Of a stretch of 64,000 bases of DNA, positions 1 through 64,000 are shown in pieces; positions within the stretch are counted from its first letter, which is position 1, and every line of letters begins with the position of its first letter. The stretch spans positions 62,001 through 126,000 of the forward strand of contig DUMA01000022.1 in NCBI GenBank assembly GCA_012840135.1. The letters are read 5' to 3'. The stretch is from Thermoanaerobacterales bacterium. Its GTDB lineage: Bacteria > Bacillota > Thermosediminibacteria > Thermosediminibacterales > Tepidanaerobacteraceae. Below the pieces are notes generated by a model. The model was given only the letters and a program-made list of their open reading frames with translations. It searched no databases and was not told where the DNA came from. Position numbers and translations under genes: made by a program.

Positions 1-1
1 T

Positions 2-631
2 GGTATAATTCTTGCAACAGGTGCTGCGAGAAATACCGATATCGATGAACTGGTTAGTGAAACCTGGGCTTACTGTGAATTATTCAACTTACCGGAAGTA
101 AGCGCAGAAGAAAAAAATATAATTCATGAACAAACCAAAATTTGCCTGATTAAGCATGATGATATTATAAAAACCCTTGATTATGGCTCATTAATAGATA
201 AAAAAAGCGTTGACAGTATTAAAGAACATATAAAAAAAATAACCACTATATATATCCCGGCGCTGCTTTCGGAAAACATGTTAAGAGAATTAAATCAAAC
301 AATAGGCAGTCTGTGGGATGGTAAAATACTCATAGTAAGAGATCCCATAAAAATTGCAGCTGGCGGTAACCCCCAGAATGTAATATGTGAAATAAGTACT
401 TTATTAAATTCAGGCGGCAAAATTAAGGTGTTTAAAAAGATGCCAATTTTAGCCATTAGCGTCAATCCTTTTTATCCACTTTATAGATATGAGAATAATA
501 ACTACGAAGCAGGTTTTGTAGATGCAGATGAACTTTTTTCAAAGATGAAAAAAGCAGTCCCAGTACCGGTAGTGGATGTAAAAAGGCAAGGGGTAAATGT
601 GTTGATATCATTGATAAAGACGCATTTTTAG
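2..631 (+). CDS. Unrecognised protein, 3' part only
   Basis: The reading frame is open from the left edge to the TAG at 629-631, so the gene begins outside the window and about 209 C-terminal residues are visible. I do not recognise the family. The visible part is soluble, without membrane segments, with a glycine-rich stretch ILATGAARN at its very start and an alternating hydrophobic/charged pattern that suggests an alpha/beta fold. An internal ATG at 278 has no ribosome site and is not a real start. The next gene begins 16 bp downstream with its own Shine-Dalgarno, so the two are probably co-transcribed and may act on a common substrate (inference). Confidence 0.7.
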   Translation, partial: GIILATGAARNTDIDELVSETWAYCELFNLPEVSAEEKNIIHEQTKICLIKHDDIIKTLDYGSLIDKKSVDSIKEHIKKITTIYIPALLSENMLRELNQTIGSLWDGKILIVRDPIKIAAGGNPQNVICEISTLLNSGGKIKVFKKMPILAISVNPFYPLYRYENNNYEAGFVDADELFSKMKKAVPVPVVDVKRQGVNVLISLIKTHF

Positions 632-647
632 TAAAGAGGTGTCCTTT

Positions 648-1328
648 ATGGAAACGTTGGCTATAGTCGGAACAGGGAGGATGGGTTCTCTGCTGGCCAG
701 AAAACTGTCAGGAAAATATAAACTAATACTTATTGATAAAGATATACGGCAGTGCGGACAGCTGGCCCGTGAGTTAGGAGTGGAAGGTATCATAGAATAC
801 TCTATTCTTGCCAAAACTGATTTTATTATCTTAGCCTTACCCGCTTCAATTATCCCAGAGGCAATAAATGAAATAAAACCTTTTTTAAAACAGGAACATG
901 TTTTAATAAATGTTTCCACAGACACCGGTTTAGAGGAATTTAATACTGTAAAGAACTTCTGCAAGCCTGTTTCAGCAAAAATTATCGGCCATGCACTTCA
1001 GATAGGGTTTGGGGAGCTCCCGCTAATAATAATAGATGGAGAAGATGAAAGAGCCCGCAATAAGACTGCTGAGATCTTCAGCAATATAGGGGCGGTCAAA
1101 TTCGGCTCTGAAAAAATTGTTGCGGATATTAATCATATTGCAAGTGAAGAAGGTATTAAGGCGGCATATAACATTCAAAATAAACTAAAGCAGATCGGTA
1201 TACCGGAAGAATATATCAGTTTTGCCATAAGGAACGTAGCGTGCGGTACCATGAACGCGTATTCTATAGGAGATGCAGGGCCTTTTGCACGGGAAATAAT
1301 AAAGAAGTTAAATCAAAAAAATGACTGA
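648..1328 (+). CDS. NAD(P)-binding dehydrogenase, ProC/TyrA-like
   Basis: About 226 residues. The N-terminus carries the dinucleotide-binding motif VGTGRMGS followed by an acidic residue at the end of the second strand (LIDKD), as in NAD(P)-dependent dehydrogenases. The order of a Rossmann domain of about 150 residues and a helical C-terminal domain resembles pyrroline-5-carboxylate reductase and prephenate dehydrogenase, but neither family's signature is complete, so the substrate is unknown. I chose ATG 648 over GTG 639 because AAGAGG at 634-639 lies 8 bp before the ATG, whereas the GTG falls inside the ribosome site. It is probably the last gene of the operon entering from the left, since an intrinsic terminator follows directly. 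Confidence 0.7.
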   Translation: METLAIVGTGRMGSLLARKLSGKYKLILIDKDIRQCGQLARELGVEGIIEYSILAKTDFIILALPASIIPEAINEIKPFLKQEHVLINVSTDTGLEEFNTVKNFCKPVSAKIIGHALQIGFGELPLIIIDGEDERARNKTAEIFSNIGAVKFGSEKIVADINHIASEEGIKAAYNIQNKLKQIGIPEEYISFAIRNVACGTMNAYSIGDAGPFAREIIKKLNQKND

Positions 1329-1352
1329 TTCCGCTCTGGAATCAGTTTTTTA
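1325..1352 (+). terminator. Rho-independent terminator
   Basis: The 8-bp arms CTGATTCC and GGAATCAG enclose a 5-nt loop and are followed by six T residues. The left arm overlaps the stop codon of the dehydrogenase gene. Confidence 0.85.
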
Positions 1353-1432
1353 TTCACCTATTTTTTCACCTATTTTACCTCTTTTGAATAGATTATTAAT
1401 GAACTTTATCTTTTTCAAAAGGGGTGAATGAA

Positions 1433-2383
1433 ATGGCTTTAAATTATTATTGTATAGATGCTGGTTCTCAGTACTGTCCGTGCCATCTGGCAAAGACTGA
1501 AAATTGTCTTATTTGCTCGATGATGCAGGGGAAAGAAATTTGCGACTGCAGATGGCAGGGAATTTGCGTATATCAAGAGTATATGTGGGCAGATGGTAAA
1601 ATAGAAGAAAGAAAAACAATACCGGCTTCTGTTGTCGAAAAGAATTTTTTAACAGACAAACTTGTTATCATTAAGATCTTTATCCCATTGGATTCTCTTG
1701 TCAGAGAATTAAATCAACCTGGAACTTTTGTCTTTTTAAGGTCCGAAGGTTCTCCAGAATACTATGATGTCCCGTTATGCGTTATGGATATAGATGAGTC
1801 AAATAAAATTTTGAGTTTTGCAGTAAATATAGTTGGTCCCAAGACAAAAGCCATAATCATGTCGGATAGCATGGTTTTAATGCGTGGTCCATACTGGAAT
1901 GGTCTTTTAGGTTTAAAACATATTAAGTCGAGCTACAGCAAACACTGGCTTATAATAGGAAGGGGAATAGGTCAGGCCTCCATAATCTCTGTGGTAAAGA
2001 ACCTTTTGAGAGGAAATAATAACATCACCGTCCTATTGGATTCCGGCACTCTAAAAATAAATATTGCTGAAGATGAACTAAAAAAAATTGGGGTCATCCC
2101 TCAAGAATTTGAATTAAACAATGCCTTCTATAAAAAGCGGCTGAGGGAGATTATAGAGAAAAATGCTGTAGATTTTGTGTATAGCAGTGGTTCAGATATC
2201 CAGCACATGTTCATACAAAATATATTGAATAAGCTGAGCAGACGTATACCGCTGATAGCCTCCAATAATCATCAGCTCTGCTGCGGCGAAGGGATTTGCG
2301 GAAGCTGCGAGACACTGATCGATGGTGAATTGATACATTTTTGCAAAGTTCAACTCGGAAGTGAAAATGTGCTGGGAGGGTAA
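1433..2383 (+). CDS. FAD/NAD-binding oxidoreductase with 2Fe-2S site (PyrK-like) and Cys-rich N-terminus
   Basis: A 316-residue electron-transfer flavoprotein of the ferredoxin-NADP reductase superfamily. The middle has the FAD-binding barrel and an NAD-binding segment (LIIGRGIGQAS, about residue 180), and the C-terminus holds a Cys cluster CCGEGICGSC...C as in the 2Fe-2S site of dihydroorotate dehydrogenase PyrK and sulfide dehydrogenase subunits. Unusually, residues 7-45 contain eight cysteines (positions 7, 15, 17, 25, 28, 37, 39, 45), suggesting a further Fe-S or zinc site. ATG 1433 has AAAGGGG 9 bp upstream and is preferred over GTG 1424. It lies 3 bp before the next flavoprotein gene, so the two probably form a complex passing electrons between NAD(P)H and the partner (inference); the substrate is unknown. 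Confidence 0.8.
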   Translation: MALNYYCIDAGSQYCPCHLAKTENCLICSMMQGKEICDCRWQGICVYQEYMWADGKIEERKTIPASVVEKNFLTDKLVIIKIFIPLDSLVRELNQPGTFVFLRSEGSPEYYDVPLCVMDIDESNKILSFAVNIVGPKTKAIIMSDSMVLMRGPYWNGLLGLKHIKSSYSKHWLIIGRGIGQASIISVVKNLLRGNNNITVLLDSGTLKINIAEDELKKIGVIPQEFELNNAFYKKRLREIIEKNAVDFVYSSGSDIQHMFIQNILNKLSRRIPLIASNNHQLCCGEGICGSCETLIDGELIHFCKVQLGSENVLGG

Positions 2384-2386
2384 AAA

Positions 2387-3709
2387 ATGGTAAAAGTAGT
2401 AGTGATAGGTGGAGGATGGGCGGGATGTGGCGCTGCTTTGACTGCAAGAAAGGCGGGGGCAGATGTTACAATTCTTGAAAAGACTGATATGCTTTTGGGG
2501 TGCGGCCTCGTGGGGGGGATAATTCGCAATAATGGCAGATTCACGGCTGCAGAGGAAGCAATAGCCCTGGGGGCAGGAGAGCTTTTTCAAATAGCCGACA
2601 GTGTAGCAAGACATAAGAATGTGGACTTCCCGGGCCATAAACATGCAACTTTATATGATGTGACTAAAATTGAACCGAAGGTCCGTGAATTTCTAGAGGA
2701 TATGGGTGTAAATATAAAATTTAAATGTCGTGCAGTAGATGTAAGAGTAAAAGAAAGGACAATACAGGGTATCATGCTTGCCAGTCAAGAAATTGTAGAG
2801 GGAGATGAATTCATTGAAACAACCGGTTCTTCAGGTCCAATGGGCAATTGTTTAAAATATGGCAATGGCTGCTCCATGTGTATTCAGCGATGTCCGGCGT
2901 ACGGTCCGAGAGTTAGCATAAGTAAAAGAGCTGGCGTGGAAGATTTGGTTGGAAGGCGCTCTGCCGATATATATGGAGCTATGAGCGGGTCTTGCAAATT
3001 AAATAAAGATACGTTGGGGGAAAATATAAAAAGACAACTGGACGAAAAAGGAGTTGTGGTGATTAAAATACCTGAAGAATATATAAAAAAAGAAAAACTC
3101 TCCATGAAAGTATGCCAGCAATATGCCCTGGAGGAATATGCAACAAATATTGTCCTCCTTGATACCGGGTATGCCAAATTCATGACTCCATTTTTTCCAT
3201 TGGAAGATCTGAGGAAAATAAAAGGATTCGAAAATGCTAGATTTGAAGATCCTTATGCTGCAAGTAAAGGTAATTCTATACGGTATATGTCCATGGCACC
3301 CAGAGATGATTGTATGCAGGTAATAGGACTAAATAACCTCTTTTGTGCCGGTGAAAAGTCGGGGCCATTCATCGGGCATACTGAAGCTATCTGTACCGGG
3401 ATTCTGGCGGGCCATAACAGTGTCAGAAAAGCACTTAATCTGGAACTTATAAAGTTGCCAAGAGCCTTAGCCATAGGAGATATGATTGCTTATGTTAATG
3501 AACAAATAAAGACCGAAAACGGGCTCTACAAAAGGTTTACATTTGCCGGATCCATATACTTTGAAAGAATGAAGAAACTAGGCCTTTATGAAACTTCTCC
3601 GGAGGCAATAAAAGACAGGGTTGCAAAACTGAATCTTTTAGGAATTTTTAAAGAAAACCTTATTATTAAGCAGGAAAAAGTAGCCGGAATGTATAATAAT
3701 AGATTCTAG
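2387..3709 (+). CDS. FAD-dependent oxidoreductase (GidA-like fold)
   Basis: A 440-residue flavoprotein. The N-terminal VIGGGWAGCGAAL motif and an acidic residue ending strand two (TILEK) mark the FAD-binding Rossmann fold; a second FAD-contact region NLFCAGEKSG near residue 315 resembles that of the GidA/TrmFO superfamily. A Cys cluster CSMCIQRCP around residues 165-173 may bind a redox centre. It begins 3 bp after the PyrK-like gene, with GGGAGGG at 2374-2380, so the pair is translated together. The likely role is the substrate-converting half of a two-protein complex with the upstream electron carrier; the substrate cannot be told from sequence. It is not a tRNA-modifying GidA: it is too short and lacks that C-terminal domain. 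Confidence 0.8.
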   Translation: MVKVVVIGGGWAGCGAALTARKAGADVTILEKTDMLLGCGLVGGIIRNNGRFTAAEEAIALGAGELFQIADSVARHKNVDFPGHKHATLYDVTKIEPKVREFLEDMGVNIKFKCRAVDVRVKERTIQGIMLASQEIVEGDEFIETTGSSGPMGNCLKYGNGCSMCIQRCPAYGPRVSISKRAGVEDLVGRRSADIYGAMSGSCKLNKDTLGENIKRQLDEKGVVVIKIPEEYIKKEKLSMKVCQQYALEEYATNIVLLDTGYAKFMTPFFPLEDLRKIKGFENARFEDPYAASKGNSIRYMSMAPRDDCMQVIGLNNLFCAGEKSGPFIGHTEAICTGILAGHNSVRKALNLELIKLPRALAIGDMIAYVNEQIKTENGLYKRFTFAGSIYFERMKKLGLYETSPEAIKDRVAKLNLLGIFKENLIIKQEKVAGMYNNRF

Positions 3710-3723
3710 AAGGGGAGTTTTTA

Positions 3724-4437
3724 TTGAAGATACGACTGCAGAGGTTTTTGGCAAATGCTGGTGTGGCATCAAGAAGAGCCAGTGAAAAGATAATACTGTC
3801 TGGTAGAGTTCAGGTCAATGGCAGGATTGTAAGAGAACTTGGTTTTAAAATAGATCCCGATGTCGATGAGATTAAAGTAGATGGAAAGATATGTCACGAA
3901 GAACAGCGACATATCTATATAATGATGAACAAGCCCGCAGGAGTGGTAACCACGGTAAAAGATCCTTTCGGCAGGCCTACCGTAATTGATATCATAAAGG
4001 GCCTGAAAGAAAGGGTCTACCCTGTGGGCCGTCTGGACATGGATACCGAAGGACTTTTGATACTAACTAACGATGGAGAAGTGACTTACAGGTTAACTCA
4101 TCCGAAGCATGAAGTTGAAAAGACATATTTGGCCCATGTAAAAGGAATGGTCACTAGACGACAGATACTGATGCTGGAAATGGGCATAAAGCTTGAAGAT
4201 GGCCTTACAGCTCCTGCAAAGGTGAGGATAGTAAAACGCATCGGTGATTCTACGGTTCTGGAGATAAAGATTCATGAGGGCAAAAAAAGACAGGTAAGAC
4301 GGATGTGCAGTGCTATCGGTAACCCTGTAATTCATCTCAAAAGGACACATATAGGTAATCTTTCATTGAATAATCTAAAACCGGGCCAGTGGAGATTTAT
4401 GACAGCAAAAGAAATAGAGTATATTAAAAATCTTTAA
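3724..4437 (+). CDS. rluB: Pseudouridine synthase, RsuA/RluB family
   Basis: A 237-residue enzyme converting a specific uridine of rRNA to pseudouridine. Residues 1-60 form an S4 RNA-binding domain (RFLANAGVASRRASEK). The catalytic domain shows GRLDMDTEGLLILTNDG near residue 102, whose first Asp is the catalytic residue of the family, and the later motif EGKKRQVRRM. In low-GC Gram-positives this family member is RluB, acting on 23S rRNA near position 2605; RsuA-type activity on 16S rRNA cannot be excluded. It starts with TTG behind AGAAGGGGAG. It follows the flavoprotein gene by 14 bp and is probably in the same transcript. Confidence 0.9.
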   Translation: MKIRLQRFLANAGVASRRASEKIILSGRVQVNGRIVRELGFKIDPDVDEIKVDGKICHEEQRHIYIMMNKPAGVVTTVKDPFGRPTVIDIIKGLKERVYPVGRLDMDTEGLLILTNDGEVTYRLTHPKHEVEKTYLAHVKGMVTRRQILMLEMGIKLEDGLTAPAKVRIVKRIGDSTVLEIKIHEGKKRQVRRMCSAIGNPVIHLKRTHIGNLSLNNLKPGQWRFMTAKEIEYIKNL

Positions 4438-4457
4438 CGAGACAAGGAGGAGAGTTT

Positions 4458-4910
4458 TTGATATCTATTCGTAAAGCTTTACCAACGGATATTTCTAAAG
4501 TAAAAGAAGTTTTATCAAAGGTTAATCTGTCAGCAGATATAGATAGCATCGACAATTTTATGGTTATGGAGCTGGACAATAACATAATAGCAACTGCAGG
4601 GCTTGAAATCTATCAAGATGTAGCCATCCTGAGATCGGTAGCAGTTCTGCCGGAATTTCAGCATCAGGGCCTGGGCGATGGTCTGGTCAGGGCCATGATA
4701 AACTATGCAGATCGGAGAAAAATAAGTAAGTTGTTTTTGTTTACTCAAACTGCTAGAGGATTTTTTGAGAAAATCGGGTTTAAGCTCATACAGAGAGAAA
4801 CCATTGATGAAAGATGCAAAACATCACAGCAGTATAAAAGCAACTGCCCAGTGAATGCTTATGTTATGGAACTTAATGTGAAGGAATTCTTCAACAGTAT
4901 ACATTGTTAA
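4458..4910 (+). CDS. GNAT family N-acetyltransferase
   Basis: A 150-residue protein of the Gcn5-related acetyltransferase fold, transferring acetyl from acetyl-CoA to an amine. The acetyl-CoA site is seen as VLPEFQHQGLGDGLV (about residues 63-77), matching the Q/R-x-x-G-x-G/A signature; the FFEKIGFK motif near residue 102 is the usual C-terminal part. It resembles ArgA/ArsN-type short acetyltransferases, but the substrate is uncertain. The start is TTG 4458 behind AAGGAGGA, 20 bp after rluB. The gene ends the first + strand run: a new promoter lies just downstream. Confidence 0.8.
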   Translation: MISIRKALPTDISKVKEVLSKVNLSADIDSIDNFMVMELDNNIIATAGLEIYQDVAILRSVAVLPEFQHQGLGDGLVRAMINYADRRKISKLFLFTQTARGFFEKIGFKLIQRETIDERCKTSQQYKSNCPVNAYVMELNVKEFFNSIHC

Positions 4911-4950
4911 TAATAAAATAAATATTCTTTTTTTATTTTTAGAACTATAT

Positions 4951-4979
4951 TTGAATATTTTATACATATCTGGTATAAT
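4951..4979 (+). promoter_or_regulatory. Sigma-A promoter of the speE operon
   Basis: TTGAAT at 4951-4956 and TATAAT at 4974-4979 are separated by 17 bp, and a TG one base before the -10 makes it an extended -10 promoter. It lies 40 bp before the speE start. Confidence 0.8.
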
Positions 4980-5018
4980 TTTTTGCGAAATGTAAACTCA
5001 TACAGAGAGGTGTTTAAA

Positions 5019-5843
5019 GTGGAGTTATGGTTTTCAGAATATCAATCTAAAAATGTAAGATTTTCAGTTAGAATAAAAGATATGCTTTATTCGAAAAAAA
5101 CCCCATATCAATTTCTTTGTGTGTTCGACACGGAAGATATGGGAAGAATTATGACCCTCGATGATGTGGTGCAGCTTACTACCAAAGATGAGTTTGTATA
5201 TCACGAGATGATATCCCATGTTCCGCTCTTCACCCATAGATCCCCTGAAAGGGTGCTGGTAATAGGAGGAGGTGATGGAGGTACTGTAAGGGAAATTCTA
5301 AAACATCCCGTAAAAGAAGTTCACCTTGTTGAAATAGATGAACAGGTGATCGAGGCTTCCAAAAAGTTTTTTCCATCTTTAAGTTCGGGTTTTTCAGACC
5401 CCAGAACCAGTGTATTTTGCGAAGATGGCATTGAGTTTGTTAAAAAAAATAAGGGTTATGACGTTATCATAATTGACTCTACTGATCCCCTTGGACCTGC
5501 GGTGGGGCTTTTTTCGAGAGAATTTTATAGAGATGTGTTCTATGCATTAAATGATGATGGAATTATGGTGGCACAGACCGAATCTCCATTTTTCTATGGT
5601 GAGTTTCTAAAGCGCGTTTATAGCGATATTTCATCGGTTTTTAAGTTCACCAATGTTTATACGGCGGTTATTCCGACTTATCCTGGAGCGCTCTGGACCT
5701 TTACAATGGGTTCCAAATCCATAGATCCAATATCAGTAAACTCTATGAAATTACCGGAGTTTGACACCAAATATTATTCCCCAGACATACACAAAAACTG
5801 CTTTGTGCTGCCACCCTTTGTCCAAAAAATGATTTCAAAATAA
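5019..5843 (+). CDS. speE: Spermidine synthase (polyamine aminopropyltransferase)
   Basis: A 274-residue cytosolic enzyme that moves the aminopropyl group of decarboxylated S-adenosylmethionine to putrescine (or in thermophiles sometimes agmatine). The glycine-rich nucleotide site VLVIGGGDGGTVREIL and the catalytic region IIDSTDPLGPA are intact, and the length fits the family. I placed the start at GTG 5019, which gives the typical N-terminus ELWFSEYQSKNV and has GAGAGG 8 bp upstream, rather than TTG 4983, which overlaps the transcription start region. It is followed 19 bp later by speB, so agmatine hydrolysis and aminopropyl transfer are co-expressed; the donor comes from SpeD at 14709. Confidence 0.95.
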   Translation: MELWFSEYQSKNVRFSVRIKDMLYSKKTPYQFLCVFDTEDMGRIMTLDDVVQLTTKDEFVYHEMISHVPLFTHRSPERVLVIGGGDGGTVREILKHPVKEVHLVEIDEQVIEASKKFFPSLSSGFSDPRTSVFCEDGIEFVKKNKGYDVIIIDSTDPLGPAVGLFSREFYRDVFYALNDDGIMVAQTESPFFYGEFLKRVYSDISSVFKFTNVYTAVIPTYPGALWTFTMGSKSIDPISVNSMKLPEFDTKYYSPDIHKNCFVLPPFVQKMISK

Positions 5844-5862
5844 AGGAGAAGAACTTAAGCTG

Positions 5863-6717
5863 ATGGAACATTTAATAGATCAGGGAAAGTTTTTAAGAGC
5901 AAAGCAAAACTATGATACCGCCAGGGTGGTTATCGTAGGTGTGCCTATGGATTTTACTGTAAGTTTCAGGCCGGGGACCCGCATGGGACCGAGGAAAATA
6001 CGTGAGGTTTCATATGGCCTGGAAGATTACAGCATTTATTTAGATGATACATTAAATGACAAGGATTATTTTGATGCCGGAGATGTGGACATACCCTTTG
6101 GTAATGTTGAAAAGAGCCTTGAAATTATCGAACAAGTTACAGCCAAATTGCTTGAAAGAAACAAAATACCGGTTTTTTTAGGTGGAGAGCACCTCATAAG
6201 CTATCCTATAATAAAACAGGTGGCAAAAAAGTATGAGGATCTGGTGGTGATACATTTCGACGCTCACGCAGACTTGAGGGACACATTCTTCGGAGAAAGG
6301 TTATCTCATGCTACCGTTATGAGAAGGGTATGCGAACATATAAAAGATAAGCACCTCTATCAATTTGGAATAAGGTCGGGCATAAAGGAAGAGTTCAATT
6401 TTGCAAAAGAGCATACTTGTATGTACCCTATCAATGTTAAAAAGCCTTTTATGGAATTACTGGACAAATTAAAACAAAGGCCCGTATATGTTACTCTGGA
6501 TATAGATGCCATTGATCCTGCTTTTGCCCCGGGCACAGGGACTCCCGAACCCGGAGGTTGCAACTCTCAGGATATTCTCGATGTGGTGTCTTCCTTTAAA
6601 GAGCTAAATATCGTAGGCTTCGATCTGGTGGAGGTATCTCCAGCCAGCGATTTATCTGAAAGAACTTCACTTTTAGCCGCAAAGATACTGCGGGAAGTTT
6701 TAATAGCCATATGTTAG
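5863..6717 (+). CDS. speB: Agmatinase (ureohydrolase family)
   Basis: A 284-residue binuclear manganese enzyme hydrolysing agmatine to putrescine and urea. The metal-binding motifs are all present: GGEH (about residue 107), DAHADLRD (about 130), SHATV and DIDAIDPAFAPGTGTPEPGG (about 213). In thermophiles the same family also hydrolyses N1-aminopropylagmatine, which would reverse the order relative to SpeE; the sequence alone does not decide. The purine-rich AAAGGAGA is 14-15 bp before the ATG, an unusually long spacing. It is the second gene of the speE operon. Confidence 0.92.
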   Translation: MEHLIDQGKFLRAKQNYDTARVVIVGVPMDFTVSFRPGTRMGPRKIREVSYGLEDYSIYLDDTLNDKDYFDAGDVDIPFGNVEKSLEIIEQVTAKLLERNKIPVFLGGEHLISYPIIKQVAKKYEDLVVIHFDAHADLRDTFFGERLSHATVMRRVCEHIKDKHLYQFGIRSGIKEEFNFAKEHTCMYPINVKKPFMELLDKLKQRPVYVTLDIDAIDPAFAPGTGTPEPGGCNSQDILDVVSSFKELNIVGFDLVEVSPASDLSERTSLLAAKILREVLIAIC

Positions 6718-6730
6718 TGAGTGAAAACCA

Positions 6731-7975
6731 ATGTCATTGCTTCTGAAGGTGGAAAACCTTGATTTTAAATATCAGGATACCGATGTGCTCAAAGGTATTA
6801 ATCTGGAAATAAATGCAGGAGATTTTGTAGGAATTTTGGGGCCAAACGGATGCGGAAAAACCACGCTGTTAAATAATATCAATCAATGGCTTAAACCTCA
6901 CAGAGGCTCCATTTATTTAAAAAATATAAACATTAGAAAGTTAAAACCTAAAATTCTGGCAAAATATGTGGCTACAGTACCTCAGGATACTTCTATAGAA
7001 TTGAGCTTTACCGTGGAACAGGTAGTTTTGATGGGGCGAAACCCCTACTTGATTAATTTTGAAGTAGAAAAAGAAAGAGATTTTGCTATAGCGGAAGAAT
7101 CGATGAAATTCATGGACATCTGGCACTTAAGGGAAAAACCGGTCCAGGAATTGAGCGGAGGGGAAAAACAAAGGGTTTTGATAGCCAGGGCTCTCACACA
7201 AGAACCGGAATTGCTTCTGCTGGATGAGCCCACATCTCACCTGGATATAAATTATCAATGGGAGCTATTGAGCCTTCTAAAGAAACTTTGTTTGAACAGA
7301 GGTATAACAATTATAGCTGTGATGCACGACATCAACCTGGCTTCCATGTTCTGTGACAAAATAATTCTTTTAAAGGATCATAAAATATTCAAGATGGGAC
7401 CTTTGATAGATGTGATTAATGAAAAAAACATTAAGGAAACCTTTAACATGGATGTCCGGGTGCACATGCAAAAAGATACCGGGAGGCCTTTAATTGTATT
7501 TTTAGGTCCAAAAGAAAAATCAGTTTTACCGAGACCTTTTAATACTATTCATGTTATCTGCGGAGGCGGAGAAGGTGAAAAGATACTGTATTATCTTAAA
7601 AGAAGAGGATATGAAGTTTCAGTAGGTGTATTGAATAAAGGGGATACGGATTGGTTGACTGCAAAGATGCTGGGTTTTGATGTGGTTGAGGAAGTGCCCT
7701 TTTCTCCCATATCCGATGAGAAGATGGAGGAAAATGAAAAATACGTTAAAAAATCTGATGCCGTATTGCTTGCCGATGTACCTTTTGGATACGGCAATTT
7801 AAAGAATCTTTTATGTCTCAAAAATATATTGCATCAAAAAAAGTTATTTATAATCGAAGAAAGAGCCATTGAATCAAGAGATTATACTAATGGTATGGCT
7901 GCGCAAATATACCGCGATATCAAGCATGGGGCTATATTAATAAATTCCTTTAATGAATTAAAAAGTTTTTTGTGA
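6731..7975 (+). CDS. Iron-complex/cobalamin-type ABC transporter ATPase with extra C-terminal domain
   Basis: A 414-residue protein. Residues 1-255 are an ABC ATPase of the FepC/BtuD class: Walker A GPNGCGKTTLL, signature LSGGEKQRV, Walker B LLLLDEPTSHLD and an H-loop in VMHD. Residues about 268-414 are an additional alpha/beta domain beginning IHVICGGGEGEKILYYL, with a glycine-rich first loop like a nucleotide-binding fold. No permease or substrate-binding protein lies nearby, so the partner must be encoded elsewhere. The gene follows speB by 13 bp with a weak ribosome site and may rely on translational coupling. ABC class is certain; the substrate (haem, siderophore, corrinoid) is not. Confidence 0.85.
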   Translation: MSLLLKVENLDFKYQDTDVLKGINLEINAGDFVGILGPNGCGKTTLLNNINQWLKPHRGSIYLKNINIRKLKPKILAKYVATVPQDTSIELSFTVEQVVLMGRNPYLINFEVEKERDFAIAEESMKFMDIWHLREKPVQELSGGEKQRVLIARALTQEPELLLLDEPTSHLDINYQWELLSLLKKLCLNRGITIIAVMHDINLASMFCDKIILLKDHKIFKMGPLIDVINEKNIKETFNMDVRVHMQKDTGRPLIVFLGPKEKSVLPRPFNTIHVICGGGEGEKILYYLKRRGYEVSVGVLNKGDTDWLTAKMLGFDVVEEVPFSPISDEKMEENEKYVKKSDAVLLADVPFGYGNLKNLLCLKNILHQKKLFIIEERAIESRDYTNGMAAQIYRDIKHGAILINSFNELKSFL

Positions 7976-7993
7976 CAATTGGAGGGCCTGCAT

Positions 7994-8455
7994 ATGGTCA
8001 AAGTGAAATTAGGGGATGACGTGGTCCAGAGTAAAATTAAATTTAAAGTAAGATTCGATTTCAAAGGGGAGTACAAACCTGGAAGATTCCTTTTCGGAGG
8101 AAAGTCTATCGAGCAAGCGGCTCTGGATGCCAGGGATGAGCAGGTAGCGTTACTAAAAAATATTCCCATACAGGGTATTTATTTTGAAGACTACGATATA
8201 TCAGCCGAACCGTACATAATTTTCGATGAGAATTTAAATGAAAAAGTAGCCTATGCTCCAGCTTTTTTAACCATTAATGCTGATTCAATAGAAGATATGG
8301 TAAGATTTGTAATGAGAGAGGAATTCAGAAAGCTGGAAGTGGAAGAACCATCGCAGATGTTAATAACAAATAAGGATCTGGAGAGATTACTCTTTAAAAT
8401 GAGTGAGGAATTCAAAAGTCAACTGGCCCTTTTTTCAAAAAAAATAAAAAAGTAA
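7994..8455 (+). CDS. Conserved-looking hypothetical protein
   Basis: A 153-residue soluble protein that I do not recognise. It has no signal peptide or membrane segment; the first half is rich in beta-prone residues and the last 45 residues are helical and lysine-rich (EEFKSQLALFSKKIKK). ATG 7994 has GGAGGG 7 bp upstream; the TTG at 7979 is part of that ribosome site. It sits 18 bp after the ABC ATPase gene and 12 bp before the flavoprotein gene, so it belongs to the same operon. Confidence 0.65.
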   Translation: MVKVKLGDDVVQSKIKFKVRFDFKGEYKPGRFLFGGKSIEQAALDARDEQVALLKNIPIQGIYFEDYDISAEPYIIFDENLNEKVAYAPAFLTINADSIEDMVRFVMREEFRKLEVEEPSQMLITNKDLERLLFKMSEEFKSQLALFSKKIKK

Positions 8456-8467
8456 TAGGATGATGTC

Positions 8468-9712
8468 ATGTATAAAACGGTTGCAGTTATAGGTGGCGGT
8501 GCTGCAGGCCTTATGGCGGCATATCATGCGGCGCACTGCGGAGCGAGGGTCTTGCTTTTCGAAAGGAATACAAATCTCGGTAGAAAAATACTGATATCGG
8601 GAAAAGGTCGATGCAACCTTACCAATATAAAAAGTATCGAAGATTTTATTGAAAATATACCGGGCAATGGAAAATTTTTATATGGAGCGCTCACCAGGTT
8701 TTCAAACACCGACCTTATTAATTTTTTTGAAAAAATGGGTTTAAAAACCAAGGTTGAACGAGGAGGCAGGGTTTTTCCGGTAACTGATAGATCCTTTGAT
8801 GTTGTAAAAACTCTAGAAAAAGCCGTTTTAGATGCAGGCGTATCAATAAATTATAAAAGCCGCGTAAGGGAACTCATATTTGATAAAGGCAGCATCAAGG
8901 GACTAAAACTATTTGACACGGAAAAGATTTTTGACTGCGACAGTGTAATAGTGGCCACAGGTGGCCTTTCATACCCTTCAACTGGATCTACCGGTGATGG
9001 ATATATGCTGGCCCGTCAGGCGGGACATACCATTACACCTCTAATGCCATCTCTTGTTCCGCTCATCACCAGTGAAGAATGGGTAAAACAGCTCAAGGGC
9101 CTGACATTAAAAAATGTGGAAATCACGTTTTATTTAAAACAAAAGAAGGTAGCTTCAAAATTTGGAGAAATGCTTTTTACTCATTTTGGAGTATCGGGTC
9201 CTGTTGTATTGACATTAAGCCGCGATATGGTGGAACATCTTGGTGAACCTGACCCTCTTCAACTTTCAATAAATTTGAAACCGGCATTAAAGCCGGTAGA
9301 AATTGAAGCAAGGCTTGATAGAGACTTCAAACTCTATGAGAGAAAGTTATTTAAAAATGCATTAAATGACCTCCTACCCAAAAAAATGATTCCTGTTTTT
9401 ATAACGCTTTGCGGGATTGACCCGGAAAAACCGACAAATCAGATTACCAGGAAAGAGAGACAGAAAATCATAGCAATGCTTACAGATTTAAGGGTCACAA
9501 TAACGGGATGCAGGTCAAAAGAGGCGATTGTGACAAGAGGGGGGGTATCAGTAAAAGAAATAAATCCCAGAACCATGGAATCAAAAATATTAAAGGGACT
9601 CTTTTTTGCCGGTGAGGTTATTGATATAGATGGATTAACAGGCGGATATAATTTACAGGCTGCTTTTTCGACAGGATACCTGGCAGGAATCAGTGCCGCA
9701 ATAGCCGAATGA
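8468..9712 (+). CDS. NAD(P)/FAD-dependent oxidoreductase, HI0933/BaiN family
   Basis: A 414-residue flavoprotein. It has the FAD motif VIGGGAAGLMAAYHAA at the N-terminus, the family-typical GRKILISGKGRCNLTN (about residue 40), a second dinucleotide motif VATGGLSYPSTGSTGDGY (about 160) and the C-terminal FAD contact GLFFAGEVIDIDGLTGGYN (about 376). Members are called YhiN/YtfP or BaiN; the physiological substrate is generally unclear. Full length. The next gene is aroH, but no functional link is evident; this arrangement with aroH and cmk downstream looks like ordinary housekeeping clustering. Confidence 0.88.
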   Translation: MYKTVAVIGGGAAGLMAAYHAAHCGARVLLFERNTNLGRKILISGKGRCNLTNIKSIEDFIENIPGNGKFLYGALTRFSNTDLINFFEKMGLKTKVERGGRVFPVTDRSFDVVKTLEKAVLDAGVSINYKSRVRELIFDKGSIKGLKLFDTEKIFDCDSVIVATGGLSYPSTGSTGDGYMLARQAGHTITPLMPSLVPLITSEEWVKQLKGLTLKNVEITFYLKQKKVASKFGEMLFTHFGVSGPVVLTLSRDMVEHLGEPDPLQLSINLKPALKPVEIEARLDRDFKLYERKLFKNALNDLLPKKMIPVFITLCGIDPEKPTNQITRKERQKIIAMLTDLRVTITGCRSKEAIVTRGGVSVKEINPRTMESKILKGLFFAGEVIDIDGLTGGYNLQAAFSTGYLAGISAAIAE

Positions 9713-9743
9713 TTTCAATAAGGTTTTTGATCGAGGTGACATA

Positions 9744-10106
9744 ATGAAAACCAGAGGATTAAGAGGAGCTATTACAGTGGCTGATAATACGGCGGAATCC
9801 ATTTACTCCGCCACCAAAAGTCTAATAAATGAAATGATGAAAAAGAATGATATAAAAGTTGATGATATTTGTTTTATCATATTTAGCGCAACATCAGACT
9901 TAAATGCTGCTTTTCCTGCCCGGGCTGCCAGGGAGATGGGGCTCAGTCAGGTTCCACTGCTGGACGTAGCACAGCTTGAAGTGGAGGGCAGTTTAGAAAG
10001 GTGTATCAGGGTATTGATGGTTTTTAACACCGATAAATCCATGGAAGATATAAAGCATGTCTATTTAGAAGGCGCTGTAAAATTAAGACCTGATTTAGCA
10101 GGATAG
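9744..10106 (+). CDS. aroH: Chorismate mutase, AroH class
   Basis: A 120-residue trimeric enzyme converting chorismate to prephenate for phenylalanine and tyrosine synthesis. Its sequence matches the monofunctional AroH family: GLRGAITV at the start with the conserved active-site Arg, ATSDLNAAFPARAAREMG in the middle (conserved Asp/Ala/Arg region), and the C-terminal VYLEGAVKLRPDL. CGAGGTGA precedes the ATG. It stands at the head of the cmk-plsC-ispH block, a neighbourhood known in Clostridia. Confidence 0.93.
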   Translation: MKTRGLRGAITVADNTAESIYSATKSLINEMMKKNDIKVDDICFIIFSATSDLNAAFPARAAREMGLSQVPLLDVAQLEVEGSLERCIRVLMVFNTDKSMEDIKHVYLEGAVKLRPDLAG

Positions 10107-10134
10107 CCTCGGATGTTAATAAGGAAGTGTTGAT

Positions 10135-10794
10135 ATGGCTTACAATATAGCGATTGATGGGCCTGCGGGAGCGGGGAAAAGTACTGTGGCCAGAAAAGTA
10201 GCAGAAAAACTTAATATGATATATATCGATACAGGGGCTATGTACAGAGCTGTTACCTTAAAAGCTTGTGTAAAAAATAAAAATACAGCTCAAGAAATAG
10301 TAGAAATGTTAAAAGACACATATATTGATATTAAAAATAATAAAGTTATTCTGGATGGTGAAGACGTCACAGAAGAAATAAGAAGCAAACAAGTTACCAG
10401 GAAGGTTTCTGACATAGCTAAAATCCCGGAAGTAAGATTAATAATGGTAGAAATGCAAAAACGAATGGCCAGGAAAAAAGGTGTTATTATGGATGGTCGG
10501 GATATTGGCACTACAGTGTTACCCGATGCCGAATACAAATTTTTTTTGACAGCAGACCTGAAAGAGAGAGCAAGAAGACGATTTGAAGAATTAAAAAATA
10601 AAGGTTATGATGTAGAATTAGATCAAATAGAAAAAGACATCCTGGAACGGGACCTGCAAGATACTAAGAGGAAGTGTTCTCCTCTTTTAGCGGCAAAGGA
10701 TGCTATTATTATCGATACCACTCACAAATCCATCCAGGAAGTAGTAGATGAGATTATTACATTGATTAAAAGGGGGGAGGAAGGTGCTTTATAA
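10135..10794 (+). CDS. cmk: Cytidylate kinase
   Basis: A 219-residue kinase that phosphorylates CMP and dCMP. Walker A is IDGPAGAGKST near residue 7; YIDTGAMYRAVTL (about 31-43) and DGRDIGTTVLPDA (about 121) are the family's CMP-binding signatures, and RRRFEELK begins the lid region. The length is normal. AAGGAAGT precedes the ATG, and the stop codon overlaps the plsC start by 11 bp. The order cmk-plsC-ispH/rpsA is a classic Firmicute cluster in which nucleotide, lipid and ribosome functions are co-transcribed. Confidence 0.96.
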   Translation: MAYNIAIDGPAGAGKSTVARKVAEKLNMIYIDTGAMYRAVTLKACVKNKNTAQEIVEMLKDTYIDIKNNKVILDGEDVTEEIRSKQVTRKVSDIAKIPEVRLIMVEMQKRMARKKGVIMDGRDIGTTVLPDAEYKFFLTADLKERARRRFEELKNKGYDVELDQIEKDILERDLQDTKRKCSPLLAAKDAIIIDTTHKSIQEVVDEIITLIKRGEEGAL

Positions 10795-11365
10795 TTTTGC
10801 AAAATTTCTTTGCACAATAATCATTTCGTGTATGTTTAAAATAAATGTCAGCGGGCTGGAGCATTTTCCAGAAAAAGGGCCGGTTATTGTCTATTCAAAC
10901 CATAGAAGCATGTGGGATCCGGTAATTATAGGTTGTATTTTAAAAAGACCGGTATATTTTATGGCAAAAGAAGAATTATTTAAAATTCCGGTTTTCGGTC
11001 TTATATTAAAACATATTAATGCTTTTCCGGTTAAACGGGGAATGCCCGATAGAAGCGCTATAAAAAAAGGCCTTCAAGTACTATCTGAAAATCATGTGCT
11101 TGGCATTTTCCCGGAGGGAACAAGAAGTAAAACTGGTAAGCTTCAAGAACCCGAGCCGGGGATTGCCATGATCTATTTAAAGAGCAAGAATGCCAGTATA
11201 GTTCCCGTTGCTATAAAAGGAAATTACAAGTTTTTTTCCAATATTGATGTTGTTATCGGAAAACCGTTAAAGCTGGAAATATTCGAAGAGAAAGTGAATT
11301 CTCAGAGATTGAAAGAAATCAGTATTACAATTTTTAATGAAGTATCCAAATTAATGTCTTTATAA
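10784..11365 (+). CDS. plsC: 1-acyl-sn-glycerol-3-phosphate acyltransferase
   Basis: A 193-residue membrane-associated acyltransferase that makes phosphatidic acid. The catalytic block NHRSMWDPVII (the HX4D motif) lies near residue 39 and FPEGTRSKTGKL near residue 109, both typical of PlsC. A short hydrophobic N-terminus (AKFLCTIIISCMF) probably anchors it to the membrane. It starts with GTG inside the end of cmk behind GGGGGGAGG. The gap downstream carries a promoter for ispH/rpsA. Confidence 0.93.
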   Translation: MLYNFAKFLCTIIISCMFKINVSGLEHFPEKGPVIVYSNHRSMWDPVIIGCILKRPVYFMAKEELFKIPVFGLILKHINAFPVKRGMPDRSAIKKGLQVLSENHVLGIFPEGTRSKTGKLQEPEPGIAMIYLKSKNASIVPVAIKGNYKFFSNIDVVIGKPLKLEIFEEKVNSQRLKEISITIFNEVSKLMSL

Positions 11366-11430
11366 TTTTTTTGTTTATAAGCAGGAATAATGCATCTTTC
11401 TATAGAATTCAATTAAAGCTAAATATGATT

Positions 11431-11459
11431 TTGCATCAATCATCGTTCTGAGTTAATAA
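11431..11459 (+). promoter_or_regulatory. Candidate promoter of ispH/rpsA
   Basis: TTGCAT at 11431-11436, a 17-bp spacer and TAATAA at 11454-11459, 28 bp before the TTG start. The -10 hexamer is imperfect. The 122-bp gap from 11366 shows nothing else. Confidence 0.4.
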
Positions 11460-11487
11460 TAAAAATGAAACGGGAAGTGAACCGAAT

Positions 11488-13509
11488 TTGCAGTTAATTA
11501 TAGCCGAATATGCGGGTTTTTGTTTTGGTGTAAAAAGGGCAATGGAGATGGTGGAGAGTTTAATAAAAAAAGGTGAAAAGGCTTATACTCTTGGACCTCT
11601 TATTCACAATCCACAGGTAGTGGACAACCTTAAAACCAAGGGCATAACGATGGCTAACCTTGATGAAATTAAAGATAAAAGCAACTTAGTTATAAGGACT
11701 CATGGGGTAGGGCCTTCTATTATAAGTCAGGCCAATGCTATGGGCCTTAACGTAATTGATGCCACATGCCCGTTTGTAAAGAAGGTTCAGGAAAAAGCCG
11801 CTGAATTATCAGGAAAAGGGTATATGGTCATAATAATAGGTGATCCGCGTCATCCTGAGGTGGAAGGCATCAAGAGCTGGTGCCAGGGAGATGTTAAAGT
11901 CATAGAAAATGTAAAAGATGCAGAAAATTTATTTACCAGTAAAAAAGTTGGAGTTTTGGTTCAGACAACACAGACAGAAGAAAATGTAGAGAATATCATG
12001 AACGTGTTAAAATCAAAATTGAATATAGAGTTTTTTTATGATACAAGATGTAATGCAACACGACAAAGGCAAATGGCTGCCGAAGATGTGGCAAAGCAGG
12101 CGGATATAATGCTGGTAATCGGCGGACGAAACAGTGCTAATACTCAAAAACTGGCAAAAATTTGTCAGGAAGCAGGAGCGAGGGTTTATCACATCGAAAC
12201 AGCTGGAGAAATTAAAAAAGAATGGTTTGATTCTCAAGACAGGGTTGGGATTACAGCAGGTGCTTCTACACCTGATTGGATTATAAAGGAGGTCATAAAT
12301 AAAATGGAAGAAATCAACAAAGAGATGGGCAACATGGAAACTGAAAGCTCGGGGGAAGGTGAAATCTCATATGAACGTACCTTTTCCGAAATCAATGAAG
12401 ACACTGTTATAGATGGAACAGTGGTCAAAGTCAGCAGCAATGAAGTTCTTGTCAATGTGGGATATAAATCCGACGGAATTATACCCTTAAATGAGCTTTC
12501 CAGCAGACCTTTTGAAAATCCTGAAGAAGTTGTCAAAGTTGGAGATCATATAAAAGTATACGTATTGAAATTGGAAGATAAAGAGGGAAATCTCATTTTA
12601 TCGAAAAAGAAAGCTGATGCTATAAACGCCTGGAGTCAAATTGAAGAATCCTTTGAAAAAAATGAAGCTGTTGAAGGAATTGTGACAGAGGTAGTCAAAG
12701 GCGGTCTTCTTGCCAACGTTGGTGGAGTGATAGGTTTTATTCCTGCATCCCATGCAGATTTAAAATATGTGCCGGACTTGAGCGTGTATACGGGGAAAAA
12801 TTTAAAATTGAAAGTTTTGGAAATTGATAAGAATAAAAACCGAGTGGTACTATCCCATAAGTTGGTATTAGAGGAAGAAAAAGAAAAACTTAAAGAGCAG
12901 ACCTGGAATACCATTCAAGAAGGTCAGGTTATAAAGGGTGTTGTAAAGAGACTGACAGACTTTGGGGCTTTTGTAGATATAGGAGGTGTCGATGGTCTCA
13001 TTCACATATCCGACCTATCGTGGCAAAAGGTAAAGCACCCTTCCGATGTTATAAAAGAAGAACAGGAAGTAGAGGTCAAGGTATTAAAAGTCGATCGGGA
13101 ACGTGGCCGAATTTCCCTTGGTTTAAAACAGGTTGTGCCAAATCCATGGGACAATATCGAAGAGAAATATAAGATTGGTTCAGTAATAGAGGGCAAGGTA
13201 GTCAATCTTGTAAGCTTTGGTGCCTTTGTAGAAATAGAACCTGGTGTTGAAGGTCTGGTGCATATTTCCCAGATTTCAAAAGAGCATATTCCAAGTCCAG
13301 ACGCCGTATTGAAGGCAGGAGATATTGTAAAGGTTAAAATAATGGATATTAATGCGAAGGATAAAAAAATAAGTCTCAGCATAAAAGAAGCATTGGACGA
13401 AAAACCTGTTGGCAAGGATGTATATAAAGCTTCCAATGACAGCAGTATTACCATCGGAGATATACTGCTTGATAAAAAAGAAAAAAATGATGAGAATAAG
13501 GGGGTTTAA
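11488..13509 (+). CDS. ispH/rpsA: IspH-ribosomal protein S1 fusion (HMBPP reductase / S1)
   Basis: A 673-residue two-part protein. Residues 1-280 are IspH, the 4Fe-4S enzyme that reduces HMBPP to isopentenyl and dimethylallyl diphosphate in the last MEP-pathway step: cluster cysteines are in AGFCFGVKRAM (residue 12), IDATCPFVKK and YDTRCNATRQRQ. Residues about 305-640 hold four S1 RNA-binding repeats (for example GVVKRLTDFGAFVDIGGVDG and GKVVNLVSFGAFVEIEPGVEG), fewer than the six of proteobacterial S1. The fusion is known in Clostridia. The start is TTG with only a weak GGGAAGTGA. It lies downstream of cmk-plsC and just before fni, the next isoprenoid gene. Confidence 0.96.
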   Translation: MQLIIAEYAGFCFGVKRAMEMVESLIKKGEKAYTLGPLIHNPQVVDNLKTKGITMANLDEIKDKSNLVIRTHGVGPSIISQANAMGLNVIDATCPFVKKVQEKAAELSGKGYMVIIIGDPRHPEVEGIKSWCQGDVKVIENVKDAENLFTSKKVGVLVQTTQTEENVENIMNVLKSKLNIEFFYDTRCNATRQRQMAAEDVAKQADIMLVIGGRNSANTQKLAKICQEAGARVYHIETAGEIKKEWFDSQDRVGITAGASTPDWIIKEVINKMEEINKEMGNMETESSGEGEISYERTFSEINEDTVIDGTVVKVSSNEVLVNVGYKSDGIIPLNELSSRPFENPEEVVKVGDHIKVYVLKLEDKEGNLILSKKKADAINAWSQIEESFEKNEAVEGIVTEVVKGGLLANVGGVIGFIPASHADLKYVPDLSVYTGKNLKLKVLEIDKNKNRVVLSHKLVLEEEKEKLKEQTWNTIQEGQVIKGVVKRLTDFGAFVDIGGVDGLIHISDLSWQKVKHPSDVIKEEQEVEVKVLKVDRERGRISLGLKQVVPNPWDNIEEKYKIGSVIEGKVVNLVSFGAFVEIEPGVEGLVHISQISKEHIPSPDAVLKAGDIVKVKIMDINAKDKKISLSIKEALDEKPVGKDVYKASNDSSITIGDILLDKKEKNDENKGV

Positions 13510-13520
13510 CCCCCTTTTTT
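13498..13520 (+). terminator. Terminator overlapping the rpsA stop and abutting fni
   Basis: AAGGGGG (13498-13504) and CCCCCTT (13510-13516) form a 7-bp stem around TTTAA, and Ts continue to 13521. The stop codon lies in the loop. The same CCCC can instead pair with AAGGGG at 13522-13526, which is the fni ribosome site. Confidence 0.75.
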
Positions 13521-13534
13521 TAAGGGGCATTGAT

Positions 13535-14581
13535 ATGTCAAATTATTTAAGAAAAACGAGAAAAAGAGAACATATAAAATATAGCCTGCTTCTTGAAAAA
13601 AAACTTCATAGAAACAATTTTAATGATATTACATTGCTTCATAATTGCCTAACGCAAGTCAACATCGATGAAATCGATATATCAACAGACCTGAATGGCC
13701 TTAAGTTAAAAAATCCAATAATAATTAATGCCATGACCGGTGGCTTTTATGAAGCTAAAATAATAAATGGTGAACTTGCAAAAATAGCCAGTCGTCTTGG
13801 CCTGGCCATGGCAGTAGGTTCGCAAAAAATAGCTCTGGACGATCCTCTATGTGCTTCAAGCTTTCAAATTGTAAGAAAGTATAATCCTGACGGAATAGTT
13901 TTTGCCAACATAGGGTCAGATGCTTCTGTAGATGATGCCATAAAAGCAGTGGAAATGATAAAAGCTGACGCTCTGCAAATACACTTGAATGCGCCTCAAG
14001 AGATTGTTATGCGGGAAGGTCGAAAAAATTTTAAAGGTACTCTGCATAATATAAAAGAAATCGTCAAGAATGTGAAAGTCCCGGTAATTATAAAAGAAGT
14101 GGGTTTTGGAATGGCAATGGAAGAAGCCGAAATATTGGTACAAAATGGCATAAAGATTATAGATATAGGTGGAGCAGGTGGGACAAATTTTATAGCCATT
14201 GAAAATAAAAGAAGATCAACTAAGGCTCTGATGAGTTTGCAGGACTGGGGAATACCAACACCCGCCAGCTTGATAGAAGTAGTTTACCGGGTCGGAAACA
14301 GGGCTGACATTATTTGTTCGGGTGGTCTTAAAAACGGTCTTGATGTGGCAAAGTCCATAGCTCTCGGAGCTAAAGCCGCTGCTTTTGCCGGACTGTTTTT
14401 GTATATATTACTTAAAAGAGGCCCGCTGGCATTATTAAGATATATCATCAGGATAAAGAGAGAGCTAATGTTTACCATGGCCATGTCGGGAGCCAAAAAC
14501 TTGACTGAATTGAGAAAGCGACCGGTAATAATAGAAGGAAAAACATATAATTGGGTGAAAAATCGAGGTATAAGCATATAA
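13535..14581 (+). CDS. fni: Isopentenyl-diphosphate delta-isomerase, type 2
   Basis: A 348-residue FMN enzyme interconverting isopentenyl and dimethylallyl diphosphate. Visible family marks are the basic N-terminus RKTRKREHIKY, the FMN/substrate region NAMTGGF, GSQK, ANIGSD and IHLNAPQEIVM (Gln-Glu pair used for metal and substrate), and the C-terminal IICSGGLKNGLDVAKSIALG phosphate-binding strand. ATG 13535 gives the expected N-terminus and has AAGGGG 8 bp upstream; longer frames reaching into rpsA are not real. It completes the isoprenoid end steps together with the adjacent IspH. Confidence 0.94.
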   Translation: MSNYLRKTRKREHIKYSLLLEKKLHRNNFNDITLLHNCLTQVNIDEIDISTDLNGLKLKNPIIINAMTGGFYEAKIINGELAKIASRLGLAMAVGSQKIALDDPLCASSFQIVRKYNPDGIVFANIGSDASVDDAIKAVEMIKADALQIHLNAPQEIVMREGRKNFKGTLHNIKEIVKNVKVPVIIKEVGFGMAMEEAEILVQNGIKIIDIGGAGGTNFIAIENKRRSTKALMSLQDWGIPTPASLIEVVYRVGNRADIICSGGLKNGLDVAKSIALGAKAAAFAGLFLYILLKRGPLALLRYIIRIKRELMFTMAMSGAKNLTELRKRPVIIEGKTYNWVKNRGISI

Positions 14582-14634
14582 TTTAGTATAAATCTTTGTC
14601 TATAATAAAATATTAAAGTTTTTTCTAGAATCTA

Positions 14635-14662
14635 TTGACAAACGGGGATAATCTGCTAAAAT
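14635..14662 (+). promoter_or_regulatory. Sigma-A promoter of speD
   Basis: A consensus TTGACA at 14635-14640, 16 bp, then TAAAAT at 14657-14662, with a TG one base before the -10 (extended -10). It is 47 bp before the speD start. Confidence 0.82.
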
Positions 14663-14700
14663 GTAATTTGATTGAATTTAAATTTGATAAGGGGGTATTG

Positions 14701-14712
14701 ATGGAAAAATGA
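14701..14712 (+). other. Three-codon upstream reading frame (Met-Glu-Lys-stop) coupled to speD
   Basis: ATG at 14701 follows the purine-rich AAGGGGG with about 5 bp spacing and reads three codons to a TGA that overlaps the speD ATG (ATGA). The spacing from the ribosome site favours this ATG over the speD ATG, so speD may be translated by termination-reinitiation. This is a reading of the sequence; function is inferred. Confidence 0.4.
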
Positions 14713-15083
14713 AATCTTTGGGGCGTCATATTTTGGCTGAGATTTATGATTGTGATCCGAATATTTTAAACGACAGAGAATTAATCGAAGAAATACTGGT
14801 TAAAGCAGCACTGGAAGCCGGAGCTGAAGTAAGAGAAGTTGCTTTTCATAAATTCAGCCCCCAGGGTGTCAGCGGAGTCGTGGTCATCTCTGAATCTCAT
14901 CTTGCCATCCATACCTGGCCTGAACTTGGATATGCCGCGGTAGATGTGTTCACCTGCGGTGAAAGAGTAAATCCCTGGGACGCATGCAACTATATCTCGG
15001 AAAAGTTTAATGCCGGCCATATGACTGCTACTGAAGTTAAAAGGGGTATTTTTGAAAAGCCAGTAAAAGTGGTCAATTTTTAA
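14709..15083 (+). CDS. speD: S-adenosylmethionine decarboxylase proenzyme
   Basis: A 124-residue pyruvoyl enzyme that makes the aminopropyl donor for Spe[18 protein letters not shown] (about residues 58-74) contains the Glu-Ser self-cleavage site, the Ser becoming the pyruvoyl group, and the catalytic His; VDVFTCGER gives the conserved Cys. It is the short bacterial/archaeal class 1B type. It has its own strong promoter and is separated from speE-speB by 9 kb. The start overlaps the stop of a three-codon frame (ATGA). Confidence 0.95.
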
Positions 15084-15143
15084 AGGAAGGGGATTTTCTT
15101 TTGAGTTTTAAGAAATCCTTCGAATATGAATACGTTTAGCAGG

Positions 15144-15178
15144 AAAAATGCGTGAAATAAAAATCGCGCATTTTTCTG
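15144..15178 (+). terminator. Terminator after speD
   Basis: The 9-bp arms AAAAATGCG and CGCATTTTT (15144-15152 and 15167-15175) enclose a 14-nt loop; the right arm ends in the T tract. Confidence 0.65.
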
Positions 15179-15185
15179 TTTATAT

Positions 15186-15215
15186 TTGAATAAAAATTTT
15201 TTTTGTGGTTATATT
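15186..15215 (+). promoter_or_regulatory. Candidate promoter of a small RNA
   Basis: TTGAAT at 15186-15191, 18-bp spacer, TATATT at 15210-15215. No reading frame follows before the strong hairpin at 15247. Confidence 0.4.
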
Positions 15216-15221
15216 AAATAA

Positions 15222-15281
15222 CGAAGACCCCCTTTACATTTAGCCCCCATGATACACTTAACGTGTATCATGGATTTTTTT
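15222..15281 (+). ncRNA. Candidate C-rich small RNA
   Basis: A sequence of about 60 nt lies between a plausible promoter and a perfect terminator and contains no open frame. It would present two unpaired blocks of five C (15228-15232 region and 15244-15248) ahead of the hairpin. C-rich loops of this kind are used by some Firmicute small RNAs to pair with Shine-Dalgarno sequences. The call is an inference from promoter, terminator and composition only. Confidence 0.3.
15247..15281 (+). terminator. Strong rho-independent terminator
   Basis: A perfect 11-bp stem (CCATGATACAC / GTGTATCATGG) with loop TTAAC is followed by seven Ts. It is the second terminator after speD, 70 bp beyond the first. 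Confidence 0.85.
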
Positions 15282-15296
15282 GTACAAAATGTGTGA

Positions 15297-15302
15297 TATA
15301 AT
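15297..15302 (+). promoter_or_regulatory. Extended -10 element before cheR
   Basis: TGATATAAT: a TATAAT box with the TG extension, 34 bp before the cheR start. No convincing -35 hexamer is present. Confidence 0.45.
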
Positions 15303-15335
15303 TATTTTTAGGAAAATGTAATAGGAGGGTTTTCG

Positions 15336-16115
15336 TTGGATGGATACAAAGAGTTCACTTTACAGATAAAAAACCTCTGTAAAATAGACTTATCCAATTA
15401 TAAGGAAAAACAGATGAAAAGGCGGATTGAATCTTTGATTAGGAGAAACGGGCTTAGTGATTATGATTCATATCTTAAACTACTTGTCACCAGTAATAAA
15501 CATCTTAAGGAATTTATGGATTACATAACTATAAATGTATCGGAGTTTTTTCGAAACCCTTCCCAGTGGTCCGTTCTTGAAAATGATATATTGCCAGTCC
15601 TTGTTTCAAAGAAAAAACATCTCAGAATATGGAGTTCTGCATGTGCTGCCGGTGAAGAGCCTTATTCCCTGGCTCTGCTGTTTGCAAAAAAAGGTATGCT
15701 TGACAATGTGGATTTAATTGCCTCCGATATCGATATAAAAGCTTTGGAACAGGCAAAACAAGGCTCATATCCGCCAAAAAGTGTAGTTAATATACCAAAA
15801 CCATTGTTGGATAAGTTTTTTTTGAAAACCAACGATACATTCACCTTAAAGGAAGAAATAAAGAAAAAGATAGACTTTAAAATTTTAAACTTACTGGATG
15901 ATACTTTTCCGCAAAGGTGTGATTTGATTTTGTGCAGGAACGTTATGATATATTTTACCGAAGAAGCCAAAGATAAATTATATAAAAAGTTCTATGATGC
16001 GCTTGTGGATGAAGGCATTTTTTTTGTAGGCAGTACAGAACAAATAATAATGCCTCAGAAATACGGCTTTTTTAGCATAAAAAGTTTTTTCTATCAAAAA
16101 GTTGTAACCCGCTGA
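15336..16115 (+). CDS. cheR: Chemotaxis protein methyltransferase
   Basis: A 259-residue enzyme that methylates glutamates of chemoreceptors with S-adenosylmethionine. An all-helical N-terminal domain (about 1-75) with the basic KQMKRRIESLIRRNG is followed by the SAM-binding domain: INVSEFFRNPSQW, IWSSACAAGEEPYSLA (about 94), IASDIDIKALEQA and DLILCRNVMIYF, all family-typical. It starts with TTG behind GGAGGG. No receptor, cheA, cheB or cheW lies in the window, so it is an orphan here and its partners are elsewhere. Confidence 0.93.
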   Translation: MDGYKEFTLQIKNLCKIDLSNYKEKQMKRRIESLIRRNGLSDYDSYLKLLVTSNKHLKEFMDYITINVSEFFRNPSQWSVLENDILPVLVSKKKHLRIWSSACAAGEEPYSLALLFAKKGMLDNVDLIASDIDIKALEQAKQGSYPPKSVVNIPKPLLDKFFLKTNDTFTLKEEIKKKIDFKILNLLDDTFPQRCDLILCRNVMIYFTEEAKDKLYKKFYDALVDEGIFFVGSTEQIIMPQKYGFFSIKSFFYQKVVTR

Positions 16116-16247
16116 ATAATGGTGCTATCTAAAGAATTCCACAAAAGCAAAGACTTTTATGAACTTGAAAAGCGGAAAAATTTTTCGTGTTACAGAGCTA
16201 AGTATATTTCTTAAGCGTTTAACGTGAAATTTTTATATTGATAGGCT

Positions 16248-16275
16248 TGACGAAAAAAATATTTTATTGTATACT
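16248..16275 (+). promoter_or_regulatory. Promoter of the tRNA cluster
   Basis: TTGACG at 16248-16253, 16-bp spacer, TATACT at 16270-16275, 20 bp before the first tRNA. The rest of the 180-bp gap after cheR shows nothing further. Confidence 0.75.
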
Positions 16276-16295
16276 ATTAATTGCGTTTGGGGAAA

Positions 16296-16372
16296 GGGCC
16301 CATAGCTCAGTTGGTTAGAGCAGCCGGCTCATAACCGGCTGGTCCTAGGTTCGAGTCCTAGTGGGCCCACCA
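16296..16372 (+). tRNA. tRNA with CAT anticodon (Ile2 favoured over elongator Met)
   Basis: A 77-nt cloverleaf with encoded CCA, acceptor stem GGGCCCA/TGGGCCC and anticodon loop CTCATAA. C4-G69 and C5-G68 are the pairs that tRNA-Ile lysidine synthetase is known to recognise, and the resemblance to Bacillus tRNA-Ile2 supports an AUA-reading isoleucine tRNA; elongator Met remains possible. It is not initiator tRNA because position 1 pairs with 72. Confidence 0.9.
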
Positions 16373-16378
16373 ATTTTT

Positions 16379-16454
16379 GCCGACGTAGCTCAATTGGCAG
16401 AGCAGCTGATTTGTAATCAGCAGGTTGCGGGTTCGAGTCCCATCGTCGGCTCCA
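16379..16454 (+). tRNA. tRNA-Thr (TGT)
   Basis: A 76-nt cloverleaf with encoded CCA, acceptor stem GCCGACG/CGTCGGC and anticodon TGT in loop TTTGTAA. It is 6 bp after the previous tRNA, in the same transcript. Confidence 0.95.
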
Positions 16455-16483
16455 GGCAATTTGACCATATATGCCATATTTAT

Positions 16484-16569
16484 GGAGAGATTCCCGAGCT
16501 GGCCAAAGGGGGCAGACTGTAAATCTGCTGGCGATGCCTTCGGTGGTTCGAATCCACCTCTCTCCACCA
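16484..16569 (+). tRNA. tRNA-Tyr (GTA)
   Basis: An 86-nt class II tRNA with a long variable arm, acceptor stem GGAGAGA/TCTCTCC, anticodon GTA in loop CTGTAAA, CCA encoded. Confidence 0.95.
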
Positions 16570-16579
16570 TAAATTACGT

Positions 16580-16655
16580 GGGCCATTAGCTCAGTTGGTA
16601 GAGCACCTGACTCTTAATCAGGGTGTCCCGGGTTCGAGTCCCTGATGGCCCACCA
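16580..16655 (+). tRNA. tRNA-Lys (CTT)
   Basis: A 76-nt cloverleaf with acceptor stem GGGCCAT/ATGGCCC and anticodon CTT in loop CTCTTAA, CCA encoded. It is the last gene of the cluster; a terminator follows after 24 bp. Confidence 0.95.
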
Positions 16656-16679
16656 TTATATTTTATAACGTAAAATACT

Positions 16680-16712
16680 AAGACATAGTGTTTTCACTAT
16701 GTCTTTTTATTT
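16680..16712 (+). terminator. Terminator of the tRNA cluster
   Basis: AGACATAGTG and CACTATGTCT form a perfect 10-bp stem with loop TTTT, followed by a T-rich tail. Confidence 0.88.
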
Positions 16713-16849
16713 TTCTTAAAAAAGTAAAATATATTATTGTTTGATATGGTTCGGATGATATTTTATGTTTTGGTGGGAAATATAATTTTAGAATATGAAG
16801 GAAACTGCTATAAAATGTAGAAATATAAATACTTGAAAGGGGGATAAAT

Positions 16850-17899
16850 TTGGACGTAAAACAAAATTTAATAAACATATTAAAACCTGCTGCTGCTTCC
16901 GGCAGTGAAATGATGGAAAACAGCATTATAAAAGAATATCTTAGAAACTTGAGCGACGAAGTCAGAGAAGATAGGCTGGGGAATATAATTAGCCTTAAAA
17001 AAGGCCAGAGCCAAAAGTACAATGTAATGCTGGCAGCTCATATGGATGAAATAGGGCTAATGGTTAAACAGATTGATGAAAGGGGATTTATTAGATTTGC
17101 TTTCATTGGTGGCGTAGACCAGAGAATATTACCCGCCCAGGAGGTAATCATTCATGGTCGCAGAAAAGTACTCGGCGTTATAGGCAACAAGCCGCCTCAT
17201 ATACAGGAACCTGAGGAAAGAAAAAAGGCCATTAAACCCGATGATCTATTTATTGATACAGGGCTATCTGCCGACGAAGTTAAAAAAACAATTCAAGTGG
17301 GGGATTTCATAACGTTTAAAAGAAAGCCTGAAGAATTGCTAAATGACCGCTTTTCATGCAACGCACTGGATGATAGAGCTGGAATAGTAGTGATGCTTCA
17401 GACGCTAAAAGAGCTCGATACAATGAGATTCGATGCAAATGTTTATTCCGTGGCTACTGTGCAGGAAGAAGTGGGTTTAAGAGGTGCGATTGTAAGCAGT
17501 TTCAATATATTCCCGCATATAGGCATTGCCATAGATGTATGTCATGGCAATATGCTGGATGTTCCGGAAGATGAGACACAGTTTTTGGGAAAAGGGCCGG
17601 TTCTGGCTCTTGGGCCCAATATACATCCAAAACTTTTTACAAGATTGAAACAAATAGCAGAAGATAATAACATCCCTTATCAGCTCAATCCGGAACCTTC
17701 TTCTACAGGTACCGACGCATGGGCTATTCAAATCACTAGAGAAGGGATACCTACGGCTCTGGTGTCAATTCCCCTCCGTTACATGCATACAACCGTAGAA
17801 ACCGTATGTTTTGACGACATAAAGAAGGCGGGGCGTCTGCTGGCTTTTTTTATATCTTCATTGAATAAAGAATTGGTGGAGGGGTTGACATGTTATTAA
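16850..17899 (+). CDS. M42 family metallo-aminopeptidase, copy 1
   Basis: A 349-residue cytosolic zinc/cobalt aminopeptidase of the tetrahedral (TET) type, which forms dodecamers degrading peptides. The metal and catalytic residues are present: AHMDEIG (His), ALDDRAG (Asp), [10 protein letters not shown] (catalytic Glu plus ligand Glu), AIDVCHG (Asp) and RYMHTTVE (His). It starts with TTG behind AAAGGGGG. It is the first of three tandem M42 genes, overlapping the second by 10 bp. The 194-bp gap upstream holds only the tRNA terminator and an AT-rich stretch with a possible -10 at 16809. Confidence 0.93.
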   Translation: MDVKQNLINILKPAAASGSEMMENSIIKEYLRNLSDEVREDRLGNIISLKKGQSQKYNVMLAAHMDEIGLMVKQIDERGFIRFAFIGGVDQRILPAQEVIIHGRRKVLGVIGNKPPHIQEPEERKKAIKPDDLFIDTGLSADEVKKTIQVGDFITFKRKPEELLNDRFSCNALDDRAGIVVMLQTLKELDTMRFDANVYSVATVQEEVGLRGAIVSSFNIFPHIGIAIDVCHGNMLDVPEDETQFLGKGPVLALGPNIHPKLFTRLKQIAEDNNIPYQLNPEPSSTGTDAWAIQITREGIPTALVSIPLRYMHTTVETVCFDDIKKAGRLLAFFISSLNKELVEGLTCY

Positions 17900-18906
17900 A
17901 AGAACTCTCGGAAGCTTTCGGCGTATCTGGAGCAGAAGATGAAGTTCGAAATATATTAAAAAGAGAACTTAAAGAAACATGCAGTATTGAAACCGATTCC
18001 CTGGGCAATTTAATATGTAAAAATTTAGATAAAAAAAATAAGCTTAATTTGATGCTATGTGCGCATATGGATGAAGTCGGCCTTATGATAAGGTCCATAG
18101 ACAAAAATGGTTGGTTAAAATTCGATACAGTTGGAGGAATTGATGACAGAATCCTTGTTTCTAAGCAAGTAGTAATAGGGCCCCAAAAGATCAAAGGAGT
18201 AATTGGAGCAAAGGCTATTCATCTACAGGAACCTAAAGAGAGGGATATTCCATTAAAATCAAAAAATCTTTATATAGAAATTGGAGCCAAGGACAGAGAG
18301 GATGCCGAAAAAAAAGTAAGGATAGGAGATTTTGCAACTTTTGACACGGAATTTGAGGTATTGGGCAATAATATTGTTAAAGGAAAGGCACTTGATGACA
18401 GAGTAGGGTGCTATATTATTGCAGAAACTCTCAAAAAGAAGCTGGGTTATTCAATAACCGGAGCATTTACGGTACAGGAAGAAATCGGTGTGAGAGGTTC
18501 TGCTGTAGTTTCTTACAGAATAAATCCCGACGTGGCTATAGTGGTGGAAGGGACTTTTGCTTCGGATGTGCCCGAAACCAAGGAGGAAAATTACAGTACT
18601 ACCATAGGCATGGGACCAGCAATTACCATAATGGATATGACCTATGTGGCCAGTAAAGAGCTTGTAACAAGGGTACTGAAGCTGGCTGATAGCAATGGTA
18701 TTCCTTGCCAGCTGCGTCGAACCACCTTTGGAGGAACCGATGGTGGGAGGATTCATACTTCCAGGGAAGGAATACCAACAATAATAGTATCTGTCCCATG
18801 CAGATATATTCATTCGCCAGTAAGTTTTTGTAGCCTTCTCGATATTAAACACACCATGGAACTCCTGGAATTCATTATAAAAGATTTGGAAGAAAGGGGA
18901 TTGTAG
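17890..18906 (+). CDS. M42 family metallo-aminopeptidase, copy 2
   Basis: A 338-residue paralogue of the preceding gene. Motifs: AHMDEVG, ALDDRVG, VQEEIGVRG, then VVEGTFASD where Glu stands in place of the Asp ligand seen in copies 1 and 3 (a substitution common in M42), and RYIHSPVS. The QEPKER loop before the second domain matches copy 1. ATG 17890 lies inside the end of copy 1 behind GGAGGGG, so translation is coupled. Different copies may assemble into mixed TET particles with broader specificity, as known for archaeal TET enzymes (inference here). Confidence 0.92.
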   Translation: MLLKELSEAFGVSGAEDEVRNILKRELKETCSIETDSLGNLICKNLDKKNKLNLMLCAHMDEVGLMIRSIDKNGWLKFDTVGGIDDRILVSKQVVIGPQKIKGVIGAKAIHLQEPKERDIPLKSKNLYIEIGAKDREDAEKKVRIGDFATFDTEFEVLGNNIVKGKALDDRVGCYIIAETLKKKLGYSITGAFTVQEEIGVRGSAVVSYRINPDVAIVVEGTFASDVPETKEENYSTTIGMGPAITIMDMTYVASKELVTRVLKLADSNGIPCQLRRTTFGGTDGGRIHTSREGIPTIIVSVPCRYIHSPVSFCSLLDIKHTMELLEFIIKDLEERGL

Positions 18907-18907
18907 G

Positions 18908-19885
18908 GTGAAAAAATTACTAAAAGAACTCACCGAAAGCTTTGGTCCTTCGGGCAGCGAAGATAAGATAAGGGAAACCATAATAGAAAGATTAAAACCT
19001 TTTGCGGACTCCATAAAAGTTGATAAAATGGGCAATATTATTGCCCAAAAAGGTACTTCAGGAGAAAGGCTGATGCTGGCAGCCCACATGGATGAAATAG
19101 GGATCATTGTGACAAATATTGATGATAAAGGTTTTTTGAGATTTTCAAATGTGGGGGGTATTTCACCCTTTACTCTAATTGGAGAAAGGGTGATTTTCGC
19201 CAACGGTACTGTAGGGGTTTTTGGCTTGGAAAAAATGGATGATATGAAAGAGCTTAAGATAAACAAAATGTTTCTTGACATCGGAGCTAAATCTGGAGAA
19301 GAAGCAAAACAAAAAATTAAAATTGGCGATATGGGCACGTTTTACAGAGAATGTATCATATCGGGCGATTGTATCATTTCCAAAGCTCTTGATGATAGAG
19401 CAGGATGCGCGGTGCTAATAAAAGTTCTGGAACAGTTAAAAAAACCCAGGTATCAAACCTTTTTCGTATTCACTGTTCAAGAAGAAGTCGGCTTGAGAGG
19501 TGCAAAAACATCGTCTTTTGGAGTAGATCCCGATCTTGCTATAGCTGTGGATGTCACCCCTACAGGTGATACGCCTGAAGCGTCAAAAATGGCCGTGGAG
19601 CTGGGAAAGGGCCCTGCCATAAAAGTTAAAGACAATTCTATAATAAGCCATCCCAGGATCAAGGATGCTCTTATATCAGCGGCCACACAAAAAAAAGTGC
19701 CATACCAGCTTGAAGTGCTGGAATATGGAGGCACAGATTCGGGTGCCATACATTTGAGCCGTTCCGGTGTACCATCGGGAGGATTGTCTATTCCCACAAG
19801 ATATGTTCATACTCCATCGGAAATGGTGAACTTGAAAGATATGTATTTGGCTGTAGAGCTGCTGGCAGGTTTTATCGAAGGATAA
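18908..19885 (+). CDS. M42 family metallo-aminopeptidase, copy 3
   Basis: A 325-residue third paralogue. The ligands are complete: [41 protein letters not shown]. Unlike copies 1 and 2 it lacks the conserved VIG-K-H-QEP loop near residue 105 (it reads [12 protein letters not shown]), so the mouth of its active site probably differs. GTG 18908 follows the stop of copy 2 by 1 bp, with GAAAGGGGA overlapping that stop. It is followed 26 bp later by the PrpR-type regulator, probably in the same transcript. Confidence 0.92.
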
Positions 19886-19911
19886 GAACCGTCCAGAAGG
19901 AGGGATACCCT

Positions 19912-21816
19912 ATAGATTCAAAAATAGCTCTTATCTCACCTTATCCGGAACTTACGCAAATAGTAAAGAGCGTTTCCAGGGAGATGGGGGAAGATATAAT
20001 AATCGCCGAGGCTTTTCTGGAAGATGGCGTAAAAGAAGCAAGAGAACTTATCCGTAGAAATAACGTGAAGGTGATTATAAGCCGGGGGGCAACGGGTGCC
20101 TTAATCAAAAAAAATGTGGAAGTACCGGTGGTAAGTATCGAAATTACCGACTTTGATGTTTTTCTTGCGATATATGAATCCACGGCAAAACACGATTCCA
20201 TAGGTTTTTTTGGTTATGATTATAAAAAAGGGCATTTTAATTTCGATTTGTTTTCCAGGATATTAAATAGAAAAATCAATTATTTTTACTACAAAACAGA
20301 TTTAGAATTAAAAAAAATGCTTGAAAAAGCCAGGGATCAGGGCATAACTATGGCCATTGGTACTGGAGCCTGTATCCTTGCGGAAGCTGCAAAGCTGGGC
20401 ATGGAAGGAAGACTGGTTTTGTCAAACAGGTCTTCGGTAATGCAGGCCATAAATACAGCAAAAAACATATGTTCGGCATTGGAAAAGGACGATGCCCAGA
20501 GGGAACTAATGAAAACCCTGTTGAATTATTCTTATGAAGGCATTATTGTGCTGGATGAAGATAGAAGAATAATTCTGTTCAATCCAAAAGCGGAAAAACT
20601 CCTTGATATTTCAGCCGAAGAAATATTGTCAAAAAAAATACAGGATGTCAATTTGCCTAATATAAATAGGATACTCGAAATGGGTGAACCGGCTCTGCAA
20701 AAAATAATTGAGATAAATAAGATTAAGCTCCTGGTTAATAGAGCAAATATCAATGTTAACAGTCAAAAGCGAGGAACTGTCGTAACTTTTCAAGAGATAT
20801 CAAGAATACAGGAGTTAGAAAAAAATATTCGCGAAGAACTTTATAAAAAAGGACTGACTTCATCGTATTGTTTTGAAGATATAATTGGAAGCAGCAGATT
20901 GCTAAAGGAAACTATAGAAATGGCCAGGAAATACAGTAAAACTAACTCTACGGTGCTGATAATAGGTGAGAGTGGTACAGGCAAGGAGTTATTCGCCAAC
21001 AGCATACATGCAGCAAGTTCAAGAGGTAACGGCCCTTTTGTGGCAGTGAACTGTGCGGCACTGCCCGAAAGTCTTCTGGAAAGCGAGCTGTTTGGATATG
21101 AAGAAGGGGCTTTTACCGGAGCCAAGAAAGGCGGAAAAATCGGCTTATTTGAACTGGCTCATGGAGGCAGCCTTTTTTTGGACGAGATTGGTGAAATGCC
21201 GCTGGGCTTGCAGGCGCAAATACTCCGGGTGCTTCAGGAAAAGAAAGTAATGAGACTGGGCGGCAATAAATTAATCCCGGTGGATGTAAGGATAATAGCT
21301 GCTACAAATATGGATCTCAAGAAGAGAATACAGGAGGGGAAATTTCGTTCAGACCTCTTTTACAGGTTAAATATTCTGACTCTCAAGATTCCATCTCTTA
21401 GGGAAAGACCCGAAGATATAATCCCTTTGGCAGAACATTTTATTGAAAGTTTTTCTAATACTTATAACAAAAAAGTATGTAGTAATCTTAGCAAAGCAGT
21501 TATAGAATACCTTCAATCTTATAATTGGCCGGGAAATATTAGAGAACTTAAAAATTTAATGGAAAAATGTGTAGTCTTGACTGAAAAAAAAGAATTGGAT
21601 ATAAATTTAATCAAAAACCTCATTACCGAATCGAATATATTCGTGGATACTACTGTTAGGAAAAAAATATCTATAAATATAAGCACGTTTGAAGATATGG
21701 AAAATCAAATCATTGAGCAATTGAACAAAATATACGATGGCAATAAAGCCATGTTGGCAAAAGAACTTGGTATAAGCAGAACAACGCTTTGGAAAAAATT
21801 GAAGAAAAAACATTAA
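19912..21816 (+). CDS. PrpR-type sigma-54-dependent activator (PrpR_N-PAS-AAA+-Fis), apparent AUA start
   Basis: About 634 residues. Residues 1-190 are a PrpR_N sensor domain ([11 protein letters not shown] at the start), 200-310 a PAS domain, about 330-560 the sigma-54 AAA+ domain (Walker A GESGTGKE, the sigma-54 contact GAFTGA, Walker [10 protein letters not shown]), and the last 40 a Fis-type helix-turn-helix ([19 protein letters not shown]). The first ATG, 19984, has no ribosome site and would cut 24 conserved residues; AAGGAGGG at 19897-19904 lies 7 bp before ATA 19912, in frame at the position where homologues begin. No ATG, GTG or TTG is available there. It ends 3 bp before a sigma-54 promoter that it presumably activates. 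Confidence 0.9.
21737..21752 (+). promoter_or_regulatory. Possible activator site (inverted repeat)
   Basis: ATGGC-AATAAA-GCCAT, a perfect 5-bp inverted repeat inside the end of the regulator gene, about 70 bp before the -24 element, where enhancer sites of sigma-54 activators usually lie. It could equally be chance coding sequence. Confidence 0.2.
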
Positions 21817-21818
21817 GA

Positions 21819-21834
21819 TGGTACGATTTATGCA
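21819..21834 (+). promoter_or_regulatory. Sigma-54 (-24/-12) promoter
   Basis: TGGTACG-ATTT-ATGCA matches the sigma-54 consensus TGGCACG-N4-TTGCA at 14 of 16 positions counting free bases, with the invariant GG (21820-21821) and GC (21832-21833) at correct spacing. It begins 3 bp after the stop of the AAA+ activator and 48 bp before the ferredoxin start. Confidence 0.88.
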
Positions 21835-21881
21835 TGAATAATATATTTAATTAAAGTATTTTAAAAAATTGGAGGTTTGCC

Positions 21882-22094
21882 ATGAAGAAGCAATATACCA
21901 TATCCATCAATGAAAAAAGATGTAAAAAATGCGGAATATGCGTGGCTTTTTGTCCAAAAAATGTCCTTGAAATCAATATTAATACTGTTCCAAAGGTTAC
22001 TTCACCTGACGCATGTATAGGTTGCAACTGGTGCTATCTACGCTGCCCTGAGATAGCAATTTTTGTTGAAAAAAGGGAAGAGGAGGCGGTTTAA
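21882..22094 (+). CDS. 2-oxoacid:ferredoxin oxidoreductase, ferredoxin (delta) subunit, set 1
   Basis: A 70-residue protein with two 4Fe-4S motifs, CKKCGICVAFCP and CIGCNWCYLRCP, passing electrons out of the oxidoreductase to free ferredoxin. It is the first gene of the sigma-54-driven operon, with GGAGG before the ATG, and its stop overlaps the alpha-subunit ATG by one base. It resembles the KorD subunit of four-subunit enzymes; the same order delta-alpha-beta-gamma recurs at 62090-59396 on the other strand. Confidence 0.93.
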   Translation: MKKQYTISINEKRCKKCGICVAFCPKNVLEININTVPKVTSPDACIGCNWCYLRCPEIAIFVEKREEEAV

Positions 22095-23227
22095 TGACAG
22101 GGGAAGTTAAATTTTTGCAGGGCAATGAAGCATGTTTTGAAGGGGCTCTCAAAGCCGGTGCCAGATTTTATGCAGGCTACCCCATAACCCCTTCATCGGA
22201 AATTGCAGAAATGGCATCTCAAAGGCTACCTGCCGTTGGTGGAGTTTTTATTCAAATGGAAGATGAACTGGCGAGCATGGCTGCTCTGGTTGGTGCTTCC
22301 ATGGCCGGAGCCAAGGCCTTTACTGCTACCAGCGGTCCGGGGTTTTCCCTGATGCAGGAAAATCTGGGCCTGGCTATCATGACCGAAGCCCCCTGTGTAG
22401 TTATTAATGTGCAAAGGAGCGGGCCCAGTACAGGCCTTGCTACAAAACCGGCTCAGGCAGATGTTATGCAGGCAAGATGGGGGACACACGGCGATCATGC
22501 TATAATAACCTTATGTCCAACTTCGGTACAAGAATGTTATGATCTCATGATTTACGCCTTTAATTTTTCTGAAAAATTTAGAACACCAGTAATCTTTTTA
22601 TCCGACGAAATAGTAGGTCATATGAGGGAAAAAGTGGTTTTAAGAGATGATATTCCGGTAATCAACAGGCCTTTTCCCCAGGGAGATCCCAAACAGTACA
22701 TGCCTTATAAGCCCGGAGAAAACAAGGTTCCTCCGATGGCTTATTTCGGAAGTGAATATGTTTTTCATGCATCAAGTTCAATGCACGATGAAACGGGTTA
22801 TCCCAACAATACCGCACAAAATGCCGATAAAGTGATTAGAAGGCTTTATGAAAAAATCTACGATCACCGCGATGAAATTTCTATAATAAAGGAATTTGAA
22901 ACAAAAGATGCCGATGTGCTTTTTATATCTTTCGGATCTGCCGCCCGCAGCTCACGAGAAGCGGTAAATATGATGAGAAAAGATGGTATAAAAGCAGGTT
23001 TGTTGCAAATAAATACCATCTGGCCTTTCCCGGACAAGAAAGTACGGCAGTTAATTTCACACGCTAAAGTAGTTTTGGTTCCAGAAATGAACCTCGGTCA
23101 GATCATAAACGAGGTTAGGAAACTTTCCGAGGGAAAGCCGGTATTTGGTGTAAATAAAGTTGACAGCACCATCATAACGCCCGGTGAAATTGTAAATAAA
23201 GCAAAGGAGGTTTTGCAAAATGCCTAA
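22094..23227 (+). CDS. 2-oxoacid:ferredoxin oxidoreductase alpha subunit, set 1
   Basis: A 377-residue subunit of the CoA-acylating enzyme that turns a 2-oxoacid into acyl-CoA, CO2 and reduced ferredoxin. It shows the conserved GNEACFEGALKAG at the N-terminus, YPITPSSEIAE, FIQMEDELASM and TSGPGFSL, typical of the KorA/VorB class. It overlaps the beta gene by 8 bp. By eye it is roughly 60% identical to the set 2 alpha subunit in its first 130 residues. The adjacent aminotransferase points to a 2-oxoacid derived from an amino acid; the exact substrate is open. Confidence 0.92.
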   Translation: MTGEVKFLQGNEACFEGALKAGARFYAGYPITPSSEIAEMASQRLPAVGGVFIQMEDELASMAALVGASMAGAKAFTATSGPGFSLMQENLGLAIMTEAPCVVINVQRSGPSTGLATKPAQADVMQARWGTHGDHAIITLCPTSVQECYDLMIYAFNFSEKFRTPVIFLSDEIVGHMREKVVLRDDIPVINRPFPQGDPKQYMPYKPGENKVPPMAYFGSEYVFHASSSMHDETGYPNNTAQNADKVIRRLYEKIYDHRDEISIIKEFETKDADVLFISFGSAARSSREAVNMMRKDGIKAGLLQINTIWPFPDKKVRQLISHAKVVLVPEMNLGQIINEVRKLSEGKPVFGVNKVDSTIITPGEIVNKAKEVLQNA

Positions 23228-24056
23228 GAAGATATTCGACTATATAATTGAAGACAGATTGCCATTTTTCTGGTGCGAGGGGTGCGGTAACGGCATAATA
23301 CTCAAATCTATCGCAAAGGCTTTTGCTGACCTTGACCTGGATCCAAAAAATGTGGTGGTTGTAACGGGTATAGGATGCTGGGGGAAAGCTGACGATTATC
23401 TATCTACTAACAGCCTGCATGTTACCCACGGTCGAGCCCTGGCGGCAGCAACGGGTGTGAAAGCAGTAAATCCGGAACTTAAAGTAATTGCACTTATGGG
23501 GGATGGGGATGGGCTGACAATAGGCGGAAATCATTTCATCCATGCGGCCCGCAGAAATATGGACATTACTGCAATCATATCCAATAATTTTAACTATGGT
23601 ATGACTGGCGGGCAGTATTCCGGCACCACTCCTGAACCGAGTTTTACCAGCACATCGAGATATGGTTCTATTGAACCTCCTTTTGATATATGCGCTCTGG
23701 CTAAAGCAGCAGGTGCTCCATACGTGGCCAGGGCAACGGTGTACCATGTAAATCTTCTTGAAAAGTACATCAAAAATGCAATTCTCAAAAAAGGTTTTTC
23801 GGTGGTGGATGTTATTAATATTTGTCCTACGTATTACGGCAGATTTAATAAATTGAAATCCCCGGTAGATATGATGAATTGGCTGAAGAATAACGCCACC
23901 ACAAAACTCGAAGAAGGGGATATTTATAATAACAAATTTGCCATAGGTGAATTCGTCAATGAAGATAAACTTGATTTTTCTACTAAATATGCCAGTATAC
24001 AAAAAAATGCCCGTGAACTATCGATACATTTGGAGCAGGATTTAAGCGGAAGATAA
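23220..24056 (+). CDS. 2-oxoacid:ferredoxin oxidoreductase beta subunit, set 1
   Basis: A 278-residue thiamine-diphosphate-binding subunit. The ThDP/Mg motif GDGDGLTIGGNHFIHAARRN ends in SNNFNYGMTGGQYS, as in the family. The cysteine motifs that hold the internal 4Fe-4S cluster are kept but altered: FWCEGCGNG instead of the usual WCPGC, and TGIGCWG where SGIGCSS is usual and is present in set 2. These replacements lie near the active site and suggest a different substrate from set 2. Confidence 0.92.
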   Translation: MPKKIFDYIIEDRLPFFWCEGCGNGIILKSIAKAFADLDLDPKNVVVVTGIGCWGKADDYLSTNSLHVTHGRALAAATGVKAVNPELKVIALMGDGDGLTIGGNHFIHAARRNMDITAIISNNFNYGMTGGQYSGTTPEPSFTSTSRYGSIEPPFDICALAKAAGAPYVARATVYHVNLLEKYIKNAILKKGFSVVDVINICPTYYGRFNKLKSPVDMMNWLKNNATTKLEEGDIYNNKFAIGEFVNEDKLDFSTKYASIQKNARELSIHLEQDLSGR

Positions 24057-24069
24057 GGAGGGAGTTTTT

Positions 24070-24618
24070 TTGAAAACAAGAACCGAAATTGTTTTGGCAG
24101 GAGTTGGAGGTCAGGGTTTGATTCTGATAGGCAAGATAGTAGGTGAAGCAGCAGCTTTGTTTGAGGGTAAAAACGCCGTTCAAACTCAATCTTATGGTGT
24201 GGCTTCCCGGGGAGGTTTTTCCAAATCGGAAATTGTAATCTCCAATGAAGAGGTGGCGTACCCGGAAGTTCTGGAACCCGACCTGGTGCTTGCTTTATCC
24301 CAGCAGTCTTATGACATGTACCGCAGCAAAATCGGAAAGGATAGCCTGCTTGTATACGACAGCGATACGATAAGACAAGGGGAATGTTCCGGAATAGCTT
24401 TAGGGTACCCAATAACCAGTACCGCGGTAAATCTCCACAACTTGAAAATATTGAATATGATTGCCCTCGGCATTCTGGCAAGGCTGGGCGCTTCCAGGTC
24501 AAACATCGCCGATTTTCCATCTTACAACAGTTTGAAAAAATCCCTGGAACAAAACACACCGGCACAATACAGGAATCTAAACCTTGAAGCCTTCGAGCGA
24601 GGCTTTAAAATGGTTTAA
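24070..24618 (+). CDS. 2-oxoacid:ferredoxin oxidoreductase gamma subunit, set 1
   Basis: A 182-residue subunit that completes the four-subunit enzyme. It has the family's AGVGGQGLILIGKIVGEAA at the N-terminus and QSYGVASRGGFSKSEIVIS near residue 40. It starts with TTG behind AAGGAGGG, 13 bp after the beta gene. The family's CoA-binding role is established; nothing is missing here. Confidence 0.92.
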   Translation: MKTRTEIVLAGVGGQGLILIGKIVGEAAALFEGKNAVQTQSYGVASRGGFSKSEIVISNEEVAYPEVLEPDLVLALSQQSYDMYRSKIGKDSLLVYDSDTIRQGECSGIALGYPITSTAVNLHNLKILNMIALGILARLGASRSNIADFPSYNSLKKSLEQNTPAQYRNLNLEAFERGFKMV

Positions 24619-24652
24619 CCTCTATTATCTTTTTTTAAGGGGGCCAAGCAAA

Positions 24653-25840
24653 ATGAATTATGAAAGGCTTTATTCAGAAAGAATAAAGCAACTTTCACCT
24701 TCACCCATAAGAGAGCTTTTAAAAATCGCAGTAAAACCAGGGATGATTTCCCTGGCGGGAGGGAATCCTTCACCGGATACTTTTCCCGTTAAAGAATTAA
24801 GGAATTGCTTCCTTGAGGTTCTGGAAAAAGATTGGAAACGTATTTTACAATACAGCCCTACTGAAGGGAATAGCGATTTGATTGAGATTATAAAACAGTA
24901 TTCCAGAAACCAGGGAATAGACTGCGAAAATGAAAATATATTAGTAACTACCGGATCCCAGCAGGGGATGGACCTTGTATGCAAGGTTTTGCTCAATCCC
25001 GGCGACGAAGTCATAGTAGAACTTCCAAGTTATCCCGGAAGTATTCATACCTTAAGATCTTATCAGGCAAAATTGACCGGTGTACCTGTCGACGATGAGG
25101 GCATTGATATCGGTATTTTGGAAGAAATTTTACAAGAGCGCCAAAAAACCGGCAAGATGCCTAAATTTATATACATAATACCTACTTTTCAAAATCCTTC
25201 CGGTGTAACTCTTACAGAAGACAGAAGAAAGAGTATTTTGAAGCTTGCTGAACTGTACGGTATAACCATAGTAGAGGATGATCCCTACAATGAATTGAGA
25301 TATGATGGTGAAAACATAAAACCAATAAAAGCCATGGATTGCAATGAAAATGTAATCTATATGAGCTCTTTCTCTAAAACGTTCTGTCCCGGAGTGCGGG
25401 TTGCTTGGGTGATAGGTCAAAAAGATCTGGTCAGGAAAATGGTGATAGGAAAGCAGGGGGTAGACCTCCATACCAGCAGTTTGAACCAGGCAATTGTAGC
25501 TGAATATTGCAGGAATAACTTTATGGAAAGTCATATAAAAAATATTCTGTTATATTACAAGGAAAAACGAGATATTATGCTGGAATCTCTTGAGATGCAC
25601 TTCAAAAATCTGGCTACATGGACAAGACCTCAAGGAGGGTTCTTTATTTGGGTTTCATTGAAAAAAAACGTTGATACAGGTGAATTATTTTCAAAGGCGG
25701 TAGAGAAAGGAGTAGTATATGTACCCGGTTCTTCTTTCTGCGTGGATGGAAGCAATAAAAACAGCATGAGACTGTCTTTTGCTACGGTGAGCAATGAAAA
25801 CATCAAAAAGGGGATACAGCTTCTATCAGACATTTTTTAA
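24653..25840 (+). CDS. PLP-dependent aminotransferase, class I (LysN/AAT-I-like)
   Basis: A 395-residue enzyme. The substrate region LAGGNPSPDTFP is near residue 38, the PLP-contact segments are GSQQGMDLV and PTFQNPSGVTL, and the PLP lysine is in SSFSKTFCPGVRVAW (about 240). This subgroup includes 2-aminoadipate and branched-chain/aromatic aminotransferases with broad range. ATG 24653 with AAGGGGG upstream is the real start; a longer frame from 24584 overlaps the gamma gene. As last gene of the sigma-54 operon it would feed 2-oxoacids to the oxidoreductase (inference). Confidence 0.9.
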   Translation: MNYERLYSERIKQLSPSPIRELLKIAVKPGMISLAGGNPSPDTFPVKELRNCFLEVLEKDWKRILQYSPTEGNSDLIEIIKQYSRNQGIDCENENILVTTGSQQGMDLVCKVLLNPGDEVIVELPSYPGSIHTLRSYQAKLTGVPVDDEGIDIGILEEILQERQKTGKMPKFIYIIPTFQNPSGVTLTEDRRKSILKLAELYGITIVEDDPYNELRYDGENIKPIKAMDCNENVIYMSSFSKTFCPGVRVAWVIGQKDLVRKMVIGKQGVDLHTSSLNQAIVAEYCRNNFMESHIKNILLYYKEKRDIMLESLEMHFKNLATWTRPQGGFFIWVSLKKNVDTGELFSKAVEKGVVYVPGSSFCVDGSNKNSMRLSFATVSNENIKKGIQLLSDIF

Positions 25841-25864
25841 TTTAAAGCCATGCACGATGTACCG

Positions 25865-25910
25865 AAGCCTCTCATATTTTAATTATAAATTATTAAAAAG
25901 GGAGGCTTTT
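25865..25910 (+). promoter_or_regulatory. Long hairpin enclosing a ribosome binding site
   Basis: GAAGCCTCTC... pairs with GGGAGGCTT over 9 bp (25865-25873 with 25900-25908, one G-T pair), then after a small internal loop TTTTAAT pairs with ATTAAAA (25877-25883 with 25892-25898). The right arm contains GGGAGG, the ribosome site of the next gene. Four Ts follow, so it may also act as the terminator of the operon upstream. Confidence 0.55.
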
Positions 25911-25914
25911 ACGA

Positions 25915-26247
25915 ATGAAAACACAATGCCCTTTTTTAATAAAATATAAAGTTATTCATTACATAAATATGACAGGAACAATTTATAAATGTATTCTGGG
26001 CAACGCTTTGTTACAATCTGCAGATTTGAAAAAAAAGTGGGCATGCGGTGGATGTCCCATACCTTTGGTAATAAATAACAAACCTTGCAGTTATTTAAAA
26101 CCTCATAAAATCTTTTTGATAAGGGGATCCAGTAAAACATGGTTAAGCTGTGAATTGCTCAATATTGTAATGGACAGCTCAGGAGAATTTTGTCATTTAA
26201 ACTGTAAAATAAATGAACAAAATATTTCCTCCAAACATTTGCAATAG
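25915..26247 (+). CDS. Cysteine-rich small protein, unknown
   Basis: A 110-residue protein that I do not recognise. It has eight cysteines at residues 5, 26, 44, 47, 58, 79, 93 and 97 with a central CGGCPIP, which suggests a bound metal or Fe-S cluster. It has no signal peptide or membrane segment. Its ribosome site GGGAGG, 9 bp before the ATG, sits in the arm of a long hairpin, so translation is likely regulated. It follows the sigma-54 operon and is closed by its own terminator. Confidence 0.6.
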   Translation: MKTQCPFLIKYKVIHYINMTGTIYKCILGNALLQSADLKKKWACGGCPIPLVINNKPCSYLKPHKIFLIRGSSKTWLSCELLNIVMDSSGEFCHLNCKINEQNISSKHLQ

Positions 26248-26272
26248 GTAAGGTTTTGACCTTACTTTTTTT
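26248..26272 (+). terminator. Rho-independent terminator
   Basis: GTAAGGT-TTTG-ACCTTAC is followed by seven Ts, beginning right after the stop codon of the Cys-rich protein gene. Confidence 0.9.
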
Positions 26273-26341
26273 GCGAATTAGAAGGAAAAAACGGGAAAAA
26301 ATAGAATATTATGTTAGAAATAAGAAATGGGGGGATGATGT

Positions 26342-27526
26342 ATGAGTAAGATAGAAGCTTACAATATTTTGTTAAAATTTAAAAAGTCTAAAAATAATAG
26401 GTACAAAAGGCTTGATATAGCTTTGATGTGGATAAGCCTATTATTTTGGGCCGGAAGGTATAATCAAGCTCTGGAATTTGCCGATAAATATTTTAACAAG
26501 CGGCTTTGTGAAGAACTTTACTGCTGGAAAGGGATAATGTATTATTTTTTAAAGGATTACTCAAAAGCATGCGAAGCATTAGAAAGAGCGGAGGCTTCTG
26601 ATGCGAAAAGTGCTGAAATAAAATATTTTCTAGCAGAAACATATATTATGAGATCAGAATTTGAAAAGGCTGAGTTAAAATACAGGGCTATAATTATCGA
26701 TAAAGATTTAAAAAGTCTGGGTTTATTTGGATTGGGTTGCTGTCTCATGAAGAAAGAACGTTTCGACGAAGCACTTGGATTTTTCAATAGAGCTCTGGAG
26801 TGCGCAAGACAGGATAATAAAATTCAAATCTTAAATAAAAAGGGGTTATGTTTACTTGCTCAAGAAAAGTTAGAAGACGCATATGAATGTTTTCTGGAAT
26901 GCTTGAAAATCTCGCCGGATGACGATTCTATTAAGTTAAATATGGCTCTGGTATTAAGTAAACTGGGTAACTATGAAAAAGCTGTTAAAATATATAAAAA
27001 CTATTTATCCAGGAACCCGCATGATTTAATAGCCATCAACAATTTGAGCCTTTGCTTGGCAGCTCTGGGAAATTACAATGAAGCTATGGAATACTGTATA
27101 AAGGGTTTAGCAATAGATCCTATAAATATTGATTTATTGGGGAATAAAGGATACTGTCATTACAAATTGCAGGACTATAAAAATGCGCTGGATTGTTTGA
27201 ATGAGGCAGAAAAATACTCCAAAAATGATATAATATTACTGAACAACAAGGCCCTGTGCCTCATGGCTCTGGAGAATTACGATGAGGCTCTCAGGCTCTT
27301 CGATAAGGTTTTACATGAACAATGTAGCGATGATGTTTTGATAAACAAAGCCCATTGCCTGATCAAAAAAGAACAATTCAGGGAAGCCTTAAAGTGTCTC
27401 GATAAAGTGAAGAATAAAGCAGAAAAAGGATTCGATGTCTATACGCTGCAGGGAATATGCTTTGAAAAACTGGGAGATAATGAAAAAGCAATAGAATACT
27501 ATAATAAATCTCTTAATAATGCATGA
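26342..27526 (+). CDS. Tetratricopeptide (TPR) repeat protein
   Basis: A 394-residue soluble helical protein made almost entirely of TPR units of about 34 residues, at least nine of them (for example ALGNYNEAMEYCIKGLAIDP and LGDNEKAIEYYNKSL). It has no signal peptide or enzymatic motif; TPR arrays are protein-interaction scaffolds. ATG 26342 follows GGGGGGAT. It lies 12 bp before surE and probably shares its transcript. The partner is unknown. Confidence 0.85.
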   Translation: MSKIEAYNILLKFKKSKNNRYKRLDIALMWISLLFWAGRYNQALEFADKYFNKRLCEELYCWKGIMYYFLKDYSKACEALERAEASDAKSAEIKYFLAETYIMRSEFEKAELKYRAIIIDKDLKSLGLFGLGCCLMKKERFDEALGFFNRALECARQDNKIQILNKKGLCLLAQEKLEDAYECFLECLKISPDDDSIKLNMALVLSKLGNYEKAVKIYKNYLSRNPHDLIAINNLSLCLAALGNYNEAMEYCIKGLAIDPINIDLLGNKGYCHYKLQDYKNALDCLNEAEKYSKNDIILLNNKALCLMALENYDEALRLFDKVLHEQCSDDVLINKAHCLIKKEQFREALKCLDKVKNKAEKGFDVYTLQGICFEKLGDNEKAIEYYNKSLNNA

Positions 27527-27538
27527 GAGGTGTTATAT

Positions 27539-28300
27539 TTGAATATACTCCTTACCAATGATGATGGTATATATTCTGAAGGTTTAATCGCTCTGGCCGA
27601 AAAGATTTCTGAAATAGCTGATGTATTTATAGTAGCACCGGACCGGGAACGGAGTGCTACGGCTCATGCCATTACGATGCATAAACCATTGCGAGTTGAA
27701 AGGGCTCGTATTCCCCATTGTGAATCTACCAGCTGGATGGTCAATGGTACCCCTTCGGATTGTGTCAAACTTGCACTGGAATCATTGCTGGATTTTAAAC
27801 CCGATATGGTACTTTCAGGTATCAACAAGGGGCCAAACCTGGGGACTGATGTTATTTATTCCGGCACTGTTTCGGCAGCCATAGAAGCCGCTATACTGGG
27901 AGTACCGGCTATCGCCTTTTCCATTGCTGCTTACGAAAATATCAATTATGATTATCCGGCCCGTTTTGCACAAAAACTATGCCGGCAGCTTACGGAGCTC
28001 GAGTTTCCAAAAAATTCTCTTTTAAATGTGAACATACCTCCGCTGGATGAAAACGAAATCTGTGGAGTATATATAACCCATTTAGGAATAAGAAAATACA
28101 GGAATTCTTTCGATAAGCGAAAGGATCCCAGGGGAAGAACTTATTATTGGCTAGCTGGCGAGGTGATAGAAAACATGGAGGACGTTGGATCCGATGTGTG
28201 GGCTGTAAGGAATAATTATATTTCCGTCACACCTATACATTTCGATTTGACTAAATATGATATAATTGATATCATAAGAAATTGGAATATTAAACCATGA
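27539..28300 (+). CDS. surE: 5'/3'-nucleotidase SurE
   Basis: A 253-residue metal-dependent phosphatase of nucleoside monophosphates. The family start ILLTNDDG (metal-binding Asp pair), VNGTPSDCV (about residue 79) and GINKGPNLGTDVIYSGTVSA (about 97) are intact. TTG 27539 gives the classical N-terminus and has GAGAGG 8 bp upstream; the GTG at 27530 overlaps that site. It follows the TPR gene and precedes a small ypmA-like gene. Confidence 0.94.
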   Translation: MNILLTNDDGIYSEGLIALAEKISEIADVFIVAPDRERSATAHAITMHKPLRVERARIPHCESTSWMVNGTPSDCVKLALESLLDFKPDMVLSGINKGPNLGTDVIYSGTVSAAIEAAILGVPAIAFSIAAYENINYDYPARFAQKLCRQLTELEFPKNSLLNVNIPPLDENEICGVYITHLGIRKYRNSFDKRKDPRGRTYYWLAGEVIENMEDVGSDVWAVRNNYISVTPIHFDLTKYDIIDIIRNWNIKP

Positions 28301-28322
28301 TTATCAAGAAAGGGTAAATGAT

Positions 28323-28487
28323 ATGAAAGAAGATAAGCTTAAATTGATGGCCAAAAAGGAAATTCACTACAGCGATGGATTATATCAACTGGTAGATTTT
28401 TTAAACAAGAATCTAAAAAATAAGGGTGTGATTTTCGGGATTTCCAAAGAAGGTGACAGGGCTGTGGTTTCGATCTACGAAATGTGA
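28323..28487 (+). CDS. Small YpmA-like protein (DUF4264 type)
   Basis: A 54-residue protein. The central LYQLVDFLNKNLKNKGVIFG resembles Bacillus YpmA, a small conserved Firmicute protein of unknown function; the C-terminus RAVVSIYEM also fits. AAGAAAGGG lies about 10 bp upstream of the ATG. It follows surE by 22 bp. The assignment rests on remembered similarity. Confidence 0.65.
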   Translation: MKEDKLKLMAKKEIHYSDGLYQLVDFLNKNLKNKGVIFGISKEGDRAVVSIYEM

Positions 28488-28523
28488 TTAGTTTGTGTGC
28501 CTTCCCATTATAAACATGCACCT

Positions 28524-28551
28524 TTGACGTCCCTGACTAATATTATAAGAT
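28524..28551 (+). promoter_or_regulatory. Candidate promoter
   Basis: TTGACG at 28524-28529, 16 bp, TAAGAT at 28546-28551, 27 bp before the double P-loop ATPase gene. Confidence 0.5.
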
Positions 28552-28578
28552 ATGTAAATTTTTTAGGAGGGGACTAAA

Positions 28579-29694
28579 ATGGGAGGCAGTATAGTGAGGT
28601 ATTTCCCTGGTGGAAATACACCAAACGGTTATATATCATTATTTGAACGGATAATACCGTGGTCGGATGCGAAAAAGATAATAATCATAAAAGGTGGTCC
28701 CGGAGTTGGGAAATCATCATTTATGAAAATAATAGCAAAAGATTTATTAAAACAGGGCTTTAATCTCGAATTTCTACATTGTTCTGCAGATAACGGTTCC
28801 ATTGACGGATTATTGATAACAGATTTGGATATTATTTTGTTGGACGGTACAGCTCCTCATATGATGGATCCCAAATATCCCGGTTGTATTGATGAAATAA
28901 TCAATCTTGGCAACTATTGGAATGAAGATGGAATAAGACAAAATAGGGAACAAATAATAAGTTTGCAAAATGAGATAAGTGTTTGCTACAAGCGAGCTTA
29001 TAACTATTTAAAAGCGGCCCGGATAATTTTGGATGACCTCAAGCAAGTATATAACAATGCCATTGACGTTCATCAGTTAAACGATTTGATGGACGAAGTA
29101 GTGGATAAGACTTTTGAGGGAGCTTCTAAGAAGAATAAAATTTCCAGGCAAAGAAATATGTTTGCCAGTGCCATTACCCACGATGGCCCGGTACATTATC
29201 TTGATTCTTTATTCTGGAATATTCAGAAGCGCTTTATTGTAACAGGTTTCCCCGGCACCGGCAAATCTGTACTTATGAAAAAAATCGTAAATATTGCAGT
29301 TCAAAAGGGCCTTGATGTAGATGTTTTCCTTTGCCCCATGGAACCGGAAAAGATCGAACATATTATTATTAAAGACCTTAATGTCGGATTTGTTACTTCA
29401 GTAAAACCGCATGTCCTTACCAGGATAAAAGATAGTGATGAGTTGATAGATTTTAATAAAGTACTGGTTTCATCCAAAATCAACGGTTATGAAGAAGTAA
29501 TAAATTATAACAACTCGGTATTCTGGGATTTGTATTACAGAGCAGTAAAATATCTGGATTATGCTAAAAAATTCCATGATGAATTGGAACGTTATTATGT
29601 AGCAAATATGGATTTCAATAAAATTGATGAAATCCGCGATAAGACTTTTGCCAAGATATTAAAATATGCATACGCTGAAAGTTATAGTAAATAG
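28579..29694 (+). CDS. Double P-loop ATPase, PRK06851-like, function unknown
   Basis: A 371-residue soluble protein with two nucleotide-binding sites: Walker A IIKGGPGVGKSSFM near residue 38 and VTGFPGTGKSVLMKK near residue 216. The halves look like an internal duplication of a P-loop kinase-type domain, each followed by a DLD/DLN acidic strand and a long helical segment (FWNIQKRF, YYRAVKYLDYAKKFHDELERYY). Proteins of this organisation occur in spore-forming Firmicutes without an assigned function. It has its own promoter and terminator and is thus a single-gene unit. Confidence 0.75.
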   Translation: MGGSIVRYFPGGNTPNGYISLFERIIPWSDAKKIIIIKGGPGVGKSSFMKIIAKDLLKQGFNLEFLHCSADNGSIDGLLITDLDIILLDGTAPHMMDPKYPGCIDEIINLGNYWNEDGIRQNREQIISLQNEISVCYKRAYNYLKAARIILDDLKQVYNNAIDVHQLNDLMDEVVDKTFEGASKKNKISRQRNMFASAITHDGPVHYLDSLFWNIQKRFIVTGFPGTGKSVLMKKIVNIAVQKGLDVDVFLCPMEPEKIEHIIIKDLNVGFVTSVKPHVLTRIKDSDELIDFNKVLVSSKINGYEEVINYNNSVFWDLYYRAVKYLDYAKKFHDELERYYVANMDFNKIDEIRDKTFAKILKYAYAESYSK

Positions 29695-29716
29695 AGGGAG
29701 AACCCTCTTTTTTTAT
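29693..29716 (+). terminator. Rho-independent terminator
   Basis: AGAGGG-AGAA-CCCTCT followed by eight Ts; the left arm overlaps the TAG stop of the ATPase gene. Confidence 0.88.
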
Positions 29717-29787
29717 TACTATTTAGAAGGAAATCCTGTTTTTTTGGAGAATATAAAAGATACCAGTATTTAATTCCGGAGGAAATC

Positions 29788-30528
29788 ATGAACAGAAATT
29801 CCCTGGTTAAAATTAACTTGGTACTGTTGTTTTTATTTCTTTTATCTATATTTCTTGTTTCCGGCTGTTCGGATAGTTTTAAAAAGCTTTCCCCAAAAGA
29901 AGCTGTAATAAAGGCCAATGAAAAGTTAAAACAAACCGATGGATATCGCATGAAAATGGATGTAACACTTAAGATTAATGATATAAACCAGAATGTAGTT
30001 TTTATGGGGGAAGTTAAAAACCCAGGCATAACACATCTTAAAGGTAATTTTATGGGGATGGAACTTGAATTCTATCAAAAAGATGATACTTTTTTTATTA
30101 AAAATCCCCTAACACAAAAATGGTCTAAAAGCCAGGATTTGGGATTTCCCGAAATGAATAGTATAATTAATACATCCGGGGGAACATTTAACAATCTAGC
30201 AGATTTGATATCAAAGGCCGATTACTTACCCGATGAAAAAATAAATAATATCGATTATAAAGTTGTAAAATATACTCTTGATAAGGATAAAATAAAACAA
30301 ATAATTGAAAAAAGCAGTTCAAAGAATATAAAGGATGTCGAATATACTTTTAAAGTATGGATAGGTAAAAAGGATTTTTTAATACATAAAATGGATATAA
30401 ATATAGATTTGCTTATAGCCGATATGAAGAAACAGTCCGCAAACATGATAATAGATATATACGATTTTAATAGTAAGGATATTGATATTAAGATTCCGCC
30501 GGAGGTAACCTCTCTTTTTAATAAATAG
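29788..30528 (+). CDS. Lipoprotein with LolA/LppX-like domain
   Basis: A 246-residue secreted lipoprotein. The signal peptide has a hydrophobic core LVLLFLFLLSIFLVSG and lipobox VSGC with the acylated Cys at about residue 27. The rest is beta-rich and resembles the LolA/LppX-like (DUF6612-type) lipoproteins of Firmicutes: ANEKLKQTDGYRMKMDVTLK, a central KWSKSQ region and DFLIHKMDINIDL. Such proteins may carry hydrophobic ligands at the cell surface; function is unknown. GGAGGAAA precedes the ATG. It sits 28 bp before an aminotransferase gene with no evident link. Confidence 0.78.
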   Translation: MNRNSLVKINLVLLFLFLLSIFLVSGCSDSFKKLSPKEAVIKANEKLKQTDGYRMKMDVTLKINDINQNVVFMGEVKNPGITHLKGNFMGMELEFYQKDDTFFIKNPLTQKWSKSQDLGFPEMNSIINTSGGTFNNLADLISKADYLPDEKINNIDYKVVKYTLDKDKIKQIIEKSSSKNIKDVEYTFKVWIGKKDFLIHKMDINIDLLIADMKKQSANMIIDIYDFNSKDIDIKIPPEVTSLFNK

Positions 30529-30556
30529 CGGATTAAAATAAAAGGAGTGATTTTAA

Positions 30557-31756
30557 ATGAATCTATCAGAAAAGGCGAAGGGTATTAGCCCATCTCCTAC
30601 CTTAGCAGTTGATGCTAAAGCAAAACAGATGAAAAAAGAAGGCCAGGATGTAATAGGCTTTGGAGCTGGCGAACCTGATTTTGATACTCCTGATTATATT
30701 AAAGCAGCTGCCGTATCGGCTATAAAACAGGGGTTCACCAAATATACACCGGTAGGTGGTATTGTTGAATTAAAAGATGCCATTTCAAAGTACCTGCAAG
30801 AAAGCACAGGCACCTTTTATAAACAAAGTCAAGTAATTGTATCCAATGGCGCGAAACAGTGTCTTTTCAATGCCCTGTATTGTTTGATTAATCCAGGGGA
30901 TAAAGTTCTTATTCCAAGCCCATACTGGGTAAGTTATCCGGAATTAGTTAAGCTATGTGGTGGGATACCGGTATTTGTCGAAACCAAAGAGGAAGATGAT
31001 TTTCAATTAAAAGCCGATGCATTAATACCTCACATAGACGATAGAACAAAAGTGTTGATAATAAACAGCCCAAACAATCCCACCGGCAGTGTTTATTCAT
31101 GGGAAGATTTGAAAAAAATAGCCGAAATCGCTGCGGAAAAAGACATATTTATTATATCTGATGAGATCTATGACAAACTAATATATGATGGCGAGAAACA
31201 TTCAAGTATAATAAGCGTGGATGAAGCTATGAAAGACAGGACCATCGTAATAAACGGCATGTCAAAAACTTTTGCTATGACAGGATGGAGGATTGGGTTT
31301 GCTGCGGGACCGGAAAAACTAATTGAGGTCATGACTGACTTTCAGAGCCACACTACATCAAACCCAAATTCCATAGCCCAGAAGGCAAGTCTTGAGGCAT
31401 TGTTGAACTATAATAATCAAGATATTGTGGCCAGCATGGTAGAAGAGTTTTCTGAACGAAGAATCTACATGGTCAACAGAATAAATCAAATACCTTATCT
31501 TTCCTGCCGTTTGCCTAAAGGTGCTTTTTATGTTATGATGAACATATCTGCTACCTTTGGTAAACAACTGGATGGAAAGTATATAAAGGATTCAACTGGT
31601 TTTGCAGAATTGCTTCTTGAAAAATACAAGGTAGCGGTTGTTCCTGGAGTAGCTTTTGGAACCGAGGAGTATGTAAGATTGTCTTATGCTACTTCGATGG
31701 AAAACATCAAAAAAGGATTGGATAGAATAGAAGAATTTGTAAAAGCTTTAAAATAA
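30557..31756 (+). CDS. Aspartate aminotransferase, class I (subgroup Ib)
   Basis: A 399-residue PLP enzyme transferring the amino group between aspartate (or a related amino acid) and 2-oxoglutarate. GAGEPDFDTP near residue 35, YTPVGG, NSPNNPTGSVY (about 170), SDEIYDKLIY and the PLP lysine motif NGMSKTFAMTGWRIGFAAG (about 235) place it in the AspC/AspB Ib group common in Firmicutes. AAAGGAGTG precedes the ATG. A hairpin separates it from purB, and its product aspartate is the co-substrate of purine synthesis just before the PurB step. Confidence 0.92.
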   Translation: MNLSEKAKGISPSPTLAVDAKAKQMKKEGQDVIGFGAGEPDFDTPDYIKAAAVSAIKQGFTKYTPVGGIVELKDAISKYLQESTGTFYKQSQVIVSNGAKQCLFNALYCLINPGDKVLIPSPYWVSYPELVKLCGGIPVFVETKEEDDFQLKADALIPHIDDRTKVLIINSPNNPTGSVYSWEDLKKIAEIAAEKDIFIISDEIYDKLIYDGEKHSSIISVDEAMKDRTIVINGMSKTFAMTGWRIGFAAGPEKLIEVMTDFQSHTTSNPNSIAQKASLEALLNYNNQDIVASMVEEFSERRIYMVNRINQIPYLSCRLPKGAFYVMMNISATFGKQLDGKYIKDSTGFAELLLEKYKVAVVPGVAFGTEEYVRLSYATSMENIKKGLDRIEEFVKALK

Positions 31757-31776
31757 AAGCAGGGTTTTCCCTGCTT
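31757..31776 (+). terminator. Hairpin between aspartate aminotransferase and purB
   Basis: AAGCAGGG-TTTT-CCCTGCTT is a perfect 8-bp stem directly after the stop codon. It lacks a run of Ts, so it may attenuate or protect the transcript rather than end it. Confidence 0.45.
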
Positions 31777-31797
31777 AAATTAATAGGAGTGATTGTT

Positions 31798-33225
31798 TTG
31801 AAGGAGTATTATGAAAATCCCCTGATTCAAAGATATGCCAGCAAAGAAATGATCATCAATTTTTCACCACAAAAAAAATTTCAAACATGGCGAAAACTAT
31901 GGATAGCACTGGCTGAAGCCGAAAAAGAATTGGGTCTTCCCATAACTCAGGAACAGATAGATGAAATGAAATCTCACGCAAGCGATATAAATTTTGATGA
32001 TGCAGAAGAATTCGAAAAAAATACCAGGCACGATGTAATGGCACATGTACTCGCTTTTGGCAAACAATGCCCGAAGGCTAAACCTATTATTCATCTCGGA
32101 GCTACCAGTGCTTTTGTGGGAGATAACACAGATATTATTTTAATGAAAGAAGGCCTCGGGATAATAAAGCGAAAACTGGTAAATGTAATAGACAATTTAA
32201 GAGATTTTGCCTTAAAATACAAAGACTTACCCACTCTAGGTTTTACCCACTTTCAACCGGCCCAGCTCACCACTGTTGGAAAAAGGGCATGCCTCTGGAT
32301 TCAGGATCTGGCCACTGACCTGGGGGATTTAGAGTATCGGGAACAAAATTTGATGCTCAGGGGAGCTAAAGGAACAACAGGCACTCAGGCCAGTTTCATG
32401 AAACTTTTCGACAACGATGAAGAAAAAGTAAAAAAGCTAGATAGCCTGATAGCAAAAAAAATGGGTTTTGAAAGAACGTTTCCCATAACCGGCCAAACAT
32501 ATCCCCGCAAGCTAGACAGCCACGTATTGCAGGTTCTCCAATCTATTGCCGAAAGTGCACATAAATTTGCAGTTGATTTAAGACTTTTATCAAGTTTGAA
32601 AGAAATTGAAGAACCTTTTGAAGAAAAGCAGATAGGATCGTCAGCTATGGCATATAAACGAAATCCTATGAGATGCGAAAGGATAACGGCACTCAGCAGG
32701 TATGTAATTGTAAACGGTTTGAATCCTTACATCACCGCTGCCAATCAGTGGTTTGAAAGAACACTGGACGATTCGGCCAATAGAAGAATCGTAATACCGG
32801 AAATGTTCCTGGCCGTTGACGGTATATTAAACATTTATATGAACGTAACCCAGGGACTTGTTGTAAATTCCAAAGTCATTGAAAAGCATGTCATGGAAGA
32901 ACTTCCATTCATGGCTACAGAAAACATTTTGATGGAAGCAGTAAAAAGGGGAGGGGACCGTCAGGAATTACATGAGGTTATACGAATGTATTCAATAGAA
33001 GCCTCGAAGGATGTAAAACAGGGAGGAGACAATAAATTAATTGATAAGATAATAAATGATAATCGGTTTAGATTAAATGAAATGGAAATAAGACTGATGC
33101 TAAAACCTGAAAAATTTATCGGCCGCAGTCCAAATCAGGTGGTAGACTATATAAGCCAATACATTGATCCTATTTTGGAAAAACATAAAAATATTTTAGG
33201 AGAAACAGCTTATCTAAAGGTATAA
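31798..33225 (+). CDS. purB: Adenylosuccinate lyase
   Basis: A 475-residue homotetrameric enzyme cleaving fumarate from adenylosuccinate and SAICAR in purine synthesis. The fumarase-superfamily signature GSSAMAYKRNPMRCERI is near residue 280, with HDVMAH (about 80), HLGATSAFV and TLGFTHFQPAQ. The catalytic Ser lies in the signature loop. TTG 31798 has TAGGAG 8 bp upstream and gives the expected KEYYENPL N-terminus; GTG 31789 overlaps the ribosome site. Confidence 0.95.
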   Translation: MKEYYENPLIQRYASKEMIINFSPQKKFQTWRKLWIALAEAEKELGLPITQEQIDEMKSHASDINFDDAEEFEKNTRHDVMAHVLAFGKQCPKAKPIIHLGATSAFVGDNTDIILMKEGLGIIKRKLVNVIDNLRDFALKYKDLPTLGFTHFQPAQLTTVGKRACLWIQDLATDLGDLEYREQNLMLRGAKGTTGTQASFMKLFDNDEEKVKKLDSLIAKKMGFERTFPITGQTYPRKLDSHVLQVLQSIAESAHKFAVDLRLLSSLKEIEEPFEEKQIGSSAMAYKRNPMRCERITALSRYVIVNGLNPYITAANQWFERTLDDSANRRIVIPEMFLAVDGILNIYMNVTQGLVVNSKVIEKHVMEELPFMATENILMEAVKRGGDRQELHEVIRMYSIEASKDVKQGGDNKLIDKIINDNRFRLNEMEIRLMLKPEKFIGRSPNQVVDYISQYIDPILEKHKNILGETAYLKV

Positions 33226-33358
33226 AAACTATAAAAAAATAAATAGTATAAATAAAGAAAAAACTATTTAGAACCTTCCCGATAGTGTTGGACAAGAGCC
33301 TGTTTTTGTTTTCTGTCGCAGTCATTAAAAACTTAATAAAATCAGGGAGGGATACGTA

Positions 33359-33604
33359 TTGCATACCTTAGCTGGGGTGAAAAGCCAGTGTAAACCTTAT
33401 TACATTGAAGGTGTAGAAACCTATGAGGATGCAATGAAACATGAAGATTGGAGTGGAAACATACTGGGAGTGCGATGTCCTAAGTGTAACCAATTATTTT
33501 TAATATTTCACCACAAATATATAGATGTTTATGGTGAATACAAAAAAGTCTGGGGTTTTTGTACGAATTGCAATAATATCGTAGAAGCTGTAATAAATAA
33601 ATAA
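33359..33604 (+). CDS. Small zinc-ribbon-like protein, unknown
   Basis: An 81-residue protein starting with TTG behind GGGAGGG. CPKC at about 39-42 and CTNC at about 68-71 form a likely zinc ribbon; an extra Cys is at residue 11. No family recognised. It stands alone after purB and is closed by a strong terminator. The 133-bp gap before it holds no clear promoter. Confidence 0.6.
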   Translation: MHTLAGVKSQCKPYYIEGVETYEDAMKHEDWSGNILGVRCPKCNQLFLIFHHKYIDVYGEYKKVWGFCTNCNNIVEAVINK

Positions 33605-33629
33605 CTAACTAACTCCTTTGAAAATAATA

Positions 33630-33657
33630 GAGCCCTTTTACTAAAAGGGCTTTTTTA
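33630..33657 (+). terminator. Rho-independent terminator
   Basis: AGCCCTTTT-ACT-AAAAGGGCT is a perfect 9-bp stem followed by Ts; the opposite strand also has an A/T-rich flank, so it could serve the minus-strand tRNA-Trp as well. Confidence 0.85.
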
Positions 33658-33670
33658 TATACATAAAAAA

Positions 33671-33746
33671 TGGCAGGGGAGACAGGACTCGAACCCGCAA
33701 CCAATGGTTTTGGAGACCACTACTCTACCAATTGAGCTACTCCCCT
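33671..33746 (-). tRNA. tRNA-Trp (CCA)
   Basis: A 76-nt cloverleaf on the minus strand with acceptor stem AGGGGAG/CTCCCCT, anticodon CCA in loop TCTCCAAAA context, GGTTCGAGTCC T-arm and encoded CCA end. It is the only RNA gene on this strand in the window. Confidence 0.95.
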
Positions 33747-33757
33747 GCGGCAATATT

Positions 33758-33786
33758 ATTATATAATATATCGGGTTTTATGTCAA
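33758..33786 (-). promoter_or_regulatory. Promoter of tRNA-Trp
   Basis: On the minus strand a consensus TTGACA (33781-33786), 17-bp spacer and TATAAT (33758-33763), 11 bp before the tRNA 5' end. It is the strongest promoter seen in the window. Confidence 0.9.
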
Positions 33787-33978
33787 AGGGTTATTTTAAT
33801 TGTCTTTATATTTTTTTAGGTTATTTTTTATAATTATATTTTTTGGCTTATATAATAAAACTATACACTTCTACGGATTTCGAATTTATAAGTTTACATA
33901 AGATATATTATCGGACGTTATTAAATACAAATTTTTGCTTATCCTTGCTTTTTTATATTATATTAACCGCAGGGCAGG

Positions 33979-34188
33979 TTAATCTGCAAAGCCATTTTCA
34001 TATAGCGTTTCATTAAAATTATTTGTCGCATCCTTAATCTGATATAAATTCTTTTCATCTTTTTGGATGCCTTGAGGTTTTATATCGTCATCCAGGGATT
34101 GAAGCTGAAAAAAACACATTGGGAAAATATCATTGGAATACTCTGGCTGTTCCTCTTTCTTCATCCAGGGAATATTATCATGTGTCAT
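33979..34188 (-). CDS. Small acidic protein, unknown
   Basis: A 69-residue protein without recognised family, rich in Asp, Glu and Asn, soluble. AAGAAAGGA lies 7 bp before the ATG. It is divergent from lexA, whose control region it may share, and is followed by a weak hairpin (TTAACC/GGTTAA at 33963-33982). The 230-bp stretch between it and tRNA-Trp is very AT-rich and contains only the tRNA promoter. Confidence 0.45.
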   Translation of the reverse strand: MTHDNIPWMKKEEQPEYSNDIFPMCFFQLQSLDDDIKPQGIQKDEKNLYQIKDATNNFNETLYENGFAD

Positions 34189-34275
34189 TATATCATATCC
34201 TTTCTTATATGTCTTTATGGCCTTGCATAAATAGTATTTACAAAAAAATATTTTTTATCGGCATAATATAGGATA

Positions 34276-34287
34276 AAACATATGTTT
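34276..34287 (+). promoter_or_regulatory. LexA-like operator
   Basis: AAACATATGTTT, a perfect 12-bp palindrome resembling the Gram-positive SOS box (GAAC-N4-GTTC with A/T outer bases), overlapping the -35 region of the lexA promoter. Confidence 0.65.
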
Positions 34288-34313
34288 AAAAAGAGGAATA
34301 AATATGGTATAAT
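34285..34313 (+). promoter_or_regulatory. lexA promoter
   Basis: TTTAAA at 34285-34290, 17 bp, TATAAT at 34308-34313 with the TG extension. The -35 is weak and overlaps the operator palindrome. Confidence 0.7.
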
Positions 34314-34341
34314 ACAAAATAAAAAATGGAGTTGTGATAAT

Positions 34342-34950
34342 ATGTATGAAGATTTGACTCCAAGGCAAAGGCAAATCCTTGATTATATTTACAATTTTAC
34401 AAGTACCCATGGTTATCCCCCGTCGGTGAGGGAAATATGTATTGCCACAAATTTAAAGTCCACCGCTACTGTTCATGGATATCTGGTACAGCTCGAAAAA
34501 AAAGGGTACCTTAACAGAGATCCGCAAAAACCGAGGGCCATAGAGTTGATGAATAGAAGCTTTGTTGGCCAGAGCACTGTAAAAGTTCCTCTGGTAGGAA
34601 AAGTAACCGCTGGTCAGCCAATTTTGGCCGAAGAAAATATTGAAACTGTTTTTAACCTCCCTAAAGAAATGGTTCCTGATGCGGATGTTTTTATGCTTTC
34701 TGTCAAAGGTGAAAGCATGATAGAGGCAGGTATTCTTGATGGCGATTATGTGATAGTTCGATCTACTGATAGTGCCGAAAACGGCGATATTGTTGTTGCA
34801 TTGCTAGGTGATGAAGCCACTATTAAAAGATTTTATAAAGAATCGAATCATTTTAGACTCCAACCAGAGAACCGTTTTATGGAACCGATTATTACAAAAG
34901 ATTTGAAAATACTCGGCAAAGTTGTGGGGCTCTTTAGAAAAATAAAATAG
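34342..34950 (+). CDS. lexA: LexA repressor
   Basis: A 202-residue SOS repressor. The winged helix-turn-helix spans residues 1-65 ([30 protein letters not shown]). The self-cleavage site is Ala-Gly in KVTAGQPIL, the catalytic Ser is in [10 protein letters not shown] and the Lys in [11 protein letters not shown] 34342 gives the typical N-terminus; a longer frame from 34282 starts inside the operator. Its own control region carries a likely LexA box, indicating autoregulation. The mismatch-repair genes are nearby but have no visible box. Confidence 0.94.
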
Positions 34951-34978
34951 GACTTAAGTATATACGTATAAAGTCCTA
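34948..34978. terminator. Inverted repeat between convergent lexA and ynbB
   Basis: TAGGACTT and AAGTCCTA are complementary over 8 bp with a 15-nt loop that itself contains the palindrome TATACGTATA. There is no real T tract; it lies between converging genes and may be a bidirectional end signal. Confidence 0.45.
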
Positions 34979-35004
34979 ACAAATAAAAATGTTCAGGTTT
35001 ACTC

Positions 35005-36282
35005 TCATACAATATAATTTTGATCTATTAATTCCTGGTACGCTTTTATTATACCAAGTTTCACATGGGTATAATTGATTCCCCCTTGTATGTACGCTAT
35101 ATAAGGTTCTCGAATGGGTGCATCAATGCTCAATTCTATTGAAGATCCCTGGATAAAGCTACCTCCTGCCATGATAACCTGATGGTTGTATCCCGGCATA
35201 TCCCAGGGTTCTGGTAAGACGTGGGAATCTACTGGCCCCACCTTTTGTATGCCACGACAAAAACTTATAAGAATGTCTTTGTTTTTAAAAACTACTGCTG
35301 TTACTATATCTCCTCTTTTCTCATTATATTTGGGAAAAACCTCAAACCCCGCCAGTTCCATAAATCTTGATGTAAAAACTGCGCTCTTTAGAGCTTCTCC
35401 GACCACCAGTGGAGCAAAAAACAATCCCTGGAGGGTAAGGCGGTTTGTGGAAAGTGTAGGTCCGCAGTTTTTACCAATGCCTGGCGCTGAAAGTCGGTAA
35501 GAACACTGTTTTACCAGTTCTTCCTTCCCTACTACATACCCCCCAGTAGGAGCTATGCCTCCTCCGGGATTTTTTATTAACGAACCAGCACACAAATCGG
35601 CTCCCACTTCAATAGGTTCTTTTATATCCACAAATTCCCCATAGCAATTATCGACAAGACAAATAATATCCTCTTTTATACTTTTTATATGTCTTATTAA
35701 TTCTCCTATTTCATCCGGCCGGAGTGCATGTCTCAAGCTGTAACCTCTTGATCTTTGAATTAATACCATTCGAGTATCCCGATTGATTTTTAAAGCTATT
35801 TGTTCATAATCGGGCTTTCCATCCTTTAAACTTACTTCGGAATATTTAATTTTGAAATCTGCCAGGGAAGAACAGTTTTTACCCCATATTACATCTTTTA
35901 ATGTATCATACGGAGTTCCTGTCACGCTTAAAAGCTCATCATTTGGCCTCAATATCCCGAAAAGGCACAAGGTTATGGCATGGGTGCCTGATATGATTTG
36001 AGGTCTGACAAGGGCATCTTCAGCTTTAAAAACAGTCTTGTAAATTTCTTCTATAGTGCTTCTTCCCTCATCATTATATCCATATCCCGTAGAATCTGTA
36101 AGATGAAAGTCGCTGAGACCCGAAGCTCTCATAGCTGTTATAACTTTTAGCTGGTTATACTCTATCAAGTCATCTATTGTTCGCCAATATGGTTCGATAT
36201 CGGTCTGCGCCTTCTCGGCAAGTTCTAATACCTTTTGATCTATGTAGTAGTGTTCTTTTAAAAAAGTCCAGGTTGAATTCAC
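35005..36282 (-). CDS. ynbB: PLP-dependent Met gamma-lyase-like protein (YnbB, 'aluminium resistance' family)
   Basis: A 425-residue PLP enzyme of the Cys/Met-metabolism fold. The PLP region is IISGTHAITLCLFGIL (about 95), LVDNCYGEF gives the conserved Asp (about 211), and LIKNPGGGIAPTGGY (about 235) carries the PLP lysine. The C-terminus INYTHVKLGI is family-typical. It starts with GTG behind AAGGGGA. In Bacillus ynbB lies next to spoVK and hflX; here it is in the same place relative to spoVK, though the intervening genes differ. The in vivo reaction is unknown. Confidence 0.88.
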   Translation of the reverse strand: MNSTWTFLKEHYYIDQKVLELAEKAQTDIEPYWRTIDDLIEYNQLKVITAMRASGLSDFHLTDSTGYGYNDEGRSTIEEIYKTVFKAEDALVRPQIISGTHAITLCLFGILRPNDELLSVTGTPYDTLKDVIWGKNCSSLADFKIKYSEVSLKDGKPDYEQIALKINRDTRMVLIQRSRGYSLRHALRPDEIGELIRHIKSIKEDIICLVDNCYGEFVDIKEPIEVGADLCAGSLIKNPGGGIAPTGGYVVGKEELVKQCSYRLSAPGIGKNCGPTLSTNRLTLQGLFFAPLVVGEALKSAVFTSRFMELAGFEVFPKYNEKRGDIVTAVVFKNKDILISFCRGIQKVGPVDSHVLPEPWDMPGYNHQVIMAGGSFIQGSSIELSIDAPIREPYIAYIQGGINYTHVKLGIIKAYQELIDQNYIV

Positions 36283-36366
36283 GTTAGAAATCCCCTTTTT
36301 GTAATATTTTACTTTAAAATTTTATCACATGTCTGTACTCTATTCAACTTTTCAGCATTTCAGGTT

Positions 36367-36579
36367 TCAGATTTTAGGTGATATTTTTAAAAAATTACAA
36401 TCTTGATGGCACAGGGGACATATGCCATTTTCCATTAATTTTCTTTTTAATTCCATTGGTATAATGGCTTCTCCTTCACTAAAACCTTCTTTTTTCCCTA
36501 TCCTTCTTCCGATAGCATAACCAAGCAAGAAAACTGAAAGCCCCAGTATTAAAATTAAGAGTATGGTTTTAAAAATCAT
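36367..36579 (-). CDS. Small membrane protein with Cys motif
   Basis: A 70-residue protein with one N-terminal membrane helix (TILLILILGLSVFLLGYAIG) followed by a basic GRRIGKKEGF and a C-terminal CPLCHQDC that could bind zinc. The ribosome site GAGGAGG overlaps the stop of the gene before it, so it is the last gene of the spoVK operon. No known family. Confidence 0.6.
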   Translation of the reverse strand: MIFKTILLILILGLSVFLLGYAIGRRIGKKEGFSEGEAIIPMELKRKLMENGICPLCHQDCNFLKISPKI

Positions 36580-36581
36580 GA

Positions 36582-37202
36582 TCAGGCTGCCTCCTCATCG
36601 GGTTTTTCTAGTTTATTAACGTTGTGGAACCATAAATTTATTATGTTAACAATAGCTCCCAGTGAAAATATTCCTGATAAAGCTTTGAAAAAATCCAGGT
36701 AAAGGGATGAAATAAAAAAAATTATTCCAAGCAGTAGGCATTCATTTTTGCCTAGCAAAAATGCCCAGTTTTTTGTTGAGTATATGTCTGTCCTGTAGTC
36801 CGCATAGTCATCCCATAGTTGAATAGCAATAATCAAAAAAAGCGAAGAAAAAGTTTCGACAGCTCCAAATAAAACAACTGCCATGATTATTGTTAGAATT
36901 GACTCCTGGTAGCCATATAAGCCCGATGGCATTTTAGCATTCAAATTTCCCGCCATACCTGTGGAAAAACTTGCAAAAAAAAGGCTAATGGCTGTGGGAG
37001 GATTTAGAATGCACGCCAGGGAAAAAATAAATAAGGCATACGGTAATGTGCCCAGACGCAAAATTCTGGTTATATTATCTTTTTTTATGAGCTCATCAAA
37101 TTCCATATCCATATAGTCATCCATTATTTTTACAACCATTCCTGTCAAAAAAACACTTAAAAAAGTTTTAAGTGCAAACGGGTTAAATATTATGGGCCAC
37201 AA
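36582..37202 (-). CDS. Miniature UbiA-like membrane protein
   Basis: A 206-residue integral membrane protein with about five or six hydrophobic segments. It has two similar Asp-rich stretches, KIMDDYMDMEFDEL near residue 25 and QLWDDYADYRTDI near residue 127, about 100 residues apart. UbiA prenyltransferases carry two such D-x3-D motifs for Mg-diphosphate binding, but they are about 290 residues long, so this is either a shortened or a distantly related member. The TTG start lies 20 bp inside the preceding GTPase gene. Function is not known; prenyl-diphosphate chemistry is an inference. Confidence 0.5.
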   Translation of the reverse strand: MWPIIFNPFALKTFLSVFLTGMVVKIMDDYMDMEFDELIKKDNITRILRLGTLPYALFIFSLACILNPPTAISLFFASFSTGMAGNLNAKMPSGLYGYQESILTIIMAVVLFGAVETFSSLFLIIAIQLWDDYADYRTDIYSTKNWAFLLGKNECLLLGIIFFISSLYLDFFKALSGIFSLGAIVNIINLWFHNVNKLEKPDEEAA

Positions 37203-37791
37203 AGGTTTTCACCTCTTTAAAACCTGTTTTATGAAGGGCTGATATGGGTATTATAAAGTGACCGGATAATTCTTCTTTGATCTTTTTTAACCCATTTTTA
37301 GCTCCAGGCAAGTCCATTTTATTTGCCAGAATCACATAACCTCTCCTTATTTGAGCAAATTGAGCTATTTGATAATCTACAACTCCCATGGCATTGGGCA
37401 GTTCCTTTTTTCCTGCAGCAGACGCATCAATAATATGAATTATAAAATCTGATTCACGCACTGCCGATAGTGTTTGTGAAATGGCTTTTCGAATATCGCT
37501 GTCTGGGTGAATACCGTCGATTAATCCTGCAGTATCGATCAGCTGAATTTTTTTTTTGCCCTTTCCCATGGGAATATCAACGGTTACGGCCTGAATATTT
37601 CTGGTTTTATGGATTTTTCCATCGGCGAGTTTGGAAAGTGCCAGTTTGGGATTAATTTTCTCATAATCTTTTGTACCATCGCTATTTAATCTTTCTATTT
37701 CAATGGTGTTCATGCCAAGATATTCTGCAAAATTTATAAGAAATACTGTTTTACCAACGCCTGTTTTGCCTATGATAGTGCATTTTTTCAA
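37183..37791 (-). CDS. Small GTPase, Era/HflX-like domain only
   Basis: A 202-residue P-loop GTPase. G1 is IIGKTGVGKTVF at residue 7, a DTAG G3 motif near residue 86 (QLIDTAGLIDG), G4 NKMD near 159 and G5 as ISALHKTG near 185. There is no RNA-binding KH or HflX N-terminal domain, so it is a bare G domain. Its TTG start overlaps the spoVK stop (TTGA). It occupies the position that hflX (ynbA) has next to spoVK in Bacillus but is a different protein. The sequence TRNIQAVTVDIPMGKGKKK may contain switch I. Confidence 0.8.
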   Translation of the reverse strand: MKKCTIIGKTGVGKTVFLINFAEYLGMNTIEIERLNSDGTKDYEKINPKLALSKLADGKIHKTRNIQAVTVDIPMGKGKKKIQLIDTAGLIDGIHPDSDIRKAISQTLSAVRESDFIIHIIDASAAGKKELPNAMGVVDYQIAQFAQIRRGYVILANKMDLPGAKNGLKKIKEELSGHFIIPISALHKTGFKEVKTFVAHNI

Positions 37792-38759
37792 ACTTCTTCC
37801 ACCTCCGATATATCCTCGGGCTTTATATATAGAAGATCTTCTCTGGAAATCTTTTTCTGATTTATTAACCTAACAGCTTGTAGCCGTATAGCTTTTTCTA
37901 TCATATTTCTTACCATCCGGGCATTTCCCATCTTTTCATAATTGATACCATTTCTGCTGTTGATAAGAATTTTTTCAAATTTAGACATAGCTTCGGAACT
38001 GAATTTATATTGTCTTTTTTCTACCATCATTTTTGCAATTTGCATAAGCTCTTCAATGGTATAATCGTTAAACTCCATTCTTATGGGAAATCTTGATCTG
38101 AGGCCGGGATTTGTCTGTAAAAACCACTCCATTTCATCCTTATATCCCGCCAGAATAACAATGAGACTATCTTTATGATCTTCCATGGCCTTTACGAGTG
38201 TATCTATAGCTTCTTTTCCGAAATCCTTTTCTCCTCCCCTTGCTAAAGAATATGCTTCATCTATAAACAATATCCCTCCCAGTGCGCGTTTAATTTGTTC
38301 CTTTGTCTTTTGCGCTGTGTGTCCGATATATTCTCCTACCAGGTCTGCCCTTTCCACCTCTATGGTATGACCCTTTTGAAGTATTTTCATAGCTTTGAAC
38401 ATTTTCCCCAAAAGCCTTGCTACTGTCGTTTTACCAGTGCCTGGATTTCCTTTAAAAATCATATGCAGCACCTGGGGCTCCGTCCGAAGGTTTTCTTCCT
38501 GTCGTTTTTTTTGAATGGCAACGAAAGCCTGTATTTCTTTCACCAGTTGTTTTACTTTATTAAGACCGATTAATTCATCAAGTTCTTTCATAATATCCTC
38601 TAATTGTTCTTCATCATTTACTCTGGTTATAATCTGACCTTTATGATTATCCAACTCCCTGAAAATCACAAATGCTTCTGCAGGTGTTATCTGACCGTTG
38701 TTTAACATTTCTACTACTTGACTTGGGTTTTGCACGTTATTTTTTAAATTACAGCTCAT
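37788..38759 (-). CDS. spoVK: Stage V sporulation protein K (AAA ATPase, CbbX-like)
   Basis: A 323-residue AAA+ ATPase needed for spore maturation in Bacillus. Walker A FKGNPGTGKTTVARLLG near residue 108, Walker B ILFIDEAYSLARGG near 168, sensor and arginine-finger region NPGLRSRFP near 225. The 80-residue N-terminal extension with ITPAEAFVIFREL is less conserved. It is the first gene of a four-gene operon on the minus strand (spoVK, GTPase, UbiA-like, small membrane protein) and lies downstream of hfq, from which it is separated by a strong bidirectional hairpin. Confidence 0.92.
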   Translation of the reverse strand: MSCNLKNNVQNPSQVVEMLNNGQITPAEAFVIFRELDNHKGQIITRVNDEEQLEDIMKELDELIGLNKVKQLVKEIQAFVAIQKKRQEENLRTEPQVLHMIFKGNPGTGKTTVARLLGKMFKAMKILQKGHTIEVERADLVGEYIGHTAQKTKEQIKRALGGILFIDEAYSLARGGEKDFGKEAIDTLVKAMEDHKDSLIVILAGYKDEMEWFLQTNPGLRSRFPIRMEFNDYTIEELMQIAKMMVEKRQYKFSSEAMSKFEKILINSRNGINYEKMGNARMVRNMIEKAIRLQAVRLINQKKISREDLLYIKPEDISEVEEV

Positions 38760-38820
38760 ATAAGATAAGCACCCCGCAAAAATTCTGTATCAATTTATTA
38801 TATGCAGCATCATAGGAAAT

Positions 38821-38863
38821 GACACAAAAAACCCTGGATATTATTTCCAGGGTTTTTTGTGTC
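38821..38863. terminator. Perfect 17-bp hairpin terminator after hfq
   Basis: GACACAAAAAACCCTGG and its exact complement flank a 9-nt loop. On the minus strand it ends hfq with a T run inside the right arm; it would work in both directions. spoVK therefore needs its own promoter in the 60 bp beyond, where I see no clear one. Confidence 0.88.
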
Positions 38864-38879
38864 ATTTCTTTTATGCTTT

Positions 38880-39146
38880 CTAGCTTTCAGTTTCTTCGGG
38901 CTTCTTCTGTTCCGAACTTGTGTTAAAATTAAAAGTTACAGGTTTGAAAGGAGATATGGTTGAAACAGCATGTTTGTAAACCAGCTGTTGTCTGCCGTCA
39001 GAGTCTAACACCACAGTAAAATTATCAAATCCCCGAACGTGACCCTTTAACTGGAAACCGTTTATCAGATAAATGGTTACAGGTATATTATCCTTTCTAA
39101 CCTGGTTTAAAAAGCTGTCCTGAAGATTAATCTGAGCTTTTGTCAT
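38880..39146 (-). CDS. hfq: RNA chaperone Hfq
   Basis: An 88-residue RNA chaperone (Sm-like fold, hexameric). The Sm1 region [20 protein letters not shown] and the Sm2 motif [10 protein letters not shown] are complete; FTVVLDS and [14 protein letters not shown] are typical. A Firmicute Hfq is often short, but here the C-terminus is extended by about 18 residues rich in Ser, Glu and Lys. Two ATGs are possible; 39146 is better spaced from the AAGGGGG (39149 is only 4 bp away). It follows miaA, as in Bacillus and E. coli. Confidence 0.94.
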
Positions 39147-39184
39147 CATTTGTCCCCCTTAAATTATTGTTTACATTGTATATT

Positions 39185-40129
39185 CTAGGTATTTTTTAAT
39201 TTTCCTTCTACCGCTTTAATAATATTTTCTACAACTTTTTTCATCCCTTCTCGAGAAACATCCATCCATACGATGTTTTTATCCCTTAAAAACCAGGTAT
39301 ACTGCCTTTTGGCATAGCGACGGGTATCTCTGGATATAAGGTAAATGGCTTCTTCAAGAGTGATTTTACCATCCAGGTAATCTATAATCTGTCTATAGCC
39401 CAGACCTTGCATGGCATTCAAGTCCCTTGAGTATCCCATATCCAAAAGCCTTTTTACTTCTTCTACCAAACCCTTCTTTATCATCTGCTGAACCCTTTCA
39501 TTTATGCGCCGGTACAGTTCATCTCTCGGCCTTGTCAGGCCGAACATGAACAAATCATATAAACTCTTCTGCTTCTTCGTTTTTTCTTCATATGAGGAAA
39601 AAGTACATCCTGTCTTAATACAAACTTCCAGAGCCCGTATAATTCTTCTTAAGTTATTAGGGTGGATTTTTCTTGCTGCGTCCGGATCTAATTTTTCCAA
39701 CTTGTCATACAGGAATTCATTGCCGTATTTAAGGGCTTGGTTTCTTAATTGTTCTCTTAAGGCTTCATCCTTTTCAAACTCAGAAAAAGTATAATTATAG
39801 CAAACAGCGTTCACGTAAAGTCCTGTTCCACCGGATAATAATGGTAACTTGTGGCGGCTGACAATATCTTCTATACATTGCTTTACCATGGATTGAAAAT
39901 CGGCTACACTGAAGTCCTGATCTGGATTTAATATATCGATCATATGATGCCTTATTCCCCTTTGTTCCGCTCGAGAGGGCTTGGCGGTTCCGATATCCAT
40001 ATACTTATAGATTTGCATGGAATCTGCCGAAATAATTTCGGCATTTAACTTTCGCGCCACTTCAATAGCTATTTCAGTCTTCCCCACTGCCGTTGGACCT
40101 ACGATAACCAGCAAAGGTTTTTTTTGCAT
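39185..40129 (-). CDS. miaA: tRNA dimethylallyltransferase
   Basis: A 314-residue enzyme adding a dimethylallyl group to A37 of tRNAs that read UNN codons. Walker A VIVGPTAVGKTEIAIEVA, DSMQIYKYMDIGTAKPS (about 36), GIRHHMIDILNPDQDFSVA and LSGGTGLYVNAV (about 99) are all present, and KRQYTWFRD-like KRQYTWFLRDK near 278 binds tRNA. It begins 4 bp after mutL. Its product is methylthiolated by MiaB, encoded in the same cluster, so both steps of ms2i6A are here. Confidence 0.95.
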   Translation of the reverse strand: MQKKPLLVIVGPTAVGKTEIAIEVARKLNAEIISADSMQIYKYMDIGTAKPSRAEQRGIRHHMIDILNPDQDFSVADFQSMVKQCIEDIVSRHKLPLLSGGTGLYVNAVCYNYTFSEFEKDEALREQLRNQALKYGNEFLYDKLEKLDPDAARKIHPNNLRRIIRALEVCIKTGCTFSSYEEKTKKQKSLYDLFMFGLTRPRDELYRRINERVQQMIKKGLVEEVKRLLDMGYSRDLNAMQGLGYRQIIDYLDGKITLEEAIYLISRDTRRYAKRQYTWFLRDKNIVWMDVSREGMKKVVENIIKAVEGKLKNT

Positions 40130-40132
40130 GGT

Positions 40133-41953
40133 TTAAACAATTCTTTTAAACTTTTTATCAAGTTCGTATTGGGTCATGGATATGGTCGTAGGTCTTCCGT
40201 GGGGACAGGTAAAGGGGTTTTCAAGATCTTTTAATTGATTTATTAGGTCATTCATCTGAACGAAATTCAAAACATCTCCTGCCTTTATGGCCGTATGACA
40301 TGCCATAGAAGCTATGAATTTTTCTCTCGGATGCAAGACGATATATTCTTCACCTCTGAAATTATCCAGGACCTCACCAAGAGTTTCTGGTTTTACAACC
40401 TTATCAAAAAAATATGGAACCGATCTGATTAAGACCGTATCCTTTCCAAAAATGGAGATATCAAAACCCATGTTTTTGATATCCTGGCTATATTCTTCAA
40501 CAAAGGTCATATCCTGCACGGAAATCTTTAATGCATAGGGTTGAATCAATTCCTGTGATGCCGGTTTTTGATTGAATTTATTTGAGTATTTTTCAAAAAG
40601 TATTCTTTCGTGAGCTGCATGTTGGTCTATTAAGTAAAATTCTCTTTCTCCCTCGGCTATAATATATGTATTGAACAACTGGCCTATTATCTTATTTACT
40701 GTAAATCTCCCTCTCGTGTCAACATGCTGGTTTTCTACTCTATTTTCAAAATATTGATTATGCGCAGCCTCGCATACAAAAGGCTTTTTACTTATTATAT
40801 CATGGGTACTGGGAGAATATACACTTTTTAGTAAATTATTTATCTTGCTGCCCTTATCTTCCTCAATTATTAATGTGGTTTGCTGTTCTAAAACTTGAGG
40901 GTTGTTTTTTTCTGTGCGGTCAGGCTCTTCGGAATCTCTGTAAAACTTTTCCACCGGTATGAGCGTATTTGATTTAAGGCTATGCAAAACGGCTTCGAAT
41001 AATGCTTTATGAACTTCATTTTCTTTTTGAAATTTTATTTCGAGCTTTGCAGGATGTACATTTACATCTATCTGAGAACTATCTATATCTATCATAACTA
41101 TAGCTATGGGAAACCTGCTGACAGGAAGCAGAGTCTTATAAGCTCTTTCCAGGGCATAAGACAACCCCTTATCCTTTATTAATCGGCGATTAACGAAAAA
41201 AGTTTCACCAGTGCGGTTTCCCCTGTTATATTGAGGAGTTGATATGAAACCGTATATATTGCCGGATGAAAAGGATTTTTGAATTTGTATTATCTGCTTT
41301 GCAACATCCTTTCCATATATCCTTGCTATCGCTTCATTATAATCTCCGTTACCGCTGGTATACAGGATTTCTTTTCCGTCGCTCACAAGGCGAAAGGAAA
41401 TGTGCGGATTACCAATGGAAAGTCTCGTAATCAGATCCGTGATATGAAAAATTTCCTGAGCTTCACTGCCGAGGAATTTCAATCTTGCGGGTGTATTATA
41501 AAACAGATTACTTACCTCGATGCAACATCCATTCCTGGCAGGTGCTTCCTCGAATTTCTCGATAGTTCCACCTCGTATTTCACACCTTGTACCTGTAAGT
41601 TCTTCAGACGTTTTTGTCAGAACTACTATATTCGAAACGCAGGCTATGCTTGGGAGGGCTTCTCCACGAAATCCCAGGGTTTTTATGTTAAAAATGTCGT
41701 CGAGTTTATGAATTTTACTGGTGGCATGACGCTCAAAAGCAGGCTTCACATCATCCTTAGATATTCCTTCGCCGTCGTCCGAGACTTTTATCAGTTTTTT
41801 ACCGCCTTTTTCTATTTCGATATTTATATGCTTGCTTCCGGCATCTATGGAATTCTCCACCAGTTCTTTTACCACAGAAACAGGCCTTTCTATAACTTCC
41901 CCGGCTGCTATTTTTGAAGAAACGCTGTCATCAAGAATTACAATTTTCCCCAT
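40133..41953 (-). CDS. mutL: DNA mismatch repair protein MutL
   Basis: A 606-residue GHKL ATPase. The N-terminal domain has KIAAGEVIERPVSVVKELVE, NSIDAG, DDGEGI and GFRGEALPSI; a linker of about 70 variable residues follows. The C-terminal domain contains DQHAAHERILFEK, the DQHA(X)2E(X)4E-type endonuclease metal motif, plus the FTCPHGRPT end motif, so it is the nicking type found in bacteria without MutH. It is 10 bp after mutS in the minus-strand order. Confidence 0.95.
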   Translation of the reverse strand: MGKIVILDDSVSSKIAAGEVIERPVSVVKELVENSIDAGSKHINIEIEKGGKKLIKVSDDGEGISKDDVKPAFERHATSKIHKLDDIFNIKTLGFRGEALPSIACVSNIVVLTKTSEELTGTRCEIRGGTIEKFEEAPARNGCCIEVSNLFYNTPARLKFLGSEAQEIFHITDLITRLSIGNPHISFRLVSDGKEILYTSGNGDYNEAIARIYGKDVAKQIIQIQKSFSSGNIYGFISTPQYNRGNRTGETFFVNRRLIKDKGLSYALERAYKTLLPVSRFPIAIVMIDIDSSQIDVNVHPAKLEIKFQKENEVHKALFEAVLHSLKSNTLIPVEKFYRDSEEPDRTEKNNPQVLEQQTTLIIEEDKGSKINNLLKSVYSPSTHDIISKKPFVCEAAHNQYFENRVENQHVDTRGRFTVNKIIGQLFNTYIIAEGEREFYLIDQHAAHERILFEKYSNKFNQKPASQELIQPYALKISVQDMTFVEEYSQDIKNMGFDISIFGKDTVLIRSVPYFFDKVVKPETLGEVLDNFRGEEYIVLHPREKFIASMACHTAIKAGDVLNFVQMNDLINQLKDLENPFTCPHGRPTTISMTQYELDKKFKRIV

Positions 41954-41963
41954 AGAACCTACC

Positions 41964-44564
41964 TCACTGTAATCTTTGTTTAAATGAATACAATAAATTT
42001 AAAGCTTCCAGAGGCGTTATTGTATTTATATCCAGGGATTTTATGTTATCCAATACATCCCGCTCCTTTAAACTGTCCAGGCTTATCTGGTTAAAAGATT
42101 TCGGGTCTTGTGCACAGGAAACCTCTCTGGCTGCTGAATCCGATCCCATTTCTTCATTACGTTTTTTTTCCATACCGGCGAGAATCTCTCTTGCCCTGCG
42201 GATAACGGCATTGGGAAGACCGGCAAGCTTTGCGACCTGAATGCCATAACTTTTATCGGCTTCACCGGCTATAATTTTTCTTAAAAATATAATATCTTCT
42301 CCCCGTTCCTTGACGGTTATTTTATAATTCTTTATTCCGTACATGTTTTTTAACGCCGTCAACTCATGGTAGTGAGTGGCAAATAAAGTTTTCGCTTTTA
42401 TATTTTTCCGGATATACTCTATTACAGCCCACGCTATGGACAATCCATCAAAGGTGCTGGTTCCTCTGCCCACTTCATCCAGAATCAAAAGGCTTTTAGC
42501 AGTAGCATTTTTGAGGATATAGGCCATTTCTGACATTTCCACCATAAAGGTGCTCTGGCCTGACGCAAGATTGTCTGATGCCCCGATTCTGGTAAAGATT
42601 CTGTCCACCAGACCTATTTCTGCTCTCTTTGCAGGCACAAAACAACCTATCTGGGCCATCAGGACAATCAGTGCAACCTGTCTCATGTATGTGGATTTTC
42701 CCGCCATATTGGGACCTGTTATTACGGAAATCATGGAATCGGAGCAATTAATATGTGTATCATTTGGAATGAAAAGTTCATCTTTTTGTGATAACTCGAC
42801 TACCGGATGTCGCCCTTCTTCAATATGTATTTCATCTTTTAATGTGATTTCAGGCTTTACGTAATTGTTTTTCGCCGAGACTTCAGCCAGAGAAAGCAGC
42901 GAATCCACCACAGATATGCAATAAGCACTTTTTTTTATACGGTTTATCTGCTTTAACAATTCGTCCCTTATGCGGCAGAAAATTTCATATTCCATGCTTT
43001 GAAGTCTTTCTTCAGCATTCAGTATCAATGTTTCATATTCTTTTAATTCCTCGGTGATAAAACGTTCTCCCCCTGCAAGAGTTTGTTTTCGGATGTAATT
43101 TTCCGGGACCATGGAAAGATTCGACTTTGTGACTTCTATGTAATAACCGAAAACTCTATTGAAACCTACTTTCAGAGATTTAATACCGGTCCTTTCCCGC
43201 TCCTTCCTTTCCAAGTCCGCAATCCAGGTTTTCCCTTCATGAGCTGCTCTTCTCAATTTGTCGACTTCCGGATCATATCCTTCTTTAATAATTCCGCCTT
43301 CCTTTACAGTCATAGGCGGATCATCGTCAATGGATTTATCTAACAAAACATATATGTCTTCGAGATTATCCATTTGATTATATAGATGTGACATCAGCTT
43401 TGATTTGCATTCGCTCAATATTTTCTTTATCCGGGGGAATTTTTGTATGGTATTTTTTATGGCGATAAAATCCCTGGCGTTACAATTGCCGCATACCAGT
43501 TTGCCGGTAAGCCGTTCTATATCATACAAATTTTTTAACTGCTCCTTTAAATCTTCTCTTAAAAAATAATTCCCCAGCAATTCCTCAACGGCATCCTGCC
43601 TTTCCTGAATTTTAACTATATCCACGAGGGGTTGTTCAATCCAGTTTCTGAGCAGCCTACCTCCCATTGATGTAAGAGTATGATCCAGCACCCAAAGCAG
43701 GGTCCCGGTTTTTCTACCGTCTTTTAAAGATTCAGTTAATTCTAGATTTCTCCGACAGGAAACATCCAGGATCATATAACTGTTGTTCTCATAAAATTTA
43801 TATGTATTTATGTGTATAAGACTTAATTTTTGTGTTTCATTTAAATACTTGAGGCATGCCCCGGAAGATCTGAATGCAAATTGCCTGCCTAGAATACTTT
43901 CCAGTTGTTCTTCATGGAATTGGGATATAAATAATTCTCGGGAATCATTTTCATCGAAATAATGGTCTTCTTTCAACGTGACAAATACATTCAGGTCCTC
44001 CACCAGTTTCTTTCTAAAATGCTCGCTTTTATAAGCCTCGCTATTGACTATACATTCCTTCGGCTGAAATTTGGCAATTTCGTTTATTACTTCCTGATAG
44101 GGATGATAAGATATTAACTCTGTTATTAAAAACTCTCCCGTCAACAAATCTGCAAAGGATAGGCCAAAACTATCATCGTGTTTGAAAACACAGCAAAGAA
44201 AATTATTCTTCTTATCCTCCAGAGCATTCATATCTGTAATAGTGCCGGGTGTTATTATCTTTACTACATCCCGCTTCACTAAGTCCTTTGCAAGTTTTGG
44301 GTCCTCCATCTGTTCACATATCACTACTTTATAGCCCTTCGACACTAGTTTTGCAATATATTGATCGGCTGCGTGATATGGTATTCCTGCCATGGGAACT
44401 TTATTTTCTGAATCTCTGGAAGTTAAGGTAATCTCCAGTTCCCTTGAGCCTATTTCAGCATCTTCAAAAAACATCTCGTAAAAGTCTCCCAGACGGAAGA
44501 AAATTATATAGTCTTTATATTTTTCTTTAATCTCTTTATATTGTTTTATCATCGGTGTATCCAT
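41964..44564 (-). CDS. mutS: DNA mismatch repair protein MutS
   Basis: An 866-residue mismatch-binding ATPase. The N-terminal mismatch reader has GDFYEMFFEDA (Phe-x-Glu), followed by connector, lever and clamp domains; the ATPase part has Walker A TGPNMAGKSTYMRQVALI (about 610), DEVGRGTSTFDGLSIAW and ATHYHELTAL. The C-terminus has the dimerisation helix-turn-helix end. I placed the start at ATG 44564 (MDTPMIKQY); a longer frame from 44597 runs into the ylbF gene. It overlaps that gene by 29 bp. Confidence 0.96.
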   Translation of the reverse strand: MDTPMIKQYKEIKEKYKDYIIFFRLGDFYEMFFEDAEIGSRELEITLTSRDSENKVPMAGIPYHAADQYIAKLVSKGYKVVICEQMEDPKLAKDLVKRDVVKIITPGTITDMNALEDKKNNFLCCVFKHDDSFGLSFADLLTGEFLITELISYHPYQEVINEIAKFQPKECIVNSEAYKSEHFRKKLVEDLNVFVTLKEDHYFDENDSRELFISQFHEEQLESILGRQFAFRSSGACLKYLNETQKLSLIHINTYKFYENNSYMILDVSCRRNLELTESLKDGRKTGTLLWVLDHTLTSMGGRLLRNWIEQPLVDIVKIQERQDAVEELLGNYFLREDLKEQLKNLYDIERLTGKLVCGNCNARDFIAIKNTIQKFPRIKKILSECKSKLMSHLYNQMDNLEDIYVLLDKSIDDDPPMTVKEGGIIKEGYDPEVDKLRRAAHEGKTWIADLERKERERTGIKSLKVGFNRVFGYYIEVTKSNLSMVPENYIRKQTLAGGERFITEELKEYETLILNAEERLQSMEYEIFCRIRDELLKQINRIKKSAYCISVVDSLLSLAEVSAKNNYVKPEITLKDEIHIEEGRHPVVELSQKDELFIPNDTHINCSDSMISVITGPNMAGKSTYMRQVALIVLMAQIGCFVPAKRAEIGLVDRIFTRIGASDNLASGQSTFMVEMSEMAYILKNATAKSLLILDEVGRGTSTFDGLSIAWAVIEYIRKNIKAKTLFATHYHELTALKNMYGIKNYKITVKERGEDIIFLRKIIAGEADKSYGIQVAKLAGLPNAVIRRAREILAGMEKKRNEEMGSDSAAREVSCAQDPKSFNQISLDSLKERDVLDNIKSLDINTITPLEALNLLYSFKQRLQ

Positions 44565-44952
44565 GAAAGTCAAAGACCTCCTTGGTGCATATGTCACAAT
44601 TTCCGTGGCATCCTTTGAAGCATCCTCCGTCCAGTGGAGCGTTTTCTATAGCAAAAGCCATCACGGCATTTACATTTTTGATCAATCTGCTAAAGGATTC
44701 CTGGCAGGAAATAAGGCGCTTTATAAGAGGGTTTTTCAAAGCCCGATCTTCTATTTCCGCAATATCTGATGGTGAATCCTTATATAACAGTTCAGCTCTC
44801 AGTTTTTTGAATTTTGCTTCCCTATACTTCTGATATAGATCCTTTGCCTCCCTGTCCACCATTAATGTTGCTTCAGCTTTTTTCAATTCCCGCATTTCTT
44901 TAGAACCAGCAATGGCTTCGCCCAATTGCTTGGCCATTTTCAGGATATCCAT
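44536..44952 (-). CDS. YlbF/YmcA family protein with Fe-S motif
   Basis: A 138-residue helical protein of the RicA/RicF group, whose Bacillus members form a complex with YaaT (RicT) that binds 4Fe-4S clusters and promotes RNA processing by RNase Y. The YlbF domain is seen in KMAKQLGEAIAGSKEMRELK and the later helices; the C-terminus GGCFKGCHGNCDIC has four Cys with Fe-S spacing. ATG 44952 has GAGGAG 8 bp upstream. It lies between miaB and mutS, overlapping mutS. Which of RicA/RicF it matches is uncertain. Confidence 0.85.
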   Translation of the reverse strand: MDILKMAKQLGEAIAGSKEMRELKKAEATLMVDREAKDLYQKYREAKFKKLRAELLYKDSPSDIAEIEDRALKNPLIKRLISCQESFSRLIKNVNAVMAFAIENAPLDGGCFKGCHGNCDICTKEVFDFHGYTDDKTI

Positions 44953-44957
44953 TAGAT

Positions 44958-46304
44958 TCACTCCTCATATTTACCCAACAGTGACCACGTATGAGGTTCT
45001 GTAATCCTAACATTTACGAGTTTACCTATTAAATCTCTGGGGCCATCGAAATTCACAAGTTTATTGGTGCGGGTACGGCCTGAAAGCCTATTCTCATTAC
45101 CTTTGCTAATTCCTTCCACAAGAACTTCCAGAATTTTGCCCTTTAATTCCATGTTCTTTTTTGCAGTTATGGCATCCTGCACCCTCATCAATCTCTCCAG
45201 ACGCTGGCTTTTAACTTCTTCATCCACCTGGTCTTCCATTCTGGCCGCAGGAGTCCCTTTACGTTTAGAATATGCGAAGGTAAAGGCTGAATCGAATTCC
45301 ACAGTTTGCACTAAATCAAGGGTGTCCTGGAAATCCTCTTCGGTTTCTCCTGGAAAACCTACAATGATATCTGTGGTTATGGCTATTTCAGGTACAGCTT
45401 CTCTCAATTTTTCCACCAGGTTAATATAGTGTTCCCGGGTATATCTGCGGTTCATTTTTTCAAGGATACGATTGCTGCCCGCCTGCACCGGGAGGTGTAT
45501 ATGTTCGCATACTTTTTCACAATCCTTCATGGCATTAATGAGTTCATCGGATAAATCCTTGGGATGAGATGTAATGAATCTAATCCTTCTAATGCCGTCG
45601 ATGGAGTTGACTCTGTGCAAAAGTTCCGGAAATGTTATGGGTTCTTCCAGGTCTTTTCCGTAGGAATTTACATTCTGGCCCAGCAGGTTTATCTCAAGAA
45701 AACCCTGCTTTGATAATTCTTCCACTTCCTTCAGGATATCTTCGGGCTTTCTGCTCTTTTCCCGACCTCTGACATATGGTACAATACAATAACTGCAGAA
45801 ATTGTTGCAGCCATATATTATGTTTACCCATGCTTTTACCCCTTCGCCTCTTTTTATGGGAAGGTTTTCTTTCAATTCGGTGTTATCGCGCGTTACCTCA
45901 ATAACCGGCAGGTTAGCCTGCCTTGCATTTTCAATGAGCTCAGGCAATCTATGGACATTGTGTATTCCGAACACCAGGTCCACATACGGAAGATTTTCAG
46001 AAATGTATTCAGTAACATGGGGCTGTTGAATCATACAACCCGAAACTGCTATGATGAGATCAGGATTTTTCTGCTTGAATTGTTTTAGCTGGGCTATCCT
46101 GCCGTAGACCTTCCTTTCAGCATTTTCCCTGACACAGCAAGTATTTAATATTATGAGATCGGCTTCTTTTAAAGAATCGGCAGGACAATAACCAACTTTT
46201 TGTAGAACTCCGGATATGACTTCACTGTCGTGAATGTTCATCTGGCAACCCCAGGTCAAAATTTTATACCTCAGCAATCCAGGATACACTTCCTTTCTAA
46301 ACAC
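44958..46304 (-). CDS. miaB: tRNA-2-methylthio-N6-dimethylallyladenosine synthase
   Basis: A 448-residue radical-SAM methylthiotransferase completing ms2i6A37 in tRNA. N-terminal UPF0004 domain with Cys motifs [12 protein letters not shown] (about 20), NTCCVRENA and AVSGCM; radical-SAM [15 protein letters not shown] near residue 163; C-terminal TRAM domain starting [15 protein letters not shown]. The start is uncertain: GTG 46304 has no good ribosome site, and a TTG at 46277 behind AAAGGAAG is the alternative. The stop overlaps the region of the ylbF ribosome site. Confidence 0.95.
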
Positions 46305-46311
46305 TCATGTT

Positions 46312-47073
46312 TCAGTTAAAACTATATTCAGGACATAATTCCCTTACTTTGTTAAGAGCCTTATTAAAATCATCCCATACATCCCACTTGGTTTTATTTA
46401 AAGCTTTTCCCTGCTGGCGCAGAATATACGCAGGGTGAAAAGTAGGCATTATCCATATATCCCTAGTATATATCCATTTTCCTCTTTCCCGCATGATACT
46501 GCTGCCTGGCTTAAAATAGTTTAATGGCACCGAGCCCAGCGCAATGATGACTTTTGGAGCAATAAATGTAAGTTCCAATTCCAGGTTCCTCGAACAAGCT
46601 TTCGTCTCTCTGGCATAAGGAGTTCTATTCATAGGCGGGCGACATTTCACCACATTGGATATATATACTTTCTGGCGGTTTATGTCTAGTTTGTTCAGAA
46701 TAGTGGTCAGCAGTTGCCCTGCTCTGCCCACAAAAGGCCTACCTAATTTATCTTCATCAAAGCCGGGACCTTCTCCTATAAGCATCAGCGGAGAATTAAG
46801 ACAACCTTCCCCGGGCACCTTTTGAGTACAGCTGTCCGATAAATGGAGAGGACAATCAGTGCATGCGTTTAAATACTCTTTTATCTTCTCATATATAAAC
46901 GCTCGCATGATTTCAGCTTCGGAATTGTCCGCTCTTATTATTTCCAGTAATTCCTTTAAGTGAATCTGTTTCAAATTAAACCGGCTTTTAAGTTCAAATA
47001 TCAACTTAACACTGTAAGGCAAATGAATTTCCAACATTTTTAGGTCTTTTAAAAAACTTTCTATATCCGCCAT
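46312..47073 (-). CDS. Uracil-DNA glycosylase, family 4
   Basis: A 253-residue DNA repair enzyme with a 4Fe-4S cluster (family 4, common in thermophiles). The cluster Cys pair is in CTDCPLH and the active-site motif is GEGPGFDEDKLGRPFVGRAG (about 105); HPAYILRQQ near the end is the second catalytic motif. A 75-residue N-terminal extension (DIESFLKDLKML and helices) is longer than usual. The real start is ATG 47073 behind GAGGAGGAA; the frame upstream of it is not coding. Confidence 0.92.
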   Translation of the reverse strand: MADIESFLKDLKMLEIHLPYSVKLIFELKSRFNLKQIHLKELLEIIRADNSEAEIMRAFIYEKIKEYLNACTDCPLHLSDSCTQKVPGEGCLNSPLMLIGEGPGFDEDKLGRPFVGRAGQLLTTILNKLDINRQKVYISNVVKCRPPMNRTPYARETKACSRNLELELTFIAPKVIIALGSVPLNYFKPGSSIMRERGKWIYTRDIWIMPTFHPAYILRQQGKALNKTKWDVWDDFNKALNKVRELCPEYSFN

Positions 47074-47126
47074 AGTGTTCCTCCTCTGCCTATTGTTTAT
47101 TATAACATAAACTTGCTTAAAGCCAA

Positions 47127-47156
47127 ATAAAAAATACCCCATTGACAAAGGGGTAG
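47127..47156 (-). terminator. Terminator of the vanW gene
   Basis: On the minus strand TACCCC-N9-GGGGTA is followed by six Ts, 55 bp after the VanW stop. Confidence 0.78.
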
Positions 47157-47184
47157 AAAATAAAGTTAAAAGTTTCATTCGATG

Positions 47185-47214
47185 TATGTTTTAATACCTT
47201 TTCAATATTTTCAC
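47185..47214 (-). repeat. 30-bp repeat unit, copy at the 3' end of vanW
   Basis: Thirty bases identical to 55059-55088 inside meaB and in the same orientation. Here the unit covers the VanW stop codon and the first 26 bp after it. Flanking bases differ immediately on both sides. Confidence 0.85.
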
Positions 47215-48608
47215 GTGGTATTCTGTATTATTTCGTCCATGCCAGTTTCACTTGATGGAACGGGATTTGGGATACCTTCCTTCATCTCTTTTTCACCTAC
47301 ATACAAAATTGATGGCACCGGATTATATTTATCCACAGAAATTAGTTTTTTCTCTTCATTACCATTGACACTTGAAATTTTCCACAATCTCACCTGATAT
47401 CCCGGATTCCCTTCTTTAATCATGGTTTTCCCCTTTTCCATATTAGTATCTTTTTTTATGGTAAACGGTGGCGGTATTTTTCTTATAACTTCTGAAATAA
47501 ACCTAACATTTTGCTGGGTTTTTTTGTTACCGTAAAATTTCACGGTAAGGGTGTCATCAGTAACTTCAGTATAAATCAAGACATAGCTACCGGTATTGTT
47601 TTTGAATTTCAAATCTATTTGGTTATAACTTACGGTAGCGTCGCGCCCCAGTGGCACATAAGATACAGGAAGGGAATGGTTTGATCTTTCAATTATTCCC
47701 ATATCGGCTATAAGTGCCACGTTGTATATAGTACTTGATAACTGACATACTCCACCGCCTATGCCCGGAACCGTTTCGTTTCTGAAAAAAATGGGAGCTG
47801 CTTTGTAGCCTTTTTCTCCGGTGCGTTCTCCCACTGCATCGTTAAAAGAAAAAACTTCATCAGGTGCTATTATATAACCATTTATTTTTTCAGCCGCAAG
47901 GCGAATATTTTGTGTTCTTTCCTTGAGGGTCTTGTTAAATTTAGTGGAATATTCTGCCATTTTAACTTTAATATTCATTTTTAGCAGATCTTCCCGGGTT
48001 TTCTGGGCACGAATATACTTTACAGGGATGTTCACGATCTTATTCTTTTCCCATAACGCTTCCACAATGCTTTTTTTTAGATTATCTATATCAAGTTCTT
48101 CGCCATCTATATCGCTTATAATATCGACTGAATCGCCGTTTATATTAAAAAAAGCATCTTTTGGTTTTATATGAACATTTTCCTCTATTTCTTTAAAAAA
48201 GCTTTTGGTTGCACCTTCTTTAAATTTCGCGTCCAGCGGCAGATGTACGGGGTTTTTTTTGTATCGAAGCATTGTAATATAATTATGCAGGAAAAATCTG
48301 TTTCTTCCCGATATAAAAGCCCTTTCAATGCTTTCTTTAAAATCAAATTCAATAAAATCTGATGGATAAAATAGCCATTTTTTGTTTTTAGAAACAAGAA
48401 TAATCGGATCCTTAATATGCTCCATGACTGCTGTCACAAGCTTTATTTCAGCTTGCTCCTTTGAAAGTTCTCCAACATAAAAATCTGCTATATATATGCC
48501 TGGAAATATCTTTGAATCATAGTCTATTGTTTTAAAAAAAATATATATCAATACCGACGAAAAACATAAGAGCAGGATTGCCAGGATCATGGTCATCCTT
48601 TTTGACAT
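47211..48608 (-). CDS. VanW family protein with membrane anchor
   Basis: A 465-residue exported protein. One N-terminal membrane helix (ILAILLLCFSSVLIYIFF) is followed by a peptidoglycan-binding-4-type domain (about 50-200) and the VanW domain, with EVFSFNDAVGERTGEKGY and GIGGGVCQLSSTIYNVAL (about 290), and a C-terminal G5-like beta region (EVIRKIPPPFTIKKD). The family is common in spore-formers and linked to the cell wall; its exact role is unknown. The last bases coincide with a 30-bp copy of a meaB segment. Confidence 0.88.
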   Translation of the reverse strand: MSKRMTMILAILLLCFSSVLIYIFFKTIDYDSKIFPGIYIADFYVGELSKEQAEIKLVTAVMEHIKDPIILVSKNKKWLFYPSDFIEFDFKESIERAFISGRNRFFLHNYITMLRYKKNPVHLPLDAKFKEGATKSFFKEIEENVHIKPKDAFFNINGDSVDIISDIDGEELDIDNLKKSIVEALWEKNKIVNIPVKYIRAQKTREDLLKMNIKVKMAEYSTKFNKTLKERTQNIRLAAEKINGYIIAPDEVFSFNDAVGERTGEKGYKAAPIFFRNETVPGIGGGVCQLSSTIYNVALIADMGIIERSNHSLPVSYVPLGRDATVSYNQIDLKFKNNTGSYVLIYTEVTDDTLTVKFYGNKKTQQNVRFISEVIRKIPPPFTIKKDTNMEKGKTMIKEGNPGYQVRLWKISSVNGNEEKKLISVDKYNPVPSILYVGEKEMKEGIPNPVPSSETGMDEIIQNTT

Positions 48609-48682
48609 GTAATCTCACCCTTTATAATATATCCTACTCCTATGTATAAGCCGCACCTTTTAAAAAAATGCCTCTGTGTTCT

Positions 48683-49192
48683 TTATTTTTTTATTGCATC
48701 AGCGGTTGTTTCCATAAGAATTAGATTATCATGTTGGTTTTTAAATCTGAGAATTCCTTTTTTCTTGAATCCACATTTTTCATAACACTTTATGGCTCTT
48801 TTATTATTTTCATATACCCTGAGGTATATAGTTTTAAATCCTTTAATGTTAAAAATATAATCTATAAAAACCGACAAAGCCTCAGTTCCATAGCCTTTCC
48901 CCCATAAATTTTCTTCACCTATGTAAATGAAAAGCTCCGCTATTTTTTCTTTCCACCGTATATGTCTGATTTCGATTTCCCCTAAGAAATTGCCATTTTT
49001 ATCTTCTATGGCCAGGATATGATGCAAAAGGCTTTTTTTCAAATACCGTTTGTTGCATTCTTCAATATTTTTGGGTAGTTTTTTTCCGGTCAGGTATGTA
49101 AGTAACTGATTCTGATGCCACTGTATTATTTTGGAAAAATCGGAAACATTTACATTTCTAAGATTTATTTTTTTACCTTCAATTTTCATCAT
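48683..49192 (-). CDS. GNAT acetyltransferase, RimJ/RimL type
   Basis: A 169-residue acetyltransferase. EENLWGKGYGTEALSVFIDY (about 93-112) is the acetyl-CoA site, and YENNKRAIKCYEKCGFKKKG (about 125) the family C-terminal motif with the conserved Asn, Ala and Cys/Tyr. The type modifies protein N-termini or amine groups; the substrate is unknown. Its ribosome site is AGGGAT. It stands alone between vanW and the methylmalonyl operon. Confidence 0.8.
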   Translation of the reverse strand: MMKIEGKKINLRNVNVSDFSKIIQWHQNQLLTYLTGKKLPKNIEECNKRYLKKSLLHHILAIEDKNGNFLGEIEIRHIRWKEKIAELFIYIGEENLWGKGYGTEALSVFIDYIFNIKGFKTIYLRVYENNKRAIKCYEKCGFKKKGILRFKNQHDNLILMETTADAIKK

Positions 49193-49272
49193 TACACATC
49201 CCTATAGGAAATTTATAATTAGAATTCAACTTAAAATGAAAAAGTCCTTTATGTAATCTTCACCAGTACAAC

Positions 49273-49297
49273 AAAAAATACCCTTTTCAGGGTATTT
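49273..49297 (-). terminator. Terminator of the methylmalonyl-CoA operon
   Basis: AAATACCC-N6-GGGTATTT followed by Ts on the minus strand, overlapping the oadA stop codon. Confidence 0.85.
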
Positions 49298-50693
49298 AAG
49301 AAGGATATACATCGAATTTGTCTTTGCAAGTTAGGTTGCTGTCTATTTTATATTTGCCCGCCTGACGTTCCTGGAAAAATTTTATAGCAATTTGCGGGAA
49401 AAGAGCATATGTTAAAACATCTTCGTCCTGTTCTATATAATAGGCTATTTCTTTGAAATCTTTTTCAAGTTCCGGTTCCAGCAGGTCGGCCGGACGGCAG
49501 GTTATGACTTCTTCATCACCGATTATTTTTTGTTTTATTTCTGGAGATATAGGTGCGGGGGGTTTGCCGTAAAGTCCCCTGACATAATTTTTTACTTCAT
49601 TTATAACCATTTTATACCTTTCGCCGGTAATAACATTGACCACTGCCTGTGTGCCTACTATCTGGCTGGTGGGTGTTACAAGCGGAGGATATCCAAGGTC
49701 TTCCCGGACTTTGGGAACCTCTTTTAAAACATCGGGAAGTTTGTCCAGAGCATTTTGCTGTTTCAGCTGGCTTGTCAGGTTTGACAGCATTCCACCTGGA
49801 ATCTGATAGTTTAGAACCATCGTATCCACCATTGTAATTATGCTGTCAATCTTATAATGGGTCCTGACTTCCTTGAAGTGGTCTGCTATTTCTGAGAGAA
49901 GACCCATATCAAGATTTGTGTCGTAGGGAGTATTTTTCAAAACGGCCACCATGGTCTCGGTAGGTGGTTGAGAGGTCCCGAGGGCAAAAGGCGACATGGC
50001 TGTATCGATGACATCCACACCGGCTTCTATAGCTTTTAAATACGTCATGGAAGCCATACCGCTGGTGTAATGGCTGTGAAGCTGTATGGGCACATTGATT
50101 TCCTTTTTAAGTCTTGAAACCAGTTCATAAGCATCAAAAGGCGAAAGCAGGCCGGCCATATCTTTTATACACAGCGAATCTATCCCCATATCTACAAGTT
50201 TTTTTGCAACGGATACATAATAATCGTTGTTATGGACAGGACTTATAGTATAAACCACCGTGCCCTGAGCATGACCTTTGTATTTCTTTGTAGCTTCTAT
50301 GGCTTTCTCCATGTTTCTGACATCGTTTAGCGCATCAAATATTCTTATGATGTCAATTCCGTTTTCTATGGATTTTTTTACAAACAGGTCGACCACATCA
50401 TCTGGGTAATGATGGTACCCAAGCAGGTTCTGGCCTCTTAATAACATCTGAAGGGGGGTGTTTTTAATCTTTTCCTTAAGCTTCCTCAGCCTTTCCCATG
50501 GATCTTCGTTTAAAAATCGGATGCAACTGTCAAAAGTGGCGCCGCCCCACATTTCCAGAGAGTAAAAACCAACTTTATCCAATTTTTCTGCTATGGGCAG
50601 CATTTCATCGATTTTCATGCGGGTTGCAATAAGGGACTGATGTGCATCTCTCAATATAGTATCAGTGATTCCAACTTTCTTTTTTTGCAACAT
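49296..50693 (-). CDS. oadA: Oxaloacetate decarboxylase alpha / pyruvate carboxylase B-type carboxyltransferase (5S-like)
   Basis: A 465-residue enzyme of the HMGL-like TIM-barrel carboxyltransferases. VGITDTILRDAHQSL at the start, MWGGATFDSCIRFL (about 49), IKDMAGLLSP (about 178) and the metal-binding HSHYTSG (about 206) identify it, moving carboxyl between oxaloacetate and a biotin carrier. It has no biotin domain of its own, so it must use the carrier protein of this operon. It is the last gene, before a terminator. With MmdA it could give a transcarboxylase (methylmalonyl-CoA plus pyruvate to propionyl-CoA plus oxaloacetate) or feed the Na+ pump (inference). ATG 50693 has AAGGAG 6 bp upstream. 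Confidence 0.93.
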   Translation of the reverse strand: MLQKKKVGITDTILRDAHQSLIATRMKIDEMLPIAEKLDKVGFYSLEMWGGATFDSCIRFLNEDPWERLRKLKEKIKNTPLQMLLRGQNLLGYHHYPDDVVDLFVKKSIENGIDIIRIFDALNDVRNMEKAIEATKKYKGHAQGTVVYTISPVHNNDYYVSVAKKLVDMGIDSLCIKDMAGLLSPFDAYELVSRLKKEINVPIQLHSHYTSGMASMTYLKAIEAGVDVIDTAMSPFALGTSQPPTETMVAVLKNTPYDTNLDMGLLSEIADHFKEVRTHYKIDSIITMVDTMVLNYQIPGGMLSNLTSQLKQQNALDKLPDVLKEVPKVREDLGYPPLVTPTSQIVGTQAVVNVITGERYKMVINEVKNYVRGLYGKPPAPISPEIKQKIIGDEEVITCRPADLLEPELEKDFKEIAYYIEQDEDVLTYALFPQIAIKFFQERQAGKYKIDSNLTCKDKFDVYPS

Positions 50694-50790
50694 CAATTCT
50701 CCTTTCTCTAAAAATATTTTATAGAAATTATATTACAATTAATCAAGTATATAAAATATTTATTCAAGGTAAAAAGTCCTTAAATTTTTA

Positions 50791-51906
50791 TCAACCACCA
50801 TACAGCGACAGCAATACTCCTGCCACTATAGCAGTCCCTATAACTCCTGCCACATTGGGGCCCATGGCGTGCATCAGTATGAAGTTGCCGGGCTTATCCT
50901 TCTGAGCTACAACCTGGGAAACCCGAGCGGCCATAGGTACCGCTGAAACACCGGCAGAACCTATCAAGGGGTTTACTTTCCCTCCGGATAATACATACAT
51001 GAGTTTTCCTAAAAGTACTCCGCCTGCCGTCCCCATGGCAAAGGCCGCAAGACCTAAGAGCAGTATTTCAATGGTTTGTATTCTCAGGAAGTTTTCGGCA
51101 CTGGCTGTAGCCCCGACGGTGGTGCCTAGGAATATGGTGATGATGTTGATAAGATCGTTCTGGGCAGTCTTTGAAAGTCTCTCAACGACTCCGCATTCTC
51201 TAAAGAGATTTCCCAGCATGAGGCATCCTATCAGTGCGGTGGCCGGCGGAACCAGGAAGCTGGCAAGAATTGTAACTATTATGGGGAATATTATCTTTTC
51301 GGTTTTGGAAACAGGTCTTAATTGTTCCATGGTCACCATGCGCTCTTTTTTGGTGGTTAAGAGGCGCATGATGGGAGGCTGAATTATGGGTACCAGGGCC
51401 ATGTATGAGTATGCCGATACGGCTATGGCTCCCAGCAGGTGGGGGGCAAGTTTGCTTGAAAGGAATATGGCGGTAGGGCCGTCGGCTCCGCCTATTATTC
51501 CTATGGATGCTGCCTCTTTGAAGTTAAAGCCCAATAGTGTAGCTCCAAGGAAAGTGGTAAATACGCCAAGTTGGGCAGCAGCTCCCAGTAGCAGGCTCTT
51601 GGGGTAAGCGATAAGGGGGCCAAAATCGGTCATGGCACCTACTCCCAGAAAGATGAGGGGTGGGTAAATATCAAGTTCTACACCCTGGTATATCCAGTAC
51701 AGAAATCCTCCTTTTTGCATGAGATTGGCCAGAGGGATGTTGGCCAGGAGCATGCCGAAGCTTATGGGTACAAGCAGCAGCGGTTCATATTTCTTTACTA
51801 TGGCAAGGTAAAGCAGGATACAGGATATTAATAGCATTATTGATTGTTGGATGGTTATATTTACAAATCCGGTGGTTTTAATGAAATTTATTATTTGCTC
51901 TAGCAA
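50791..51906 (-). CDS. mmdB: Na+-transporting decarboxylase beta subunit
   Basis: A 371-residue membrane protein with about ten helices, the sodium channel that decarboxylates carboxybiotin and exports Na+. [30 protein letters not shown] (split here: [13 protein letters not shown] near residue 138) contains the essential Asp of region IIIa; [16 protein letters not shown] (about 317) is the second Na+-site region. It starts with TTG. It serves the methylmalonyl-CoA and possibly the oxaloacetate decarboxylase reactions. Confidence 0.94.
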
Positions 51907-51930
51907 GGCTCTCCACTCCCGTTTAATTAT

Positions 51931-52335
51931 TTATTCCATGGTAGCCAGTAAATCACCGGTATTTACGGATGCTCCTTCGGATACGTCTATGGAAGATATA
52001 ATTCCATCCTGGGGAGCAAGGATTTCGTTTTCCATTTTCATGGCTTCCAATATCATGAGAACATCGCCTTTTGATACTTTTGAGCCTTCTTTTACTTTTA
52101 CGGAAAGTATGGTTCCGGGCATTGGGGCAGTGATTGTTGCTTTACCGGCAGGTACAGCTTTTTTGGGGGCCGGTGCGGCAGCAGGCGTTGGCTTTGGAGT
52201 TTCCTGTTTAGGCGCTTCTTTTGGTTTTTCTGTTGAGGGTGCAGGTGTTTCTTCTTTGATCGGCACGGCGCCCCCTATTTCTTCAACTTCCACTTCATAG
52301 GTCTGACCGTTTACGGTGATTTTGTATTTTTTCAT
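51931..52335 (-). CDS. mmdC: Biotin carrier protein
   Basis: A 134-residue biotin carrier. A short N-terminal beta segment (KYKITVNGQTYEVEVEEIGG) is joined by a Pro/Ala-rich flexible linker (residues 30-62) to the biotinyl domain, where the biotin-accepting Lys is in LEAMKMENEI (about residue 99). It carries the carboxyl group from MmdA (and OadA) to the Na+ pump. Confidence 0.94.
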   Translation of the reverse strand: MKKYKITVNGQTYEVEVEEIGGAVPIKEETPAPSTEKPKEAPKQETPKPTPAAAPAPKKAVPAGKATITAPMPGTILSVKVKEGSKVSKGDVLMILEAMKMENEILAPQDGIISSIDVSEGASVNTGDLLATME

Positions 52336-52465
52336 AGTTTTTATCTCCTTTCATAAAAAGCTTTCATTATTATATTTTAATTGACAGCGGTAGCTTTTTT
52401 GAAACGTGCTGCGGAAAGCCCTATATTAAGGAATATATTCGCTTTCCTGCATATTTTAAAATTGA

Positions 52466-52831
52466 TTAAAGATTATTGTATACATTTTGGTATCTTGCTG
52501 CCCTTCCCCATTCGGGAGTAGTTTTGTGAATCTGGCGTATGGAACCTATTCTGATATGTGTTGCGGATTTTTGCAGGTATTCACTCAGTGCTGCAGTAAT
52601 TACTGCTACCAGCTCCTGGTTATCCTGTTCATGGGGTGGTTCCTGTTGTTTTATTTCTTCTACTGGTTCACCGTTTTTTTCATTTTTTTTTAGCTGTCTT
52701 GCCTGGGGATAGAATATATATCTCATCAGGTCAAGGATTAATGAAAGAAGATACAGGGCTATCATTACTATCCCCATGCCCAGTAATCCTGTTTTTAGTG
52801 ATTCCATGAGGTCCTGTGCAATACTATTCAA
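52466..52831 (-). CDS. mmdD: OadG/MmdD-type delta subunit
   Basis: A 121-residue protein with one N-terminal membrane helix (LLGMGIVMIALYLLSLILDL) and a hydrophilic linker; the C-terminal part AALSEYLQ...IRIGSIRQIHKTTPEWGRAAR resembles the OadG/MmdD tail that binds the carboxyltransferase. It assembles the peripheral subunits on the membrane. It starts with TTG behind AAGAGGTG. The following 130 bp gap to mmdC contains no recognisable signal. Confidence 0.85.
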   Translation of the reverse strand: MNSIAQDLMESLKTGLLGMGIVMIALYLLSLILDLMRYIFYPQARQLKKNEKNGEPVEEIKQQEPPHEQDNQELVAVITAALSEYLQKSATHIRIGSIRQIHKTTPEWGRAARYQNVYNNL

Positions 52832-52845
52832 TCTGGTTCACCTCT

Positions 52846-54399
52846 TTACACTGGAATGTTGCCATGCTTTTTGGCCGGTCTTGTTTCACGTTTTGACATC
52901 AGCATTTCAAGGGCGGATATGAGTTTTACTCTGGTGGTGGAAGGTTCTATGACATCATCCACATATCCTCTTGCTGCTGCTTGATAGGGGTTTGCAAATC
53001 TATCCCTGTATTCTTCTATTTTTTCATTTCTTGCAGCCACCGGATCATTGGACTCTTCTATTTCTTTCTTAAATATGATATTTGCTGCTCCTTCCGGGCC
53101 CATTACTGCTATTTCCGCTGTGGGCCATGCAAAGACCTGGTCGGCTCCCAGATGTCTCGAACACATGGCTATATATGCTCCCCCGTAAGCTTTGCGGGTG
53201 ATGACAGTTATCTTCGGAACGGTAGCTTCGGAGTATGCATAGAGGAGCTTTGCACCATGGCGGATTATACCTCCATGCTCCTGAGCTACTCCTGGTAAGT
53301 ACCCGGGTGTATCTGTAAAGGTAATTAATGGGATATTAAAGGCATCACAGAAGCGGATGAATCTTGCCGCTTTGTCGGAGGCATTTATGTCAAGGCATCC
53401 TGCCAGAACCCGCGGTTGGTTAGCCAGAATTCCCACGCTGTGGCCGGATAGTCTCGCAAATCCCGTTATCATATTCTGGGCATAAAGGGCCTGCACCTCG
53501 AAGAAATCGCCTTCATCCACCACCATTTTGATTATTTCTTTCATGTCATAGGGTTTGTTTGGGTCGACGGGCACTATATTGTCAAGTTCCGGTAGTATCT
53601 TTACAGGGCTGTCCTCCGTTTCTTTAAATGGTGCATCTTCCAGGTTATTGGATGGTATATATGATAGCAGTTTTTTAATCTGGTCGAAGCACTCTTCTTC
53701 ATTTTGGCTCATAAAATGGGCGACACCGCTTTTCTGGTTGTGGGCCCTGGCTCCGCCCAGGTCTTCGGGGCTGACTTCCTCTCCGGTAACGGCTTTTATT
53801 ACCTGGGGACCTGTTATAAACATCTTGCTAGTCCCTGATACCATGAATATAAAGTCAGTGAGCGCAGGTGAATATACGGCGCCTCCGGCACAGGGACCAA
53901 GGATGACTGAAATCTGAGGTATTACTCCTGAGGCAAGGGTATTTCTGTAAAAGATTTCTCCGTAGCCTTTGAGCGCATCTACTCCTTCCTGTATTCTGGC
54001 ACCGCCGGAATCATTCAATCCTATCAAAGGTGCTCCCATTTTCATGGCCATGTCCATCACTTTGACTATCTTGGCCGCATGCATTTCTCCAAGGGAACCG
54101 CCAATGACAGTAAAGTCCTGGGCAAACACAAATACCAGCCTGCCGTTTATGGTGCCGTAGCCGGTGACTACACCTTCACCGGGGGCTTTAGTTTCTGTCA
54201 TGTCAAACTGGATGCAGCGGTGTTCCACAAAGGCGTCGATTTCCACAAAGCTTTCTTCGTCAAGGAGTTTTTGAATTCTTTCCCGGGCGGTGAGTTTGCC
54301 GCTTTCATGCTGTTTTTTTATGCGCTTTTCACCTCCACCCTGTTCTACAGTCTTCCGTTTTTCTTCTAGAATTTTTAGCTTTTGTTCAATGGTTTCCAA
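52846..54399 (-). CDS. mmdA: Methylmalonyl-CoA carboxyltransferase (MmdA / PccB type)
   Basis: A 517-residue acyl-CoA carboxyltransferase moving the carboxyl of methylmalonyl-CoA to biotin. [18 protein letters not shown] (about 105), [13 protein letters not shown] (about 125), [16 protein letters not shown] (about 166), and the C-terminal [19 protein letters not shown] (about 365) and AYGGAYIAM are the usual crotonase-fold motifs and oxyanion holes. It starts with TTG behind AAGGAGGG. With MmdB, C and D it makes a Na+-pumping methylmalonyl-CoA decarboxylase, and the neighbouring epimerase and mutase set its substrate. Confidence 0.94.
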
Positions 54400-54430
54400 G
54401 GTATATACCCTCCTTGTGTTTTAATGCATT

Positions 54431-54838
54431 TTATGTTCTTTCACATAATTCTATCAAAACCCCTTTAGTGGCTTTAGGGTGAATGAAGGCTATTTTTGCT
54501 CCTCCGGCACCATTTCTTGGTTTTTCATCAATAAGCCTTACCCCCTTTGATTTTAAATCTTCGAGGGTCTTCTCTATATTATCTACCCTGAATGCAATAT
54601 GCTGGATGCCTTCTCCATTTTTTTCGATGAATTTGGCTATGGTTCCATCAGGCTCGGTAGACTCCAGAAGCTCAATCTCGCTTTCACCTACAGGGATAAA
54701 GGCAACTCTTACTTTCTGTTCTGCCACAGTTTCCTCTCCGGCCGATTTTAAACCAAGGATTTCAGTATAAATCTTTAAAGTTTCATTTAAATCCTTTACG
54801 GCAATGCCTATGTGGTCTATCTTCTCTATCATTTTCAA
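54431..54838 (-). CDS. mce: Methylmalonyl-CoA epimerase
   Basis: A 135-residue glyoxalase-fold enzyme interconverting (R)- and (S)-methylmalonyl-CoA. [16 protein letters not shown] at the start gives the metal-binding His, [16 protein letters not shown] (about 75) the second, and VLIELCE at the end the Glu ligand. It starts with TTG 54838, 7 bp after GAGGAGG; ATG 54832 is the alternative. It joins the mutase to the decarboxylase. Confidence 0.93.
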
Positions 54839-54861
54839 GTTAAAACCTCCTCATGAAATTT

Positions 54862-55791
54862 TTATTTAACATCTGAAATAATTATCTCCATGGCAGAGTA
54901 TGGATCTATTTGCCTTTCCAGAACTTTTTCTATAAGCATATCAATTTTTTCGGAATATCTAAAAATAATATTTTCAATAAGAGTTTCAGTTAATAAACTG
55001 ATTATTTCCTGTTTTATCCTACTTTTTCTTTTAACGTTCAATAAGTCGTCCTGCATCATATGTTTTAATACCTTTTCAATATTTTCACTAAGTTCGACAA
55101 TACCATAATTCTCTGTTGCGATGGTCTTTATAACGGGTGGTTTCCAGGAATTTTTACTGGAACCTAAGTCCAGGGTCATCTCTATTTCCGTAACAAGTCT
55201 GTCGGCACCATCTTTATCGGATTTATTGACGACAAAAATATCTCCTATTTCCATAATACCTGCTTTTATAGCCTGGACATCATCACCCATTCCCGGCACC
55301 ATAACCAGCAATACAATATCAGCTAGCTTTACTATATCGATCTCCGACTGACCCACACCTACGGTTTCGATTATTATATAGTCCATACCTGAAGCATCAA
55401 GAATTTTTACAGCATCATAACATGCCCTGGAAAGGCCCCCAAGAGCGCCTCGGGTGCCCATGCTTCGTATAAAAACCCCTTCATCCAGCGTAAGATCCTG
55501 CATGCGGATTCTATCGCCCAGAATAGCTCCACCTGTAAAGGGGCTGGTGGGATCCACTGCAATAATCCCAACTTTTTTATTCTGAGTCCTTAAAATCCTG
55601 GTGAGCTTGTTTACCAAACTGCTCTTTCCGCTACCGGGCGCTCCTGTAATTCCAATTGTTATTGCTCTACCCGTATATTTGTATATTTTCTTCAATATGT
55701 TTATAAAATCATCGGATTTCTCTTCAACTAAAGTTATGAGCTTGGCAATGCTTCTTTTATCTCCGTTTAGAACCGATTGTATTATATCCAT
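54862..55791 (-). CDS. meaB: MeaB/ArgK-type GTPase, methylmalonyl-CoA mutase chaperone
   Basis: A 309-residue G3E P-loop GTPase protecting and reloading the B12-dependent mutase. Walker A ITGAPGSGKSSLVNKL near residue 50, GIIAVDPTSPFTGGAILGDR (about 79), the ETVGVGQSE G3 motif near 140 and the NKSD G4 near 192. The C-terminal dimerisation arm (ENIIFRYSEKIDML) is present. A 30-base stretch of this gene (55059-55088) reappears exactly at the end of vanW, 7.9 kb away. Confidence 0.94.
   Translation of the reverse strand: MDIIQSVLNGDKRSIAKLITLVEEKSDDFINILKKIYKYTGRAITIGITGAPGSGKSSLVNKLTRILRTQNKKVGIIAVDPTSPFTGGAILGDRIRMQDLTLDEGVFIRSMGTRGALGGLSRACYDAVKILDASGMDYIIIETVGVGQSEIDIVKLADIVLLVMVPGMGDDVQAIKAGIMEIGDIFVVNKSDKDGADRLVTEIEMTLDLGSSKNSWKPPVIKTIATENYGIVELSENIEKVLKHMMQDDLLNVKRKSRIKQEIISLLTETLIENIIFRYSEKIDMLIEKVLERQIDPYSAMEIIISDVK
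55059..55088 (-). repeat. 30-bp repeat unit, copy inside meaB
   Basis: Thirty bases coding for part of SENIEKVLKHM in MeaB are identical to 47185-47214 after vanW, same orientation. Confidence 0.85.
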
Positions 55792-55813
55792 TCAAAATAA
55801 CACCTTTCGGTTT

Positions 55814-56212
55814 TTATTTTACGTGAGATTTTATAAAATCTATTATCTTTGAAGTAGGAGTGCCTGGCGTGAATACTTCTGCTATTCCCGCTGCTTTAAG
55901 ACCGGGGATATCCTCATCAGGTATCACTCCACCGCCGATGACCAGTATATCCTGAGCATTTTTTTCTTTTAAAAGTTCTATGACTCTTGGAAATAGGAAG
56001 TTGTGAGCTCCCGAAAGAATGGATAGACCTATTACATCCACATCTTCCTGTATGGCAGCCTCAACTATTTGTTCCGGAGTTTGCCTCAAGCCCGTGTAAA
56101 TTACTTCCATGCCGGAATCTCTAAGGGCTCTGGCTATTACTTTTGCCCCGCGGTCATGTCCGTCAAGGCCCGGTTTTGCAATAAGCACTCTGATTGTTTT
56201 GGTGCAACTCAT
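55814..56212 (-). CDS. mcmB: Methylmalonyl-CoA mutase, B12-binding (small) subunit
   Basis: A 132-residue cobalamin-binding subunit of a split mutase. [19 protein letters not shown] contains the D-x-H-x-x-G motif whose His ligates cobalt; [10 protein letters not shown] and [13 protein letters not shown] are the other nucleotide-loop motifs. In most bacteria this domain is fused to the large subunit; here it is a separate gene, as in archaea and some thermophilic Clostridia. It lies 15 bp after the large subunit gene. Confidence 0.95.
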
Positions 56213-56227
56213 ATCTAAACACCCCTT

Positions 56228-57907
56228 CTATATTGTAATAGAAGCTTTATATTCTCCGAAAACCTTACGGAGGATATCGCAGATCTCCCCGAGAGTACAA
56301 TAAGATTTGACACATTTTAAAATAACCGGCATTAAATTGTCATCGGTCTTTGCCACCTGCTCCAGTTCTTTTAGGGCTTGACCGACTGCAATATTGTCTC
56401 TGGAAGATTTTAATTCTTTGAGTTTCTTTTCCTGCATTATTCCGACTTCTGGATCTACTTTTAACAGGCCTTTGGGGGGTTCTTCCTCAATCTGAAATTT
56501 ATTTACCCCAACCACAATTCTCCTTCCGGACTCCACTTCCATCTGGTAGCGATAAGCACTGTCCTGAATTTCCTGCTGCATGAATCCTTTTTCTATGGCC
56601 TTGGCCGCACCGCCTAATTTGTCGATCTTGTCTATATATTCCCGGGCTTTTTGTTCTATGGTATTGGTAAGATGTTCCACATAGTAAGAACCTGCCAGCG
56701 GGTCAATGGTTTCAGTGACCCCGCTCTCATAGGCTATTATCTGTTGGGTCCTCAGGGCAATTCTCACCGAGTCTTCGGAAGGAAGTGCCAGTGCCTCGTC
56801 TCTTGAATTGGTATGAAGGGATTGGGTTCCTCCTAGAACAGCCGCCAGTGCCTGTATGGTGACCCTTATGATGTTGTTGTCCGGCTGCTGGGCTGTAAGA
56901 GTGGAGCCTCCCGTCTGGGTATGAAATCTCAACATCATAGATCTTGGATCCTTTGCATTAAACCTTTCTTTCATTATCTTTGCCCAGAGCCTTCTTGCCG
57001 CCCTAAATTTTGCCACTTCTTCCAGAAGGTCATTATGAGCATTGAAAAAGAAGGAAAGCCTTGGAGCAAAATCATCTACAGAAAGACCTGCTTTAATAGC
57101 AGCTTCTACATATGCTATTCCGTCAGCCAGAGTAAAGGCCACTTCCTGTATGGCTGTAGCTCCGGCTTCCCGGATATGATAACCGCTAATACTTATGGTG
57201 TTCCACTTAGGCATGTTTTTAGAACAAAATTCAAAAATATTGGTAATAAGTCTCATGGATGGTTCCGGAGGAAAAATATAAGTTCCTCTTGCCACATATT
57301 CTTTTAAAATATCATTCTGAATGGTACCCGACAATTCATCCGGTGAAACACCCTGTTTTTCCGCCACTGCTATATACATGGAAAGTAATATTGCGGCAGG
57401 TGCATTTATAGTCATGGAGGTGCTCACTTTATCCAGCGGGATGCCATCAAACAATATCTCCATATCTTTTAAAGAGTCTATAGCAACACCTACTTTTCCC
57501 ACTTCACCTTTAGAAAGGGGATGGTCGGAATCATAACCTATCTGGGTGGGTAAATCAAAAGCCACTGAAAGGCCCGTCTGACCCTGGGAAAGAAGAAATT
57601 TATATCTCTGATTGGATTCTTCTGCAGTGCCGAATCCAGCGTACTGCCTCATAGTCCATAATCTTCCGCGATACATGGTTGGTTGAACCCCGCGGGTATA
57701 AGGGTATTCTCCGGGAAAACCAAGCTCCTCTAGATAATCCATATCCTGTACATTTAATTCTGTATACAGACGTTCTACTTCTATATTTGAATTTGTATAA
57801 AATTTTTCATACCTTTCGGGATGTTTGCTTAATACTTTATTCAGCTTTGTTTCTTCCCAATTCTTCTTTTCTTCTTTTAATTTTTCAAGGGAATATTTAT
57901 CACCCAT
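56228..57907 (-). CDS. mcmA: Methylmalonyl-CoA mutase, catalytic (large) subunit
   Basis: A 559-residue TIM-barrel subunit that, with the B12 subunit, interconverts succinyl-CoA and (R)-methylmalonyl-CoA. [20 protein letters not shown] (about 62), [18 protein letters not shown] (about 107) and the barrel motifs [19 protein letters not shown] (about 330) are typical of the mutase and argue against isobutyryl-CoA mutase, although close relatives differ at few residues. ATG 57907 is preferred to a longer frame from 57946; GGGAGGG lies 11 bp upstream. It heads the nine-gene operon. Confidence 0.95.
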
Positions 57908-57951
57908 AACTTTAATTACCCTCCCTGGTAATATTATGCGGTTCATTGAAT

Positions 57952-57980
57952 ATAATATAATATTTTATAACCAAAGGCAA
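57952..57980 (-). promoter_or_regulatory. Candidate promoter of the methylmalonyl-CoA operon
   Basis: On the minus strand TTGCCT (57975-57980), 17 bp, TATTAT (57952-57957). No B12-riboswitch-like structure fits in the short 45-bp leader. Confidence 0.45.
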
Positions 57981-58009
57981 CAATAAATCTTTAAATGTCT
58001 TACAAAAAT

Positions 58010-58046
58010 ATTTTGAAAATCCCTCCCTGAATCGCAGGGAGGGATT
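58010..58046 (-). terminator. Terminator of gdhA
   Basis: AATCCCTCCCTG-AATCG-CAGGGAGGGATT, a perfect 12-bp stem; on the minus strand it is followed by a T-rich tail, just after the GdhA stop. Confidence 0.88.
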
Positions 58047-58053
58047 ATTATTT

Positions 58054-59301
58054 TTAGATCCAGCCTCTAACCTTCATTGCATCAGCTATTCTCTTAATGG
58101 AGACCATATAAGCTGCTTCTCTCATATTGACTTTGTAATCGTTGTGCATCTTATATACCTCATTGAAAGCCTTGACCATTATTTGCTCAAGACGAGTGTT
58201 TACTTCTTCTTCGGTCCAGTAGAAGTTCATCAGATTCTGTACCCACTCAAAGTATGAAACTGTAACACCTCCGGCATTGCAGAGGATGTCAGGAATTACC
58301 AGGACACTATTTTCATAGAGAACTTTGTCGGCTTCGGGAGTTGTGGGACCATTGGCACATTCTCCGACTATTTTTGCCTTTATATTGGCTGCGTTTTTGC
58401 TGGTTATAACATTTTCCAGAGCTGCCGGTACCAAAATATCAACATCCAGTTCCAGCAGTTCTTCGCCACTTATATCTTTGCTGCCCGGGAAGCCTTTAAC
58501 CGTCTTGTTTTTCTCCTTGTACTCGAGAACGGCCTTGGGATCTAAACCTTCAGGATTGTATGCACCACCCTGGGAATCATTTACCGCTACGATCTTGCAT
58601 CCAAGTTCGCTCAACAGCCTGGCAGCGATGCTTCCTGCGTTGCCGTAACCTTGGATAGCAACAGTGGCTTTTGTCAAGTCAAGGCCGATATTTTTAGCCG
58701 CTTCTCTGATGGTGAAAGTGGCCCCCCTTGCTGTAGCTTCATTTCTTCCAAGAGATCCACCGATAATGATAGGTTTGCCCGTAACTACACCTGGCGTATT
58801 GTATCCCCTTAAAGTACTATATTCGTCCATGAACCAGGCCATTACCTGTGCATTGGTATATACGTCAGGTGCCGGTATATCTTTTTCGGGACCGATTATA
58901 GGGCTTATGGCTTTGAAATACCCGCGACTCAGTCTTTCCAGTTCTCCTTTTGATAGTTCCTTTGGATTGCAGATGACTCCACCTTTTCCACCGCCATATG
59001 GAATACCTACGACGGCGCATTTAAAGGTCATCCATGTTGACAGGGCTTTTACTTCATCCAGGGAAACATTGGGATGGAATCTTACGCCGCCTTTAGCGGG
59101 CCCGATGGCAGTACTGTGCTGGGAGCGAAAACCGATAAAAGTTTTGGTTGTACCATCATCCATCTTTACCGGTATGGATACTGTCAAAACCTTTTCCGGT
59201 TCTTTTAAAACTTCATAAACAGAATCATCCAGACCGAGTTTTTCACAGGCAGATTTGATTTCCTTTTGAACAATTTCAAACGGATTCAATGTTTCTGACA
59301 T
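58054..59301 (-). CDS. gdhA: Glutamate dehydrogenase (Glu/Leu/Phe/Val family)
   Basis: A 415-residue hexameric enzyme interconverting glutamate and 2-oxoglutarate plus ammonia. AVVGIPYGGGKGGVICNP (about 90) holds the catalytic Lys, PAPDVYTNAQVMAWFMDEYS the conserved Asp, and AIQGYGNAGSIAARLL (about 218) the dinucleotide site, followed by V-N-D (VAVNDSQ) rather than an Arg/Ser pair, so NAD+ is more likely than NADP+ (inference). GGAGGGAG precedes the ATG. It lies 94 bp after the set 2 oxidoreductase with no terminator between them, so it may be transcribed with that operon. Confidence 0.94.
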   Translation of the reverse strand: MSETLNPFEIVQKEIKSACEKLGLDDSVYEVLKEPEKVLTVSIPVKMDDGTTKTFIGFRSQHSTAIGPAKGGVRFHPNVSLDEVKALSTWMTFKCAVVGIPYGGGKGGVICNPKELSKGELERLSRGYFKAISPIIGPEKDIPAPDVYTNAQVMAWFMDEYSTLRGYNTPGVVTGKPIIIGGSLGRNEATARGATFTIREAAKNIGLDLTKATVAIQGYGNAGSIAARLLSELGCKIVAVNDSQGGAYNPEGLDPKAVLEYKEKNKTVKGFPGSKDISGEELLELDVDILVPAALENVITSKNAANIKAKIVGECANGPTTPEADKVLYENSVLVIPDILCNAGGVTVSYFEWVQNLMNFYWTEEEVNTRLEQIMVKAFNEVYKMHNDYKVNMREAAYMVSIKRIADAMKVRGWI

Positions 59302-59395
59302 CTTAAACTCCCTCCATTTTTTTAGTATCCTTGATTAAACTATATTTTTGAAATAAATAAAACCAGACCCCCTTTCATAATTATAGTTTTTTAAT

Positions 59396-59929
59396 CTATA
59401 AGGATTCTCCAAGTTCAAAACCAGAGTACAATGCTTTTTTATTCAATTCTTCAGTCCCTTTAGGAACCCTGTCCATGACAGCTTTCTCGGTGGATTCTTT
59501 TGACACGATCTTTGTTGCAGTAGTGAGGGCACCAAGCGCCACAATATTTGCCACTATAACCTTACCCGTCCTGTTTTGAGCTGTTTCGATTATGGGCAAA
59601 CTGATTATTTTCACAGGTAATTCAGGTTTTTTTATACTGGAGTCTATAATAATTACTCCGTCAGGTTTTAAATTATCTTTGTATTTCATCAATGCTTCTT
59701 CTGTTAAAGCCAGAAGGATATCAGGTTTTGTAACCTTTGGATAATCAATGGATGATTCACTTATTATGACTTCGGCTCTGCTGGCTCCTCCACGGGCTTC
59801 GGGACCATACGATTGAGATTGGACTGCATTTTTTCCGTCCAGAATGGCTGCTTCCGCCAGTATGATGCCAGCCAGTATTAAACCCTGCCCTCCGGAACCA
59901 CTCAAACGTATTTCCATGCGCTCTCCCAT
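59396..59929 (-). CDS. 2-oxoacid:ferredoxin oxidoreductase gamma subunit, set 2
   Basis: A 177-residue subunit with RLSGSGGQGLILAGIILAEAA at the N-terminus (18-base segment SGSGGQGLILAG is the family's mark) and QSYGPEARGGASRAEVIIS near residue 41. It is a paralogue of the gene at 24070. Start ATG 59929 has GGAGGGAG 8 bp upstream; it follows the beta gene by 2 bp. Confidence 0.92.
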   Translation of the reverse strand: MGERMEIRLSGSGGQGLILAGIILAEAAILDGKNAVQSQSYGPEARGGASRAEVIISESSIDYPKVTKPDILLALTEEALMKYKDNLKPDGVIIIDSSIKKPELPVKIISLPIIETAQNRTGKVIVANIVALGALTTATKIVSKESTEKAVMDRVPKGTEELNKKALYSGFELGESL

Positions 59930-59931
59930 CT

Positions 59932-60750
59932 TTAGTCTCCCTCCTGTGACTTTTCTATAACTTTGGCGTATTCCTCAGTGTATTCCGGAGCTTGTTCTTC
60001 ATAAAACTCGCCTATCAGTATTTTGCCGGCCAGTTCTTCTTTTGAAAGCTTCTCAGCGGATTTTATTGGAATCGATACATCCCTTATAAACTCCATCATC
60101 TTTACGGGCGATCCCATTTTATTTTTTCTACCGAAATACGTGGGACATATGCTCACTGCGTCTACCAGGGAGAAACCTTTATGCTGTAATGCCTTTTCAA
60201 TTATTTTTATAAGCTGCGGAATGTGATATACTGTGCCCCTGGCTACATAGGTTGCACCTGCTGATTGAGCCAGTTTGCAAAGGTCGAAGTTTCTATCTAT
60301 ATTACCGTAAGGCGCCGTTGTAGCATATGATCCTTTTGGAGTCATGGGCGAATACTGACCACTGGTCATGCCGTAAATGCTATTATTAAACACAATGGTT
60401 GTAATATCGATATTTCTTCGGGCAGCATGGATAAAATGATTTCCTCCGATGGCAGCACAATCCCCATCCCCTGTAAGTACTATTACTTTTAAATCAGGAT
60501 TTGCAAGTTTTATGCCAGTTGCAAAAGCCAGTGCCCGACCGTGTGTGGTATGCAGGGTGTAAAAGTTCAGATAACCAGGGGCCCTTGATGAACATCCGAT
60601 TCCAGAAACTATACATATTTTCTTCTGGTCCAGTTTCAGATTGTCTATGGCTCGAACAACAGCACCAGTCAGTATACCGTGGCTGCATCCCGGGCACCAT
60701 ATATGCGGTAATTTTTCTGTCCTGAAATATTTTTCCAGTTCTTTACGCAC
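59932..60750 (-). CDS. 2-oxoacid:ferredoxin oxidoreductase beta subunit, set 2
   Basis: A 272-residue ThDP-binding subunit. Here the cluster and active-site motifs are classical: HIWCPGCSHG and VSGIGCSS, with the ThDP motif TGDGDCAAIGGNHFIHAARRN and FNNSIYGMTSGQYSP. These features resemble 2-oxoglutarate oxidoreductase (KorB). It overlaps the alpha gene by 8 bp, starting with GTG. Confidence 0.92.
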   Translation of the reverse strand: MRKELEKYFRTEKLPHIWCPGCSHGILTGAVVRAIDNLKLDQKKICIVSGIGCSSRAPGYLNFYTLHTTHGRALAFATGIKLANPDLKVIVLTGDGDCAAIGGNHFIHAARRNIDITTIVFNNSIYGMTSGQYSPMTPKGSYATTAPYGNIDRNFDLCKLAQSAGATYVARGTVYHIPQLIKIIEKALQHKGFSLVDAVSICPTYFGRKNKMGSPVKMMEFIRDVSIPIKSAEKLSKEELAGKILIGEFYEEQAPEYTEEYAKVIEKSQEGD

Positions 60751-61888
60751 GGCCCATCACCTCTTTTACCTTAGCTATTACTTCATCTGGAGTTATTAAT
60801 TCTCCATTAAACTTATTTAAGCCCGATACTTCGAATCTTCCCCCGGCAGATGCCCGGACTGTTTCTACTAACTGCCCAAAATTCATCTCTGCTACAATTA
60901 AATTCTTTACCGCCGATGATAAATTTTGTATGGCTTTATAGGCAAAGGGCCATATAGTTTTTAGCCTTATCATGCCGATTTTGTGGCCTTCCTGTCTCAT
61001 AAGATGTACCGCTCTCAGCACCGAACGGGCGGTAGAACCGAAAGAAATTATTACTGTTTCAGCATCTTCCACAGATATGCATTCATAATCCACAATATCA
61101 TCGAGATTGTCATAAATTTTTTTCATAAGTCGTGTAATAAGTGCTTCTGTAACTTTAGCATTTGTTGAAGGGAAACCTGTTACATCATGAATGAGTCCTG
61201 TAACATGAAACGGTATTCCCTCTCCGAAACTGGCCATGGGCGGAATCCCGTCGCCGTCGTAATCTCTATAAGGCTCATAATTTACTATGGATGGATCCGG
61301 CTTTTTCCTATTTATTATTTTTATTGTAGATGGATCGGGCAGTTCAACTTTTTCCCTCATGTGTGCCACAACTTCATCCATAAGGAGAATACATGGTACT
61401 CTGTATTTTTCAGAAAGATTAAAAGCCCTGATGGTAAGTTCGTATACCTCTTTTACATAGGAAGGCGAAAGGACTATTATAGGATGATCGCCGTGAGTCC
61501 CCCACCTTGCCTGCATCACATCCCCCTGGGCTGGCAAAGTGGGCAAGCCGGTGCTGGGTCCACCGCGCTGAACATTCACTATAACGCACGGCACTTCTGT
61601 AAGACTAGCAAATCCTATGTTTTCCTGTTTAAGTGAAAAACCCGGACCACTGGTAGCCGTCATCGCTTTCAAACCTGTAAGAGACGCTCCGATAACTGCG
61701 CCCATGCTTGCAATCTCATCTTCCATCTGTATAAATTTACCGCCGACTTTCGGCAACATTTCTGCTGAAAGTTCAGCGATTTCAGTAGAAGGAGTAATGG
61801 GATATCCGGCATAAAATCTCATACCGGCAGCAATGGCTCCCTCCACACATGCTTCATTGCCCTGCATCAACCTTGCTTTACTGCTCAT
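60743..61888 (-). CDS. 2-oxoacid:ferredoxin oxidoreductase alpha subunit, set 2
   Basis: A 381-residue subunit with LMQGNEACVEGAIAAGMRF, YPITPSTEIAELS and TSGPGFSLKQENIG, typical of the KorA/VorB class. ATG 61888 sits 8 bp after AGGAGG; a GTG at 61895 falls within the ribosome site. It overlaps the ferredoxin gene by 11 bp. It matches set 1 closely in the first 130 residues but diverges afterwards (the middle loop around residue 200 has GIPPMASFGEGIPFH). Confidence 0.92.
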   Translation of the reverse strand: MSSKARLMQGNEACVEGAIAAGMRFYAGYPITPSTEIAELSAEMLPKVGGKFIQMEDEIASMGAVIGASLTGLKAMTATSGPGFSLKQENIGFASLTEVPCVIVNVQRGGPSTGLPTLPAQGDVMQARWGTHGDHPIIVLSPSYVKEVYELTIRAFNLSEKYRVPCILLMDEVVAHMREKVELPDPSTIKIINRKKPDPSIVNYEPYRDYDGDGIPPMASFGEGIPFHVTGLIHDVTGFPSTNAKVTEALITRLMKKIYDNLDDIVDYECISVEDAETVIISFGSTARSVLRAVHLMRQEGHKIGMIRLKTIWPFAYKAIQNLSSAVKNLIVAEMNFGQLVETVRASAGGRFEVSGLNKFNGELITPDEVIAKVKEVMGRA

Positions 61889-62090
61889 CTTCTTCACCTC
61901 CTACTACGATGGCATAGTCTGGACATCTTAATTCACACAACTTGCATTTTGTACATGCGTCCAAATTTACCACTACTGGTTTTCCATTTTCTGATGAAAA
62001 AACCTTTTTGGGACAAAAGGCTATGCAAATACCACATCTTTTACATGTCCTATCGTTGATACTAATTTTGAATTTTTTTTCCGACACCAT
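61878..62090 (-). CDS. 2-oxoacid:ferredoxin oxidoreductase ferredoxin (delta) subunit, set 2
   Basis: A 70-residue double 4Fe-4S ferredoxin (CKRCGICIAFCP and CTKCKLCELRCP). It is the first structural gene after the GntR regulator, 15 bp downstream of it, so regulator and enzyme are transcribed together. Confidence 0.93.
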   Translation of the reverse strand: MVSEKKFKISINDRTCKRCGICIAFCPKKVFSSENGKPVVVNLDACTKCKLCELRCPDYAIVVGGEEDEQ

Positions 62091-62105
62091 ATCACCCCTA
62101 TCAAT

Positions 62106-63050
62106 TCAATTATTCAATATTGCTGATTTAAGCAAATTAATTGATCCCTTATCGGGAACAAAAATAAACTCAATAATATCTTTTTCATCTTTAAATGGCA
62201 TCACTTCTTTTTTTCTGCCGGGAGAAACTATAATTACATCAACATTTTGAACAAATTCTTTTATTTCATCAGAATGAGTGGATGTTTCAATTGAAATATT
62301 ATCGAAGCAGAGACCTGCCTCAAAAATGGCATTTTTCACCTTCTCAGCAAAATTTTGTGAAATAGATAAAATACCTACACGATTGCTTCTGTTAATTCTG
62401 GCTATTTTTATTATGCTCTCCAGCTGAGGACTTAAAGCCACCGGCAGAATTTTTATATTTTTATCTTTAATTAATGCCTTAACTTCATCTACATGAAAAA
62501 AAGTTGTTACTATGAAATCATGAGATTCAATAGTTTTATTGATTTCTTCGATATTTTTTTTAAAATCCTGAAGCAAAATTGGGGTAATAGCAACTCCCGC
62601 TCCCAGTTCGAGCTCTTTACAAAAATAATCCAACTGTTCTTTGTTGCATTCTATAAAAACCAGTTTTATCTTCTTTAATTCCTGAATATATCTATTTATT
62701 CTTGCTCTACACAAATCCAAAAACTCTTCTGGTTTAATACCTGCTTTTACTGAGGTCTGAATACAGTAATCTATGTTTTCTATAAGTCTGTCGATCTGAA
62801 AGTCATTTTTTGCTGAATTTGTAGCTGTAACAAAAGTACCCTTTCCCTGATGGGATGTTATTATTCCTTCTCTTTCCAATTCTTTATATGCCAAACTGAC
62901 AGTTTTTCTACTGACATCAAGGATTTTTGCCAGTTCTCTTTCCGTTGGGAGCTTATGTCCAATTGTCCATTTTTTTTCATCAATATTTCTTTTAATGTAC
63001 TGTTTTACCTGTAAATATAGAGGAGTTTTTTGCACTTTAAATTGAATCAT
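62106..63050 (-). CDS. GntR-family regulator with unusual effector domain
   Basis: A 314-residue regulator. Residues 1-75 are a GntR winged helix (LYLQVKQYIKRNIDEKKW; LPTERELAKILDVSRKTVSLAYKELEREG; GKGTFV). The rest is not the usual UTRA or FCD fold; it is alpha/beta with receptor-like strands (KLVFIECN, FIVTTFF, VGILSIS, VDVIIVSPG), reminiscent of a periplasmic-binding/Lac-type or response-regulator-like effector domain. The operon layout implies that it controls set 2 and itself; the effector is unknown. ATG 63050 has GGGGG 8 bp upstream. Confidence 0.87.
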   Translation of the reverse strand: MIQFKVQKTPLYLQVKQYIKRNIDEKKWTIGHKLPTERELAKILDVSRKTVSLAYKELEREGIITSHQGKGTFVTATNSAKNDFQIDRLIENIDYCIQTSVKAGIKPEEFLDLCRARINRYIQELKKIKLVFIECNKEQLDYFCKELELGAGVAITPILLQDFKKNIEEINKTIESHDFIVTTFFHVDEVKALIKDKNIKILPVALSPQLESIIKIARINRSNRVGILSISQNFAEKVKNAIFEAGLCFDNISIETSTHSDEIKEFVQNVDVIIVSPGRKKEVMPFKDEKDIIEFIFVPDKGSINLLKSAILNN

Positions 63051-63068
63051 CAAACCAGCCCCCGATAA

Positions 63069-63090
63069 AATGGCTCTTTTATGGACCATT
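63069..63090 (-). promoter_or_regulatory. Possible GntR operator
   Basis: AATGG-N12-CCATT inverted repeat in the leader of the regulator gene, between the -10 element and the start codon; a position suited to autorepression. Confidence 0.35.
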
Positions 63091-63108
63091 AAATCCTTTT
63101 TACAATTT

Positions 63109-63114
63109 ATTATA
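63109..63114 (-). promoter_or_regulatory. -10 element of the gntR-kor operon
   Basis: TATAAT on the minus strand, 59 bp before the GntR start; the -35 region is weak (GGATTT at 17 bp). Confidence 0.45.
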
Positions 63115-63157
63115 TTCTACTTATAACGTGAAAATCCTGCTAAAATGATAAAAAAAT

Positions 63158-63193
63158 ATAAAAAAAATAAGCCAATTACAAAATTGGCTTATT
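63158..63193 (-). terminator. Terminator of the PHP gene
   Basis: AATAAGCCAATT and its complement form a perfect 12-bp stem with a 4-nt loop; on the minus strand a T tract follows. Confidence 0.88.
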
Positions 63194-63207
63194 GTATACA
63201 TTGAGTC

Positions 63208-64000
63208 CTACATACAACATTTGTTTTTTTCGTATTTTAATTCCAATACAAATTCCCGCGGGATATCCAGAGTTCCGAGCAAGAGCGGTGTTTCCCCATG
63301 ACTGTCGGAGCCGCCAGTCATCAACAGTTTCTTTTCGGAAGCAATATTCATATAATATTTTACCTGTTCCATATTATGGTCCTTATGGTATACTTCAATG
63401 CCCATAATGCCATAATCGATCAATTCATTTATAATCTGCTTTTTGCCCAGCAATCCCGGATGAGCGAGGACCGGGATCCCATTGCTCAGTTTTATTATAT
63501 CCACAGCATCGAAAGGAGTTATTTTGTATCTGGGGACATATGCTGGCCTTCCGGGATTTAGAAACTTATCAAAAGCATCTTCAATAGAATTAGCATATCC
63601 TTTATCTATCAACGCCCTTGCTACATGAGGCCTGCCTATGGATGGGCCCTGAGCTCTCGATTTGATTTCTTCGAAGGTGATATTGATTCCAAGTTGTATT
63701 AACTTTTCAGTTATTTTTCGGGTCCGTTCTATTCTTTTTTGCAAAAGATCCGACAGTTTTTTCTTAAGTTCAACGTTATTATATTCTATAAAATACCCGA
63801 GGATATGTACTTCCTGATCGCTATAATAAGTATTTATTTCTATACCGGGAATCACTTCTATGTTCTTATATTTCCGAGATTCTTCTATAGCATAGGGGAT
63901 CCCTTCTACCGTATCGTGATCAGTTATGGCTATTGCCCTTAATCCCATTTCATGGGATATTTTTACTACCTCCGCCGGCGTAAGTCTTCCATCTGAGAAT
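63208..64000 (-). CDS. PHP-domain metal-dependent phosphoesterase, 5' end cut off
   Basis: About 264 residues are visible; the frame runs off the right edge. The PHP signature is seen in order: FSDGRLTPAEVV, AIAITDHDTVEG, IPGIEINT, VLAHPGLLG and GGSDSHGE, all metal-binding. The organisation with an inserted helical segment (residues about 90-150) matches the TrpH/YciV group, which hydrolyses 3',5'-nucleotide bisphosphates or the 5' end of short RNAs. The frame continues upstream of ATG 63948, so that ATG is internal. The final CysCysMet is unusual. Confidence 0.88.
   Translation of the reverse strand, partial: FSDGRLTPAEVVKISHEMGLRAIAITDHDTVEGIPYAIEESRKYKNIEVIPGIEINTYYSDQEVHILGYFIEYNNVELKKKLSDLLQKRIERTRKITEKLIQLGINITFEEIKSRAQGPSIGRPHVARALIDKGYANSIEDAFDKFLNPGRPAYVPRYKITPFDAVDIIKLSNGIPVLAHPGLLGKKQIINELIDYGIMGIEVYHKDHNMEQVKYYMNIASEKKLLMTGGSDSHGETPLLLGTLDIPREFVLELKYEKNKCCM

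Follow-up and report, generated by a model that had tools for sequence, protein, structure and literature searches.

Among the known systems closest to the locus studied in this work is the spoVK-hflX(ynbA)-ynbB region of Bacillus subtilis, in which we take spoVK to be followed by hflX, without the three genes described below; the spoVK and ynbB flanks are common to the two. In PMC10659427, SpoVK is placed among the dedicated chaperones of the CbbX/EccA clade and is described as acting in the mother cell, where it activates MurG at the acidic surface of the forespore. The B. subtilis gene is transcribed from sigmaE and sigmaK promoters, of which the sigmaE promoter is dispensable (PMC517825). 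The sporulation membrane protein ShfA/YabQ has been proposed to bind or shield undecaprenyl phosphate at the forespore (PMC13232292). In the UbiA superfamily, a member has nine transmembrane (TM) helices (PMC9385802), arranged in a characteristic layout of helices and cytosolic caps (PMC7839719, PMC9385802).

Here, we consider a spoVK locus in a 64,000-nucleotide stretch of DNA from a Thermoanaerobacterales bacterium (hereafter, the window), whose features are collected in Table 1. On the minus strand, the gene order is mutS-mutL-miaA-hfq followed by spoVK-GTPase-membrane protein-CxxC protein-ynbB, and lexA is convergent; hfq and ynbB were identified by Pfam, and miaA, mutL, mutS and lexA from their sequence. 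The AAA+ gene exceeds the curated cut-off of the NCBIfam equivalog model and is a true spoVK. The initial annotation had placed genes for a GTPase, a membrane protein and a Cys protein between spoVK and ynbB, with tightly coupled start and stop codons. All four open reading frames (ORFs) are found there, and the junctions bear out the coupling: the GTPase gene overlaps spoVK by 4 bp, its TTG start lying over the spoVK stop, the membrane protein gene overlaps the GTPase gene by 20 bp, and a 2-bp gap separates it from the CxxC gene.

Table 1. Positions of the spoVK locus features in the window
Feature	Position	Strand	Evidence or remark
spoVK, AAA+ chaperone, 323 aa	37788..38759	-	TIGR02881 429 bits vs curated cut-off 422.95; Pfam AAA and AAA_lid_6
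Bare GTPase, 202 aa, TTG start	37183..37791	-	MMR_HSR1 1.6e-10
Mini-UbiA-like membrane protein, 206 aa, TTG start inside GTPase gene	36582..37202	-	ORF, AlphaFold model and hhalign to UbiA
Mini-UbiA Asp motif 1, D28-D29-x-x-D32	37107..37121	-	Invariant in alignment A1
Mini-UbiA Asp motif 2, D131-D132-x-x-D135	36798..36812	-	D131 and D135 invariant; D132 >90%
One-helix membrane protein, 70 aa, CPLC	36367..36579	-	CxxC in 65/65 relatives
sigmaE/sigmaK-type -10-like element CATATAATA	38796..38804	-	~37 bp upstream of spoVK
ynbB, Met_gamma_lyase family, downstream neighbour	35005..36282	-	PF06838 3.6e-180
hfq, upstream neighbour	38880..39149	-	PF17209 1.1e-34

Between hfq and spoVK, the sequence contains a strong hairpin with A/T runs on both flanks (38825-38865), which is likely a bidirectional terminator. 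Because this hairpin and its T run separate the two genes, spoVK is probably the first gene of a separate operon. The window carries a perfect CATATAATA -10 element in front of spoVK, for which no matching AC -35 element was found in the same upstream region. Across 59 loci, the sigmaK-type pattern AC-N16-18-CATAN3TA is present upstream of spoVK in 29%, compared with 0.8% of shuffles, and none (0%) has it in front of miaA, hfq, ynbB or lexA; the sigmaK -10 element alone is present in 37% vs 5%. The sigmaF/G and full sigmaE consensus sequences are not or hardly enriched upstream of spoVK.

The GTPase contains the motifs G1 (GKTGVGKT), G3 (DTAG), G4 (NKMD) and G5 (SAL) together with T63, and the residues G8, G13, K14, T63, D86, G89, N157, K158 and D160 are invariant. 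These motifs and the G-domain fold assign it to the TRAFAC GTPases (MMR_HSR1). Its model (pLDDT 92) consists of one G domain, for which the nearest folds are Era (E 6e-9), the G domain of MnmE, YphC/Der and the G domain of FeoB; the nearest PDB entry by sequence profile is Obg (1lnz, 1.5e-14). HflX, Obg, Era and Der share with it the TRAFAC-type G domain with G1-G5, whereas the cassette GTPase has no N-terminal, middle or KH domain. It is thus a bare G domain without any RNA-binding domain, as had been read from the sequence at the outset. In particular, it is not HflX, since both the N-terminal (PF13167) and middle (PF16360) domains are absent and the score of 35.5 bits lies below the HflX model cut-off of 216.75. 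The initial annotation had also put the trio of genes where Bacillus has hflX. We reject the GTPase or the trio as a replacement for hflX because the two coexist: at least nine loci have an hflX-like ORF after the Cys gene and before ynbB, and its HflX domains were confirmed for one of them (L128).

The membrane protein required profile methods, since direct scanning of the window sequence yields only a 34-residue match in NCBIfam, and in Pfam gives no UbiA match at E up to 1. Its relatives are more informative: 28 of the 61 match Pfam UbiA (PF01040; best 1.5e-9), and their top NCBIfam matches are MenA/GGGP-transferase models. In a profile-profile comparison by hhalign with 30 UbiA-type proteins of the same relatives, the probability is 92.4% (P 5.3e-7) over residues 7-197, compared with 0.1% for the reversed control, 0.7% for MraY and 0.1% for BacA. 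Polyprenyl synthases (IPPS) give about 31.5% (P 5e-4), with one motif only. The membrane-protein profile itself catches two true UbiA proteins at about 3e-6 and 5e-6; in these matches, NEFPDxxxD...GKRNWVVxLG of UbiA corresponds to DDYADYRTD...STKNWAFLLG of the membrane protein.

An AlphaFold model built on 61 sequences (pLDDT 94.3, pTM 0.89) has seven main helices (8-31, 44-66, 68-83, 97-112, 114-134, 152-169 and 171-199), with motif 1 (K25-x2-D28-D29-x2-D32) at the end of helix 1 and motif 2 (D131-D132-x2-D135) at the end of helix 5. Note that the loci from the scan of GTDB genomes were picked by a pattern containing K25/D28/D29/D32, so that the conservation of these residues in alignment A3 is partly by construction; for this claim we therefore use alignment A1, which was collected without the pattern. 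In A1, D28, D29 and D32 are invariant, and UbiA motif 1 (NDxxDxxxD) is present in the altered form DDxxD(xxxD). UbiA motif 2 (DxxxD, which follows at a distance of four helices) is present as DDxxDxxxD, where D139 is not invariant; Y55, G82, M83 and E100 are invariant as well. Of the homologues, the most divergent (G210, L134) retains the two Asp motifs only in part.

The membrane protein thus shares with the UbiA superfamily (PF01040: MenA, UbiA and DGGGP synthase) a pair of Asp motifs spaced by four helices, in loops that face the cytosol in UbiA, a Glu at the GxGE position (E100), and alignment over nearly the whole length. In contrast to UbiA, it has seven main helices in the model rather than nine and about 200 rather than about 300 residues, and both of its motifs are DDxxD. 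Its helix and motif layout would fit TM2-TM8 of UbiA, as if TM1 and TM9 were missing and the three cytosolic caps kept. Taken together, the profile-profile comparison, the Pfam matches of the relatives and this layout point to a distant, shortened relative of UbiA and, given its seven helices, not to a canonical UbiA prenyltransferase. The early label "mini-UbiA", offered with structure prediction as a check, is therefore right in kind, and by these three lines the protein does not look unrelated to UbiA; of the two D-x3-D-like motifs then noted, the likeness to UbiA stands, but each motif is a DDxxD and so more than a D-x3-D.

The trans-isoprenyl diphosphate synthases (FPPS/GGPPS, PF00348) resemble mini-UbiA in having two DDxxD motifs on a helical bundle. 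They are the best Foldseek matches of the model among solved structures (farnesyl and geranylgeranyl diphosphate synthases, probability up to 0.89), but these matches are not significant: none of the best 50 matches listed has E below 0.001. Furthermore, mini-UbiA differs from them in being a membrane protein, and its IPPS profile match is confined to one motif. Searching the PDB with its sequence profile gave motif-level matches to polyprenyl synthases only (E 0.4 and above), and a viral fold library gave no significant match.

The third gene encodes a protein whose N-terminal TM helix runs into a GX3 repeat (GYAIGRRIGKKEGFSEG) that extends past the membrane and is followed by CPLC. Five consecutive GX3 units are present in 52 of 65 relatives. 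From the CPLCHQDC first remarked in this protein, the CxxC pair is conserved throughout, but the third Cys is not, and the proline is found in about half of the relatives. No Pfam or NCBIfam family matches it above the cut-off. Rad50-type zinc hooks and glycine-zipper helices likewise have one CxxC per chain and a GX3-repeat helix, respectively, a resemblance of short motifs only.

The gene order is conserved far beyond chance. Among the 67 named loci from the GTDB scan, which come from Thermosediminibacterales, Halanaerobiales, Negativicutes, Alicyclobacillus, Geosporobacter and Limnochordia, 61 have the complete spoVK-GTPase-membrane-CxxC order on one strand, and ynbB lies downstream in 44 of these 61. 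The six incomplete loci comprise two with a split GTPase ORF but the order kept (Thermovorax and Fervidicola), one that failed only a coordinate filter (L077), two at contig ends, and one real exception, L048 of Halanaerobacter jeridensis, where the membrane protein stands alone in a genome with SpoIVA and without spoVK. When six-frame genomes were searched at the protein level, 32 of 61 relatives proved to have the membrane protein, and the 30 loci returned and annotated from this search have the same order throughout, save small lesions, contig ends and one locus in which spoVK has moved away (L019). Even the 20-bp overlap is a trait of the family: 51 of 65 loci have a start codon in the membrane-gene frame (36 TTG, 12 ATG, 3 GTG) at exactly 20 bp from the end of the GTPase gene, inside that gene. 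In four genomes (L130-L133), the trio is kept together 7-18 kb from spoVK.

Several loci depart from this pattern in detail. The GTPase frame in Thermovorax and Fervidicola (L035:5401-6020 and L037:5398-6020) breaks in both at the same point, a long A run, with the membrane and CxxC genes intact; the break may be a lesion, a sequencing artefact or slippage. The lone mini-UbiA gene of H. jeridensis (L048:5989-6537) adjoins hfq. At ten Halanaerobiales-type loci (L039, L041, L042, L049-L051, L054, L062, L064 and L087), hfq lies downstream of the CxxC gene and not upstream of spoVK. In one genome (G063, L138:786-3258), an inserted gene pair for a response regulator and a histidine kinase separates the GTPase gene from the mini-UbiA gene. 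In Geosporobacter ferrireducens, the 24.6-kb "plasmid" NZ_CP017270 duplicates the chromosomal spoVK region near the end of the chromosome record (L094, L076), and is probably unclosed chromosome rather than a plasmid.

For the phyletic pattern, we use an even draw of 299 Bacillota genomes, in which counts ignore kinship. The membrane-protein profile matches 69 genomes, or 68 after removal of G212, whose match, like a second match in G014, is an ordinary full-length UbiA protein. All 68 carriers have SpoIVA, and 67 have a strong SpoVK; in the remaining one (G211), the trio adjoins HflX and ynbB. By our reading of the listing, a SpoVK match below about 1e-20 is present in about 208 of the 299 genomes, and, with kinship ignored, the trio is present in roughly one third of the SpoVK genomes and nearly absent from the rest. 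In G012, a 99% complete genome of the window's family, SpoIVA, SpoVK and the membrane protein are all absent, which represents co-loss. The neighbourhood survey suggested with the initial annotation accordingly finds the trio adjoining spoVK in about a quarter of the sampled genomes. The trio is missing from many SpoVK-bearing sporulators and is thus dispensable for the function of SpoVK.

The GTPase profile matches 73 genomes, namely those with the membrane protein and five more. In all five, the GTPase gene directly follows spoVK, and the membrane and CxxC genes are absent; downstream of it are ThiF and M20 peptidase genes in three, ynbB in one and a contig end in one. In the three (L260-L262 in G062, G103 and G138), the GTPase copy is divergent, and ynbB follows the ThiF-family E1-like gene and the M20 peptidase gene. 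These five genomes, and the trio that is intact away from spoVK, mark the GTPase as the nearest partner of spoVK and the trio as a separate unit. A common complex or pathway had been proposed for these genes. The promoter pattern, SpoIVA co-occurrence and co-loss argue for a spore pathway, but the five genomes with only GTPase and spoVK, the distant trio in four genomes and the solitary membrane protein of Halanaerobacter do not support an obligatory complex.

A UbiA-type protein beside spoVK would fit a polyprenyl-phosphate step at the forespore, and an isoprenoid-lipid step is plausible for the cassette. Our preferred reading, to which we give somewhat less than an even chance, is a sporulation-specific mother-cell cassette for a membrane complex at the forespore that would bind or modify polyprenyl (di)phosphate, serve the lipid supply of the cortex together with SpoVK/MurG, and have the GTPase as its switch. 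Its proteins would be made in the mother cell and placed at the outer membrane of the forespore, the site of SpoVK action. In this membrane, mini-UbiA would bind polyprenyl (di)phosphate via its two DDxxD motifs as Mg-binding sites, and would either move a prenyl group or keep the lipid ready for cortex synthesis, the pathway where MurG is activated by SpoVK on lipid I. By its GX3 face, the one-helix protein may pack on mini-UbiA, with its CxxC dimerising or binding metal, and the GTPase could be a soluble switch between SpoVK and the membrane unit. ShfA/YabQ is comparable as a proposed polyprenyl-phosphate binder at the forespore, upstream of MraY/MurG, but has an unrelated 3-helix fold. YabQ is listed for nearly all mini-UbiA carriers; since the two co-occur, YabQ is not the counterpart of mini-UbiA, and replacement of one by the other was rejected.

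It is possible, though we regard it as doubtful, that mini-UbiA is instead an active prenyltransferase for a dedicated spore-membrane prenyl lipid (a prenylated small molecule, glycerophosphate or terpene), unconnected with lipid II and next to spoVK through shared timing only. Such an enzyme would explain why both Asp motifs and E100 are kept and why the Halanaerobacter protein persists without spoVK and the others. It also accords with four carriers without any Pfam UbiA (G006, G010, G023 and G025, of which G006 and G010 are 99% complete), hosts in which a link to quinone synthesis is unlikely. However, adjacency to spoVK is almost invariable across distant orders, and the cassette contains no other lipid-synthesis gene. 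The membrane protein might also lack catalysis and be a client or anchor, remodelled by or docking SpoVK with help from the GTPase at the forespore membrane, much as CbbX-type chaperones serve one dedicated client. The seven helices instead of nine, the direct coupling of the AAA+ and GTPase genes and the clade of SpoVK, as given in PMC10659427, all agree with this, but we consider it unlikely, as the strongly conserved catalytic-type Asp motifs suggest that phosphate/Mg binding is kept.

More improbable still is a merely inherited hfq-spoVK-hflX-ynbB order with a GTPase that works on ribosomes and no common pathway. The nearest G domains are indeed those of Obg, Der, Era and HflX, and the surrounding miaA, hfq and ynbB have housekeeping roles; against this, the GTPase has no RNA-binding domain, hflX coexists with the trio, presence tracks sporulation genes, and the trio stays together away from spoVK and survives the relocation of hfq in Halanaerobiales. 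That the genes are a chance run of ORFs or an artefact, as the small ORFs and TTG starts might suggest, is already refuted by their retention, with strongly conserved residues, in dozens of genomes.

As far as we have searched, the spoVK-GTPase-mini-UbiA-CxxC cassette is undescribed. The literature search found spoVK joined neither with a UbiA protein and a GTPase nor with hflX. Figure 3A of PMC10659427 depicts operons of the SpoVK clade, so the set may have been noticed earlier. Where UbiA is named with forespore and sporulation, the gene is an unrelated one of C. difficile and spoVK is not named; reports naming spoVK, GTPase and neighborhood, including CoCoNuT, appear not to describe the cassette. 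We put forward only tentatively that the locus is a new sporulation module, in which a minimal UbiA enzyme of seven helices and its CxxC membrane partner, together with an AAA+ chaperone and a switch GTPase, would supply or modify the polyprenyl carrier of cortex peptidoglycan. In many spore formers, this module would then be the lipid-side branch that is missing from the SpoVK-MurG step.

The role of SpoVK has been explained only recently, in B. subtilis; in many other spore formers, spoVK is accompanied by three additional genes that go unmentioned in the literature searched. On the reading preferred here, the trio would give a direct handle on the management of lipid-linked precursors at the forespore membrane. 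Mini-UbiA adds a shortened branch to the UbiA superfamily and may define its minimal core, and the trio provides new sporulation-specific marker genes.
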